Assembly (NCBI GenBank): GCA_016185125.1
Contig: JACPOC010000001.1
Span: 1 to 41,989, forward strand
Direction of reading: 5' to 3'
Length of the DNA stretch: 41,989 bases
Source of the DNA: Bacteroidota bacterium
GTDB lineage: Bacteria > Bacteroidota > Bacteroidia > B-17B0 > Aurantibacillaceae
Part shown: positions 1 to 41,989 of the stretch, one piece after another
Layout of the letters: each line of letters starts with the position of its first letter
Position numbering within the stretch: the stretch's first letter is position 1
Program-made: the position numbers and the translations under genes
The notes under the pieces: generated by a model
What the model saw: the letters and a program-made list of their open reading frames with translations, nothing else
What the model was told of the DNA's origin: nothing
Databases searched by the model: none

Positions 1-1707
1 GTAAAAGAAATTAAACATACTAATAGTAATAAACGAAGAGACCTGATAGTTCTTTTTGCAACAATAGGGATAATTATTTTATTAAATTTTATTGGCTCTT
101 TTTATTTTAAACGATTTGATTTAACACAGGAAAAAAGATACACGCTTGCCGAATCCACAAAAAAATTACTTTCCGAATTAAATGACGAAGTGTTGTTTAA
201 AGTTTACCTCAATGGAAATTTTAATCCAAATTTCACTCGCTTAAAAAATGAAACACGCGAAATACTGGATGAGTTTCGGGCTTATTCCAATGAACAAATA
301 CAATACGAATTTATTACTCCGGGTGAAGGAATGGCTCCCGCCGAAAAAGACGCCATTGAACGGCAGCTTTACGAAAAGGGTTTAATTCCCGAACAAATTA
401 TTGAGAAGAAAGCTGATAAAACCATGGAAACTAAAATATGGCCCGGTGCCATTGTAAGTTTTAAAGGTAAAGAAACAGTATGGCAAATTTTTAAACGTCA
501 GCTTGGTGTAAGCGCTGAAGAATGCATCAATAACAGTGTTGAAGAATTGGAATATTCTTTAACCTCAGCCATCCGAAAATTACAGCGTGATAAAAAACAG
601 GAAGTTACTTTTATTGAAGGCCATTACGAATTGGATACCATTCATCAGTTCGATCTGATGCGTTCTTTAGGAGAATACTATAACGTTAACCGCACGCCAA
701 TTTTAGGGAAACTTTCTTCGTTAAAAGGCAGTGATGCCATAGTAATAACACAGCCCGATAGTGCTTTTAACGACCGCGACCGATTTATAATTGATCAGTA
801 TATAATGGACGGTGGAAAAGTTTTGTGGTTGATTGATCCGGTGGCAATTGACAGAGATACTTTTCGATTAAAAGGTTATACACTCGGATTGAATCGCACC
901 TTGGGAATTGAAGAAATGCTTTTTAAATACGGCGTTCGTTTAAATCCGGTATTGGTACAGGATTTTCAATGTGCACGAGTGCCTATTAATGTGGGCTTTA
1001 AAAAAGGGCAACCCGATTTTAAGTTTTTTCCATGGGTGTATTCTCCCTTAATTATGCCCGATCTTGATCATCCTATTGTTAGAAATTTAGATTTGATTAA
1101 ATTTGATTTTGCAAGCACACTGGATACCGTTAGTGCCAAAGGAATTAAAAAAACAATCTTACTGCGTACCTCCAAAACCTCTAAAACGCAAACAACACCG
1201 GCAAGAATATTTTTAGGTTCAGCCATGTATCCTACTAAAGAATCGCAATTTCACAACCCTTATTTATCGGTGGCGTGCTTGCTGGAAGGTGAATTCAGCA
1301 GTTTTGTTGAATACCGTTTACCAAGCGCTCTATTGAGAGATTCAACTTTTAAATATTTAGATAAAGGTAAAAGAACAAAGATGATAGTGGTAGCCGATGG
1401 CGATGTGGCTCGAAATGAATATCAAAAAAGCACAGGAAGATATTACCCGCTGGGTTTTGATAATTACACACAACAAACTTTTGCCAACAAAACATTTTTA
1501 TTGAATTGTGTGAATTATCTTTTAGATGATGAAGGCCTTTTACAACTACGATCTCGCGAAGTTAAATTGCGTCAGCTCGATCGTAAAAAAATTACTTTAC
1601 AAAGAACCAAATGGCAAATGACCAATGTATTATTGCCTCTTTTATTGGTGATTTGTTTAGGAATAATTCAATTTTATATCAGAAAGAAGAAATATACTTC
1701 TAAATAA
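1..1707 (+). CDS. gldG: GldG, gliding-motility ABC-type auxiliary component (5' end outside window)
   Basis: The frame is open from base 1, so the gene starts to the left of the window; 568 residues are visible, close to the usual full length of about 560. Visible residues 16-36 form an N-terminal membrane anchor. A large extracytoplasmic region follows, with the typical 'YTLAESTKKLL' entry and an 'LWLIDP' stretch. A second membrane helix (MTNVLLPLLLVICLGIIQFY) sits just before a Lys/Arg-rich end. This two-helix layout matches the GldG/ABC-2 auxiliary family. In flavobacteria GldG works with GldF and the ATPase GldA and is needed for gliding; gldF would be expected just upstream, outside the window. 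The first ATG-like codon inside the frame (around 190) is not the start, because it would remove the N-terminal anchor. Confidence 0.85.
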   Translation, partial: VKEIKHTNSNKRRDLIVLFATIGIIILLNFIGSFYFKRFDLTQEKRYTLAESTKKLLSELNDEVLFKVYLNGNFNPNFTRLKNETREILDEFRAYSNEQIQYEFITPGEGMAPAEKDAIERQLYEKGLIPEQIIEKKADKTMETKIWPGAIVSFKGKETVWQIFKRQLGVSAEECINNSVEELEYSLTSAIRKLQRDKKQEVTFIEGHYELDTIHQFDLMRSLGEYYNVNRTPILGKLSSLKGSDAIVITQPDSAFNDRDRFIIDQYIMDGGKVLWLIDPVAIDRDTFRLKGYTLGLNRTLGIEEMLFKYGVRLNPVLVQDFQCARVPINVGFKKGQPDFKFFPWVYSPLIMPDLDHPIVRNLDLIKFDFASTLDTVSAKGIKKTILLRTSKTSKTQTTPARIFLGSAMYPTKESQFHNPYLSVACLLEGEFSSFVEYRLPSALLRDSTFKYLDKGKRTKMIVVADGDVARNEYQKSTGRYYPLGFDNYTQQTFANKTFLLNCVNYLLDDEGLLQLRSREVKLRQLDRKKITLQRTKWQMTNVLLPLLLVICLGIIQFYIRKKKYTSK

Positions 1708-1760
1708 AACTCTCACAGTTTCAAATAAAAACACTATACGTTTTTTTGAAAAAAAAATCT

Positions 1761-2435
1761 TTACCCAAACAGCTCAAAATTGGTTTCGAGCAATTGGTTT
1801 TTAACAGCAAACATTACCACCCCGGCAGTATTATTAACACCCAATTTAGCCATGATGTTTTTGCGGTGCGTATTAACGGTATGGGTACTGAGTTTTAATT
1901 TATCGGCAATTAATTTATTGGATAAACCTTCGGCAATGCCGCGAATTATATCTATTTCTCTATCGGTAACCGACATGCCATCGCAACCTAAAGATTTTAT
2001 GAATGAGTTGCTTGTTTTAATTTCGGAAGCTGCTGTAAGAAAAGAAACAATTTTTCCGCAAATAAATTTTTCTCCTTTTATTGTGGAGTTAATGGCCTCC
2101 AAAATTTCGGTTTTATCGCAATCTTTTAATAAAAAACTTGTTATTCCGCTGTTTAAAACCTTATTCAATTCGTTTTTAGTAAGCATTTCAGTAATAACCA
2201 AAAACCGGGTTCTTGGAAACTTTTTTACTATTTCGCTTAATTCGGAAGCATGAATACCTAATGAACAAAAATCGGTAATTAATAAGTTTGGCTTGGATAA
2301 TTGCAGCTGACTCAATAGAGCCTGCTTTTCGCCGCAAACGGTAGGCACAAGATCAAAACCTTTTAGTTCGCCCACTAAAAGCTCAAGGCCAACCCTTGAA
2401 AGAAAATTTTTATCTGCTATGAGTACTTTTACCAT
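1761..2435 (-). CDS. Response regulator, NarL/FixJ (LuxR) family
   Basis: The 224-aa protein has a receiver domain (about residues 1-120) and a LuxR-type helix-turn-helix (about 155-215). In the receiver, Asp55 in 'LLITDF' is the expected phosphoacceptor, Thr82 the switch residue and Lys104 ('FLLKD') the conserved lysine. The acidic pair near the N-terminus is reduced to one Asp (Asp8), so Mg binding may be weaker than usual. The HTH has the classic 'LTDREIDIIRGIAEGLSNK' type opening (here VTDREIDII) and 'STHTVNTHRKNIMAKLGVNN' recognition helix region. No histidine kinase lies nearby, so the partner is unknown. It is convergent with gldG and 43 bp downstream of rnz on the same strand. A -7-like box (TATTTTTG on the minus strand, 2456-2463) precedes it but lacks a -33 partner. 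Confidence 0.85.
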   Translation of the reverse strand: MVKVLIADKNFLSRVGLELLVGELKGFDLVPTVCGEKQALLSQLQLSKPNLLITDFCSLGIHASELSEIVKKFPRTRFLVITEMLTKNELNKVLNSGITSFLLKDCDKTEILEAINSTIKGEKFICGKIVSFLTAASEIKTSNSFIKSLGCDGMSVTDREIDIIRGIAEGLSNKLIADKLKLSTHTVNTHRKNIMAKLGVNNTAGVVMFAVKNQLLETNFELFG

Positions 2436-2478
2436 TTTGATAAAGCAATTTTAAACAAAAATAACGAATAAATTTCAA

Positions 2479-3399
2479 TTAAATTTCAATTTTTTTCCCA
2501 TCAATTGCTAATTCACAATTGTTAAAAATTACACTTGCTTCATTTACAAAACTCTCTAAATGCCCATATCTTACCGAAAAATGACCCATTAACAATTTTT
2601 TAACATTAGCATTTTTTGCAATTTCAGCGGCTTGTTTTGCCGTTGTATGATACGTTTTTTTTGCCCTGGCCGCATGCTCTTCTAAAAAAGTACTTTCGTG
2701 ATATAACAGATCTACCTCTTTTATAAAATCGCAAATAGCCGGGTTATAAATGGTATCGCTGCAATAAGCATAGCTTCGCGCTTTGGCAGGATCAAGGGTA
2801 ACTTCTTCATTTTTTATCAATACGCCGTTATCATTTATAACGTCCATTCCTTTTCTGAGTTTAATAATTTCAGAGGTAGAAACTTCAAGCTGATCGAGTT
2901 TAAATTTATCTATTTTACGAGGTAAAGGTTTTTCCTTAAATAAAAATCCGGTACAGTAAATCCGGTGTTTTAAAGGAAAAGAATAAACCTCTACTTTCGA
3001 ATCTTCAAAAAGTAAATTCAATCCAGTATTATCAGTAAATTTCCAATGAACAACATAGTTAAAAGTCGTTTCTGAAACCTTATTGATCAACTCAATAATC
3101 CCCTGCAATTCTTTAGGACAATAAATAGTAATATCCTGCTTTCGACCCAAAAGGTGCATGCTGCTTAATAAGCCGGGCAAACCAAAAAAATGATCGCCAT
3201 GTAAATGCGAAATAAAAATATGATCAATTGCCTGAAACTTGGCTTTGTATTTACGCAATTGAACCTGCGTTCCTTCAGCGCAATCAATTAAAAAAAAACG
3301 TTCGGCAATGTTAAGTAACTGAGCGCTTGGATTTCTTTCGGAAGTAGGGCTGGCGGAAGAGGAACCTAAAATTAAAAGATCGAAAGTTTGCCTGGTCAT
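2479..3399 (-). CDS. rnz: Ribonuclease Z (tRNA 3' processing endonuclease)
   Basis: This 306-aa metallo-beta-lactamase-fold protein has the length of bacterial RNase Z. The zinc motif HxHxDH is present as H65-L-H67-G-D69-H70 after 'IFIS'. Downstream landmarks are 'CSDTIYNPA' (Asp ligand region), 'YHESTF' and the late 'MGHFSVRYG' histidine. RNase Z cleaves tRNA precursors after the discriminator base, mainly those without encoded CCA; the one tRNA in this window does encode CCA. Its ATG shares one base with the stop of the upstream secreted-protein gene (TAATG at 3397-3401), so the two are translationally coupled although unrelated in function. Confidence 0.92.
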   Translation of the reverse strand: MTRQTFDLLILGSSSASPTSERNPSAQLLNIAERFFLIDCAEGTQVQLRKYKAKFQAIDHIFISHLHGDHFFGLPGLLSSMHLLGRKQDITIYCPKELQGIIELINKVSETTFNYVVHWKFTDNTGLNLLFEDSKVEVYSFPLKHRIYCTGFLFKEKPLPRKIDKFKLDQLEVSTSEIIKLRKGMDVINDNGVLIKNEEVTLDPAKARSYAYCSDTIYNPAICDFIKEVDLLYHESTFLEEHAARAKKTYHTTAKQAAEIAKNANVKKLLMGHFSVRYGHLESFVNEASVIFNNCELAIDGKKIEI

Positions 3400-4223
3400 T
3401 AACGCGCTGAATATACAATCATTCGCTTGGTTTCGGTATGATTTTTATACTGAAGGGTTAATAAATAAATGCCGTTGCTCCACTCGCTTCCATCCAAATC
3501 ATAAGAATTTTCGCCCGGTACTGATTTTAATTTATCTTCAAAAACTTTATTCCCTAAAATATTGTAAACGCTTATTTTTACCAAAGATTCTTCTTTCACT
3601 AAAAATTTAATACTGGTTTTTCCGGAAAATGGATTGGGTGTATTGCTGAGCTGAATTGCTCTTGAATTACTTTCTTCTTTTACCCCGGCTGCTGCTGCTA
3701 TTGTTATTTTATAATAAGATAACGTGGTGGGGCCAACAATGGCGTTGCCTCCCGTAACATTAGGATTGGCAGGGCAAGCACCTCCCGATGGCGTTAAATA
3801 CGGCTGCACTTTAAACTGAAGCATATACGTTCCTGCCGAAGTGGGCGTACCCGAAATTACGGCGCAGGTATTGGCATTCCCCGGAAATTTAAAAGTGCCC
3901 GCAGCATTTGTTACCGAGGTTCCTGCCAATAAATTTAAACCCGGAGGTAAGTTAAAATTGGTAAAACCGGTGGGCGTAGATAACTCCACCCTGTTAAAAC
4001 ATATTTTAAAACCATTTTGGGTAGTATCCTTTGGCACCTTTACGGTAATATTTTGGCCGTAAGCCATATTAACCGCTCCTCCTGCAAAATTAGTGGCGCT
4101 GTCCGGCCATATCCCTGTTTTATTACTTCCTACAAAAACAGGGTCAAGCGAACAAGTTGTGGGCGCTTGGGAATAAGAAATAACAGAACAAATTGTAAAT
4201 ATAAGTGTAACTATTTTTTTCAT
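3399..4223 (-). CDS. Secreted protein with T9SS type A sorting domain
   Basis: The 274-aa protein begins with a signal peptide (MKKIVTLIFTICSVISYSQA, cleavage after about residue 19). The middle is a Gly/Thr/Pro/Asn-rich region without a recognisable enzyme motif ('PPGLNLLAGTSV', 'CAVISGTPTSAGTY'), which resembles Ig-like or cadherin-like beta sandwiches of surface proteins. The last 80 residues are a T9SS type A C-terminal domain: 'NTPNPFSGKTSIKF', 'ISVYNILGNKVFED', 'NGIYLLTL', ending in 'KRMIVYSAR'. It should be exported by Sec, then moved across the outer membrane by T9SS and attached to the surface. It is the first gene of a pair with rnz and is divergent from ndk. Its specific role is not visible. 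Confidence 0.8.
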   Translation of the reverse strand: MKKIVTLIFTICSVISYSQAPTTCSLDPVFVGSNKTGIWPDSATNFAGGAVNMAYGQNITVKVPKDTTQNGFKICFNRVELSTPTGFTNFNLPPGLNLLAGTSVTNAAGTFKFPGNANTCAVISGTPTSAGTYMLQFKVQPYLTPSGGACPANPNVTGGNAIVGPTTLSYYKITIAAAAGVKEESNSRAIQLSNTPNPFSGKTSIKFLVKEESLVKISVYNILGNKVFEDKLKSVPGENSYDLDGSEWSNGIYLLTLQYKNHTETKRMIVYSAR

Positions 4224-4300
4224 GATAAATGGTGTTTAAAATACTCAGCTAATATACTAAATAATTTTTAATTTTAAAACTGAAATAAAGCATATTTAAC

Positions 4301-4331
4301 TTGCAGGAAAATATTGTTTTAGATACTTTTG
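4301..4331 (+). promoter_or_regulatory. Bacteroidota-type promoter of ndk
   Basis: TTG at 4301-4303, a 20-nt spacer and TACTTTTG at 4324-4331 match the -33/-7 pattern TTG-N19/20-TAnnTTTG. Transcription would start near 4336, so an upstream in-frame ATG at 4329 lies inside the promoter and cannot be the ndk start. Confidence 0.6.
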
Positions 4332-4352
4332 CACGTTCAAAACAAAGAAATT

Positions 4353-4772
4353 ATGTCAGGAAAAATTACATTTACAATGATTAAGCCGGATGCCGTGGAA
4401 GCCAATAACATAGGTCCCATCTTAAGCATGATTAACAAAGCGGGTTTTAAAATCCAAGCTATGAAATATATGCAGCTTAGCAAAGAGCAGGCCGGCAAAT
4501 TTTACGAAGTTCATAAAGATAGGCCTTTTTATGGCGAACTTACCCAATACATGAGCAATGGCCCAATTGTGGCCGCTGTTTTAAGTAAAGATGATGCAGT
4601 TGCGGATTACCGAAAACTGATTGGGGCTACCGATCCATCCAAAGCAGAGGAAGGAACCATCCGTAAAACCTTTGCCACATCCATAGCCGCTAATGCCGTT
4701 CATGGAAGCGACAGTGATGAGAATGCCCAAATAGAAGCAAATTTCTTTTTTTCGCAGTTAGAAAGATTATAA
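4353..4772 (+). CDS. ndk: Nucleoside diphosphate kinase
   Basis: The 139-aa protein has the normal size of bacterial NDK. It starts with the family signature 'TFTMIKPDAVE' and carries the active-site histidine H117 in 'NAVHGSDS', which is phosphorylated during transfer of the gamma-phosphate from ATP to NDPs. Other conserved stretches are 'DRPFYGELTQYMSNGP' and 'RKLIGATDPSKAEEGTIR'. The start was set at 4353 (MSGKITF) because the preceding promoter overlaps the alternative ATG eight codons upstream. It is monocistronic and divergent from the T9SS cargo/rnz pair. Confidence 0.95.
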   Translation: MSGKITFTMIKPDAVEANNIGPILSMINKAGFKIQAMKYMQLSKEQAGKFYEVHKDRPFYGELTQYMSNGPIVAAVLSKDDAVADYRKLIGATDPSKAEEGTIRKTFATSIAANAVHGSDSDENAQIEANFFFSQLERL

Positions 4773-4968
4773 GTTTTCTTCACAAAATCGCAAACTGATG
4801 AATTTCAGCTTCTTACTTTAAAAGAAAATATACCAGTTATGCGCTAAAAGCTACCACTTTTAAAGAAAAGGCCGCCAGTTAAAAAATTTGATAAAAAAGA
4901 CTTTGTTTTGTGAAAAATATTTGACAATTTTGTTAAAAATATATAATATCCAGTAAACCCTAAAAACT

Positions 4969-7900
4969 ATGATAAAGTTTCTATCTAAAAAACTTATTAA
5001 ATCGTTAAGCATTATTGCTCTATCAGGCTTAACGGTAAGCATGGATGCTCAAACTCTTAACTGGAATCCTGCCGGGCCAATTTACACCGCGGGCCGCACC
5101 CGTAATATGATTGTTGACAAAACGGATGCTTCCGGAAACACCTTATATGTTGGAAGCACCACCAGCGGCGTGTTTAAATCAAACGACGGAGGCCAAAATT
5201 GGTTTCCTTTAAATGACCAAGGAGTTACCCGAAACATTAGCTATATGGCTCAGGCTCAAGATGGTACCATTTATGCGGGAACAGGAGAGGGTTTTTTAAG
5301 AACTAGCCAGGCACTAAAAGCCCAGCCAGGAACAGGCTTATATAAGCTAACCGGTAATATATTAACGCTGCTTCCGGGCTCTGTATCCACAGGCACGCTC
5401 ATCAATCGTATAGCTTGCGACCCTACCAATGCCACTAAAATTGCCATTACTACTAATTTAGGAGTTTTCTATTCAACCGATTCAGGAGCATCTTTTACCG
5501 CCGCCAATACAGGAACCGCAACAGGCATGGGGCAGGATGTGAAGTTTGACGGAAACGGTAATTTATATTTCTCCATTGGAGCAGTTGCAGGATCATCGCC
5601 TATCGGTTCTACTGTTTGGAAATCTAACGGGCCACTAACCGGCACTTCCGTATTCTCTGATATTACCCCTGTTACCTCGCTGCTTCCTAATGCTAATTAC
5701 GGACGTATTGAATTGGCAGTAGCGCCAAGCAATCCTAACGTAGTGTATGCATCCTGCGCAAATAAATACATTACTAAAAGCACTGCTACATTACTTGGTT
5801 TATTTGTTACCTATGATGGCGGAACCAACTGGGGCAATATTTTAATTGGCTCCAGTCAACTTGATCCTTTATCTAACGGCGGAACAATTGCTTCGGGAGA
5901 TTATGCCCATGTAATTGTTGTTAACCCAAGCAACTCTAATCAATTATTTTTTGGAGGATATAAATTTTACGTATTTACAAGAACCGGCGGCAGCGATTCT
6001 TCACCAATTGGTACCTGGCAAACTGCAGGTTCTCCATTTGCGTTTAATTCACAATTTTATCTCCGCGAAAATATTCATGATATAAAAATTGTTGGTTCAA
6101 ATCCTGCTAAATTATATTTTATTACTGATGGAGGCATTTACCGCTCTACAGATATAGCAACCGCATCTCAATTTCCACCGTCCTTTCAGCCGTTTTATAA
6201 AGGTTTAATTACCGGTCAGTTTAATTCAGTAAGTATCGATCGCTTTCCGGGAGCCTCTTCAACGCCAACCGCAGCCATTGGAACCACCCTTACGCCCTAC
6301 CAAACATATATTGGCGGAACTGCGGGTAACGGTTTAACCTACTTTAGTGGTAATTTTCCATTAGTAACCAAAGAGCTTACTTATCAAGGCGGAGATATTT
6401 TTAATGCTGAATATTCTAAAATTTTACCTAAAGCGGCTTATTTTTCTTCCGGTTCGGGATCTATTTTCCGCTCTGCAGACGTTACAACGGGAACAGACAA
6501 TTTAACCGATTATGTTCAAAATACAGCAACACAAAACATTTTAAGCTTAAATGTTGCAAGTTATAACCAATCCGGGGTTCCTTTTAAATTATGGGAATAT
6601 ACCGGCAAAGGCCCTTGCCCCGATTCTTTGGTATTTTATAATGATACTTCCATTGCAAGAAATACCATTCCTTCATTAACTACAACCACCCAGTTTACGT
6701 TTAATATTGGCCGTCCTCAACCTACAGCCTTAATAGATAGTATTGTTATCCGCACAAGTACAGTAGTAATTCCGGCAACCCCGTCAAAGGTTTCTATTCC
6801 TACCTACTCAACGGTAAACACAAAAACTATTTCTATTAAGCTTAATCAGTCTTACACGCAGGCCTCCTCTACCGCCACCATGTCTGCCCCCATTCAAGCC
6901 TTAGCGGGTTATACGGGCTCCGCTTCATCGTTTTCGGTAATTCTTAACCCTATAACTAATCTCGATCAAATATACATTGCCCTGGCAGCGCCCTTATTTA
7001 CTTCACAACCTTCCTCAGTTCCTACAGTACCCAACGTAGCCGATTACCTGCGCGTGGTGGCCACGGTTTACTATAAATATCCGGCAAATTCCGTTATTAA
7101 ATTAATTGATAATAGTATTTCTACAATCTCTAGTTCACTTACTATTAACACACCTACCTCAGGCACAATGAGTTGGAATACAATTGTTAATGTTAACGGT
7201 AATTTGGTAAAAAACCCTGTTCTTAAATTGGGGCAAAAAACATCGGCTCGTTTAGCTATTCCTTTTTATAGCGCGCCTTTGTATTCTATCCGAGTTTCTA
7301 ATTCGCCTTTGGATCTTAATGCGCCTTTAAGCTTTATTACTATCAGTCAGGATAAATGCTTAACTACCGATGCCACCGGGGCACCAACAAGCAATACCAT
7401 TAATATTGTTGGAAAACCTACCGTTCTTGAATGGGCAAAATCAGGCACTTATTTATATTACGCTACCGAAGCGGGTTCTACCAGCAATTTATACCGTGTT
7501 TCGCGCATAACCTCTTTAATTGACTCAACATCAAAAGGTTACAGCGGAAAGTTAAATACAAATGTATTCACCTTTAGTAATACCCCTGCCCCTCCAACTT
7601 ACACGGCCACGGCATTTGCCACTCCAAATCCGCGCTCGCCTTACAGAACTACTTTGTTAGGTACTTTCTCTAAGAAAATTACAAGTATCAGCATTCCTTC
7701 CAACGATTCGTTAGGTATGGTAATAACTTTTGATGACCCTACCCCTACAGGTACTGTAGTAATGGTTAGTACCGGAGATATCCGCAAATCTAATTTTACT
7801 AATATCGCCTTTACAAACGTAACTTCTCCGGTTATAACTGGCAAAAAAACCTATTGTTCATTACAGGAAAAAAGCGATTATAAGAAAACATTTATAGGTA

Positions 7901-8421
7901 CAGATGATGGTTTATACTATACTGATAATATAACGGCCGGAACCCCTATTTGGCAATATGCTAATAAAATGACAAACGATTCTACAAAATGGCTTCCTAA
8001 GGTACAGATTTTTGACCTTGAGCAGCAAACTTTAGACCCTTGGAATTGTTATAACTCAGGCCAGATTTTTGTGGCAACCAATGGCCGCGGTATCTGGACG
8101 AACAGTGCTTTCTACACACCTTACGTTGTAGCCGTTAACGAAATACCTCGTTCCACTTTCGAAAACAATGTAAATCTGTTCCCAAATCCTAGCAATGGCA
8201 ATGTTCAGGTAACATTTAATGGCATTAGCGGAGAGTCGGCTGTTATAACTGTGTTTGATGTAAACGGACGGATTGTTAAAACTGAAAATTTAGGTAAGCT
8301 AAATGCGGGCGATGTAAATTATACATTCGACACTTCAAACCTTAATAGCGGCATTTACATTGTAAACATTGCCGGAGACGCGGGAATAAAACGAGTTGCT
8401 AAACTAATTGTTACCAAATAA
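4969..8421 (+). CDS. Large secreted T9SS protein with BNR/Asp-box beta-propeller repeats
   Basis: This 1150-aa protein has a signal peptide ending near 'VSMDAQ' (residues 1-28). The first 400 residues contain sialidase-type Asp boxes: 'SNDGGQNW' (about 71-78), 'STDSGASF' (about 168) and 'YDGGTNWGN' (about 280), each followed by blade-like 'Y+G' strands as in exo-sialidase/VPS10-like propellers. Another blade-like piece, 'FIGTDDGLYYTDN', occurs near residue 980. The middle (about 550-850) is Ser/Thr-rich. The C-terminus is a T9SS type A sorting domain ('NLFPNPSNGNVQVTF', 'VFDVNGRIVKTENL', 'NSGIYIVNI', 'KRVAKLIVTK'). Asp boxes alone do not prove sialidase activity, and no catalytic Arg/Tyr/Glu set could be assigned. 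It is most likely a surface adhesin or glycan-binding protein. A strong terminator follows. Confidence 0.8.
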   Translation: MIKFLSKKLIKSLSIIALSGLTVSMDAQTLNWNPAGPIYTAGRTRNMIVDKTDASGNTLYVGSTTSGVFKSNDGGQNWFPLNDQGVTRNISYMAQAQDGTIYAGTGEGFLRTSQALKAQPGTGLYKLTGNILTLLPGSVSTGTLINRIACDPTNATKIAITTNLGVFYSTDSGASFTAANTGTATGMGQDVKFDGNGNLYFSIGAVAGSSPIGSTVWKSNGPLTGTSVFSDITPVTSLLPNANYGRIELAVAPSNPNVVYASCANKYITKSTATLLGLFVTYDGGTNWGNILIGSSQLDPLSNGGTIASGDYAHVIVVNPSNSNQLFFGGYKFYVFTRTGGSDSSPIGTWQTAGSPFAFNSQFYLRENIHDIKIVGSNPAKLYFITDGGIYRSTDIATASQFPPSFQPFYKGLITGQFNSVSIDRFPGASSTPTAAIGTTLTPYQTYIGGTAGNGLTYFSGNFPLVTKELTYQGGDIFNAEYSKILPKAAYFSSGSGSIFRSADVTTGTDNLTDYVQNTATQNILSLNVASYNQSGVPFKLWEYTGKGPCPDSLVFYNDTSIARNTIPSLTTTTQFTFNIGRPQPTALIDSIVIRTSTVVIPATPSKVSIPTYSTVNTKTISIKLNQSYTQASSTATMSAPIQALAGYTGSASSFSVILNPITNLDQIYIALAAPLFTSQPSSVPTVPNVADYLRVVATVYYKYPANSVIKLIDNSISTISSSLTINTPTSGTMSWNTIVNVNGNLVKNPVLKLGQKTSARLAIPFYSAPLYSIRVSNSPLDLNAPLSFITISQDKCLTTDATGAPTSNTINIVGKPTVLEWAKSGTYLYYATEAGSTSNLYRVSRITSLIDSTSKGYSGKLNTNVFTFSNTPAPPTYTATAFATPNPRSPYRTTLLGTFSKKITSISIPSNDSLGMVITFDDPTPTGTVVMVSTGDIRKSNFTNIAFTNVTSPVITGKKTYCSLQEKSDYKKTFIGTDDGLYYTDNITAGTPIWQYANKMTNDSTKWLPKVQIFDLEQQTLDPWNCYNSGQIFVATNGRGIWTNSAFYTPYVVAVNEIPRSTFENNVNLFPNPSNGNVQVTFNGISGESAVITVFDVNGRIVKTENLGKLNAGDVNYTFDTSNLNSGIYIVNIAGDAGIKRVAKLIVTK

Positions 8422-8443
8422 CATTTTTATCTTGATAAATTAT

Positions 8444-8474
8444 AAAGCTGTCTGAATAGGGCAGCTTTTTTTTT
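8444..8474 (+). terminator. Rho-independent terminator after the 1150-aa gene
   Basis: The stem AAAGCTG(TC) / (GG)CAGCTTT with a short loop is followed by nine T residues (8466-8474). It separates the T9SS gene from murQ. Confidence 0.85.
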
Positions 8475-8489
8475 GGATAATTTTAACTT

Positions 8490-9305
8490 ATGAAATCAAC
8501 CGAAGCCGATTCGTATTACAACGATCTGGAAAAAATGAGTATTACTGAATTATTAAGTAATATGAATAAAGAAGATAAAACTGTTCCTTTATGTATAGAA
8601 GCGGCTTTACCTCAAATTGAAAAAGCGGTAGAAGCTATTGTACAAAAAATGAATAAGGGCGGCAGATTGTTTTATTTAGGAGCCGGCACCAGCGGAAGAT
8701 TAGGAATTGTAGATGCCAGCGAATGCCCGCCAACCTACGGCATTGAGCAAGGTAAAGTAATTGGCATAATTGCCGGCGGAGATGAGGCCATTAGAAAAGC
8801 CGTAGAATTTGCCGAAGATGATGTAAACCAAGGCTGGGCCGATTTGCAAAAGCATACTGTTAACTCAAATGATTTTGTAATTGGAATTGCCGCTTCAGGT
8901 TCAACTCCCTATGTAATTGGGGCGCTTGATAATTGTAATAAAAATGGCATACCCACGGGCTGCATTGTTTGCAACGCTAAAAGCGCCGTTGCGGGTATGG
9001 CTCAATATCCGGTGGAAGTTATTGTAGGCCCTGAGTTTGTAACAGGCTCTACACGCATGAAAAGCGGCACGGCTCAAAAACTTGTTCTTAATATGATTTC
9101 TACATCTGTAATGATAAAATTAGGAAAAGTGAGGGGCAATAAAATGGTAGACATGCAGCTAAGTAATAATAAACTGGTGGATAGGGGAACTCAAATGCTG
9201 ATGAAGAATACCGGAATTAGCAATTATGAAAAGGCCAAAGAATTGCTCTTAAAATACGGCAGCGTTAGAAAAGCATACGAGGCTTATAAAGAAATTCAAC
9301 AATAA
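8490..9305 (+). CDS. murQ: N-acetylmuramic acid 6-phosphate etherase
   Basis: The 271-aa SIS-domain protein carries the MurQ signature 'YLGAGTSGRLGIVDASECPP', the 'IAGGDEAIRKAVEFAEDD' region with its catalytic acidic residues, 'GIAASGSTPYVIGAL' and 'GSTRMKSGTAQKLVLNM'. MurQ cleaves the lactyl ether of MurNAc-6-phosphate to GlcNAc-6-phosphate and D-lactate, in the cytoplasm, during recycling of cell-wall sugars. It is slightly shorter than E. coli MurQ (298 aa), ending in the C-terminal UBA-like helix 'LLLKYGSVRKAYEAYKEI'. The usual partners (anmK, nagZ, amgK) are not adjacent; it stands alone between a terminator and a repeat array. Confidence 0.93.
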   Translation: MKSTEADSYYNDLEKMSITELLSNMNKEDKTVPLCIEAALPQIEKAVEAIVQKMNKGGRLFYLGAGTSGRLGIVDASECPPTYGIEQGKVIGIIAGGDEAIRKAVEFAEDDVNQGWADLQKHTVNSNDFVIGIAASGSTPYVIGALDNCNKNGIPTGCIVCNAKSAVAGMAQYPVEVIVGPEFVTGSTRMKSGTAQKLVLNMISTSVMIKLGKVRGNKMVDMQLSNNKLVDRGTQMLMKNTGISNYEKAKELLLKYGSVRKAYEAYKEIQQ

Positions 9306-9313
9306 AAAATAAC

Positions 9314-9542
9314 TTCTTACATTAAATAAAAGGGTTGTTACACTCAATAAATCATCTCTTACAACGCCATAACGACAGTTTACAATGAATAAATAGCTTC
9401 TTACACTGCCATAATTGCGTCTTACATTGAATAAATTGCATCTTACAATAAATAAAGGGCTTCTTACAATGAATAAATAGCTTCTTACACTGCCATAATT
9501 GCATCTTACATTGAATAAATTGCATCTTACAACATTAGTAAT
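9314..9542. repeat. 21-bp tandem repeat (minisatellite), about 10.9 units
   Basis: Ten consecutive units of exactly 21 bp run from 9314 to 9523, followed by a partial eleventh. Each has the core (T/G)TTACA at the same place, and most follow with TGAATAAAT or TGCCATAAT. Unit boundaries fall at 9314, 9335, 9356, 9377, 9398, 9419, 9440, 9461, 9482 and 9503. Units 4, 5 and 6 are nearly the same as units 8, 9 and 10, giving an 84-bp higher-order period, which points to duplication of a four-unit block. The array fills most of the 354-bp gap between murQ and the SirB1-like gene. No promoter or terminator was seen here. Confidence 0.92.
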
Positions 9543-9659
9543 ATTAAAGTCGATACTGTAACTGGTAATTTATAATTGGTTAAAAATATTTCAATTGAAT
9601 ATGTTTAAACTGCTAAAACAGTTATTGGATTTATAACATTAAATTTTGAATTATTTTGT

Positions 9660-10553
9660 TCAAAGTTGCTTTTCAAGATCTTTTAACTCCTGAACTTTTT
9701 CAAGGTAACCAAGCTTTTCATAAGAATAAATTAGGTTGTGAAGGCAGCGTTTAATAATTTCTACATTGCTGCAAGGAAGATAATATTTAGCCTCCGCTTC
9801 AAGATTTAATTGTTTCAAAAATGAATCAATATCTTTTTGATTAAAAATTAATCCTTTGCTAAACGGATTAATGTAAAACAAAATATTATTTGAAAGCGTT
9901 TTATTGTTTACGTCAATAAGATTAGCGTTTTCATTTACATAAGCCAAAACAAAATGCTGCGGTAAATTAATACCATAAACAGGTATATTCAGCTCCTTGC
10001 AAATGAGTGCGTACACAACGCTTAACATTAAAGGGTTTCCTTTTTTACTTTCAAGAACATTGTTAATGAACGAATTTTGCGGCGCATGATAGTTGGTTAT
10101 ATTTCCGCTAAACTGATGCACTTCAAATAAAATATGATTAACAATTTTTACTTTTTCAAGGGCTGTCAAATCCTCATGCAATTCAAGCCAAACGTCCTGC
10201 TTAATTTGAGCCAGTTGTTTTCTTATTTTATTTTCATCAAAATCAGGGTATTGATATCTTGCCAGTAAAATAGTACCTTTTAACAGATCATCTTGTTCGT
10301 CTTTAGCCCATGCCTTTAAGGCGCGCTGCAAGGTTTCAAATTGAATGGTATGAATAATGGTTTCAATACGCTTTTGCATGATGGCGTCAAAACTGTTTTC
10401 CCAAGCGGTTTCAAGATGCGGAATAGCCGGCGGACCAAGAATTACAAAACGGTCTCTCACCTGAGAATAAATATGCTCATCCGGATCATCCAACAAAGTA
10501 ATCAGGGCTATTACTTCTTTAAGGCTCATTTCTTTTTTTCGCTTTGGTGCCAT
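9660..10553 (-). CDS. SirB1-like transglutaminase-fold protein
   Basis: The 297-aa protein matches the SirB1 N-terminal (Transglut_core2) family: an all-helical lead (residues 1-130, with HEAT-like 'LGPPAIPHLETAWENS') followed by the core 'KGNPLMLSVVYALICKELNIPVYGINLPQHFVLAY' spread over about residues 170-205. The His in 'LPQHFVL' is the conserved family histidine, while the position of the transglutaminase cysteine ('LMLSVVY') is a serine, so protease or transglutaminase chemistry is doubtful. The C-terminal part 'CLHNLIYSYEKLGYLEKVQEL' looks like a TPR helix pair. No signal peptide is visible, so it is probably cytoplasmic. The biological role of this family is not established. Confidence 0.75.
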   Translation of the reverse strand: MAPKRKKEMSLKEVIALITLLDDPDEHIYSQVRDRFVILGPPAIPHLETAWENSFDAIMQKRIETIIHTIQFETLQRALKAWAKDEQDDLLKGTILLARYQYPDFDENKIRKQLAQIKQDVWLELHEDLTALEKVKIVNHILFEVHQFSGNITNYHAPQNSFINNVLESKKGNPLMLSVVYALICKELNIPVYGINLPQHFVLAYVNENANLIDVNNKTLSNNILFYINPFSKGLIFNQKDIDSFLKQLNLEAEAKYYLPCSNVEIIKRCLHNLIYSYEKLGYLEKVQELKDLEKQL

Positions 10554-10686
10554 AGGTTAAACAAAAATAAGGCGATTGAAGTGAACAAGGATTAAGGAAT
10601 ATTTAAATTCTTAACAAAACTCATGTTTATTGTAGTGAACAATGTTATTTTAATAAACTACTTAAAACTTTATACCAAGGTTAAAT

Positions 10687-10717
10687 AAAAAAGGCCGACT
10701 ACATTTAGCCGGCCTTT
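10687..10717 (-). terminator. Terminator of the M43 protease gene
   Basis: The inverted repeat AAAGGCCG (10690-10697) / CGGCCTTT (10710-10717) is followed on the minus strand by a run of six T. It lies 19 bp beyond the protease stop codon. Confidence 0.8.
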
Positions 10718-10735
10718 CTATGAAGTTAAATTGCC

Positions 10736-13021
10736 TTATTTAGATATGATAAAACGTTTTGTGGTAACCTTGCCATCTACATTTAATCTGCAGAAATAAA
10801 CACCGCTGGAAAGATCATGGCCATTCAAGTCAACCTCAACGGAATAACTTCCTGATTCTTTTACACCTTGGTCAGCATTTAATACAAGAGCCCCCAGCAC
10901 ATTAAATAATTGAATACCAACATTTGACTCTGCTGAAGTAACAGAATAAGCAATTGATAAGTTTGATGATGCAGGGTTAGGATATAATCCAAACTCCGTA
11001 TTAACTATTGCAACTTCATCGGGTGTTGGATCTATTTTACCGGTTGAACTTGACGCGCCAAGTGAAAACTTCATATTTGGCCTTGCAGTAGATAAACTGC
11101 CGCTTATGTTTCCGCAAACAGCTCCCGAGGCAACATCTGCTTTATAGAATAATGTTTTATTATCTGCGGTGGCGGTATAAAATACCCTGGAATCGTTAGT
11201 ATAAGAACTGTTGTTCCAGCAAATATCAATTATTAAATTACTTGTGCCGTTGTAATTAAATCCGGTTCCAAAAGTATGTGTGTTCCAGCCTGCCACGGGT
11301 GTGTAATTGGCGCTGTAAACAGTGGTCATGGTTGAAGTGGCGAATGAAGTTGCCGTACCAAAACTGCTTGCACTGGTGTGGCCAATTTTAATTGTAAAGC
11401 CGTTCATTACTTGCGCGCTTAGTGAAGAAATGTTAAACGCTAATGATTTTATTAAGCTGTTAGCGGAAGTATAACCCGCGTTTACTAATTCTGCCTTTGT
11501 AACAATAAACTGACTTCTTTCGTCCATATAATACGTTCCATAAGGTGCGTTAGCGGTTGTAGAAGTTCCGGCACCCAGCGTTAAGGTAGAGCCTGATGTA
11601 GCAGAAGTAACAAAATTTACTGAATAATCTTCAGTTTCGCCATACGTATATTGCTCGCAAGGGCCGGTAATGGCGCCGTCTTTCATCATCACACGCATTC
11701 TTGTATTTCCTGCGGTTACAGTGCTTGGAACAGTAAAGGAACCACTAGTAGCTTGCGTAACACCCGCTGAAGTATAAACTAATTCTCCGGCATCGGTAAA
11801 GTCTTTATCCTTATTGTAATCAATATACACTCTAAAATATTCAGGGTAAACGGTGCTGGCAAAACTAGGGGTTAAAACCACAACATTGCTTGAACCAATA
11901 ACAAGGTTTGTTGAAAGATTTGTAAAATCAGCATATCCTCCATTTGCGCCTGAGGCATTGTTAAGGGTTGCTAATTTAACATTAGAAATCCACTCATAGG
12001 TTACATTAGCTCCTTTAGCTGAGCAATAAGAGGCTGTTGTTGAGGTAGTTGCGCAGGCTGTTGAATTTAGAAGACTTGCTCTTGCTCCGCCGGTTGCAAA
12101 TAAAGCTTTCATTCTTGTTTTTTGTCCTGCCGAAAACATATTCATACACGCATCATCCGTATAATCCATATAATTCATAAATTGATCTCCGGATGTTGTA
12201 TTAGAACAAGTTTTGTTGGGATAGGCAGGACAGCCGTAATTGGATGCTTGTTGTGTAGGAGTATCGTTAACTAAATCATCGCCACAGGCTGCATCGCCCC
12301 AAATATGGCGTAAGTTTAACCAATGCCCTACTTCATGCGCGCCCGTGCGGCCTTTGTTGTAAGGAGCAAGGGTAGCATAACCTCTCCCAAAATAATTATA
12401 ATTAATTACAACACCATCTGTAACGGCTGCCCCTCCCGGAAATTGGGCATAACCAAGCACGCCACCACCCAAGTTGCAAACCCATATATTTAAATAACTT
12501 GCTGCCGGCCACGCATCGCTGCCTCCCTGAGCCGAATATTTTACCAAATCATTGGTAGACCAACTGGTAACTGTGGTTGATTTACGAATAATACCGTTTG
12601 TTGCCGCGCCATTTGGAGCTTTGGTTGCTAAACAAAATGTTATTTCTGCATCCGCAGCCACACTTGTAAAGGAAGTTGGTGTATTAACTTTATCAGCGTT
12701 TAATCTTCTAAAATCTTCATTCAATACCTCAATCTGAGATTGAATTTGAGCATCGGAAATATTTTGAGCCGCCGTATTATAAATTACGTGAACAACCACC
12801 GGAATATTAACCACCGCAGCAACACCTCCTGTTTTATTAGAAGCAGAATTTTGAATTATCTGCTGTGTGTGATTTTCTATCTCCTGCATTCGGGCATCTA
12901 AGTTTTGATCTACTGATCTTAATCTTTGCAGATTAGTCATGGTTCCGCAATTTCTTTGTACTTGTGCAAATGATAATGTTGTTGCACCCAACAATCCAAT
13001 AAAGAGTAAAGTTTTTTTCAT
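10736..13021 (-). CDS. M43-family (pappalysin-like) metalloprotease with GEVED domain and T9SS tail
   Basis: This 761-aa secreted protein has a signal peptide ending near 'LSFAQ' (residues 1-20). The catalytic domain (about 70-315) carries the extended zinc motif H229-E230-VG-H233-WLNLR-H239 and the Met-turn 'NYMDYTDD' (Met285), typical of M43 metzincins. Residues about 330-475 form a GEVED domain ('FRVYIDYNKDKDFTDAGE', 'YGETEDYSV'). A further beta-sandwich follows (about 480-660, 'YYMDERSQFIVTKAEL'). The end is a T9SS type A sorting domain ('FGLYPNPASSNLSI', 'FNVLGALVL', 'SSGVYFCRL', 'TTKRFIISK'). It should act outside the cell or on its surface, degrading proteins. It is a single-gene unit with its own terminator. 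Confidence 0.9.
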   Translation of the reverse strand: MKKTLLFIGLLGATTLSFAQVQRNCGTMTNLQRLRSVDQNLDARMQEIENHTQQIIQNSASNKTGGVAAVVNIPVVVHVIYNTAAQNISDAQIQSQIEVLNEDFRRLNADKVNTPTSFTSVAADAEITFCLATKAPNGAATNGIIRKSTTVTSWSTNDLVKYSAQGGSDAWPAASYLNIWVCNLGGGVLGYAQFPGGAAVTDGVVINYNYFGRGYATLAPYNKGRTGAHEVGHWLNLRHIWGDAACGDDLVNDTPTQQASNYGCPAYPNKTCSNTTSGDQFMNYMDYTDDACMNMFSAGQKTRMKALFATGGARASLLNSTACATTSTTASYCSAKGANVTYEWISNVKLATLNNASGANGGYADFTNLSTNLVIGSSNVVVLTPSFASTVYPEYFRVYIDYNKDKDFTDAGELVYTSAGVTQATSGSFTVPSTVTAGNTRMRVMMKDGAITGPCEQYTYGETEDYSVNFVTSATSGSTLTLGAGTSTTANAPYGTYYMDERSQFIVTKAELVNAGYTSANSLIKSLAFNISSLSAQVMNGFTIKIGHTSASSFGTATSFATSTMTTVYSANYTPVAGWNTHTFGTGFNYNGTSNLIIDICWNNSSYTNDSRVFYTATADNKTLFYKADVASGAVCGNISGSLSTARPNMKFSLGASSSTGKIDPTPDEVAIVNTEFGLYPNPASSNLSIAYSVTSAESNVGIQLFNVLGALVLNADQGVKESGSYSVEVDLNGHDLSSGVYFCRLNVDGKVTTKRFIISK

Positions 13022-13518
13022 GTGTGTTTGTTCTTTTGAAAATATAAGTTGGATAAAAATTAGTTTAATGCTGTAAGGATAGAGAATGGGTTTAGCATTT
13101 TAAAATAATTAGGACGAAACCCCTGTTTTATTTAGCCTAAAGCGTTGTAGATATAGTTAAATGAAAATGTTAAAATAATTGCCGCGTAAAACGCTGTTAA
13201 TAAACCTGTTGATATGTATTTCAGATTCCTTAAAATAGAAAAAGGGAGCGTTACAAAAAGTTTGATTTTGAGTTATTATGATCTTGTACTAAATCAAATT
13301 CAGCCAGTTTGCTTCAGAATCTGATCTTAGCAATTTAATGGATTCTATAGATCCGAATTAAATACAACATAAGAGTTTAAGGCTTTTGATAAAGCCTCAT
13401 TTGAAAACTTTACAGCTTCAAAAGATGAGAATTTTGGGATGAACGAACGTTGCTAAAGAAGAGATTCTTACTTACGTTAGGAAGGATAAAAAAGCAAAAT
13501 TTAAACGGCGTTTTATCT
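13022..13518. other. 497-bp gap between the M43 gene and pruA
   Basis: No gene, terminator or clear promoter box was found here. Plus-strand frames hold short coding-like pieces, such as 34 codons from an ATG near 13215 and the phrase 'EEILTYVRKDKKAKFKRRF' near 13460-13510, all broken by stops. They may be remains of a decayed gene or chance. Confidence 0.4.
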
Positions 13519-15150
13519 TTAATCTGCCTGCAAAAAAGCATAACGATAATCCGTTGGCGGTACCCAGGTTTCTTTTATAGTACGCGGACTCACCCAACGC
13601 AATAAGTTTACCTTGGCTCCCGCTTTGTCGTTTGTTCCGCTTCCGCGCGCGCCGCCAAAGGGCTGCTGGCCCACAACTGCACCGGTACATTTATCATTAA
13701 TATAAAAATTACCTGCGGCGTTGCTTAATTTTTTTGTGGCCAGTTCAATGGCATAACGGTCGTTGGCAATGATAGAGCCTGTTAAAGCGTAAATACTCGT
13801 GCTGTCAACAATTTCAAGCATCTGCTCAAAATTATTTGCATCGTAAACGTGCAGTGTTAAAACCGGACCAAATAATTCTTCGCACATGGTTACATACTTA
13901 GGATCATCTACTTTTAAAACTGTTGGCTCAATAAAATAACCTTTAGTTTTATCGCATTTGCCGCCTGCAATAACTTCAACGCCCTTATCGGAAGACGCTC
14001 TATCTATGTAAGATTTTAATTTATCGAAACTTTTTTCATCAATTACCGCATTTATAAAATTGGTAAAATCTTCGGTAGTGCCCATTTTCATGGATTTAAG
14101 ATCTTCCAGCAAAAAGGCTTTTACATCTTCCCATAAATTAGATGGGATATAAGCGCGCGAGGCTGCCGAACATTTTTGTCCCTGATATTCAAAAGCTCCT
14201 CGCGCTAAAGCTACAGCTACTTCTTTGGCATCTGCGCTTTTATGAACCATTATAAAATCCTTGCCTCCGGTTTCGCCAACAATTTTTGGATAGGATTTAT
14301 ATTTATGAATATTGTTTCCAATAGTTTGCCAGATGTTTTGAAACACTTCGGTACTACCTGTAAAATGAATTCCTGCAAAATCGCGGTGATTAAAAATAAC
14401 TTCCGCCGCTTCCGGTCCGCTTGGATAAATCAAATTGATAACACCATCCGGAACGCCTGCTTTGTTAAAAATTTCCATTAAAACATTTGCGCTGTAAATT
14501 TGTGTATTACTAGGCTTCCAAACCACTACATTGCCCATCATGGCGCAGCTGCTTGGTAAATTTCCGGCAATGGCTGTAAAATTAAATGGCGTTAAGGCAT
14601 AAATAAATCCTTCTAAAGGACGCCACTCTAAACGGTTCCACATGCCGGGGCCGCTGATGGGTTGTTCTGAATAAATTTCAGTCATAAACTGCACATTAAA
14701 ACGTAAGAAATCAATGATTTCGCAGGCACTGTCAATTTCAGCCTGATACGCATTTTTGCTTTGCCCAAGCATGGTGGCAGCATTGAGTTTAGCGCGATAA
14801 GGCCCGGCAATTAAATCAGCGGCTTTTAAAAAAATGCTCGCGCGGTGCTCCCAGCTTAAATTAACCCATTTATCACGGGCGGCAAGAGCGGCGGCAATGG
14901 CTTGTTCAATATGTGTTTTTTCGCTTTTATGGTATTGGCCAAGAGTATGCCGGTGATCATGCGGCGGGGCTAATCGCGCTGTTTTATTACTTCTTACTTC
15001 CTTACCACCAATATACATTGGTATGTCTATTGTTGAGGATCGTAAATGCTTTAACATGGCCTGTAACTCTTTACGCTCGGCACTTCCGCTGGCGTATTGC
15101 TTAATAGGTTCGTTTATTGGAGTGGGTACTTTAAAAATTCCTTTTGGCAT
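13519..15150 (-). CDS. pruA: L-glutamate gamma-semialdehyde dehydrogenase (P5C dehydrogenase)
   Basis: The 543-aa protein has the length and motifs of the stand-alone ALDH4-type enzyme. The catalytic Cys327 lies in 'FEYQGQKCSAASRAY' and the general base Glu293 in 'VGETGGKD'. The NAD-binding segment 'IHFTGSTEVF' and the 'CEELFGPVLTLHVYD' motif are present, and the N-terminal 'PINEPIKQYASGSAER' is typical for this family. It oxidises glutamate semialdehyde (from P5C) to glutamate with NAD+, the second step of proline catabolism. The proline dehydrogenase gene is not adjacent. Transcription is divergent from the RND exporter gene. A -7-like box (15228-15235) would give a leader of about 75 nt. 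Confidence 0.95.
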   Translation of the reverse strand: MPKGIFKVPTPINEPIKQYASGSAERKELQAMLKHLRSSTIDIPMYIGGKEVRSNKTARLAPPHDHRHTLGQYHKSEKTHIEQAIAAALAARDKWVNLSWEHRASIFLKAADLIAGPYRAKLNAATMLGQSKNAYQAEIDSACEIIDFLRFNVQFMTEIYSEQPISGPGMWNRLEWRPLEGFIYALTPFNFTAIAGNLPSSCAMMGNVVVWKPSNTQIYSANVLMEIFNKAGVPDGVINLIYPSGPEAAEVIFNHRDFAGIHFTGSTEVFQNIWQTIGNNIHKYKSYPKIVGETGGKDFIMVHKSADAKEVAVALARGAFEYQGQKCSAASRAYIPSNLWEDVKAFLLEDLKSMKMGTTEDFTNFINAVIDEKSFDKLKSYIDRASSDKGVEVIAGGKCDKTKGYFIEPTVLKVDDPKYVTMCEELFGPVLTLHVYDANNFEQMLEIVDSTSIYALTGSIIANDRYAIELATKKLSNAAGNFYINDKCTGAVVGQQPFGGARGSGTNDKAGAKVNLLRWVSPRTIKETWVPPTDYRYAFLQAD

Positions 15151-15227
15151 ACTGAATAATTATTAGTTTTTAGTAAGTAGTGTTTAATACGTATTGTTTC
15201 ATACGTTAAGCATTTAAATAAAGCCTT

Positions 15228-15235
15228 CAAAGATA
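15228..15235 (-). promoter_or_regulatory. Possible -7 box for pruA
   Basis: The minus strand reads TATCTTTG, an exact TAnnTTTG match. The nearest upstream TTG is only 15 nt away instead of 19-20, so the call is weak. Confidence 0.3.
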
Positions 15236-15264
15236 ATATCTTTTATAAAGCAAAAGAAACCTTC

Positions 15265-17568
15265 TTGTTTATATTACCATTTTTTAAACCCTATTTTGTT
15301 TTTAGCTTTGCATTTATTAAAAATCATAAATCATATTACAGGGCCGTACTGCTTATAGTTGTATTATTTTCGGCCTTTTGTTTATACCGTATTCAGTTTT
15401 TAAAATTTGATTATGATTTTGAAGCGTTTTTTCCAAACGAAGATCATGAGCTGGAGGTTTACAACAATTACCGTAAAACATTTGAACATGATAACGAGTT
15501 TGCGCTTATTGCATTAGAAAATTCAAAAGGTATTTTCAATAAAACGTTTTTATTGAGAGTGGATAGTTTAACCAAAGCGCTGAACCAACTGAATTATATT
15601 CAAAAAATTACTTCGCCAACTAACTTAAAAACATTATCGCTGGGCGGACTAATTCCTACACAAACACGCGCCTTGCATATTGAAGATGAAACTTTATATA
15701 AGGAAGACAGTATAAAAATTTATCAATCGCCGCACTTAGTGGGATCGTTTTTTCCTTTAAACGCGAAATCGCTGACTATTTATATTAAAACCAAGGATGA
15801 TTTAAAAAAACGGCAATCAGATTCTTTGGCATCAAATATTGAAAAAGTTTTATCACGGTTTAATTTTGAAAATATTCATTACGTTGGCAGGATTTTCGCC
15901 CAGCAGGTTTATCTTGATAATCTGCAAAAAGAATTTGGGTTGTTTCTTGGCTTATCGTTTTTAGTGGTCATTCTTTTTTTATGGTTTAGTTTTAGAAGTA
16001 TTTATGGCATTATTGTTCCGGTAAGTATTGTTTTAATAAGCATCATTTGGACTTTGGGCGTAATGAGTTTGGTTGGAAAAACATTAGACATTATGACGGT
16101 GATGCTACCTACCATGATTTTTATTGCGGGCATGAGCGATGTGGTGCATTTCTTTTCTAAATATTTTGAAGAACTTGCCAAGGGAACGAAAAAAGAAAAA
16201 ATTTATCCATTAATTTTAAAGGAAGTTGGCTTTCCTACACTATTAACGCTGATAACCACCGTTGTTGGTTTTTTATCGCTGTTATTTTCCAGTATACGAC
16301 CAATCAGAGATTTTGGAATTTATACATCTGTTGGCGTGATCATTGCTTTTATTTTAAGTTATTCGCTTCTTCCGGCTCTGCTCTATTTTTTTACTCCTAA
16401 AAAATTAGTGAGTGTGCATACCCATAACAACCGCACTTACAGAACTATGCGAAGCGGTTTATTTTGGATCTTCCGAAATCAAAAAACTATTTTGCTTATT
16501 ACCGCTGTAACAATTATTCTTTCCATTATTGGCATCTCTAAAATAAAAGTAAATAATATTTTATTGGAAGATTTAAGTGATAAAGTAAAAATAAAACAAG
16601 ATTTTAATTTCTTTGATGCCAACTACAGCGGCGTGCGTCCTTTAGAAATAAAGATATCTGTATTGAACCCTAAAAAAAATGTTTGGGATTATGAAGTAAT
16701 AAATGCAATTGATAAAGTGGATGAATTTATAAAAAAAGAATACCATGCCGGCTTTTTAATATCACCTTCAAGCCTAGTTAAAACAGTATATTTAAATTCG
16801 ATAGATACTCAAATTAAAAAATTTCCATCAGCCGAAGACTATGGATTAATTACCAAACAATTTCAGGAAAACAGAAAAAGAAATGATCTTAAAAAATTGG
16901 TTACTGTTAACGGAAAAACTACCCGAATAAGCGCAAAAATCAGCGACATGGGCAGCATTAAAGCCACCTTGCACAATGCACATTTACTTGCATTTATAGA
17001 AAACAATGTAGATAGCAGCCTGCTGAAATTTGAAATTACGGGAGCGGCACACTTGGTAGATAAAAATAACGAATACATGGTTAATAATATGACTCAGGGC
17101 TTTATATTTTCACTCATTGTTATAGCCATCCTCACTTTTTTTCTTCATAGGAGCTGGCGCATGGTTTTGGTTTTTATTATTCCTAATGTAATTCCTTTAT
17201 TGATTATTGGCGGCATTATGGGCTTTGCCGGAATTGAGTTAAAAGCCGCAACTTCATTAGTATTCAGCATTGCTTTTGGAATTGCAACCGACGATACCAT
17301 TCATTTTATTTCGCGTTTAAAAATAGAACTGGGCTACGGAAAAAGTTTAATGTATGCTTTTAAACGCACTTATTTTGAAACAGGTAAACCCATTATATTA
17401 ACTACATTTATTCTTCTTGGAGGATTTATGAGTTTAATGATTAGTGATTTTCAAAGCACCTTTTATTTTGGTTTTTTAATTTGCATAACAGTTATTATTG
17501 CCGTTGTTGCCGATATATTTTTGCTTCCGGTTTTATTGTTTATGATTTACGGAAAGAAAAAGAAATAG
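15265..17568 (+). CDS. RND/MMPL-superfamily exporter
   Basis: The 767-aa membrane protein has the duplicated RND layout: one helix (about 26-44), a periplasmic loop, five helices (about 222-380), another single helix (about 408-426), a second loop and five helices (about 615-763). The second repeat carries 'FGIATDDTIHFISRLK', the proton-relay region typical of the MMPL/HpnN-like 'predicted exporters of the RND superfamily'; the first carries 'AGMSDVVHFFSKY' at the same place. It has only the compact 12-TM core, as in lipid or hydrophobic-substrate exporters rather than AcrB-type pumps. Start: no ATG exists in this frame before the first helix, so TTG at 15265 is used; the true start could be another non-ATG codon after the stop at 15178. 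The substrate is unknown. Confidence 0.82.
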   Translation: MFILPFFKPYFVFSFAFIKNHKSYYRAVLLIVVLFSAFCLYRIQFLKFDYDFEAFFPNEDHELEVYNNYRKTFEHDNEFALIALENSKGIFNKTFLLRVDSLTKALNQLNYIQKITSPTNLKTLSLGGLIPTQTRALHIEDETLYKEDSIKIYQSPHLVGSFFPLNAKSLTIYIKTKDDLKKRQSDSLASNIEKVLSRFNFENIHYVGRIFAQQVYLDNLQKEFGLFLGLSFLVVILFLWFSFRSIYGIIVPVSIVLISIIWTLGVMSLVGKTLDIMTVMLPTMIFIAGMSDVVHFFSKYFEELAKGTKKEKIYPLILKEVGFPTLLTLITTVVGFLSLLFSSIRPIRDFGIYTSVGVIIAFILSYSLLPALLYFFTPKKLVSVHTHNNRTYRTMRSGLFWIFRNQKTILLITAVTIILSIIGISKIKVNNILLEDLSDKVKIKQDFNFFDANYSGVRPLEIKISVLNPKKNVWDYEVINAIDKVDEFIKKEYHAGFLISPSSLVKTVYLNSIDTQIKKFPSAEDYGLITKQFQENRKRNDLKKLVTVNGKTTRISAKISDMGSIKATLHNAHLLAFIENNVDSSLLKFEITGAAHLVDKNNEYMVNNMTQGFIFSLIVIAILTFFLHRSWRMVLVFIIPNVIPLLIIGGIMGFAGIELKAATSLVFSIAFGIATDDTIHFISRLKIELGYGKSLMYAFKRTYFETGKPIILTTFILLGGFMSLMISDFQSTFYFGFLICITVIIAVVADIFLLPVLLFMIYGKKKK

Positions 17569-17614
17569 CCGCAAATTATGCGAATTTCACTAACAAGTAT
17601 CCTATTAAAACAAA

Positions 17615-18832
17615 TTGAGTTCTAAAAAAATAATAGTAGTTGGCGGAGGGGCGGCAGGATTTTTTTCAGCTATTAACATTGCGTTGCTTCATCCGAAATA
17701 TCAAATAACCATTCTCGAAAAAACAAATAAGCTTTTATCTAAAGTAAAGGTTTCCGGCGGGGGAAGATGCAATGTAACGCATAACTGTTTCGATAATATG
17801 GAATTAGTAAAAAATTATCCTCGCGGAAATAAAGAACTGCTTCAGGTCTTCGCGCAATTTAATGTTTCTGATACCATAGAATGGTTTAACAAACAGGGTA
17901 TTGTATTAAAAACCGAAGCGGATGGAAGAATGTTTCCTGCAAGCAACAGCAGTCAAACAATTATAGATTGTTTTTTGAACCTTGCAAAAAAACACAACAT
18001 TCAAATTAAAACGCAATGCGAAGTTTTTTCAATTAAAAAAACAGGGAAAACTTTCCTTTTAAAAACCAATCAACAAGAGTTTGAGGTTGACACCGTGGTC
18101 TGTTCCATGGGCGGACACAACAAAAGCGATGCTTATTTTTTAATTAAAAACTTGGGGCATACAATTGAACAACCTATTCCCAGTTTGTTTACAATTAATC
18201 TGCCCGAGGAAACAATTAAAAAAGAATTGCAGGGCATTAGCGTGAAACAGGCCGAAGTAAAAATTGCCAACAGCAAATTAAAATATAATGGTCCGGTTTT
18301 AATTACGCATTGGGGCTTAAGCGGACCCGCAGTATTAAAGCTTTCATCATTCGCGGCTAAAGAGTTTTATGAAAGCGAATACATTGCTAACATTTTGATA
18401 AACTGGATTTATCCTTTAAAAATAAATGAGGCGGAACAGACTTTAAAACAAGTTCAAAAAGAAAAACACAAAGCACTTCCCCACACAACGCCCAATTTTG
18501 ATCTTCCTAAACGTTTATGGGAATATTTGTGCGTTAACTCCGGCATTGATAATACAAAGCCCTGGGTGGAATTAACAAATAAAAGCATAAATAAATTATG
18601 CGAAAATCTTTGCAACTCATCTTTTAAAATGAAAGGTAAAACTACTTTTAAAGAAGAGTTTGTAAGTTGTGGCGGTGTTAATTTAAAAGAAGTAGATTTT
18701 AAAACCATGCAAAGTAAATTAATACCGGGCTTATTTTATTGCGGAGAAGTTTTAAATATTGATGGTATTACCGGAGGATTTAATTTTCAAAGTGCTTGGA
18801 GTACGGCTTGGATTTGCGCCAAATCATTATAG
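17615..18832 (+). CDS. BaiN/HI0933-family NAD(P)/FAD-dependent oxidoreductase
   Basis: The 405-aa flavoprotein starts directly with the dinucleotide-binding fold 'IIVVGGGAAGFFSAINIAL', followed by 'LSKVKVSGGGRCNVTHNC', the hallmark of the HI0933/YhiN/BaiN family. The second FAD contact region is at the C-terminus: 'GLFYCGEVLNIDGITGGFNFQSAW'. Start: a stop codon lies a few codons upstream and no ATG is available, so TTG at 17615 (MSSKKIIVV) is the only reasonable start; it fits the family, whose members begin a few residues before the GxGxxG loop. The reaction in most bacteria is unknown; gut BaiN reduces bile-acid intermediates. It follows the exporter gene by 46 bp and may be co-transcribed. 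Confidence 0.85.
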   Translation: MSSKKIIVVGGGAAGFFSAINIALLHPKYQITILEKTNKLLSKVKVSGGGRCNVTHNCFDNMELVKNYPRGNKELLQVFAQFNVSDTIEWFNKQGIVLKTEADGRMFPASNSSQTIIDCFLNLAKKHNIQIKTQCEVFSIKKTGKTFLLKTNQQEFEVDTVVCSMGGHNKSDAYFLIKNLGHTIEQPIPSLFTINLPEETIKKELQGISVKQAEVKIANSKLKYNGPVLITHWGLSGPAVLKLSSFAAKEFYESEYIANILINWIYPLKINEAEQTLKQVQKEKHKALPHTTPNFDLPKRLWEYLCVNSGIDNTKPWVELTNKSINKLCENLCNSSFKMKGKTTFKEEFVSCGGVNLKEVDFKTMQSKLIPGLFYCGEVLNIDGITGGFNFQSAWSTAWICAKSL

Positions 18833-19085
18833 CCACACAATAAAAATGTAAAAAAAGATTGTAAAAAAAAATAATTTTATTATGCAGTTGTTTGTGCCTT
18901 GCTCAAAACAGCTAAATGTTTGCAACTAATAGATTTAACTGTTCGCTATGTCGCCTTCCCTATACTAACTTCAAAGCAATTTTACCAGAGGTTACATTTA
19001 TTTAATTTAAAAGTGATAAAAACCGTTATTATGGCATTGTTCCTAATTGTCCAAATGCTAAGGTCGAGACACGGGGTTTACAAAT

Positions 19086-19113
19086 AAAAAAGAGAACGAT
19101 AAACGCTCTCTTT
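19086..19113 (-). terminator. Terminator after tRNA-fMet
   Basis: On the minus strand a 10-bp stem with one G-T pair (AAAGAGAGCG / CGTTCTCTTT) and a 5-nt loop is followed by six T. It begins 6 nt after the tRNA 3' end. Confidence 0.8.
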
Positions 19114-19119
19114 CCCTCG

Positions 19120-19194
<75 letters not shown>

Positions 19195-19252
19195 CTGTAT
19201 TCCAAAAATTAACAAAGTTCAATTGCTTTTACCCTGTTATTTTTTAGTGGCG

Positions 19253-19284
19253 CAAAGATATATTTACTTTCTTTGTAAAGCAAA
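19253..19284 (-). promoter_or_regulatory. Bacteroidota-type promoter of tRNA-fMet
   Basis: On the minus strand TTTG (19281-19284), a 20-nt spacer and TATCTTTG (19253-19260) match the -33/-7 consensus exactly. The predicted transcript starts about 50 nt before the tRNA 5' end. The box lies in the gap shared with the divergent era gene. Confidence 0.7.
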
Positions 19285-19310
19285 TAAATCTTATTAACAA
19301 TATACTAAAA

Positions 19311-20183
19311 GTGCATAAAGCAGGGTTTGTAAATATCGTCGGATGTCCTAATGTAGGCAAATCCACTCTTCTTAATGCCTTGGTGGGCGAGCGTTTAAGC
19401 ATTATCACCTCCAAAGCGCAAACAACCCGCCATCGCATCATGGGCATTGTTAGCGGAGAAGATTATCAGATCGTTTTCAGCGACACTCCCGGCATTATCA
19501 AACCACACTACAAACTGCAGGAAAAAATGATGCAGTTCGTTATTTCCGCATTCCGCGATGCCGATCTTTTTTTACTCATCACCGATATTTACGAAGATAT
19601 TCAGCTCGAGGAATCTTACCTCGCTAAACTTCAAAAAACCTCAACACCTATTCTTCTTTTAATTAATAAAGTAGATAAAGCAACCCAGGAAAAACTCGAA
19701 GAAAAAGTACAGAAATGGAGAGAAATATTACCTACTGCCGAAATTCTTCCCATCTCTGCCCTAACTAAATTTAATTTAGATCTGGTAATGGAAAAAATCA
19801 AAAAATTGCTTCCGCCCGGTGAACCTTTTTACAGTAAAGATGAATTTACCGATAAGCCCGAACGCTTTTTTGTGAGCGAAATTGTTCGGGAAAAAATATT
19901 GCTTCATTATAAAAAAGAAATTCCATACAGTGTAGAGATTGTGGTAAATACCTTTAAAGAGGAAGAGGCCATTATCAGAACTCAAGCAGATATTTTGGTA
20001 GAACGCGACAGTCAAAAAGGAATTATCATTGGCAATAAAGGCGAAGCTTTAAAGCGCGTAGGCACACAAGCCCGCAAAGACCTGGAAGCATTTTTTCAGA
20101 AACAGGTTTATTTAGAATTGTTTGTGAAGGTGGATAAAGACTGGCGCAGCAGTGATAATCGCCTCAAAAATTTTGGATATTAA
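19311..20183 (+). CDS. era: GTPase Era (30S ribosome assembly)
   Basis: The 290-aa protein has all Era parts: G1 P-loop 'GCPNVGKST' (11-19), the 'SKAQTTRHRI' switch I segment with G2, G3 'DTPG' (58-61), G4 'NKVD' (119-122), G5 'SAL', and a C-terminal KH domain with 'GIIIGNKGEALKRVG' (about 237-251) and 'DWRSSDNRLKNFGY'. Era binds the 3' end of 16S rRNA and assists 30S maturation. Start: no ATG occurs upstream in the frame; GTG at 19311 (MHKAGFVNIVG) places the P-loop at the usual distance from the N-terminus. It is divergent from tRNA-fMet, so two translation-related genes share one regulatory gap. Confidence 0.95.
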   Translation: MHKAGFVNIVGCPNVGKSTLLNALVGERLSIITSKAQTTRHRIMGIVSGEDYQIVFSDTPGIIKPHYKLQEKMMQFVISAFRDADLFLLITDIYEDIQLEESYLAKLQKTSTPILLLINKVDKATQEKLEEKVQKWREILPTAEILPISALTKFNLDLVMEKIKKLLPPGEPFYSKDEFTDKPERFFVSEIVREKILLHYKKEIPYSVEIVVNTFKEEEAIIRTQADILVERDSQKGIIIGNKGEALKRVGTQARKDLEAFFQKQVYLELFVKVDKDWRSSDNRLKNFGY

Positions 20184-20195
20184 AAATTCCCGATC

Positions 20196-20714
20196 TTAGT
20201 TTTCTTTTCTAATTATTTTTGATTTGCCCATTACTTTTGGTTTTGGTTTAGGCTCAGGAATACATTTCATTTCTCCCATTATTACATGTTTATTTTCCTG
20301 CGACTTTACTTTTAAAGAATCTTTTACTCTTCGTGCTTTTATAGAATCGGCAGATTCGTAGGCGACATCTCCTTTCAGCATTCTAGGAGTCTCCGGAGGT
20401 GAGCTTTGCGCGCAACCGTACAAGCCAAATCCAAAAACAAAAAAAGTAATCACCGCCACTCTTTGAAAAAAATGCCAGCCTTTAAATTTCTTAAAAAAAT
20501 CATCAAAACTTATTTCCTCTAACTGATCTTCAGCAAAACGTCCGCAAACCGATTCGGTTTCAGGTAATTTGATGAAAAAGTTTTTTATTTCCTTTACCGT
20601 TTTTGAACTGAAATCAATAACGTTTTTTTTGCAACTTAAACAAAAGGCGCCTTTTTCATTAGGGTTCATGGCGTCCCAATTTTCGCCGCAGGGTTTATCA
20701 ATAGATAATTTCAT
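20196..20714 (-). CDS. Small membrane-anchored protein with N-terminal Cys-rich motif
   Basis: This 172-aa protein is not assigned to a named family here. Residues 1-65 contain four cysteines in 'KPCGENWDAM', 'GAFCLSCKKNVIDFS' and 'ESVCGRF', a pattern I recognise from the N-terminus of many Bacteroidota proteins that often carry a carboxypeptidase-like or TonB-related C-terminus. It looks like a small zinc-ribbon or redox module on the cytoplasmic side. One membrane helix follows (about 82-101, 'VAVITFFVFGFGLYGCAQ'). The end of the helix, 'LYGCAQSSPPE', has a lipobox-like Cys, but it lies too far from the N-terminus for a normal lipoprotein. The remaining tail is short, charged and Pro-rich ('EPKPKPKVMGK'). 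It is convergent with era. Confidence 0.6.
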   Translation of the reverse strand: MKLSIDKPCGENWDAMNPNEKGAFCLSCKKNVIDFSSKTVKEIKNFFIKLPETESVCGRFAEDQLEEISFDDFFKKFKGWHFFQRVAVITFFVFGFGLYGCAQSSPPETPRMLKGDVAYESADSIKARRVKDSLKVKSQENKHVIMGEMKCIPEPKPKPKVMGKSKIIRKEN

Positions 20715-20756
20715 AATGCTTTTTTAATTAAGATGCGGGTGAAACATTTTTTCCAT

Positions 20757-20781
20757 AAAAAAACCCGAACATTTGTTCGGG
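20757..20781 (-). terminator. Terminator of the accB-accC operon
   Basis: The minus strand shows CCCGAAC, loop AAAT, GTTCGGG, then seven T. It lies about 10 bp past the accC stop. Confidence 0.88.
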
Positions 20782-20790
20782 GTCTAATTT

Positions 20791-22134
20791 TTAAGCATTT
20801 TTAAAATCCCAGGTTTCTAAAAACTTGGTGGTGTAATTGCCTTTTTTAAAATCTTCATTCTGCATTAACTTAATATGAAAAGGTATCGTTGTTTTAACAC
20901 CTTCTATCACGTATTCACTTAAAGCGCGGTGCATTTTTGCTATGGCTTCTTCGCGGGTTTGCGCTACGGTAATCAACTTCCCAACCATACTGTCGTAATT
21001 TGGAGGAATGGAATAACCGCTGTAAACATGCGAATCTACCCGCACTCCGTGTCCGCCCGGCGTGTGCAGCGTGGTAATTTTGCCCGGTGAAGGGGTGAAA
21101 TTTTTAAACGGATCTTCCGCATTAATACGGCACTCAATAGCGTGCAATTCGGGGTAATAATTTTTTCCTGAAATGGGCACACCGGCCGCCACCAATATTT
21201 GCTCACGGATCAGATCGTAATTTATAACTTCCTCAGTTATAGGATGTTCCACCTGAATCCGGGTATTCATCTCCATAAAATAGAAATTACGGTGCTTATC
21301 CACTAAAAATTCAATAGTTCCAACGCCTTCGTAATTAATGGCTAAGGCTGCTTTAACGGCGGCCTCGCCCATGGCATCGCGTAATTCTTTGGTCATAAAC
21401 GGCGAAGGAGTTTCTTCCACCAGCTTTTGATGCCTGCGCTGAATAGAGCAATCTCTTTCACTTAAATGGCAGGCTTTTCCATGTGCATCGCCCACAATCT
21501 GAATTTCGATGTGGCGAGGCTCTTCAATGTATTTTTCCATATACATGGCTCCGTTACCAAAAGCGGCGCTGGCTTCATGTGTGGCACTTTCCCAGGCTGC
21601 CTGAAATTCTTCTTCTTTCCAAATAATGCGCATGCCTTTACCGCCGCCGCCCGCTGTAGCTTTTATAATTACAGGGTACTTAATGGTTTTAGCGAGTTCA
21701 ATACCTTCCTGCACGTTTTCCAGCAATCCTTCAGAACCCGGAACACAAGGCACGCCGCTTTTTATCATGGTGGCTTTTGCATTGCTTTTATCGCCCATTT
21801 GGTTAATCATTTCGGGACTTGCGCCAATAAATTTGATCTTATTTTGGCGGCATATCTCGCTGAACTTGGCATTTTCACTTAAAAAGCCGTAGCCCGGATG
21901 TATGGCATCGGCATTTGTAATTTCGGCGGCCGCAATAATATTGGCCATGTTTAAATAACTGTCTTTACTAGGCGGGGGGCCAATGCAAACGGCTTCGTCG
22001 GCAAATTTAACGTGTAAACTTTCTTTATCGGCGGTTGAATAAACAGCTACCGTTTTTATTCCCATTTCGCGGCAGGTGCGAATAACGCGTAAGGCAATCT
22101 CACCGCGGTTGGCTATTAATATTTTTTTAAACAT
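20791..22134 (-). CDS. accC: Acetyl-CoA carboxylase, biotin carboxylase subunit
   Basis: The 447-aa protein has the size of bacterial AccC. The N-terminal domain starts '[24 protein letters not shown]', the ATP-grasp glycine loop is '[13 protein letters not shown]' (about 158-170), the biotin/bicarbonate site contains '[17 protein letters not shown]', and the C-terminal domain has 'ECRINAEDP' and 'YDSMVGKL'. It carboxylates the biotin on BCCP using ATP and bicarbonate, the first half reaction of malonyl-CoA synthesis. accB lies directly upstream with a 74-bp gap, and a terminator follows. The carboxyltransferase genes accA and accD are not in the window. Confidence 0.95.
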
Positions 22135-22208
22135 ATTTTTGATGTTAAGAGTTATACGTTAATTGTTATTTGTTAATGGTTGAAACCTATAACGGATAAC
22201 AAATAACT

Positions 22209-22697
22209 TTACGAAGGATCAACAAGAAAAAGCGGCTGATCGTATTCTACCGGCGTAGCATCGTTTACAAGCACTTTTACAATTTTTCCTTTAATATCGC
22301 TTTCAATTTCGTTAAACAACTTCATGGCTTCAATGATACAAACCGGGTTTCCGGCATTAATTTCGTCGCCTACATTTACAAAAGGACCTTTTTCAGGGCC
22401 TGAAGAGCGATAGAACGTACCAATCATTGGTGATTTTATGGTAACATATTTAGATTCATCGGCACCGCTATTGTTTACCGGGGCCTTATTTTCAGCTACC
22501 GCAGTAGTAACAGGCGCAGTGTTATAAACCGGCGTTGTTACCGGAGCCTGAACCATGGGCGCGGCAGTTTGCATTACCACCTGAGCATTTTTTGGTGTTC
22601 TTATTACGATCTTGATTTCCTTGGTTTCAAGTTCAACTTCGCTTACCCCACTCTTTGAAACAAATTTTATTAAATCCTGAATTTCAGTTAATTTCAT
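22209..22697 (-). CDS. accB: Biotin carboxyl carrier protein of acetyl-CoA carboxylase
   Basis: The 162-aa protein has the three AccB parts: an N-terminal region ('LTEIQDLIKFVSKSGVSEVEL'-like, residues 1-35), a flexible Ala/Pro/Thr/Val-rich linker (about 40-80), and the lipoyl/biotinyl domain (85-162). Lys126 in 'IIEAMKLFNEIES' is the biotinylation site, and 'MIGTFYRSSGPEKGPFVNVGD' includes the BCCP thumb region. It carries the carboxybiotin between AccC and the carboxyltransferase. The order accB-accC on one strand is the common operon arrangement. Confidence 0.95.
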   Translation of the reverse strand: MKLTEIQDLIKFVSKSGVSEVELETKEIKIVIRTPKNAQVVMQTAAPMVQAPVTTPVYNTAPVTTAVAENKAPVNNSGADESKYVTIKSPMIGTFYRSSGPEKGPFVNVGDEINAGNPVCIIEAMKLFNEIESDIKGKIVKVLVNDATPVEYDQPLFLVDPS

Positions 22698-22722
22698 TAC
22701 GTGCGTGTTTTAGTTAGTGGGG

Positions 22723-22730
22723 CAAAAGTA
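22723..22730 (-). promoter_or_regulatory. Possible -7 box for accB-accC
   Basis: The minus strand reads TACTTTTG, an exact TAnnTTTG match, 25 bp before the accB ATG. No TTG occurs at the expected 19-20 nt upstream. Confidence 0.4.
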
Positions 22731-22827
22731 ATAGTATTTTTCATTTAAAAAAGTGTTTTTTCGACCGTTTTATACAAAAAAGATGTGTTTTTAGGTCATT
22801 TTTAAGCAAAACAGCCCTTTTTTGCAT

Positions 22828-22858
22828 AAAAAAACCGCTTCAATGAATGAAACGGTTT
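22828..22858 (-). terminator. Terminator of the outer-membrane barrel gene
   Basis: On the minus strand an 11-bp stem with one G-T pair (AAACCGTTTCA / TGAAGCGGTTT) and a 5-nt loop ends in a run of seven T. Confidence 0.85.
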
Positions 22859-22882
22859 CTTTTAAAGTTATGCAGCTTTTTA

Positions 22883-23782
22883 TTAGAACATAATACCCAA
22901 ATTAATACGAATGGCGCTTAAAATAAGGTTTTGTTTAACGAAATAATACTTTGTTGTTCCTGCAGGAATATCATAATCTGCATTATAAACCAAAAATTTT
23001 GATTCGCTTCTCATTAAATTAGTAAAGCTTCTAAAATAATTAATGCTTATGAAAGCTGAGGTTGAGCCTCCAATGCGGTATTCGGTTCCTCCGCCAACAT
23101 TTAAACCTAAACGCATAGGAATTAAGGAGGCATCTTTGTTTATATTAATGTTAGATTGCTCGCTTGGCCCCGCTCCGTTAATGCCGCTGGTTACAATACC
23201 TGCCGAGTTGTAAGTGTACGAATTGTAATAACTGTCTTTTGCAATAGCTTTTACCCGCAAGCCAAGCTCTATACCAAATGCCCCGAAATATTTAAAGCCC
23301 GAATATTCGTTAGTAGATAATTTTAAAAGAGCAGGAATGGTAACGTGGGTGGTTTTAATGGTTCTATCCTTTAATATATAACCCGTTGAAGATGTTCTAA
23401 GTTCTGAACCCGAACCGTTTTGCTTAGGCTCAATAAACTCACCGGCATTATTTTGCCAGTAGCTAACCTGGTAATTGTTTTGTGGATCGTTTCTGAAAGA
23501 ATAATTTCCGCCTTCAAAATCTCCGCCAACCCCTGTTTGAAAGGCCACAATTTCAGATAAACGAAACTCCATATTTAAGCCAAATCCAAAACCAAATTTA
23601 GAACCATAAGGCTTATTATTGTTTTCTGTACTGGAATACCAAGTAGGCTGAGGCGTAATTCTTAATCCAAACCTAAACTTCTTATCAAAATTTTTACCGG
23701 CATCGGGCGCGGGTGTTTGCGCGTTAACACATGTTGATAATACAATAACAGATGCAATGGTGTATAAATACTTTTTCATCAT
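22883..23782 (-). CDS. PorT-like outer-membrane beta-barrel protein
   Basis: The 299-aa protein has a signal peptide ending near 'LSTCVNAQ'. The mature part alternates short amphipathic strands ('FRFGLRITPQPTWY', 'FGFGFGLNMEFRL', 'VTIPALLKLSTNEY', 'YFGAFGIELGLRVKAIA', 'SAFISINYFRSF') and ends in an aromatic residue ('INLGIMF'), as outer-membrane barrels do. The order and spacing fit the PorT/OMP_b-brl_2 type with about eight strands. PorT itself is a T9SS assembly factor, but this family is large and the function here is unproven. The start was placed on ATG at 23782; the codon before it is TTG. It is divergent from gldB, with its promoter reaching into the gldB start. Confidence 0.75.
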   Translation of the reverse strand: MMKKYLYTIASVIVLSTCVNAQTPAPDAGKNFDKKFRFGLRITPQPTWYSSTENNNKPYGSKFGFGFGLNMEFRLSEIVAFQTGVGGDFEGGNYSFRNDPQNNYQVSYWQNNAGEFIEPKQNGSGSELRTSSTGYILKDRTIKTTHVTIPALLKLSTNEYSGFKYFGAFGIELGLRVKAIAKDSYYNSYTYNSAGIVTSGINGAGPSEQSNININKDASLIPMRLGLNVGGGTEYRIGGSTSAFISINYFRSFTNLMRSESKFLVYNADYDIPAGTTKYYFVKQNLILSAIRINLGIMF

Positions 23783-23805
23783 CAATTTATTTAAAGTTAT
23801 TTTTA

Positions 23806-23835
23806 CAAATATAAAAATTAAGTATATGATGCCAA
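23806..23835 (-). promoter_or_regulatory. Bacteroidota-type promoter of the barrel gene
   Basis: On the minus strand TTG (23833-23835), a 19-nt spacer and TATATTTG (23806-23813) match the consensus fully. The -33 element lies within the first codons of gldB (ATG at 23826), so RNA polymerase here overlaps gldB. Confidence 0.65.
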
Positions 23836-24839
23836 GGGTTATTTATTATTTTATTTTCATTTTATTTTTAAGCGCCTGCAAAACAGATAAACGCGATGTG
23901 GATGTTTCGGGCATTAACATTCCTGAAATTAAATGCCTAAGGCTGGAAAATGACCTTTTTGCCATTAACCCTGCTAACTTTGAGCAGCAAAACATACTGC
24001 TAAAAGCCCGCTATGGCAACTTTTACGAGCATTATTTAAGCAGCGTTGTAAACAGAGGCGGAAGCAAGGATTCTTTATACAAACCATCTTTATTAAAATT
24101 TACAAGTGATAAGGATGTGCATGATTGTTTCCTGCAGGTAAAAAAAATGTATCCAATAGCTAAAACAGATAACATTACTGCACAAGTTAATGATTGCGCC
24201 AAACGCTTCCGCTTTCATTTTCCTAAAAGAAAAATACCGGCAAAACTTGTAACCTGCCTTACCGGCTGGAACTACGCCGCGGCATACACCGACAGTGCCT
24301 TGGTTCTTGGCCTGGATATGTACCTGGGCGACACCAGTATTTATTATCAAATGCTGCATTTACCGCAATACCGCACGCGTTTTATGAATGAGCAATCCAT
24401 TCTTCCGGACCTTGTGCGGGGCTGGTTGATTACCGAGTTTGATAATGCCGATGTTACCAATACACTGCTTAATCACACTATTTTTTATGGGAAGATTTAT
24501 TACGCGGCTTGGGCTTTGCTGCCTCAAACGCACGATTCGCTTTTATTAAGTTACACTTCAAAGCAAATGGATTACTGCCGCCAAAACGAAAAGAACCTTT
24601 GGGGTTACTTTGCCGAAAAAAATCGCTTGTATGAAAACAATATGCGCGCCATTCAGGAACTGATAACCGAAGGGCCCTTTACCGCAGCCATTAGTAAGGA
24701 CTGCCCTCCGCGAATTGCCATGTGGGTGGGATTGCAAATTGTGAAAAGTTATATGGATAAGAATGATGTAAGCTTAAATGAGCTGATGAATGAAAAAGAC
24801 GCGCAGAAAATATTGAATAAGAGTAAGTACAGGCCTTAG
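23826..24839 (+). CDS. gldB: Gliding-motility lipoprotein GldB
   Basis: The 337-aa protein starts with a lipoprotein signal peptide (MMPRVIYYFIFILFLSAC, lipobox 'LSAC' with Cys18). The body matches GldB along its length: 'YTDSALVLGLDMYLGDTS', 'MNEQSILPDLVRGWLITEFD', 'NLWGYFAEKNRLYE', 'DCPPRIAMWVGLQIVKSYM' and the end 'DAQKILNKSKYRP'. GldB is needed for gliding in flavobacteria and is a periplasm-facing lipoprotein. Start: a frame extension to an ATG at 23757 exists, but it lies within the divergent barrel gene and would bury the lipobox, so 23826 was chosen. No terminator is seen after it; the 126-bp repeats begin 5 bp after the stop. Confidence 0.9.
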   Translation: MMPRVIYYFIFILFLSACKTDKRDVDVSGINIPEIKCLRLENDLFAINPANFEQQNILLKARYGNFYEHYLSSVVNRGGSKDSLYKPSLLKFTSDKDVHDCFLQVKKMYPIAKTDNITAQVNDCAKRFRFHFPKRKIPAKLVTCLTGWNYAAAYTDSALVLGLDMYLGDTSIYYQMLHLPQYRTRFMNEQSILPDLVRGWLITEFDNADVTNTLLNHTIFYGKIYYAAWALLPQTHDSLLLSYTSKQMDYCRQNEKNLWGYFAEKNRLYENNMRAIQELITEGPFTAAISKDCPPRIAMWVGLQIVKSYMDKNDVSLNELMNEKDAQKILNKSKYRP

Positions 24840-24844
24840 GACGC

Positions 24845-25101
24845 TGTCATTTCGAGTGGCTACCTTAGGAGCGTATCGAGAAATGAAACATACAGGGTCT
24901 CGATACGTTTTTACGCTATCGCTTCAAAACTACTCGACCTGACATTTAGCTTTTACGCTATCGCTTAACATGTCATTTCGAGTAGCGACGTTAGGAGCGT
25001 ATCGAGAAATGAAACATACAGGGTCTCGATACGTTTTTACGCTATCGCTTCAAAACTACTCGACCTGACATTTAGCTTTTACGCTATCGCTTAACATGTC
25101 A
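24845..25101. repeat. Two tandem copies of a 126-bp palindromic (REP/MITE-like) element
   Basis: Copy 1 is 24845-24970 and copy 2 is 24971-25096; a third copy starts (TGTCA, 25097-25101) and then breaks off. The copies differ at about three positions near the left end (around 24858-24865 versus 24984-24991). Each copy has nested inverted repeats: an outer TGTCA / TGACA, CGAGTAG / CTACTCG (exact only in copy 2), and an inner perfect CGTATCGAGA / TCTCGATACG. The phrase TTTTACGCTATCGCTT occurs twice per copy. The sequence TCATTTCGAG...TATCGAGAAATGA is known to me as a common dispersed intergenic repeat type in Bacteroidota genomes. No transposase gene is present. Confidence 0.9.
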
Positions 25102-25123
25102 GAAAAAGAATAACTTTATTTTT

Positions 25124-25375
25124 ATGCTTGCCTTAATGGTAACTTTATGCTTTGGCAAGTTAAGCGCGCAAACTGTTTATGTAACCGATGCGGGTAAAAA
25201 GTACCATGCTAAAAATTGCTCCGTAGTTAAAACGGGTAAAAAGGGAATTGATTTGGCAGAAGCAAAAAAACAAGGTCTTGAGCCCTGTAAAATTTGTAAA
25301 GCGGAAGGCGTAAAACCTACAACCGACAAAACTAAAACGGGAGCTAAGAACAGTCCTGAAAAATCAACGAAGTAG
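25124..25375 (+). CDS. Small secreted protein with Cys-rich Ada/nuclease-tail-like motif
   Basis: The 83-aa protein has a short signal peptide (MLALMVTLCFGKLSAQ) without the usual positive residues after Met. The mature part has 'VYVTDAGKKYHAKNCSVV' and 'LAEAKKQGLEPCKICKAE', a His-Cys and Cys-x-x-Cys set typical of a small metal-binding module found at the end of secreted nucleases and as stand-alone proteins. The tail is Lys/Thr-rich and disordered. The frame stays open upstream into the repeat (to before 25090) without another ATG, so the missing basic N-terminus may have been displaced when the repeat arrived; this is inference. The LRR gene follows after 4 bp, so the two are probably one transcript. 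Confidence 0.65.
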   Translation: MLALMVTLCFGKLSAQTVYVTDAGKKYHAKNCSVVKTGKKGIDLAEAKKQGLEPCKICKAEGVKPTTDKTKTGAKNSPEKSTK

Positions 25376-25379
25376 GTAA

Positions 25380-26231
25380 ATGAAAAACCTCCTTCTACCC
25401 CTTTGCCTTCTTTCTTTATTCGGTTTCTCGCAAAAAGAATTTGATAAATACGGCCCTTTAGGCAGCGAAGTTTACACCGATGTTAAAACCGCGCTTTCCA
25501 TTGAAAAAAATGTGTACAAACTTGATCTCAGCTTTAAAAAACTGGAGCCAAAGCAATACGATAAGCTCTATAAATTATCCGATCTTCAGGCGCTTAAATT
25601 AAGCTCTAACGAAGTAAGCGCTTATCCTAAAAACTTTGAAGCGCTTTTTAACCTTGTTTACTTTGCTTCTTACAATAATAAATTCACTTCTTTTCCGCCT
25701 AACTTAAAACCTTTTTTTACGCTTCAGTATATTGAATTGCAGCATACAAAAATTGACAGTATCCCCGCGCAGATTGCCTGCTTAACTAAACTTCAAACAT
25801 TAAAGTTTGGTAATACCGATGATACACTTAAACTTCCCACAACATTGCGCTTCTTAAAAAAATTAGCGGATGTAGCTATTGAAAACTGCGTGATGGATAG
25901 CTTCCCAAAAGAATTGTTTAAGCTTCCTATGCTAAACTATTTAAACCTTAGCAACACCAACACCCATTATCTAACAAAGCATTTTGAACGCTTGCCAAAT
26001 CTTGAGATCCTTATCATTGAAAATAACCCTATAAAGAAGATTCCTTTTGAAATTTACAAGGCCCAAAAACTTCGCTTTATATCTTTAAGAGGAAACAGTA
26101 TTGAGAAGTTGCCCGACAGCATATCGCAATTACAAAATTTAACGCTGCTTGATTTAAGAGGAAACCCTGTAAGTGCAGAAGAGATTGAGAAGCTGAAAAT
26201 TTTGCTTCCGGGATGCGAAATTAAATTTTAA
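25380..26231 (+). CDS. Secreted leucine-rich-repeat protein
   Basis: The 283-aa protein has a signal peptide (MKNLLLPLCLLSLFGFSQ). From about residue 45 to the end it is made of LRRs of roughly 23 residues, e.g. 'LSDLQALKLSSNEVSAYPKN', 'LTKLQTLKFGNTDDTLKLP', 'LPNLEILIIENNPIKKIP', 'AQKLRFISLRGNSIEKLP' and 'LQNLTLLDLRGNPVS'. The repeats resemble the ribonuclease-inhibitor/SDS22 type with IP/LP ends. No T9SS tail, lipobox or enzymatic domain is visible, so it probably acts in the periplasm or outside as a binding protein. The end overlaps the convergent M23 gene by 11 bp. Confidence 0.75.
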   Translation: MKNLLLPLCLLSLFGFSQKEFDKYGPLGSEVYTDVKTALSIEKNVYKLDLSFKKLEPKQYDKLYKLSDLQALKLSSNEVSAYPKNFEALFNLVYFASYNNKFTSFPPNLKPFFTLQYIELQHTKIDSIPAQIACLTKLQTLKFGNTDDTLKLPTTLRFLKKLADVAIENCVMDSFPKELFKLPMLNYLNLSNTNTHYLTKHFERLPNLEILIIENNPIKKIPFEIYKAQKLRFISLRGNSIEKLPDSISQLQNLTLLDLRGNPVSAEEIEKLKILLPGCEIKF

Positions 26232-27207
26232 GCTTTTGCCCCGGCCGTAATTTTGAAGTAAGTTTTAAACCATTTTTTTTACAAAGCGCTTTAACTGTTG
26301 TATGGTTTTTGCGGGCAATGGTGCCCAAACTATCTCCCGAACGAATTTTATAAATTCCTTTAAAACTTTTTCCGCCTTTTACATACTTGCCCGATTTACG
26401 CTCGGCACGCGTTAAACCAATATCGCGTTTGTGGCGAGAGTGTAAGGCACGCAAATCGTACTTATTCTCAACATCGCTTTTTCTTAAAGTAAAAGTATTT
26501 GTTTTTAAAGTCCCTTTGCTGTAATCTAAAAAATCTTCGGTATCTAAGGCCTGGCCAAGGTAACGCATTTCAAAATGAAGATGGCTTCCTGATGAACGCC
26601 CCGTGTTTCCGCCCAAACCCAAAGCCCCGCCGGCAGTAACTGTTTGCCCAGGCTCTACCATTATTTTTGATAAGTGGCCGTACACAGTTTCCAAACCGTT
26701 ATTATGGCGCACTATTACGCAATTGCCGTAACCGCTGCAATATTTTGCCATGCGCACCATTCCATCAAAAGCATTTACTACCGAATCCCCGGTTTCCAAA
26801 TCTATATCCGTACCATAATGCGGACGATATTTCCTCCAGCCAAACTCACTTGTAATGCCGCCCCTAAAAGGCATAGAAAATCCGCAATCGGCTGTTTGTG
26901 TTAGTGTTATAATTACGCTATCTCCCTTAAAGGCTTCGTAAAAATGGTATGGGTGAGCCATGGAAGTATCCCAACTGCTGTAAAGATCGTGACTTGGAAA
27001 AAGTATTTGCACCGTATCAATGCTTTCATCGCCCGCTTCGGCAAGCATTTCGCTTTGAATTACCTGCTTGGTAGTATCATCGCGCTTTATTTTAGCTTTT
27101 TTATCGTCATCCGGCTTTTTGTTACGATCGTCGGGCGAAAAAGTACCGGCTGCCGTGCTAAAAAAGCCTAAACAAGAGAGGGATAATATGCAGATAAAGT
27201 TCTTCAC
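26221..27207 (-). CDS. M23 peptidoglycan endopeptidase with C-terminal LysM
   Basis: The 328-aa protein (counted from the GTG at 27207, MKNFICILSLSCLGFF) has a signal peptide, an Asp/Lys-rich linker, an M23 domain (about 108-230) and a C-terminal LysM (about 283-328, 'YKIRSGDSLGTIARKNHTT', 'KLRPGQKLKI'). M23 zinc ligands and catalytic residues are present: H130 and D134 in 'PHYGTDID', H178 in 'VYGHLS', H209-x-H211 in 'SHLHFEM'. The expected activity is cleavage of peptide cross-links in the cell wall, with LysM anchoring to glycan strands. Start: TTG at 27225 lies in the predicted promoter, while GTG at 27207 gives a normal signal peptide. Confidence 0.85.
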   Translation of the reverse strand: MKNFICILSLSCLGFFSTAAGTFSPDDRNKKPDDDKKAKIKRDDTTKQVIQSEMLAEAGDESIDTVQILFPSHDLYSSWDTSMAHPYHFYEAFKGDSVIITLTQTADCGFSMPFRGGITSEFGWRKYRPHYGTDIDLETGDSVVNAFDGMVRMAKYCSGYGNCVIVRHNNGLETVYGHLSKIMVEPGQTVTAGGALGLGGNTGRSSGSHLHFEMRYLGQALDTEDFLDYSKGTLKTNTFTLRKSDVENKYDLRALHSRHKRDIGLTRAERKSGKYVKGGKSFKGIYKIRSGDSLGTIARKNHTTVKALCKKNGLKLTSKLRPGQKLKI

Positions 27208-27222
27208 TATTTTTGGATGTTG

Positions 27223-27252
27223 CAAAGATTGTCTTTTTTACTAAAAATGCAA
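27223..27252 (-). promoter_or_regulatory. Likely promoter of the M23 gene
   Basis: On the minus strand TTG (27250-27252), a 19-nt spacer and AATCTTTG (27223-27230), one base off TAnnTTTG. The start would be about 10 nt upstream of the GTG start codon. Confidence 0.45.
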
Positions 27253-27569
27253 TAGCTGAAGCCTTATTTTAGGTTTAAAGTTATTAACAATTGGCTTTTT
27301 TGGGCTTAAATTTAAGTGATAGAACGCAGATGACACAGATTTATGCCCATAAATTATAGTTGAAGCCATGCAAGAATACGGATTAACCCCCAAGAATGGC
27401 ATTAATAGGCACTAATTAGCACGAATTAACACAAAGAATTTGTTTACTTAGTGCAAATGAGTGTGTGAATAAAAAGCGATTATAAATTATTTGCAAATAA
27501 AATAATTTAACTTAACTTAGCATTATGGTAAAAATGCCAAAAGCCTTGCGCCTTAGGTTAAAAATATTT
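27253..27569. other. Non-coding, repeat-derived stretch
   Basis: No convincing gene is present. The pieces 'GAACGCAGATGACACAGATTT' (27319-27339, shown here as GAACGCAGATG then ACACAGATTT) and CACTAATTAGCACGAATTAA (around 27411) resemble intergenic dispersed repeats seen in many Bacteroidota genomes. An ATG at 27525 opens a 54-codon basic frame that runs through the ACTTAT array; it has no ribosome-binding or homology support. Confidence 0.45.
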
Positions 27570-27772
27570 GTAAGTGGCTTAAGTAGCCGCGTACTTGCCT
27601 TACTTAGGTGCAAACCAAGCGCACTTATAGCCATAAGTATTAAACTTATATATATACATAGCATACTTATATATATATATATATAAGTACGGCACTTATT
27701 TATATAAGTAAGGCACTTATACAACTATGTTTAATACTTATACAACTATGTTTAATACTTATACAACTATGT
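27570..27772. repeat. Helically phased ACTTAT/ATAAGT array with 26-bp palindrome and 21-bp direct repeats
   Basis: Ten hexamers ACTTAT or ATAAGT start at 27623, 27633, 27644, 27665, 27683, 27694, 27704, 27715, 27736 and 27757. Steps are 10, 11, 21, 18, 11, 10, 11, 21 and 21 bp, nearly all multiples of the 10.5-bp helical turn. Degenerate forms (AAGT 27572, AAGT 27581, ACTTG 27593, ACTTA 27602) extend the pattern to the left. Two hexamer pairs form inverted repeats with a 4-bp spacer (27623-27638, 27694-27709). 27664-27689 is a perfect AT palindrome. 27715-27772 holds 2.8 direct copies of a 21-bp unit, ACTTATACAACT followed by ATGTTTAAT. The array lies 104 bp upstream of the 140-aa gene. Confidence 0.85.
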
Positions 27773-27875
27773 ATGGCACATATACACGCGCTTACCATTA
27801 AAACTAACAAAAGGCCGGCATTGGTACAAGAATTAACCCTGTTAAACCATACATTAACCCTATAAAACCAACAAC

Positions 27876-28298
27876 ATGAGCCGTAAAACCGTAAAAGTAA
27901 CCGTACCCATTAATAAACCCGATGAGTTTAGTAAATTAATAAAAACAATTGTAGCGCAACATACCGAAGAGGGGAGCAAAAGCCCCTTAAAAAGCCACAG
28001 AAGCGTAAACATGAGTACATTTAAAACCTTATCAATTAAGGCAGAGGGTTTACGATCTAAAGCCGAACAGTTGCGCCACAGAAGCGAAAAACTAATGGAA
28101 CAATCGCGCGTTATATACGGCAACGCCAAAGGCCAAACCATAAGCACACCTTATACGCTTTATAACATGGTAGATGATATTAAAGATACTTTACTATTAG
28201 CCTACAAAGGCAACGAAGAAAGCCTGGGCGAGTGGGGCTTTGATGTAAGCGTAGGATCGGCGAAGAGCCCTGGTGCTAAGAGTAAGCCGGGGAAGTAG
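27876..28298 (+). CDS. Conserved hypothetical protein, 140 aa
   Basis: No function is known to me, but the layout is one I have met in other Bacteroidota genomes: an N-terminal 'SRKTVKVTVPINKPDEFSKLI', a central helical, coiled-coil-like stretch of about residues 50-90 ('LRSKAEQLRHRSEKLMEQS') and a conserved C-terminal end 'NEESLGEWGFDVSVGSAKSP' with a Lys/Pro-rich tail. It is basic, has no signal peptide or membrane helix, and could bind nucleic acid or form a structural oligomer; both are guesses. It sits alone, between the ACTTAT array (upstream) and an antitoxin-like remnant. ATG at 27876 is the first start of the frame. Confidence 0.65.
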   Translation: MSRKTVKVTVPINKPDEFSKLIKTIVAQHTEEGSKSPLKSHRSVNMSTFKTLSIKAEGLRSKAEQLRHRSEKLMEQSRVIYGNAKGQTISTPYTLYNMVDDIKDTLLLAYKGNEESLGEWGFDVSVGSAKSPGAKSKPGK

Positions 28299-28301
28299 GT
28301 T

Positions 28302-28318
28302 AAGCTTTGAGCTTTTTT
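28302..28318 (+). terminator. Weak terminator after the 140-aa gene
   Basis: Short stem AAGCT / AGCTT with loop TTG and a run of six T, only 4 bp past the stop codon. Confidence 0.35.
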
Positions 28319-28340
28319 AAAAAAAAGATTATCTGTGGTA

Positions 28341-28493
28341 ATGACTAAGACGGAAATAAAGAGCGAAATTCAGAAAGTTCTTGATAACGTTCCTGAAAAT
28401 GTACTTCAAGATATTTTAGATTTATTAAAAGACTTGCAAAGCCAACTTTGTACTTTCCGCCAGCAAAGGAGAATTCCGTTACAAGGAAATTAG
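28341..28493 (+). pseudogene. Antitoxin-like small ORF, probably truncated by frameshift
   Basis: A 50-codon frame starts at ATG 28341 and begins 'MTKTEIKSEIQKVLDNVPEN' then 'VLQDILDLLKDLQ', a helical pattern common at the N-terminus of short DUF2281-type or addiction-module antitoxins. After 'KDLQ' the sequence turns into an atypical Cys/Arg/Gln-rich tail, as expected from a frameshift. Another frame downstream continues with 'VLSASKGEFRYKEIRKWLLE' to a stop near 28533, possibly a second remnant. No toxin gene is adjacent. It may also be an intact short ORF of unknown role. Confidence 0.4.
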
Positions 28494-28567
28494 AAAATGG
28501 TTACTCGAGCATGTTATAAAAACGAACGAGTAATAACTGTGTGCGCATAAGAAAGCAGATTTTACCC

Positions 28568-29089
28568 CTAAAACTCCAGCACCATCTTTTTATCAGGGTT
28601 AGTCAGCTTTGAGCTTTGCGTCATCTCTTTTACCTGGCAATGCACAATGTTTATCTGCGATTTAATATAATCATACAATAAAGTATTCTCTATCTCCATT
28701 TTTTTAGGCAAGGGGCAGTTGTTTACTTCCACATACAACCAAATAGCTTCCGCTTCATGTTCAAAACCAAGCACTGTAATTTCAACAGCCTTTAAATTTA
28801 CTTTCATCTTTAAATGATTGCGCACATAATCCTGTAAAATCTTATTCAACGCTTCTTTATCCTTTCCGTTTATAAGATCTGCTTTTAAATTATAAAGTTT
28901 AGATATGGCTTCTTCAATATCATTGGTAAAAAGTTTAACCGTGCCTTCCAAACTTTTTTGTTTGCTGTTGTATTTCAAATCAGTTATTCCTAAATAAAAC
29001 GGGTGCTTAAGCGTAAAAGAAAACAACATGGATGCCGCAAGGCAAAGCAGCGTAAAATTATTAATAAGATTATAAAATCTGTTTTTCAA
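28568..29089 (-). CDS. DUF6702 family protein
   Basis: The 173-aa protein has an N-terminal hydrophobic segment (about residues 10-26) and the DUF6702 hallmark right after it: 'KHPFYLGITDLKYNSKQKSLEGTVKLFTNDIEEAI' over residues 28-62. The remainder ('LKMKVNLKAVEITVLGFEHEAEAIWLYVEV') fits the family. It is expected to be exported or anchored in the envelope; its role is unknown. Genes of this family often neighbour an M1 peptidase, as here (divergent). The start is TTG at 29089 because no ATG precedes the signal segment; TATCTTTG (29095-29102, minus strand) ends 5 nt before it, so the transcript might be leaderless. Confidence 0.75.
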   Translation of the reverse strand: MKNRFYNLINNFTLLCLAASMLFSFTLKHPFYLGITDLKYNSKQKSLEGTVKLFTNDIEEAISKLYNLKADLINGKDKEALNKILQDYVRNHLKMKVNLKAVEITVLGFEHEAEAIWLYVEVNNCPLPKKMEIENTLLYDYIKSQINIVHCQVKEMTQSSKLTNPDKKMVLEF

Positions 29090-29206
29090 AAGCCCAAAGA
29101 TACATAATCCCTTGTCTGTTTTTTAAATACAAATGTTAAGCCTTAAAAGGACAGGGTGCAGCAAAGGATTTTTGACTACTTTTACACACAAATATATAAT
29201 AAGATT

Positions 29207-31582
29207 ATGCGCGTTAACCATAAGCCCTTGCCTGTAACATTAAAAAGCCTTAGTGTTATATTGGTTCTCTTTTCTTCTTTACTTTTTTCACAGAACATTC
29301 AAAACAATCCACAGTCGCATCACGGCAATAAGTTTGAGCAGCTGGGCACTATTCTTCCAACGCCAAACGAATACCGCACAGCTTCGGGTGCGCCCGGCAA
29401 TAAGTACTGGCAGCAAAGAGCCGATTATGATATTGATGTAACTTTAGATGAAAAAAACTTAAGCATTGTTGGAACAGAAACAGTTACTTACCATAACAAC
29501 TCACCCGATGCCTTAACATATTTATGGCTTCAGTTGGATGAAAACCAACACGACCCAAAATCGTTTGTACATACCATAGATCAAAATGTTTTGCACGAAC
29601 CTGTTACAGAAGGGGATTTAAAAGGGCTTAACACAAAAGAAAATCTTGCAGGCTTAGGAGATAAAATTGATGCCGTGCTTGATGAAAACGGAAAGCCATT
29701 AAAATATACCATTAACGAAACCATGATGCGCATTGATCTTTCAAAGGCACTTGCACCAAAAGGCAAAGTAAAGTTTAAAATTAAGTGGCATTATAAAATG
29801 ATTAACCGCATACAATACGGCGGCCGCGGCGGTTACGAATACTTTCCTGAAGATGATAATTATTTATTTACAATAACACAATGGTATCCGAGAATGTGCG
29901 TGTACAGCGATTTTCAGGGATGGCAGAACAAACAATTTACAGGCCGCGGCGAGTTTGCTTTAGCCTTTGGCAACTTTAAAGTAAAAATGACGGTGCCTGC
30001 CGATCATTTAATTTGTTCAACCGGCGAATGTCAGAATTACAATCAGGTACTTTCTCCGGCTCAACTAAGCAGATGGCAAAAAGCGCAAACTGCAACGGAG
30101 CCTGTAGAAATAGGTTTATTGGCAGATGCAGTTGCTGCCGAAAAAACAAAATCAACTGCAACAAAAACATGGATATTTAAAGCAGATAGCGTGCGCGATT
30201 TTGCATGGGGAAGTTCACGTAAATATTGTTGGGATGCAATGCCAGTTAATGTTGAAGGAAAGAAGATTATGTGCATGAGTTTTTATGGTAAAGAAGCGTA
30301 TGGTTTGTATCGCAAATATTCTACCAAAGTAGTGGCGCATACTCTTAAAACATATTCAAAGTACACCATCCCCTACCCTTACCCTGTTGCGCAAAGTATA
30401 GAAGCCGCTAATGGAATGGAATACCCGATGATCTGTTTTAATTTTGGAAGAACAGAAAAAGACGGGACCTATACCGAAGGTTCAAAGAACGGAATGATAT
30501 TGGTAATCATTCATGAAGTTGGACATAACTTCTTCCCAATGATCATTAACAGCGATGAGCGCCAATGGACGTGGATGGATGAAGGATTAAATACCTTCAT
30601 GCAATTTATTACCGAGCAGGAATGGGATGCAACTTATCCTTCGCAACGCGGGCCCGCGCATAAAATGGTGGATTATTTTCGCTTGCCAAAAACACAATTG
30701 GAGCCTATTATGATTAACAGCGAAAACATAAACAACTTTGGCGCAAACGCTTATGGTAAACCTGCAACGGCTTTAACCGTACTGCGCGAAACCGTTATGG
30801 GCCGCGAATTATTTGACTTCGCGTTTAAACAATATTGCAACCGTTGGGCCTTTAAACATCCGGAGCCTGCAGATTTTTTTAGAAGCATGGAAGATGCAAG
30901 CGCGGTTGATTTGGATTGGTATTGGAGAAGCTGGTTTTATGATACTGACCCTGTGGATATTGCCATTGATACCGTTAAAGCATATACTGTTGTAAAAGGA
31001 GAAAAAGTAAAAATACAAATGGATACCGTTTACTCTTGGTTAAAGCAACCAACAGGTTTTGAGTTTATTACGAAGATAAGAAACCGTGAAGCAGGATTAA
31101 AACCCTATGTAGATATTGATACCACTCTTCGCGATTTTTATTATCACTACAATCCTGTTCCCGCCTATATAAAAGAAGTAAAGAACAGCAATGAAAATTT
31201 GGATGTGGCAACAGATTCTGCCGTTGCAAGATATAATGGTCAGTTTATTTATGAAATAAAATTTGCGAATAAAGGAGGCTCGGTAATGCCGGTTATTATT
31301 CAGTGGAATTACACAGATGGAAGTTCTGAAATTGAACGTTTGCATGTTTACGTTTGGAGAAAAGATGAAAGGCGCTTTAGCAAAACATTTTTAAAGAATA
31401 AGAAAGTAGCCTCCATTCAATTAGATCCATATAAAGAAACTGCCGATATAAATGAGAAGAACAATACCTGGAACATTAAAACAGAGCCGGGTAAGTTTGA
31501 ATTGTACAAAGCAAAAACAGCGGCCGCCCGAGGACAAAGCACGGGAATTAATCCAATGCAAAAAGCGAAGGCCGGTAAATAG
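29207..31582 (+). CDS. M1-family zinc metallopeptidase
   Basis: The 791-aa protein (from ATG 29207, MRVNHKPLPVTLKSLSVILV) has a signal peptide ending near 'LLFSQ'. The N-terminal beta domain contains 'YDIDVTLDEKNLSIVGTETVTYHN'-like strands. The catalytic domain has the exopeptidase-type 'NGMEYPM' segment and the zinc motif H436-EVG-H440-x18-E459 ('HEVGHNFF', 'WMDEGLNTF'). It should be exported and remove N-terminal residues from peptides in the periplasm. No T9SS tail is present; the C-terminus is a Lys-rich, unstructured end. The 17 extra codons up to a GTG at 29156 were rejected because they would precede the signal peptide. It is convergent with the methyltransferase gene. Confidence 0.88.
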   Translation: MRVNHKPLPVTLKSLSVILVLFSSLLFSQNIQNNPQSHHGNKFEQLGTILPTPNEYRTASGAPGNKYWQQRADYDIDVTLDEKNLSIVGTETVTYHNNSPDALTYLWLQLDENQHDPKSFVHTIDQNVLHEPVTEGDLKGLNTKENLAGLGDKIDAVLDENGKPLKYTINETMMRIDLSKALAPKGKVKFKIKWHYKMINRIQYGGRGGYEYFPEDDNYLFTITQWYPRMCVYSDFQGWQNKQFTGRGEFALAFGNFKVKMTVPADHLICSTGECQNYNQVLSPAQLSRWQKAQTATEPVEIGLLADAVAAEKTKSTATKTWIFKADSVRDFAWGSSRKYCWDAMPVNVEGKKIMCMSFYGKEAYGLYRKYSTKVVAHTLKTYSKYTIPYPYPVAQSIEAANGMEYPMICFNFGRTEKDGTYTEGSKNGMILVIIHEVGHNFFPMIINSDERQWTWMDEGLNTFMQFITEQEWDATYPSQRGPAHKMVDYFRLPKTQLEPIMINSENINNFGANAYGKPATALTVLRETVMGRELFDFAFKQYCNRWAFKHPEPADFFRSMEDASAVDLDWYWRSWFYDTDPVDIAIDTVKAYTVVKGEKVKIQMDTVYSWLKQPTGFEFITKIRNREAGLKPYVDIDTTLRDFYYHYNPVPAYIKEVKNSNENLDVATDSAVARYNGQFIYEIKFANKGGSVMPVIIQWNYTDGSSEIERLHVYVWRKDERRFSKTFLKNKKVASIQLDPYKETADINEKNNTWNIKTEPGKFELYKAKTAAARGQSTGINPMQKAKAGK

Positions 31583-31591
31583 TTTTTTGGC

Positions 31592-32386
31592 TTATAAAAG
31601 AATTTTCAGATGCACTTTTTCTTTAAATTCTTTTTTAAAAAATATCATTCCAAAGTAAAACGCGTCGATGCTTAAGGTAACGGTTGCGTCGCTTTTAATT
31701 TCTTCCCAAGCTTTTGTCATGTTTTTGTTCCAATAAATATCATCAAAAATAAAAACAGAATCGTTTGAGCATTTATCTTTTGCTGTTTTAAAATAATTGA
31801 GCGTTGCTTCATAAGTGTGATTACCGTCAACGTACAAAACATCAACACTGTCTAATTCACTTAATAATTGTGGCAAGGCGAGGTCGAATTTGGCATTGAT
31901 AAAGGTGCAGTTTAAAACACGATTATTTTTAGCAAGTTCTTTTGCAAACAAACTTAGCTCGTTGCTTCCTTCAATAGTATAAACTTTAGCTTGCTTATTT
32001 GCCAACGAAAAATAAAGGCTTGTTATACCCACCGATGTACCTAACTCAATAATAGTTTGGGCATTTAAATAATTGACCAGTTTATATAGCAGTTGGGCTT
32101 GCTTTACCGGGCTGATACCTTTAGCAGCAATTTCTTTTACCTTGCGTTTCTTACTTTTAAAATTTTGTGAACCGGCACCGAAATCTTCAACGGATAAGTC
32201 AGTTTCATCCTTTAAGAGAGTGTTTCTTAACTTTATTAAAATTTGAAAATCATAAAATACCGAGGTATTATAAAACACTTCTTCGCATAATTTATAAGCA
32301 AATGGCGAATGTACATTGTGGCCTTTGCGTGTTGCCATAAAGTAATGCTTCACATAACTTTTTATCTGATAAAATTTATCTCCCAT
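31592..32386 (-). CDS. Class I SAM-dependent methyltransferase (O-methyltransferase-like)
   Basis: The 264-aa protein has the Rossmann methyltransferase core: motif I 'IIELGTSVGITSLYFSLA' (about 115-132), an acidic residue after strand 2 ('VYTIEGSN'), motif III/IV 'DVLYVDGNHTYEATLNYF' and 'SVFIFDDIYWNKNM'. The pattern YVDGxHxYE resembles AdoMet-dependent O-methyltransferases (Methyltransf_24). The target is unknown. The start was set at ATG 32386 rather than the preceding GTG (32389). It overlaps the end of the HTTM gene by 11 bp, so the two are translationally coupled. Confidence 0.82.
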   Translation of the reverse strand: MGDKFYQIKSYVKHYFMATRKGHNVHSPFAYKLCEEVFYNTSVFYDFQILIKLRNTLLKDETDLSVEDFGAGSQNFKSKKRKVKEIAAKGISPVKQAQLLYKLVNYLNAQTIIELGTSVGITSLYFSLANKQAKVYTIEGSNELSLFAKELAKNNRVLNCTFINAKFDLALPQLLSELDSVDVLYVDGNHTYEATLNYFKTAKDKCSNDSVFIFDDIYWNKNMTKAWEEIKSDATVTLSIDAFYFGMIFFKKEFKEKVHLKILL

Positions 32387-33827
32387 CACAAACGCTGAAT
32401 AAAATTTTAGCCACTTTCGTTGTTTTATAATCCGGCAGGTTTTCTTTTTGCATGTAATACAAATTCAAAGTGCTCATTTTTTTTTCAGAATGATCCCGGT
32501 TCCACTTTTTTATAACGTATCTGCAATACAAAGGCCTTAAGAAAGTAAATTCACTTCGCTGCATGTTTTCTGCAAGTTTCCGCCAACGATCGGTTTTATA
32601 CATTTTAACAACATGTAAAGGTTTTTTGTAATCTACGTAATCCTTATCCAATCTTAAATCCCATTGTCTTCCTACAGAATCAATTCCATGATATACAAAC
32701 CATCCATCTTTTTTCATTACATCGGGAGAAAACATTCCCCAAAACTGATCGAGCTTTAAAATATTTACAGGAATCAATAACTCGTTTTGCAAAGTATAAT
32801 TAAACCATTTTAAAGAACTTAAATTAATAATGAGACAAAAAACTAGGGCAACAATTGCGGCAGCATTTTTCAGATAAGTAAAATTATATTTAGATGAATT
32901 TTGGTTAATGGTAAAATTACTTGCCGAATTTCTTTTGAGCAGCGTAATCTTACTTTCAATTTTATCCATCACCATGGGCGGCATCATACCAATAGCAGAA
33001 ACGATATTGATTATAAAAAATAAGCCCACGTAAAGTGTGAGGCCAATACATGAATGAATAAAGAATATTAAACAAAAAGCAATCCCTCTCAAATATCCAT
33101 TTTTTGAAGGAAACAGAATTAAAAAAGGAATGGCGCATTCTGCATAAAACAAAAAATGAGTGCAGCACTTCATTAGCAGAGGGTGAGCATACAGCCAGTC
33201 GCCCGCGCCTGGCAGCCGTAATTGATCTAAACTTAAGGCATAGTAAATCGCAGAGCCCTCACTTCTCCATTCGGAGCTGTCTTTTAAATTAACTGTAAAA
33301 AAATATACCGAAGCAATAAGAAGAAGATAACCGCAAGTACCAAGGTGATGTTGAACAGGCTTAGCAATACCTTGTTTTGCATCTATAGAGTAATGAGCTT
33401 GCCATGGAAGAAACAATCCCCAAAATAAAAGTAATCTTAAAAGGTCGTCGCCTGCCTGCAAAACAAATAAGTTTCGGTTATGCAGCGAAATATACAACAA
33501 CCAAACTACCAAGGTTGCTATTCTTGTTTTATAACCAACTAACAATGCCAAAGCAAAAACAAAATGAATTACAAACAAAATTAAGGTCCATAAAAAACTA
33601 CCGCTTAGTTCGTGAAGGCTCCAATAACCTGCTTTCCATCCAAAAGTATGAATAAGATCTGTTGGCCATAAACCTTTATCAGTATAATGAGCCGTTAAAT
33701 CTCCGGCCCGTATTAAAAGATCGCACATAACAATTAAGGCAACACCAATTCTCATTAGCGCTAAGGCTCTGAGATCAAGCGTATAATATTGCTTTAAGCG
33801 TAATAAACTTTTGCGAAAGATGTACAC
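32376..33827 (-). CDS. HTTM-domain membrane protein
   Basis: The 483-aa protein begins 'LDLRALALMRIGVALIVMCDLLIRAGDL', followed by 'AHYTDKGLWP', 'SLHNRN' and 'GDDLLRLLLFWGLFLPW', the signature order of the HTTM domain (related to vitamin K-dependent gamma-carboxylase). About eight hydrophobic segments span residues 20-350. The C-terminal 130 residues form a soluble domain with 'WGMFSPDVMKKDGWFVYHGIDSVGRQWDL', also common in bacterial HTTM proteins. No substrate is known for these; the gamma-carboxylase lysine was not identified. Start: GTG at 33827 (MYIFRKSLL); no ATG precedes the first helix. It forms a pair with the methyltransferase gene. Confidence 0.8.
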   Translation of the reverse strand: MYIFRKSLLRLKQYYTLDLRALALMRIGVALIVMCDLLIRAGDLTAHYTDKGLWPTDLIHTFGWKAGYWSLHELSGSFLWTLILFVIHFVFALALLVGYKTRIATLVVWLLYISLHNRNLFVLQAGDDLLRLLLFWGLFLPWQAHYSIDAKQGIAKPVQHHLGTCGYLLLIASVYFFTVNLKDSSEWRSEGSAIYYALSLDQLRLPGAGDWLYAHPLLMKCCTHFLFYAECAIPFLILFPSKNGYLRGIAFCLIFFIHSCIGLTLYVGLFFIINIVSAIGMMPPMVMDKIESKITLLKRNSASNFTINQNSSKYNFTYLKNAAAIVALVFCLIINLSSLKWFNYTLQNELLIPVNILKLDQFWGMFSPDVMKKDGWFVYHGIDSVGRQWDLRLDKDYVDYKKPLHVVKMYKTDRWRKLAENMQRSEFTFLRPLYCRYVIKKWNRDHSEKKMSTLNLYYMQKENLPDYKTTKVAKILFSVCDGR

Positions 33828-33832
33828 CCGTT

Positions 33833-33848
33833 AAAGATAATTATCTTT
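33833..33848. promoter_or_regulatory. Perfect 16-bp palindrome in the HTTM/surE divergent gap
   Basis: AAAGATAATTATCTTT is fully self-complementary and lies 5 bp upstream of the HTTM start codon and 132 bp upstream of surE. Each half looks like a -7 box without its final G (TATCTTT). It may be an operator or chance in AT-rich DNA. Confidence 0.4.
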
Positions 33849-33980
33849 CAGCACATCAATAACATTTAAAAAGCAGCAAATAGGATATAAAAAATTAACA
33901 ATCCTTGTTTAGTAAGTTCATTTTCTAAAGAAGCTTTTATACGTAATCTTTAATTAGCTTTATAGTATAATAACAAGCAG

Positions 33981-34742
33981 ATGCGACCTTTAATTTTAGT
34001 TACTAACGACGATGGTATTTACGCTCCGGGAATAAAATTCTTAGCGCAGGTGGCAGCGCAGTTTGGAGATATTGCAGTAATTGCTCCCGATAAGCCACAA
34101 AGCGGCATGGGCCACGCCATTACCATCAATTCTACCCTTCGTATTCAAAAAACAGATTATCATAATGCTTCATTAGAATTTGCCTGTAGCGGAACTCCGG
34201 TTGACTGTGTAAAAATGGCTGTGAATCATTTGCTGCAAAAAAAACCTGATCTGGTTCTAAGCGGTATCAATCACGGAAGCAACAGTTCTATTAACGTTAT
34301 TTACAGCGGAACAATGAGTGCCGCGGTGGAAGGCTCTCTGGAAGGCGCGCCGAGTATTGGCTTTAGTTTATGTGATTATAGTATTGAAGCAGATTTTTCA
34401 CAAGCCGAAAAATTTATTCAGCATATTATTTCCAACGCACTTAAAAACAAAATGCCCTCAGGAGTTTGCTTAAACGTGAACATTCCTAAGTTAAGAGCAG
34501 AAGATATTAAAGGAATAAAAGTAGTACGCCAAAGCAAAGCCAATTGGGTGGAGAAATTTGATGTGCGAAAAGATCCTTACGGAAGAGATTACTTTTGGCT
34601 TACCGGTGAGTTTGTGAACTTTGAGCCGGAAGCCGCAGATACCGACGAATGGGCATTGAATAATGGTTACATTTCTGTTGTTCCCACACAAACCGATATG
34701 ACAGCTCACAAATATTTAAACGAATTAAAAACTTTTGAATAA
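33981..34742 (+). CDS. surE: 5'/3'-nucleotidase SurE
   Basis: The 253-aa protein has the SurE active site: 'ILVTNDDGIYAPGI' with Asp10-Asp11, 'VIAPDKPQSGMGHAIT' with Ser41, and 'VLSGINHGSNSSINVIYSGT' with the conserved Asn. It also has 'GTPVDCVKMA'. SurE removes phosphate from nucleoside monophosphates in the cytoplasm. It is the first of five closely linked genes: its stop overlaps the next ATG (TAATG at 34740-34744). Confidence 0.95.
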   Translation: MRPLILVTNDDGIYAPGIKFLAQVAAQFGDIAVIAPDKPQSGMGHAITINSTLRIQKTDYHNASLEFACSGTPVDCVKMAVNHLLQKKPDLVLSGINHGSNSSINVIYSGTMSAAVEGSLEGAPSIGFSLCDYSIEADFSQAEKFIQHIISNALKNKMPSGVCLNVNIPKLRAEDIKGIKVVRQSKANWVEKFDVRKDPYGRDYFWLTGEFVNFEPEAADTDEWALNNGYISVVPTQTDMTAHKYLNELKTFE

Positions 34743-35059
34743 TGACCCGAATAGAAAAATTAGATAACTTTTGGATTGGATTGCTGATAGGAATTATTTT
34801 TCCTATGATCGCTTTCTTTTTTTACTGGATGTTTTTTCATAGCCAATTAAATTTTCCAAGAGGATTTATGAGGTATTTGTTGAAAGGATATTTATTAAGC
34901 AACGTTATAAAAATGTGCGGACTTGGAAACCTCCTTCTTTTTTATTTTGGGCTCACTAAAAAAATTGACAAGTTCAGTAAAGGAATTATTGTAAGCGTTT
35001 TAATCTATGTGGCGTTAGTGGCTTATGTAACATATTATCTTGAGCCCGACATTTTATAA
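34742..35059 (+). CDS. Small integral membrane protein between surE and lpxB
   Basis: The 105-aa protein is not recognised. It has three hydrophobic segments: about residues 10-32 ('FWIGLLIGIIFPMIAFFFYW'), about 50-70 ('GYLLSNVIKMCGLGNLLLFYFG') and about 80-100 ('GIIVSVLIYVALVAYVTYYL'). The loop between helices 2 and 3 is basic ('LTKKIDKFSKG'), which would put it in the cytoplasm. The gene shares one base with the stop of surE and one with the ATG of lpxB (both TAATG), so it is firmly tied to this operon. A role in lipid A or envelope assembly is suggested by location only. Confidence 0.75.
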   Translation: MTRIEKLDNFWIGLLIGIIFPMIAFFFYWMFFHSQLNFPRGFMRYLLKGYLLSNVIKMCGLGNLLLFYFGLTKKIDKFSKGIIVSVLIYVALVAYVTYYLEPDIL

Positions 35060-36183
35060 TGAAATATTATTTTATAGCCGGTGAAGCCAGCGGAGATCTT
35101 CACGCCAGTAACTGTATGCGCGAACTTTTAAAAATTGATAAAGAGGCGCAGTTTGCTTTTACAGGCGGAGACATGATGGAGGAAGTTAGCAAAAGAAAAG
35201 CTGCCATTCATATTAAAGAAATGGCTTTTATGGGTTTTGTGGATGTTCTTAAAAATTTATCTTCCATTAAAAAAAATTTTGATAGAGCTAAACAAGATAT
35301 ACTTCAATTTAATCCCGATCTTTTAGTATTGGTAGATTATCCCGGATTTAATTTACGAATGGCTAAATGGGCTACAGAGCAAGGCTTGAAAGTGGACTTT
35401 TACATTTCTCCAACTGTTTGGGCATGGAAAGAAAAGAGAGTTATTGATATAAAAAAATATACTCACAAACTATTTGTAATTCTGCCTTTTGAAGAAGCCT
35501 TTTACCAAAAGCACAATCATAAAGTTTATTTTGTAGGCAACCCTTTAATTGATGCAATTGAAAACGCGAAGGAAACATTTTCTGATAAAGCAACTTTTAT
35601 AAAAAAAAATGCTCTGCTTAACAAACCTATCATTGCGGTGCTTCCCGGAAGCCGTGTTCAGGAAATTGAACGGATGCTGAAAATAATGCTGGATGTAACT
35701 TTACAATTTAAAAATTATCAGTTTGTGGTGGCGGGGGCTAATAATTTACCCAAGCATCAATACGATTCGCTTATAAAATACAATATAAAAGTAGTGTTCA
35801 ACCAAACATACGAATTAATGCACCATGCCGAAGCGGGAATTATTAAATCCGGCACTTCCACACTTGAGAGTGCTTTGATGAATCTTCCGCAAGTAGTGTG
35901 CTATAAAGGCGGTGGCTTATCATTTCAAATTGCTAAATTATTAGTAAACATCAAATACATTAGTCTGCCTAATTTAATTCTTGATAAAGGAATTATAAAA
36001 GAACTTGTTCAAAATGATCTTACTTCAGAAAACATAAGTAAAGAACTTGATCGATTATTAAATGATAATGAATATAAAGTACAGATCTTAACAGAATACA
36101 AGCGTTTAAATGAAATGCTGGGCGGTAAAGGCGCCTCAGCCAGGCTTGCATTAGAACTATACAACGATGTTACAAAAAATTAG
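35059..36183 (+). CDS. lpxB: Lipid-A-disaccharide synthase
   Basis: The 374-aa glycosyltransferase (GT19) has the family signatures 'YFIAGEASGDLHASNCMREL', 'MGFVDVLKNL', 'LLVLVDYPGFNLRMAKWA', 'YISPTVWAWKEKRV', 'VYFVGNPLIDAI', 'LPGSRVQEIERML' and 'GIIKSGTSTLESALMN'. It joins UDP-2,3-diacylglucosamine and lipid X to form the lipid A disaccharide on the inner face of the inner membrane, showing that the organism makes lipopolysaccharide. Other lpx genes are not in the window. Confidence 0.95.
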   Translation: MKYYFIAGEASGDLHASNCMRELLKIDKEAQFAFTGGDMMEEVSKRKAAIHIKEMAFMGFVDVLKNLSSIKKNFDRAKQDILQFNPDLLVLVDYPGFNLRMAKWATEQGLKVDFYISPTVWAWKEKRVIDIKKYTHKLFVILPFEEAFYQKHNHKVYFVGNPLIDAIENAKETFSDKATFIKKNALLNKPIIAVLPGSRVQEIERMLKIMLDVTLQFKNYQFVVAGANNLPKHQYDSLIKYNIKVVFNQTYELMHHAEAGIIKSGTSTLESALMNLPQVVCYKGGGLSFQIAKLLVNIKYISLPNLILDKGIIKELVQNDLTSENISKELDRLLNDNEYKVQILTEYKRLNEMLGGKGASARLALELYNDVTKN

Positions 36184-36184
36184 A

Positions 36185-37366
36185 ATGTCTTTTAATAAAA
36201 AAATATTTTCATTCCTGATATTTCCATTTTTAATTATGGGAATGACTTCATTTTTTATTCCGACAGAAACTTTACAGATCAGGATTTTTACGCATTTAAA
36301 AATAAATGCACTTCAATGTAATGTAAACGCCGGCACTTACAAAGTATTGGCAGACGGACAGCAAGTAGCGGAAAGTAAAGGTGAATCTATTTTTAAAATG
36401 ACACTAAAAAACGACAGCATTGAACTGCTGCAAAACGAAAAAATTATTGGAAGCTTTAAATACATTAAGTTTACAGGCGAAGATTTAGGAGAACTAAAAG
36501 TAAAGCTCCTTAATCCTGATAGAAAAATTAGAACCTATCAAAACAATTTGAGTTTTGCCGTGAATGAAAACTATCTGCGCCTCATAAATGAAGTGATACT
36601 GGATAATTACATAGCGGGGGTTACCGAAGCAGAAGCCGGATCAAGATCAACTCAAGAATTTTACAAAGTGCAGGCCATACTTGCCAGAACCTTTGCATTA
36701 GCGCACATTAACAAACATGTTATCGAAGGGTTCAGCTTGTGTGATCAGGTGCATTGCCAAGCCTATTACGGAAAACCAAAAGACCTGACTATTTTTAATG
36801 CTATTGAATATACAAAAGGAAAAGTAGTGGTGGATGATAATTTAAATTTAATTGTAGCGGCTTTTCACAGCAACAGCGGTGGGCAAACTGCAAACAGCGA
36901 AGATGTGTGGGGATCTAAAACAAATTATTTGAGAAGCATAAACGATAGCTTTAGCGTAAAAATGCCGAATGCCCGATGGGAAAGAAAAATGCTTACGGAA
37001 GATTGGTTAACTTATTTAAAACTGAAACATAATTATCCCACCGAAATTGATGAAGCAAAAAACATTGCTCTAAACTTTAAGCAGGATGCACGGAAAGTTT
37101 TTTTGGAATGTAATAACACAAAAGTTCCATTAAAAAATATACGACTCGACCTTCAATTAAAATCAACTTTTTTCAGTATCAGCGAAATTAATAAAGATAG
37201 TATTTTGTTCAGAGGCCGCGGCTATGGTCATGGATTAGGTATGTGCCAAGAAGGTGCCATGAAGATGTGTAAGCTGGGTTATAAATACACGGATATATTA
37301 AATTTCTACTACAAAAACATTCAGTTAATTGATATGAGCAAACTAAATTTCTTTAAAGACGAATGA
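36185..37366 (+). CDS. SpoIID/LytB-domain protein (putative peptidoglycan lytic transglycosylase)
   Basis: The 393-aa protein (start at ATG 36185, MSFNKKIFSFLIFPFLI, one base after the lpxB stop) has a signal peptide or N-terminal anchor (about 8-26). The SpoIID domain (about 135-385) has 'NYIAGVTEAEAGSRSTQEFYKVQAILARTFAL' spread over 140-172, 'DQVHCQAYYG', 'AFHSNSGGQTANSEDVWG' and the end motif 'RGRGYGHGLGMCQEGAMKM'. The Glu in 'GVTEAEAG' corresponds to the catalytic acid region. SpoIID proteins cleave glycan strands lacking stem peptides; in non-sporulating Gram-negatives they probably act in wall remodelling. A start 18 bp earlier (36167) was rejected, as it lies inside lpxB and adds only MLQKIR. 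Confidence 0.85.
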   Translation: MSFNKKIFSFLIFPFLIMGMTSFFIPTETLQIRIFTHLKINALQCNVNAGTYKVLADGQQVAESKGESIFKMTLKNDSIELLQNEKIIGSFKYIKFTGEDLGELKVKLLNPDRKIRTYQNNLSFAVNENYLRLINEVILDNYIAGVTEAEAGSRSTQEFYKVQAILARTFALAHINKHVIEGFSLCDQVHCQAYYGKPKDLTIFNAIEYTKGKVVVDDNLNLIVAAFHSNSGGQTANSEDVWGSKTNYLRSINDSFSVKMPNARWERKMLTEDWLTYLKLKHNYPTEIDEAKNIALNFKQDARKVFLECNNTKVPLKNIRLDLQLKSTFFSISEINKDSILFRGRGYGHGLGMCQEGAMKMCKLGYKYTDILNFYYKNIQLIDMSKLNFFKDE

Positions 37367-37367
37367 A

Positions 37368-37982
37368 ATGGCAACCTTATCAAAACAAACAGAACATTTA
37401 AGAAAAGACAAACGCTTAAAAAAAGTAATTGACGCAGTTGGCACAATTAAAAACAGTAAACAAGAAGATCTATATTATTCGTTAATACGAGCTATCGTTG
37501 GCCAGCAGTTATCCGTTAAAGCTGCCGCAACTATTTTTGCAAGATTTTTACAATTATTCAAAAACCAATATCCGCACCCCAAAGAAGTTTTAAAAATTAA
37601 AGATAAAACCTTGCGTGCAGCGGGCTTATCTTATCAAAAGGCAAGTTATTTAAAAAACATTGCGCAATTTTCAATTGATAACACTTTAGATTACAGCAAA
37701 CTTAAATCGATGAAAGACGATGAGCTGATCGAATATCTTGTTCAGATAAAAGGTGTAGGAAGATGGACTGTTGAAATGTTACTGATGTTTAGTTTAGGAA
37801 GAGAAGATGTTTTTCCGAAAGATGATCTGGGAATACAAAACGGAATTAAAAAATTATACAACATTGAACCTGTTAACAAAAAAGACCTTTTTATACAAAT
37901 GGATGCAATCGCTGAGAAATGGAAACCTTACAGAACGCTTGCCAGTAAATATCTTTGGCGCCATAAAGATGATAAAAATTAA
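37368..37982 (+). CDS. DNA-3-methyladenine glycosylase (HhH-GPD, AlkA-like)
   Basis: The 204-aa protein has the HhH-GPD fold: 'LYYSLIRAIVGQQLSVKAAATI' (about 35-56), the helix-hairpin-helix 'LVQIKGVGRWTVEMLLMFSLG' (about 124-144) and the catalytic Asp in 'VFPKDDLGIQNGI' (Asp152/153). The absence of an iron-sulfur cluster motif and the DDLGIQ form indicate the 3-methyladenine type and not MutY/Nth. It excises alkylated bases in base-excision repair. It starts 1 bp after the SpoIID-like gene's stop, the last of the surE operon. Confidence 0.88.
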   Translation: MATLSKQTEHLRKDKRLKKVIDAVGTIKNSKQEDLYYSLIRAIVGQQLSVKAAATIFARFLQLFKNQYPHPKEVLKIKDKTLRAAGLSYQKASYLKNIAQFSIDNTLDYSKLKSMKDDELIEYLVQIKGVGRWTVEMLLMFSLGREDVFPKDDLGIQNGIKKLYNIEPVNKKDLFIQMDAIAEKWKPYRTLASKYLWRHKDDKN

Positions 37983-37984
37983 TT

Positions 37985-38635
37985 TTACTGAATTTCCTGG
38001 CCCAAAATTTCGTTAAGTATTTTATTTAACTCCGGAGCTTTGGTAATAACCATGGCATGCGAACCTTTTTGAATGGTATGATCCGCGAATTTTTTATTAT
38101 GCCAGATTAATTTATCCGCATTGCCATGAATTAAAATTGTGTTTGCCGGAACATCCTTATTACTCCAGTTAACTATATAATGAATGGCGTATTTAAAATA
38201 ATTTTCAGGCATTTCCTTTACCATAGGTGCAAGAATTTTCATATAGTCTGCAGAAAAACCCAAAAGCAAACGCGCCCTAAAAGAAAAGCTTCTAAAGGGC
38301 CTGTCGGGAATTAAAAGATGTACAGGAAAAAATTTAAAGAATCGAATGGGCCAAGATAAACCTCTTCTTGTTTTGGCCGAAGATATAAGAATTACTTTTT
38401 TAGGATGTAATATTTTCCCAAGTTCAACCGCAATCATTCCTCCGAATGAAAGACCTAAGATCATAAAAGGTTCATTGGTGTTTATTTGCTCAACAAAACA
38501 CAGGGCATATTCTTTCATAGAATACTCCCGCTTTAAAGGTGGCCATTTTAAAACGATGAGTTGATGCTTGTAAAGTTTAATACCTGCAAATATTCCCTCA
38601 TTAGTAGCCAAACCGGGAACCGCATAAACTTTCAT
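37985..38635 (-). CDS. Alpha/beta hydrolase
   Basis: The 216-aa cytoplasmic protein has a complete catalytic triad: nucleophile Ser63 in 'GLSFGG', Asp174 in 'HGNADKLI' and His193 in 'KGSHAMV'. The N-terminus 'MKVYAVPGLATNEGIF' has the oxyanion region but not the usual HG, and the cap (about 95-155) is short. The substrate is unknown. It lies 5 bp downstream of aroC on the same strand and is likely co-transcribed, and it converges tail to tail with the glycosylase gene (2 bp between the stops). Confidence 0.8.
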   Translation of the reverse strand: MKVYAVPGLATNEGIFAGIKLYKHQLIVLKWPPLKREYSMKEYALCFVEQINTNEPFMILGLSFGGMIAVELGKILHPKKVILISSAKTRRGLSWPIRFFKFFPVHLLIPDRPFRSFSFRARLLLGFSADYMKILAPMVKEMPENYFKYAIHYIVNWSNKDVPANTILIHGNADKLIWHNKKFADHTIQKGSHAMVITKAPELNKILNEILGQEIQ

Positions 38636-38640
38636 TTTTC

Positions 38641-39720
38641 TTAAATTTTATTTGATCGCGAAAGCAGAAGCATATCGGCCATTACCAACGCTGCCATACT
38701 TTCCACTATAGGAACAGCTCGTGGCAACACACAAGGATCGTGGCGGCCTTTTGCTTCTAAAGTAATTTCTTCGCCATTATTGTTTACCGATTTCTGCTTT
38801 TGCATTATTGTTGCAACAGGTTTAAACGCCACATTAAAATAAATAGGCATGCCATTGCTGATGCCGCCTTGAACGCCGCCACTATTATTTGTTTGCGTAT
38901 TTATTCCTTTTTCACCATTTGTAAAAATATCATTTAACTCAGAGCCTTTATAATTTACACAATCAAATCCGCTGCCAATTTCAAAACCTTTAACAGCGTT
39001 AATTCCAAGCATAGCATAACCTAATGCCGCGTTTAATTTATCAAAAACAGGTTCGCCTAAACCAACAGGGGAGTTTTTTATAACGCATTGAATTATTCCG
39101 CCAACCGTATCGCCTTGCTTTTTTATTTGCTCAATGTATGTAATCATTTCAGAAGCAATCTTATCATCCGGACAACGAATAATATTTGATTCTGTTTTAG
39201 AAAGATCAAGCAAATCAAAGTTTTTGTCAAGCTTTATTTTTCCAACTTGCTTTACAAAAGCCTCAACCGTTATATTGTGTTCCTTTAAAATCAACTTTGC
39301 AACTCCTCCGGCAATAACACGTGCTACTGTCTCACGGGCGCTGCTTCTGCCTCCCCCGTTATAATCGCGAATGCCATATTTTTTATCATAAGTAAAATCC
39401 GCGTGGCTGGGACGGTAATTATCTTTTAAATGCGAGTAATCTTTTGATTTTTGATTTTCATTTCTTACCTGAAAAGCTATTGGAGTTCCTGTAGTAATTC
39501 CTTCAAAAATTCCCGACAAAAATTCAAACGTGTCTTCCTCCTTTCGTTGGGTGGTAATGTGCGACTGTCCGGGTTTGCGCCGGGCGAGTTCATTTTGAAT
39601 AAAATCAACATCCATTTTTAAACCGGCCGGGCAGCCGTCAATAATTCCGCCAATAGCGGGCCCATGACTTTCGCCAAAAGAAGTAAGCTTAAATAATGTT
39701 CCAAAAGAGTTGCCTGACAT
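38641..39720 (-). CDS. aroC: Chorismate synthase
   Basis: The 359-aa protein has the FMN-dependent family motifs: '[22 protein letters not shown]' (11-32), '[17 protein letters not shown]', '[17 protein letters not shown]' (about 118-135), '[13 protein letters not shown]' and '[16 protein letters not shown]'. It converts 5-enolpyruvylshikimate-3-phosphate to chorismate, the last step of the shikimate pathway. It is divergent from hutI with a 60-bp gap. A TAATTTTG box (39726-39733, minus strand) ends 5 nt before the ATG, without a -33 element. Confidence 0.95.
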
Positions 39721-39780
39721 AAAATCAAAATTAAATAATATTTATCGTTTATTACTTATCTTCATCCTTTAAATATTCTC

Positions 39781-41031
39781 ATGCAAAAACTCCTTCTTAA
39801 AAATATAAAATTACTTATAAACGTTTATGAAAACGCGCCGCAAAAACTTTCGGGTAAACAAATGGCTGTGCTCCCGTGTATCAACGATGCCTGGCTTGCC
39901 TGCGATGATGGCTTAATTTCAGATTACGGAAGCATGGACGATTTTCCGGGAATAACCGATTGGAAAGGCCTGGAAGTGATTGACTGCACAGGTAAAATGG
40001 TAATGCCCGGTTTTGTGGACAGCCACACGCACATTGTGTATGCCGGAAACCGTGAGCAGGAATTTGTGGATAGAATAAACGGTTTATCTTACGAAGAAAT
40101 AGCCAATCGCGGAGGAGGAATATTAAATTCCGCTAAAAAATTAAGAGAAACAAGCGAAGAATTTCTCTTTGAACAATCCAAACAACGCTTAAAAGAAATT
40201 ATTTCGCAGGGCACGGTTGCTGTTGAAATAAAAAGCGGTTACGGGTTAAATACCGAAAGTGAATTAAAAATGCTGCGCGTAATAAAACGTTTAAAAGAAT
40301 TAAACTGGATTCCGGTGAAGGCTACTTTTTTGGGAGCCCACGCTGTTCCTACAGAATTTAAAGAAAATAAAAAAGGATACATTGATCTTATCATTAACCA
40401 AATGCTTCCCGCGATAGCGAAAGAAAAACTGGCTGATTACATAGATGTTTTTTGCGAGAAAGGATATTTTACCGCCGAAGAAACCAAACAAGTTCTGGAA
40501 GCCGGAAAAAAATACGAGCTAAAAGGCAAGGTGCATGCCGAGCAGTTAAGCCATAGCAACGGCATTAAAACCGCTGTGGAGTGCAATGCAATAAGTGTTG
40601 ATCATTTGGAGTTTTGTACCCAAGGCGATATTCAATTATTAAAGAACAGCAATACCATGCCCACCATTTTACCGGGAGCGGCATTTTTTCTGAATTTACA
40701 ACTTCCGCCGGCGCGTAAAATAATTGATAACGGTTTGCCCCTTGCCTTTGCAAGCGATTATAACCCGGGAAGCAGTCCGAGTGGAAACATGAAATTAATG
40801 ATGAGCATGGCCTGCATACAATATAAATTAACCCCGGAAGAAGCTATTAACGCGGTTACTTTAAACACCGCTTACGCCATGGGGCTTCAAAATGAAGCGG
40901 GCACCATTACGCCCGGCAAAAGAGCTAATTTAATTATTACCAAAGAGATTAACAGCTACGGATTTTTACCTTACGCTTTTGGAAGCGATTTAATAGATGC
41001 AGTAATTATAAACGGAAAAATGTGGAAATAA
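39781..41031 (+). CDS. hutI: Imidazolonepropionase
   Basis: The 416-aa amidohydrolase has the metal motif 'MPGFVDSHTHIVYAGNR' with H82 and H84, 'GGGILNSAKKLRETSEE', 'VEIKSGYGLN', 'FLGAHAVP' , 'KVHAEQLSH' and 'ASDYNPGSSPSGNM'. It hydrolyses imidazolone-5-propionate to N-formimidoyl-glutamate, the third step of histidine catabolism. hutH and hutU are not adjacent. A strong bidirectional terminator follows directly. Confidence 0.95.
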   Translation: MQKLLLKNIKLLINVYENAPQKLSGKQMAVLPCINDAWLACDDGLISDYGSMDDFPGITDWKGLEVIDCTGKMVMPGFVDSHTHIVYAGNREQEFVDRINGLSYEEIANRGGGILNSAKKLRETSEEFLFEQSKQRLKEIISQGTVAVEIKSGYGLNTESELKMLRVIKRLKELNWIPVKATFLGAHAVPTEFKENKKGYIDLIINQMLPAIAKEKLADYIDVFCEKGYFTAEETKQVLEAGKKYELKGKVHAEQLSHSNGIKTAVECNAISVDHLEFCTQGDIQLLKNSNTMPTILPGAAFFLNLQLPPARKIIDNGLPLAFASDYNPGSSPSGNMKLMMSMACIQYKLTPEEAINAVTLNTAYAMGLQNEAGTITPGKRANLIITKEINSYGFLPYAFGSDLIDAVIINGKMWK

Positions 41032-41061
41032 AAAAACCGCTCTTTAAAAGGAGCGGTTTTT
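41032..41061. terminator. Bidirectional terminator between hutI and the lipoprotein genes
   Basis: The 11-bp perfect stem AAAAACCGCTC / GAGCGGTTTTT with an 8-nt loop has T runs on both strands. It serves hutI (+) and the 80-aa lipoprotein gene (-). A near-identical hairpin occurs at 41621-41653, as if copied with the gene unit. Confidence 0.88.
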
Positions 41062-41076
41062 AATAATTTAGATAAC

Positions 41077-41319
41077 TTACTTTAATTTACAGCTTGATTC
41101 GTAAGTGTAAGTAACACCATTGTCAGTTTGGGTGCTTTTTTTGCTGGCACAGGCCATTTTAGAAATATGCTTGCTTTCTTTAACAATCGTATAATCATTA
41201 GTACTAGAAGAAGATACGCTACCTAAAGTAGAAGTTGTAGTGCAAGAGCAAACCCTATCCTTTTTACAGGAAACCATTGTTAATCCGGCAACAGCCGCCA
41301 CTAATAATATTTTTTTCAT
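41077..41319 (-). CDS. Tiny Cys-rich lipoprotein, paralog 1
   Basis: The 80-aa protein has a lipoprotein signal (MKKILLVAAVAGLTMVSC, lipidation at Cys18). The mature 63 residues start 'KKDRVCSCTTTS', are Ser/Thr-rich and end in 'SSCKLK', with Cys at 'VCSC', 'MACAS' and near the end, so disulfides are likely. It belongs to a tandem family with the next two genes. The function is unknown. It lies 21 bp downstream of paralog 2 and shares its transcript. Confidence 0.75.
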   Translation of the reverse strand: MKKILLVAAVAGLTMVSCKKDRVCSCTTTSTLGSVSSSSTNDYTIVKESKHISKMACASKKSTQTDNGVTYTYESSCKLK

Positions 41320-41340
41320 GATGATTATATTATTAGGTTA

Positions 41341-41565
41341 TTAATTTAATTTGCAATCAGAGCTGTGAGTGTTACCGTTGTTGGTTGATTTTGTTGAAAC
41401 ACAATTGGCCTTAGCCTGCATTTTTGAACTTTTTACAATAGTAGTAGTGCTTGTAGATGAAGGGCCACCCGCAGACTCTGTTTCTGTACACGTGCAAACT
41501 CTGTCTTTTTTACAAGATACCATTGATAAACCTGCAACTGCAGCAATTAATAAGATTTTTTTCAT
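41341..41565 (-). CDS. Tiny Cys-rich lipoprotein, paralog 2
   Basis: The 74-aa protein is nearly identical to paralog 1 in the signal (MKKILLIAAVAGLSMVSC) and the following 'KKDRVCTCTETE'. It diverges in the Ser/Thr middle and ends 'SSDCKLN'. The Cys pattern (VCTC, ANCVS, DCKLN) is kept, which suggests selection on the disulfide frame but not on the loop. It is the first gene of the pair. Confidence 0.75.
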   Translation of the reverse strand: MKKILLIAAVAGLSMVSCKKDRVCTCTETESAGGPSSTSTTTIVKSSKMQAKANCVSTKSTNNGNTHSSDCKLN

Positions 41566-41620
41566 GTTTATTTAATTATAAATTTCGTTAAAGATATGTT
41601 TTTTATTTATATAAATGTTA

Positions 41621-41653
41621 AAAAAAAACCGCTCTTTAAAGGGAGCGGTTTTC
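41621..41653 (-). terminator. Terminator after lipoprotein paralog 3
   Basis: Stem AAAACCGCTC / GAGCGGTTTT, with nine T following on the minus strand. Almost the same as the hairpin at 41032-41061. Confidence 0.85.
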
Positions 41654-41671
41654 TTTTTTATTATTTTTAGA

Positions 41672-41917
41672 TTATTTTAACTCGCAAGTAGTTTTATCGC
41701 CGGTAATAGTAACCGATCCTGAACTTGATTCAGTTTGTGATCCTACACAAGAAGGACGAACATCATGCTTTTTTGCTTTGTAATACGTGGTTTTGTGTGT
41801 AGATGTACCACTTGTACCGGTTGTTGTACACGTACATACTCTGTCTTTTTTAGATATAGACGCCAAAAATAGTTGGTAAAAGAGCTCGTAGCCCACGCCA
41901 GTATTAAGTTTGAGCAA
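41672..41917 (-). pseudogene. Lipoprotein paralog 3 with its 5' end replaced
   Basis: From its stop (41672) up to about 41851 the minus strand encodes a third member of the family: 'KKDRVCTCTTTGTSG', Cys at 'RPSCVGS' and the end 'TTCELK'. Beyond 41851 homology to the paralogs stops abruptly; the lipoprotein signal and lipobox Cys are missing and the frame runs into unrelated sequence ('LFYQLFLASIS') up to a TTG. The protein would not be exported. In the plus direction the foreign piece reads 'DIDAKNSW' and a stop at 41877-41879, like the end of another gene, followed by a terminator. A deletion, inversion or assembly join near 41852 explains this. Confidence 0.6.
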
Positions 41918-41951
41918 AGCTAATTGAAAGTCGTTTCAATTAGCTTTTTTT
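41916..41951 (+). terminator. Strong plus-strand terminator without an upstream gene
   Basis: A perfect 14-bp stem AAAGCTAATTGAAA / TTTCAATTAGCTTT with tetraloop GTCG and seven T on the plus strand. The nearest plus-strand gene upstream is hutI, 0.9 kb away and already terminated, so it probably belonged to the gene fragment ending at 41879. Confidence 0.8.
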
Positions 41952-41989
41952 GTTGGATGAAAACAGCAAAAAAAAGGCTTGTTGGGCCT

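Follow-up and report, generated by a model that had tools for sequence, protein, structure and literature searches.

The window, a stretch of 41,989 nucleotides that forms an entire contig (C49) of a 3.34-Mb genome (G000), carries an array of tandem 21-bp units next to a gene for a small basic protein. The array would be the cis part of a Bacteroidota array–gene unit, in which such units lie beside a gene of family F1 or F2. Across the loci surveyed, the period was conserved, each motif was confined to a single array or to a small set within the same genome, and array–gene units were moved or gained as blocks. That the unit is mobile and its array a same-face, multi-site DNA-binding platform with a putative binder is a reading to which we give slightly less than an even chance.

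Structure of the array in the window

By lag-21 self-match, the array extended over 27556..27793, with a core at 27623-27772 and a right edge placed by eye. The anatomy reported in the first-pass annotation was reproduced. Ten exact ACTTAT/ATAAGT hexamers were located at 27623, 27633, 27644, 27665, 27683, 27694, 27704, 27715, 27736, and 27757, in steps of 10, 11, 21, 18, 11, 10, 11, 21, and 21 bp, and the helical phasing claimed for them was correct. Inverted hexamer pairs with a 4-bp spacer could be read off the sequence at 27623-27638 and 27694-27709, while computation recovered both the perfect 26-bp AT palindrome (27664-27689) and the closing direct 21-bp units (ACTTATACAACTATGTTTAAT), a 58-bp run of 2.76 copies on the forward strand at 27715-27772. 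The degenerate sites proposed on the left were present as well: 21-bp windows with a lag-21 identity of ≥0.5 began at 27556 and, on the other side, reached 27905, beyond the clear units. Sequence and unit analysis distinguished two kinds of dyad at 27694-27720 on the forward strand, ACTTAT-TTAT-ATAAGT and ATAAGT-AAGGC-ACTTAT, with spacers of 4 and 5 bp (6+4+6+5 = 21). Dyad symmetry of the array was significant (p 0.024), and its hairpin/dyad z of 3.2 was the highest among 55 arrays. A core of AAGGC, ATGAC, ACGGC, or ATGGC between inverted arms was seen by eye in the arrays of the window (27694-27780), G042, and G301; as a hairpin rule, this arrangement held in just 6 of the 55 arrays.

Chance phasing in AT-rich DNA, which the AT-rich composition of the intergenic gap might favor, has a negligible probability. 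In a shuffle comparison of the kind proposed in the first-pass annotation, the best lag-21 identity over 120 bp was 0.75, whereas 5,000 shuffles that preserved dinucleotides peaked at 0.475, and none of them reached the count of ten hexamers. The same period also occurred in G+C-rich arrays elsewhere (G187 and G217), and the shuffles, the 64-region survey, and the held-out F2 set described below refute this explanation.

The hexamer itself had 27 further occurrences in the window, but no further ACTTAT pairs on one strand at a distance of 20-22 bp turned up in the contig. Over the whole genome, such pairs gave 13 matches (reversed control: 4 forward and 1 reverse): six belonged to the window array, four clustered in a stretch of contig C22, and three were single.

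The array lies in a segment (27310..28567, boundaries approximate and set by eye) between a DUF6702 gene (28568-29089, reverse strand) and an M23/LysM peptidase gene (26221-27225, reverse strand). Repeats of another kind, of roughly 10 bp, were noted at 27327-27440 and in the gap after the DUF6702 gene at locus L222 (CTGTGTAATC... and CACGAATTAACAC...); these represent the same intergenic region in two genomes. A 50-aa open reading frame at 28341-28493, 3' of the F1 gene, looks like the start of an antitoxin gene.

The adjacent protein and family F1

The gene beside the array (27876..28298, forward strand) encodes P0001, a 140-aa protein of family F1 that was characterized by homolog searches and structure prediction. 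P0001 is small and basic (pI 9.75), and its suggested link to the array was supported. The predicted elements were E4-9, H15-35, H46-69, H71-81, H95-109, H114-120, and E123-128, and an AlphaFold2 model built from five sequences (pLDDT 82, pTM 0.74) accordingly showed an N-terminal strand, long helices, and a C-terminal strand. Comparison with solved PDB structures gave no convincing match (best Foldseek E 2.6; best VIA-align Z 5.4 over 67 residues). P0001 matched no Pfam or NCBIfam family, its PHROG match was insignificant (E 0.23), and PADLOC-DB contained no family for P0001, P0002, or P0003.

These searches bear on the proposal that the array is an iteron-type replication origin or a plasmid/phage partition site. 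Iterons typically combine two-turn spacing with private motifs, and the array has both. On the other hand, P0001 has no Rep-like or Par domain in Pfam or NCBIfam, neither P0001 nor two F2 proteins had a plasmid match, one F2 protein had no phage match, scans of viral contigs yielded no relative, and a single genome holds several arrays. The iteron-type origin listed in the first-pass annotation was thus not borne out, and we consider an origin or partition role extremely improbable.

F1 homologs occurred in 4 of 60 genomes searched, counting the window's own, which also has a paralog in contig C23; none of the 36 same-genus genomes in that search matched P0001. A profile search of the class found matches in 15 of 395 genomes, including a weak one at another location in the same-genus G017, and a draw of 395 genomes from the phylum returned only the window's own. 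Four F1 proteins of 253-413 aa (L056, L047, L034, and L035) seemingly contain two copies of the domain.

The first-pass annotation had proposed checking whether the phased hexamer always lies upstream of homologs of P0001, and took its absence at every other homolog as a refutation. The answer was split between geometry and sequence: phased ACTTAT was found at none of nine other F1 loci, and most F1 genes adjoined 21-bp-period arrays with other motifs. Such an array lay upstream of 26 of the 35 F1 genes and downstream of four more; at most of the nine loci, repeat finding and autocorrelation showed such arrays, each with another motif (e.g., GCACGTTTACCTAAACGCAAG, AACAAGACGTTATGTTTTAAA, and GGCATACACAGATGATTTATA). 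Conservation thus applies to the spacing of two helical turns and to the association with the gene, and does not extend to the hexamer.

Conservation of the 21-bp period

The survey covered 64 upstream regions, 35 of F1 and 29 of F2 genes, with G089:C17 and G117:C86 dropped (upstream <250 bp); gene starts were set by script, and that of G088:C49 is probably in the wrong frame. Periodicity was significant against 2-mer shuffles in 52 regions (26 for each family). The peak lay close to a multiple of 21 in 50 of these; 7-bp microsatellites produced it in two or three of the 50. The mean local match in the 52 regions was 0.67, 0.68, 0.62, and 0.63 at lags 21, 42, 63, and 84, respectively, vs 0.35-0.43 at all other lags from 5 to 99. 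With a fixed threshold of 0.58 at the same four lags, 24 of 35 F1 and 18 of 29 F2 regions passed, vs a base rate of 11 of 307 genes in the sampled part of the window's own genome; three of those 11 were F1 or F2 genes, and several shared one array with a neighbor. Among the 12 nonsignificant loci, G094:C103, G094:C26, G301:C165, and G192:C90 carried the array downstream; the rest were G094:C6, G252:C65, G244:C36, G017:C35, JAUXOK27, G176:C22, G222:C21, and G081:C124, and several of the 12 were weak or partial family matches. Over the 61 genes with both flanks available, the array was upstream in 43 and downstream in 5. The rule was observed in at least 12 genera, as judged from genus labels.

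Arrays reached 25 units and 533 bp. Among 281 unit steps, 260 were of 21 bp, 18 of 20, two of 22, and one of 18, with none of 24; a step of 20 is therefore tolerated, and one of 18 occurred once. These steps bear on the idea that the arrays encode a peptide with a seven-residue repeat (21 bp = 7 codons). Open frames did cross several arrays, e.g., 131 aa in L106, and were somewhat more numerous than expected (forward, 47 vs 39.2; reverse, 43 vs 40.8). Against this, chance often leaves a 21-bp repeat open in some frame, the 20-bp steps (18/281) break the frame, the best lags of some arrays were 41, 61, and 62, and codon-position skew exceeded the 95% null in only 2 of 52 cases. A coding role is very improbable, and coding heptads were not supported as a general explanation, given steps that are not multiples of three and the absence of a third-position excess.

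Two further candidates were rejected. The W/S harmonic at 10.5 bp within the unit was not enriched (0.094 vs 0.1 for a uniform distribution), which speaks against a curvature or wrapping code, and k-mer tallies (5-7 bases) of 55 arrays, which a universal motif should have raised, never exceeded the column-permutation maximum. This 55-array set omits the near-duplicates G099:C43 and G000:C43 and the microsatellites G026:C31, G192:C173, and G218:C198, and extends to arrays as weak as a local match of 0.5; seven of its members were added manually. Dyad-symmetric units (p<0.05) were found in 14 of 41 arrays, vs approximately 2 expected, with one near-duplicate pair among the 14. This excess fits the dimeric-protein platform proposed in the first-pass annotation, but the symmetry is not universal, being nonsignificant in most arrays.

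Family F2 and held-out genes

The C22 stretch with ACTTAT pairs (~C22:188870-189300) proved to be an array upstream of a gene of a second family, F2. Its product, P0002, is a 200-aa protein whose C-terminus bears a weak resemblance to FN3 (Pfam fn3_2 E 0.05, below the cut-off). F2 proteins (~205 aa) occurred in 28 of 198 class genomes, with up to 10 matches per genome, and most of the 30 loci fetched had the same kind of array upstream. An hhalign comparison of F1 with F2 (probability 18, E 0.0013 over 108 columns) suggests that the families may be distantly related. The F2 profile also picks up generic FN3 domains (181 of 395 phylum genomes), so from that search only full-length matches were taken; two FN3-only matches had no array.

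Twenty previously unexamined F2 genes were scored with a threshold of 0.55 fixed in the script. Seventeen passed, whereas each of the three control lag sets gave one of 20, as did the downstream side. The failures were L259 (0.52, best lag 21), L264 (0.54, best lag 42), and L261 (0.48, none). Three genes had a best lag outside the set; two of them passed, with best lags of 61 and 60, i.e., about three 20-bp units. Four further full-length members scored 0.91 (G308), 0.75 (G570), 0.63 (G627), and 0.51 (G406, weak); G570 and G627, which lie outside the class, obey the rule, as does G308, and the four best lags of the 0.51 member were multiples of 21 throughout. Downstream of the F2 genes L260, L261, and L270, strong periodic stretches were seen at lags of 66, 77, and 91.

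Insertion and block movement

We compared the window with 21 same-genus loci that have a DUF6702 neighbor, 15 of which keep the M23/LysM gene within 1.5 kb. The distance between the two genes was 90-135 bp in seven relatives (the value for G024 is unreliable) and 1,343 bp in G000, where the gap contains the array and P0001. P0001 was absent from the fifteen genomes that keep both genes together, and none of seven scorable gaps contained a 21-bp array (best 0.46); the six loci without M23 scored 0.47-0.59, with the highest value in G023. The gaps in G001, G011, and G013 measured 776-961 bp, and the gap holding P0001 may be a general insertion spot.

Elsewhere, G301:C246 and G099:C43, from two species of one genus, shared a 1,203-bp block at 96.6% identity (L033 841-2007; L043 805-2007, reverse strand) that comprised the leader, terminator, array, gene, and ~90 bp of 3' DNA. 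The block ended sharply, with dissimilar flanks in the 3.4-kb loci. Contigs C23 and C43 of G000 had 722 bp in common at 92%; in C43 the gene is truncated. Reading of the unit ends revealed neither an integrase nor a target duplication nor a terminal repeat.

Motif sharing and orphan arrays

One motif may recur within a genome in further arrays, with or without an F1 or F2 gene. In G042, motif A (ACAGYTCTTAGT-N5-ACTNACAGYTC, ≤3 mismatches) gave 73 matches at nine places and none in the reversed control. Three of the nine, located where contigs end, may be fragments of a single repeat; two are at F1 genes, three upstream of paralogous secreted-protein genes, and the others include one upstream of a PadR-like gene and one between convergent genes, the functions being taken from a reading of the translations. 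The secreted-protein paralogs (L135, L140, and L150) share ~1.4 kb at 80-84%, including the upstream array with the F1 motif. Motif B of the same genome occurred at C84 (F1), C68, C73, and the end of C15 (20 matches vs 0 in the control). The motif of C23 and C43 in G000 was restricted to those two arrays.

The lag-21 scan also revealed a second array with another motif in the window (about 9312..9540), between convergent genes at 8490-9305 (+) and 9660-10553 (-) and with no F1 or F2 gene beside it; its motif was found in one other array, G000:C30:28366-28518. A G000 sample of 440,506 bases including the window contained 16 periodic stretches, ten with a 20-21-bp period. Five of the ten had no adjoining F1 or F2 gene (the window at 9312, L098, L105, L106, and L107), and one adjoined a decayed F2 gene (L103 8413). 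Profile searches detected no F1 or F2 relicts beside the orphan arrays searched in G000 and G042. Intergenic repeats of 14 bp (7 bp) of the AAAAACTCATCACT type were also observed in G000 (L107 8830-9009 and L096 15518-15664). In 400 kb sampled from other genomes, one weak array was found in G134 and one strong array in G042; samples of G144 and G187 had no stretch with a 21-bp period, nor was any array found in 120 kb of G001 and G030, which are of the same genus and have no F1 match.

Such orphan arrays favor the main rival to the platform reading, a selfish dispersed repeat (REP/BIME- or minisatellite-like) with a putative spreading mechanism. The array would expand and spread alone or with help in trans, its 21-bp length would come from the repeat-making mechanism, and the F1 or F2 gene would be cargo or a tolerant neighbor. 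The recurrence of one motif over nine places in G042, three of them at contig ends and two at F1 genes, the presence of entire units at differing sites, and the greater divergence of the arrays than of the adjoining DNA between G042 copies point the same way. However, Y1_Tnp (RAYT/IS200 type) had no match in G000, which is 99.9% complete, the 55-array k-mer tallies revealed no common REP core, and a neutral repeat does not account for arrays at 17 of 20 held-out F2 genes when the base rate is low. PF01797 matches numbered 0 in G000, 3 in G042, 2 in G301, 2 in G001, and 0 in G030, and RAYT-driven spread is unsupported as a general explanation. We regard a selfish repeat as a serious possibility, though an unlikely one.

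Leader sequences and RNA folding

A few F1 loci show both a promoter-like site and a terminator, located 5' of the array; in these, the array would be part of the transcript. The sites, matched by a pattern modelled on the C23 site after that site was seen, numbered 7 (two overlapping) upstream of the array at five F1 loci vs 0.98 expected, and none fell within or after the array at the same loci. Terminators upstream of the array were found by script at three loci and by eye at G000:C23/C43; G000:C23/C43 and G301:C246/G099:C43 also had leader ORFs containing repeated Glu-Arg or His-Thr pairs. The order of promoter-like site, leader ORF, terminator, and array was seen at L061 (3406-4288) and at L033 and L043 (~-696 to +93 around the F1 gene), where dinucleotide repeats encode the (Glu-Arg)n or (His-Thr)n ends of the short leader ORFs; this layout looks like attenuation with a slippage-prone leader.

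These features would suit an RNA-level element, in which transcribed leader units are recognized or folded as RNA and control translation or termination of F1 or F2, as would the strong arms of the window array and its hairpin z, the best of 55. Against it, hairpins exceeded column permutations in just 6 of 55 arrays, three other promoter patterns were unenriched over all loci, and four arrays lie downstream of the gene. Fold z relative to column permutations was -1.25 on the sense and -1.90 on the antisense strand, the sense strand being lower in 20 of 48 arrays; energy lowered on both strands, and more on the antisense, reads as dyads. With no sense bias and so few hairpins, sense-strand folding was not supported as a general explanation, and an RNA-level element is improbable.

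A model of the array–gene unit

In the platform reading, the array would act as duplex DNA that lines up numerous copies of a binding site along one helix face for a protein that binds cooperatively and in many cases has two-fold symmetry. The best candidate for this binder would be the protein encoded next to the array, or a partner co-diversifying with it. The unit would control itself, and same-motif arrays elsewhere would extend its control to a few other loci. Three considerations lead us to favor a cognate or co-diversifying binder: the period calls for something that reads the helix, the most similar motifs belong to the closest F1 pairs, and arrays of one genome also share motifs. Motif similarity was 0.60 for the two closest F1 pairs (0.93-0.94 identity) and averaged 0.40 (sd 0.05) for pairs below 0.5 identity. 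Several observations tell against the platform: among three F1 pairs at 76-85% identity (0.76-0.85), motifs were dissimilar in two (0.45 and 0.48) and similar in one (0.62); no DNA-binding fold was recognized in P0001; the four F1 genes with a downstream array only are odd for an operator; and the orphan arrays have no F1 or F2 gene at all. The 12 nonsignificant regions, the three held-out genes below the threshold, the nonsignificant dyads of most arrays, the presumed transcription of the array at a few F1 loci, and the unenriched W/S harmonic count against it as well.

A stricter version, which we find doubtful, is that the mobile unit consists of a small protein and a self-addressed array read like a lock by its key, only by that protein or its partner. 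Selection would hold the two-turn geometry, the recognition sequence would drift freely and be homogenized within the array, and each unit would have a private address, with same-address arrays elsewhere becoming targets. If true, the system would parallel, in bacteria, satellite DNA and its cognate binding protein.

A conserved period without a conserved sequence, beside two families that lack Pfam and NCBIfam entries in at least 12 genera, is a directly testable rule. If a protein reads the arrays, they provide natural sets of DNA–protein pairs with distinct sequences and the same geometry, useful for learning how specificity changes. If there is no reader, they reveal a process generating repeats exactly two helical turns long, which would bear on the origin of bacterial minisatellites.

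Comparison with known systems

Plasmid iteron arrays are direct repeats with two-turn spacing, a private motif, and an adjacent gene, and the arrays described here share all four features. They differ in occurring several per genome, in adjoining two protein families of unassigned function, and in that P0001 has no Rep domain and no plasmid match; no replication initiator was recognized beside the window array (no Pfam or NCBIfam family, PHROG E 0.23).

Phased operator arrays of dimeric repressors have same-face spacing and dyad half-sites. Our arrays resemble them in both respects and in lying mostly upstream of a gene; dyad sites on one helix face were present in the window array, and dyads in 14 of 41 arrays overall. 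Unlike such operators, they comprise up to 25 units and 533 bp, differ in motif between homologs, and in some cases lie downstream.

In REPtrons, REP/BIME repeats accompany a RAYT (TnpA-REP) gene (PMC8266576). As in the REPtrons outlined there, the repeats adjoin a gene, have spread through the genome, and are particular to a lineage in sequence. By contrast with that outline, no Y1 transposase match was found in G000, the period is a head-to-tail 21 bp, the neighbor is a small protein of another kind, and the units are often non-palindromic. The REP palindrome carries a conserved tetranucleotide of the GTAG type; here, dyads were present in 14 of 41 arrays, and sharing of 5-7-base k-mers among the 55 arrays did not exceed that in permutations.

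Intergenic direct repeats of the heptamer TAACTGA are described for Beggiatoaceae and a few Bacteroidetes (PMC4679880). Both are intergenic tandem repeats, found in some Bacteroidetes and placed partly toward a start codon. The TAACTGA repeats have a period of 7 and a fixed sequence, whereas in our arrays lag 7 averaged 0.42 and lag 21 averaged 0.67, and the sequence is free; a 7-bp subunit was found in two stretches (G218:C198 and G192:C173).

None of the titles retrieved in searches of open-access literature described such arrays, and the known kinds considered either disagreed with one or more of the defining features examined or were not demonstrated to fit. Overall, the comparison points to an array–gene unit of an undescribed type, whose mechanism may be an extreme form of that of phased operator or iteron arrays.
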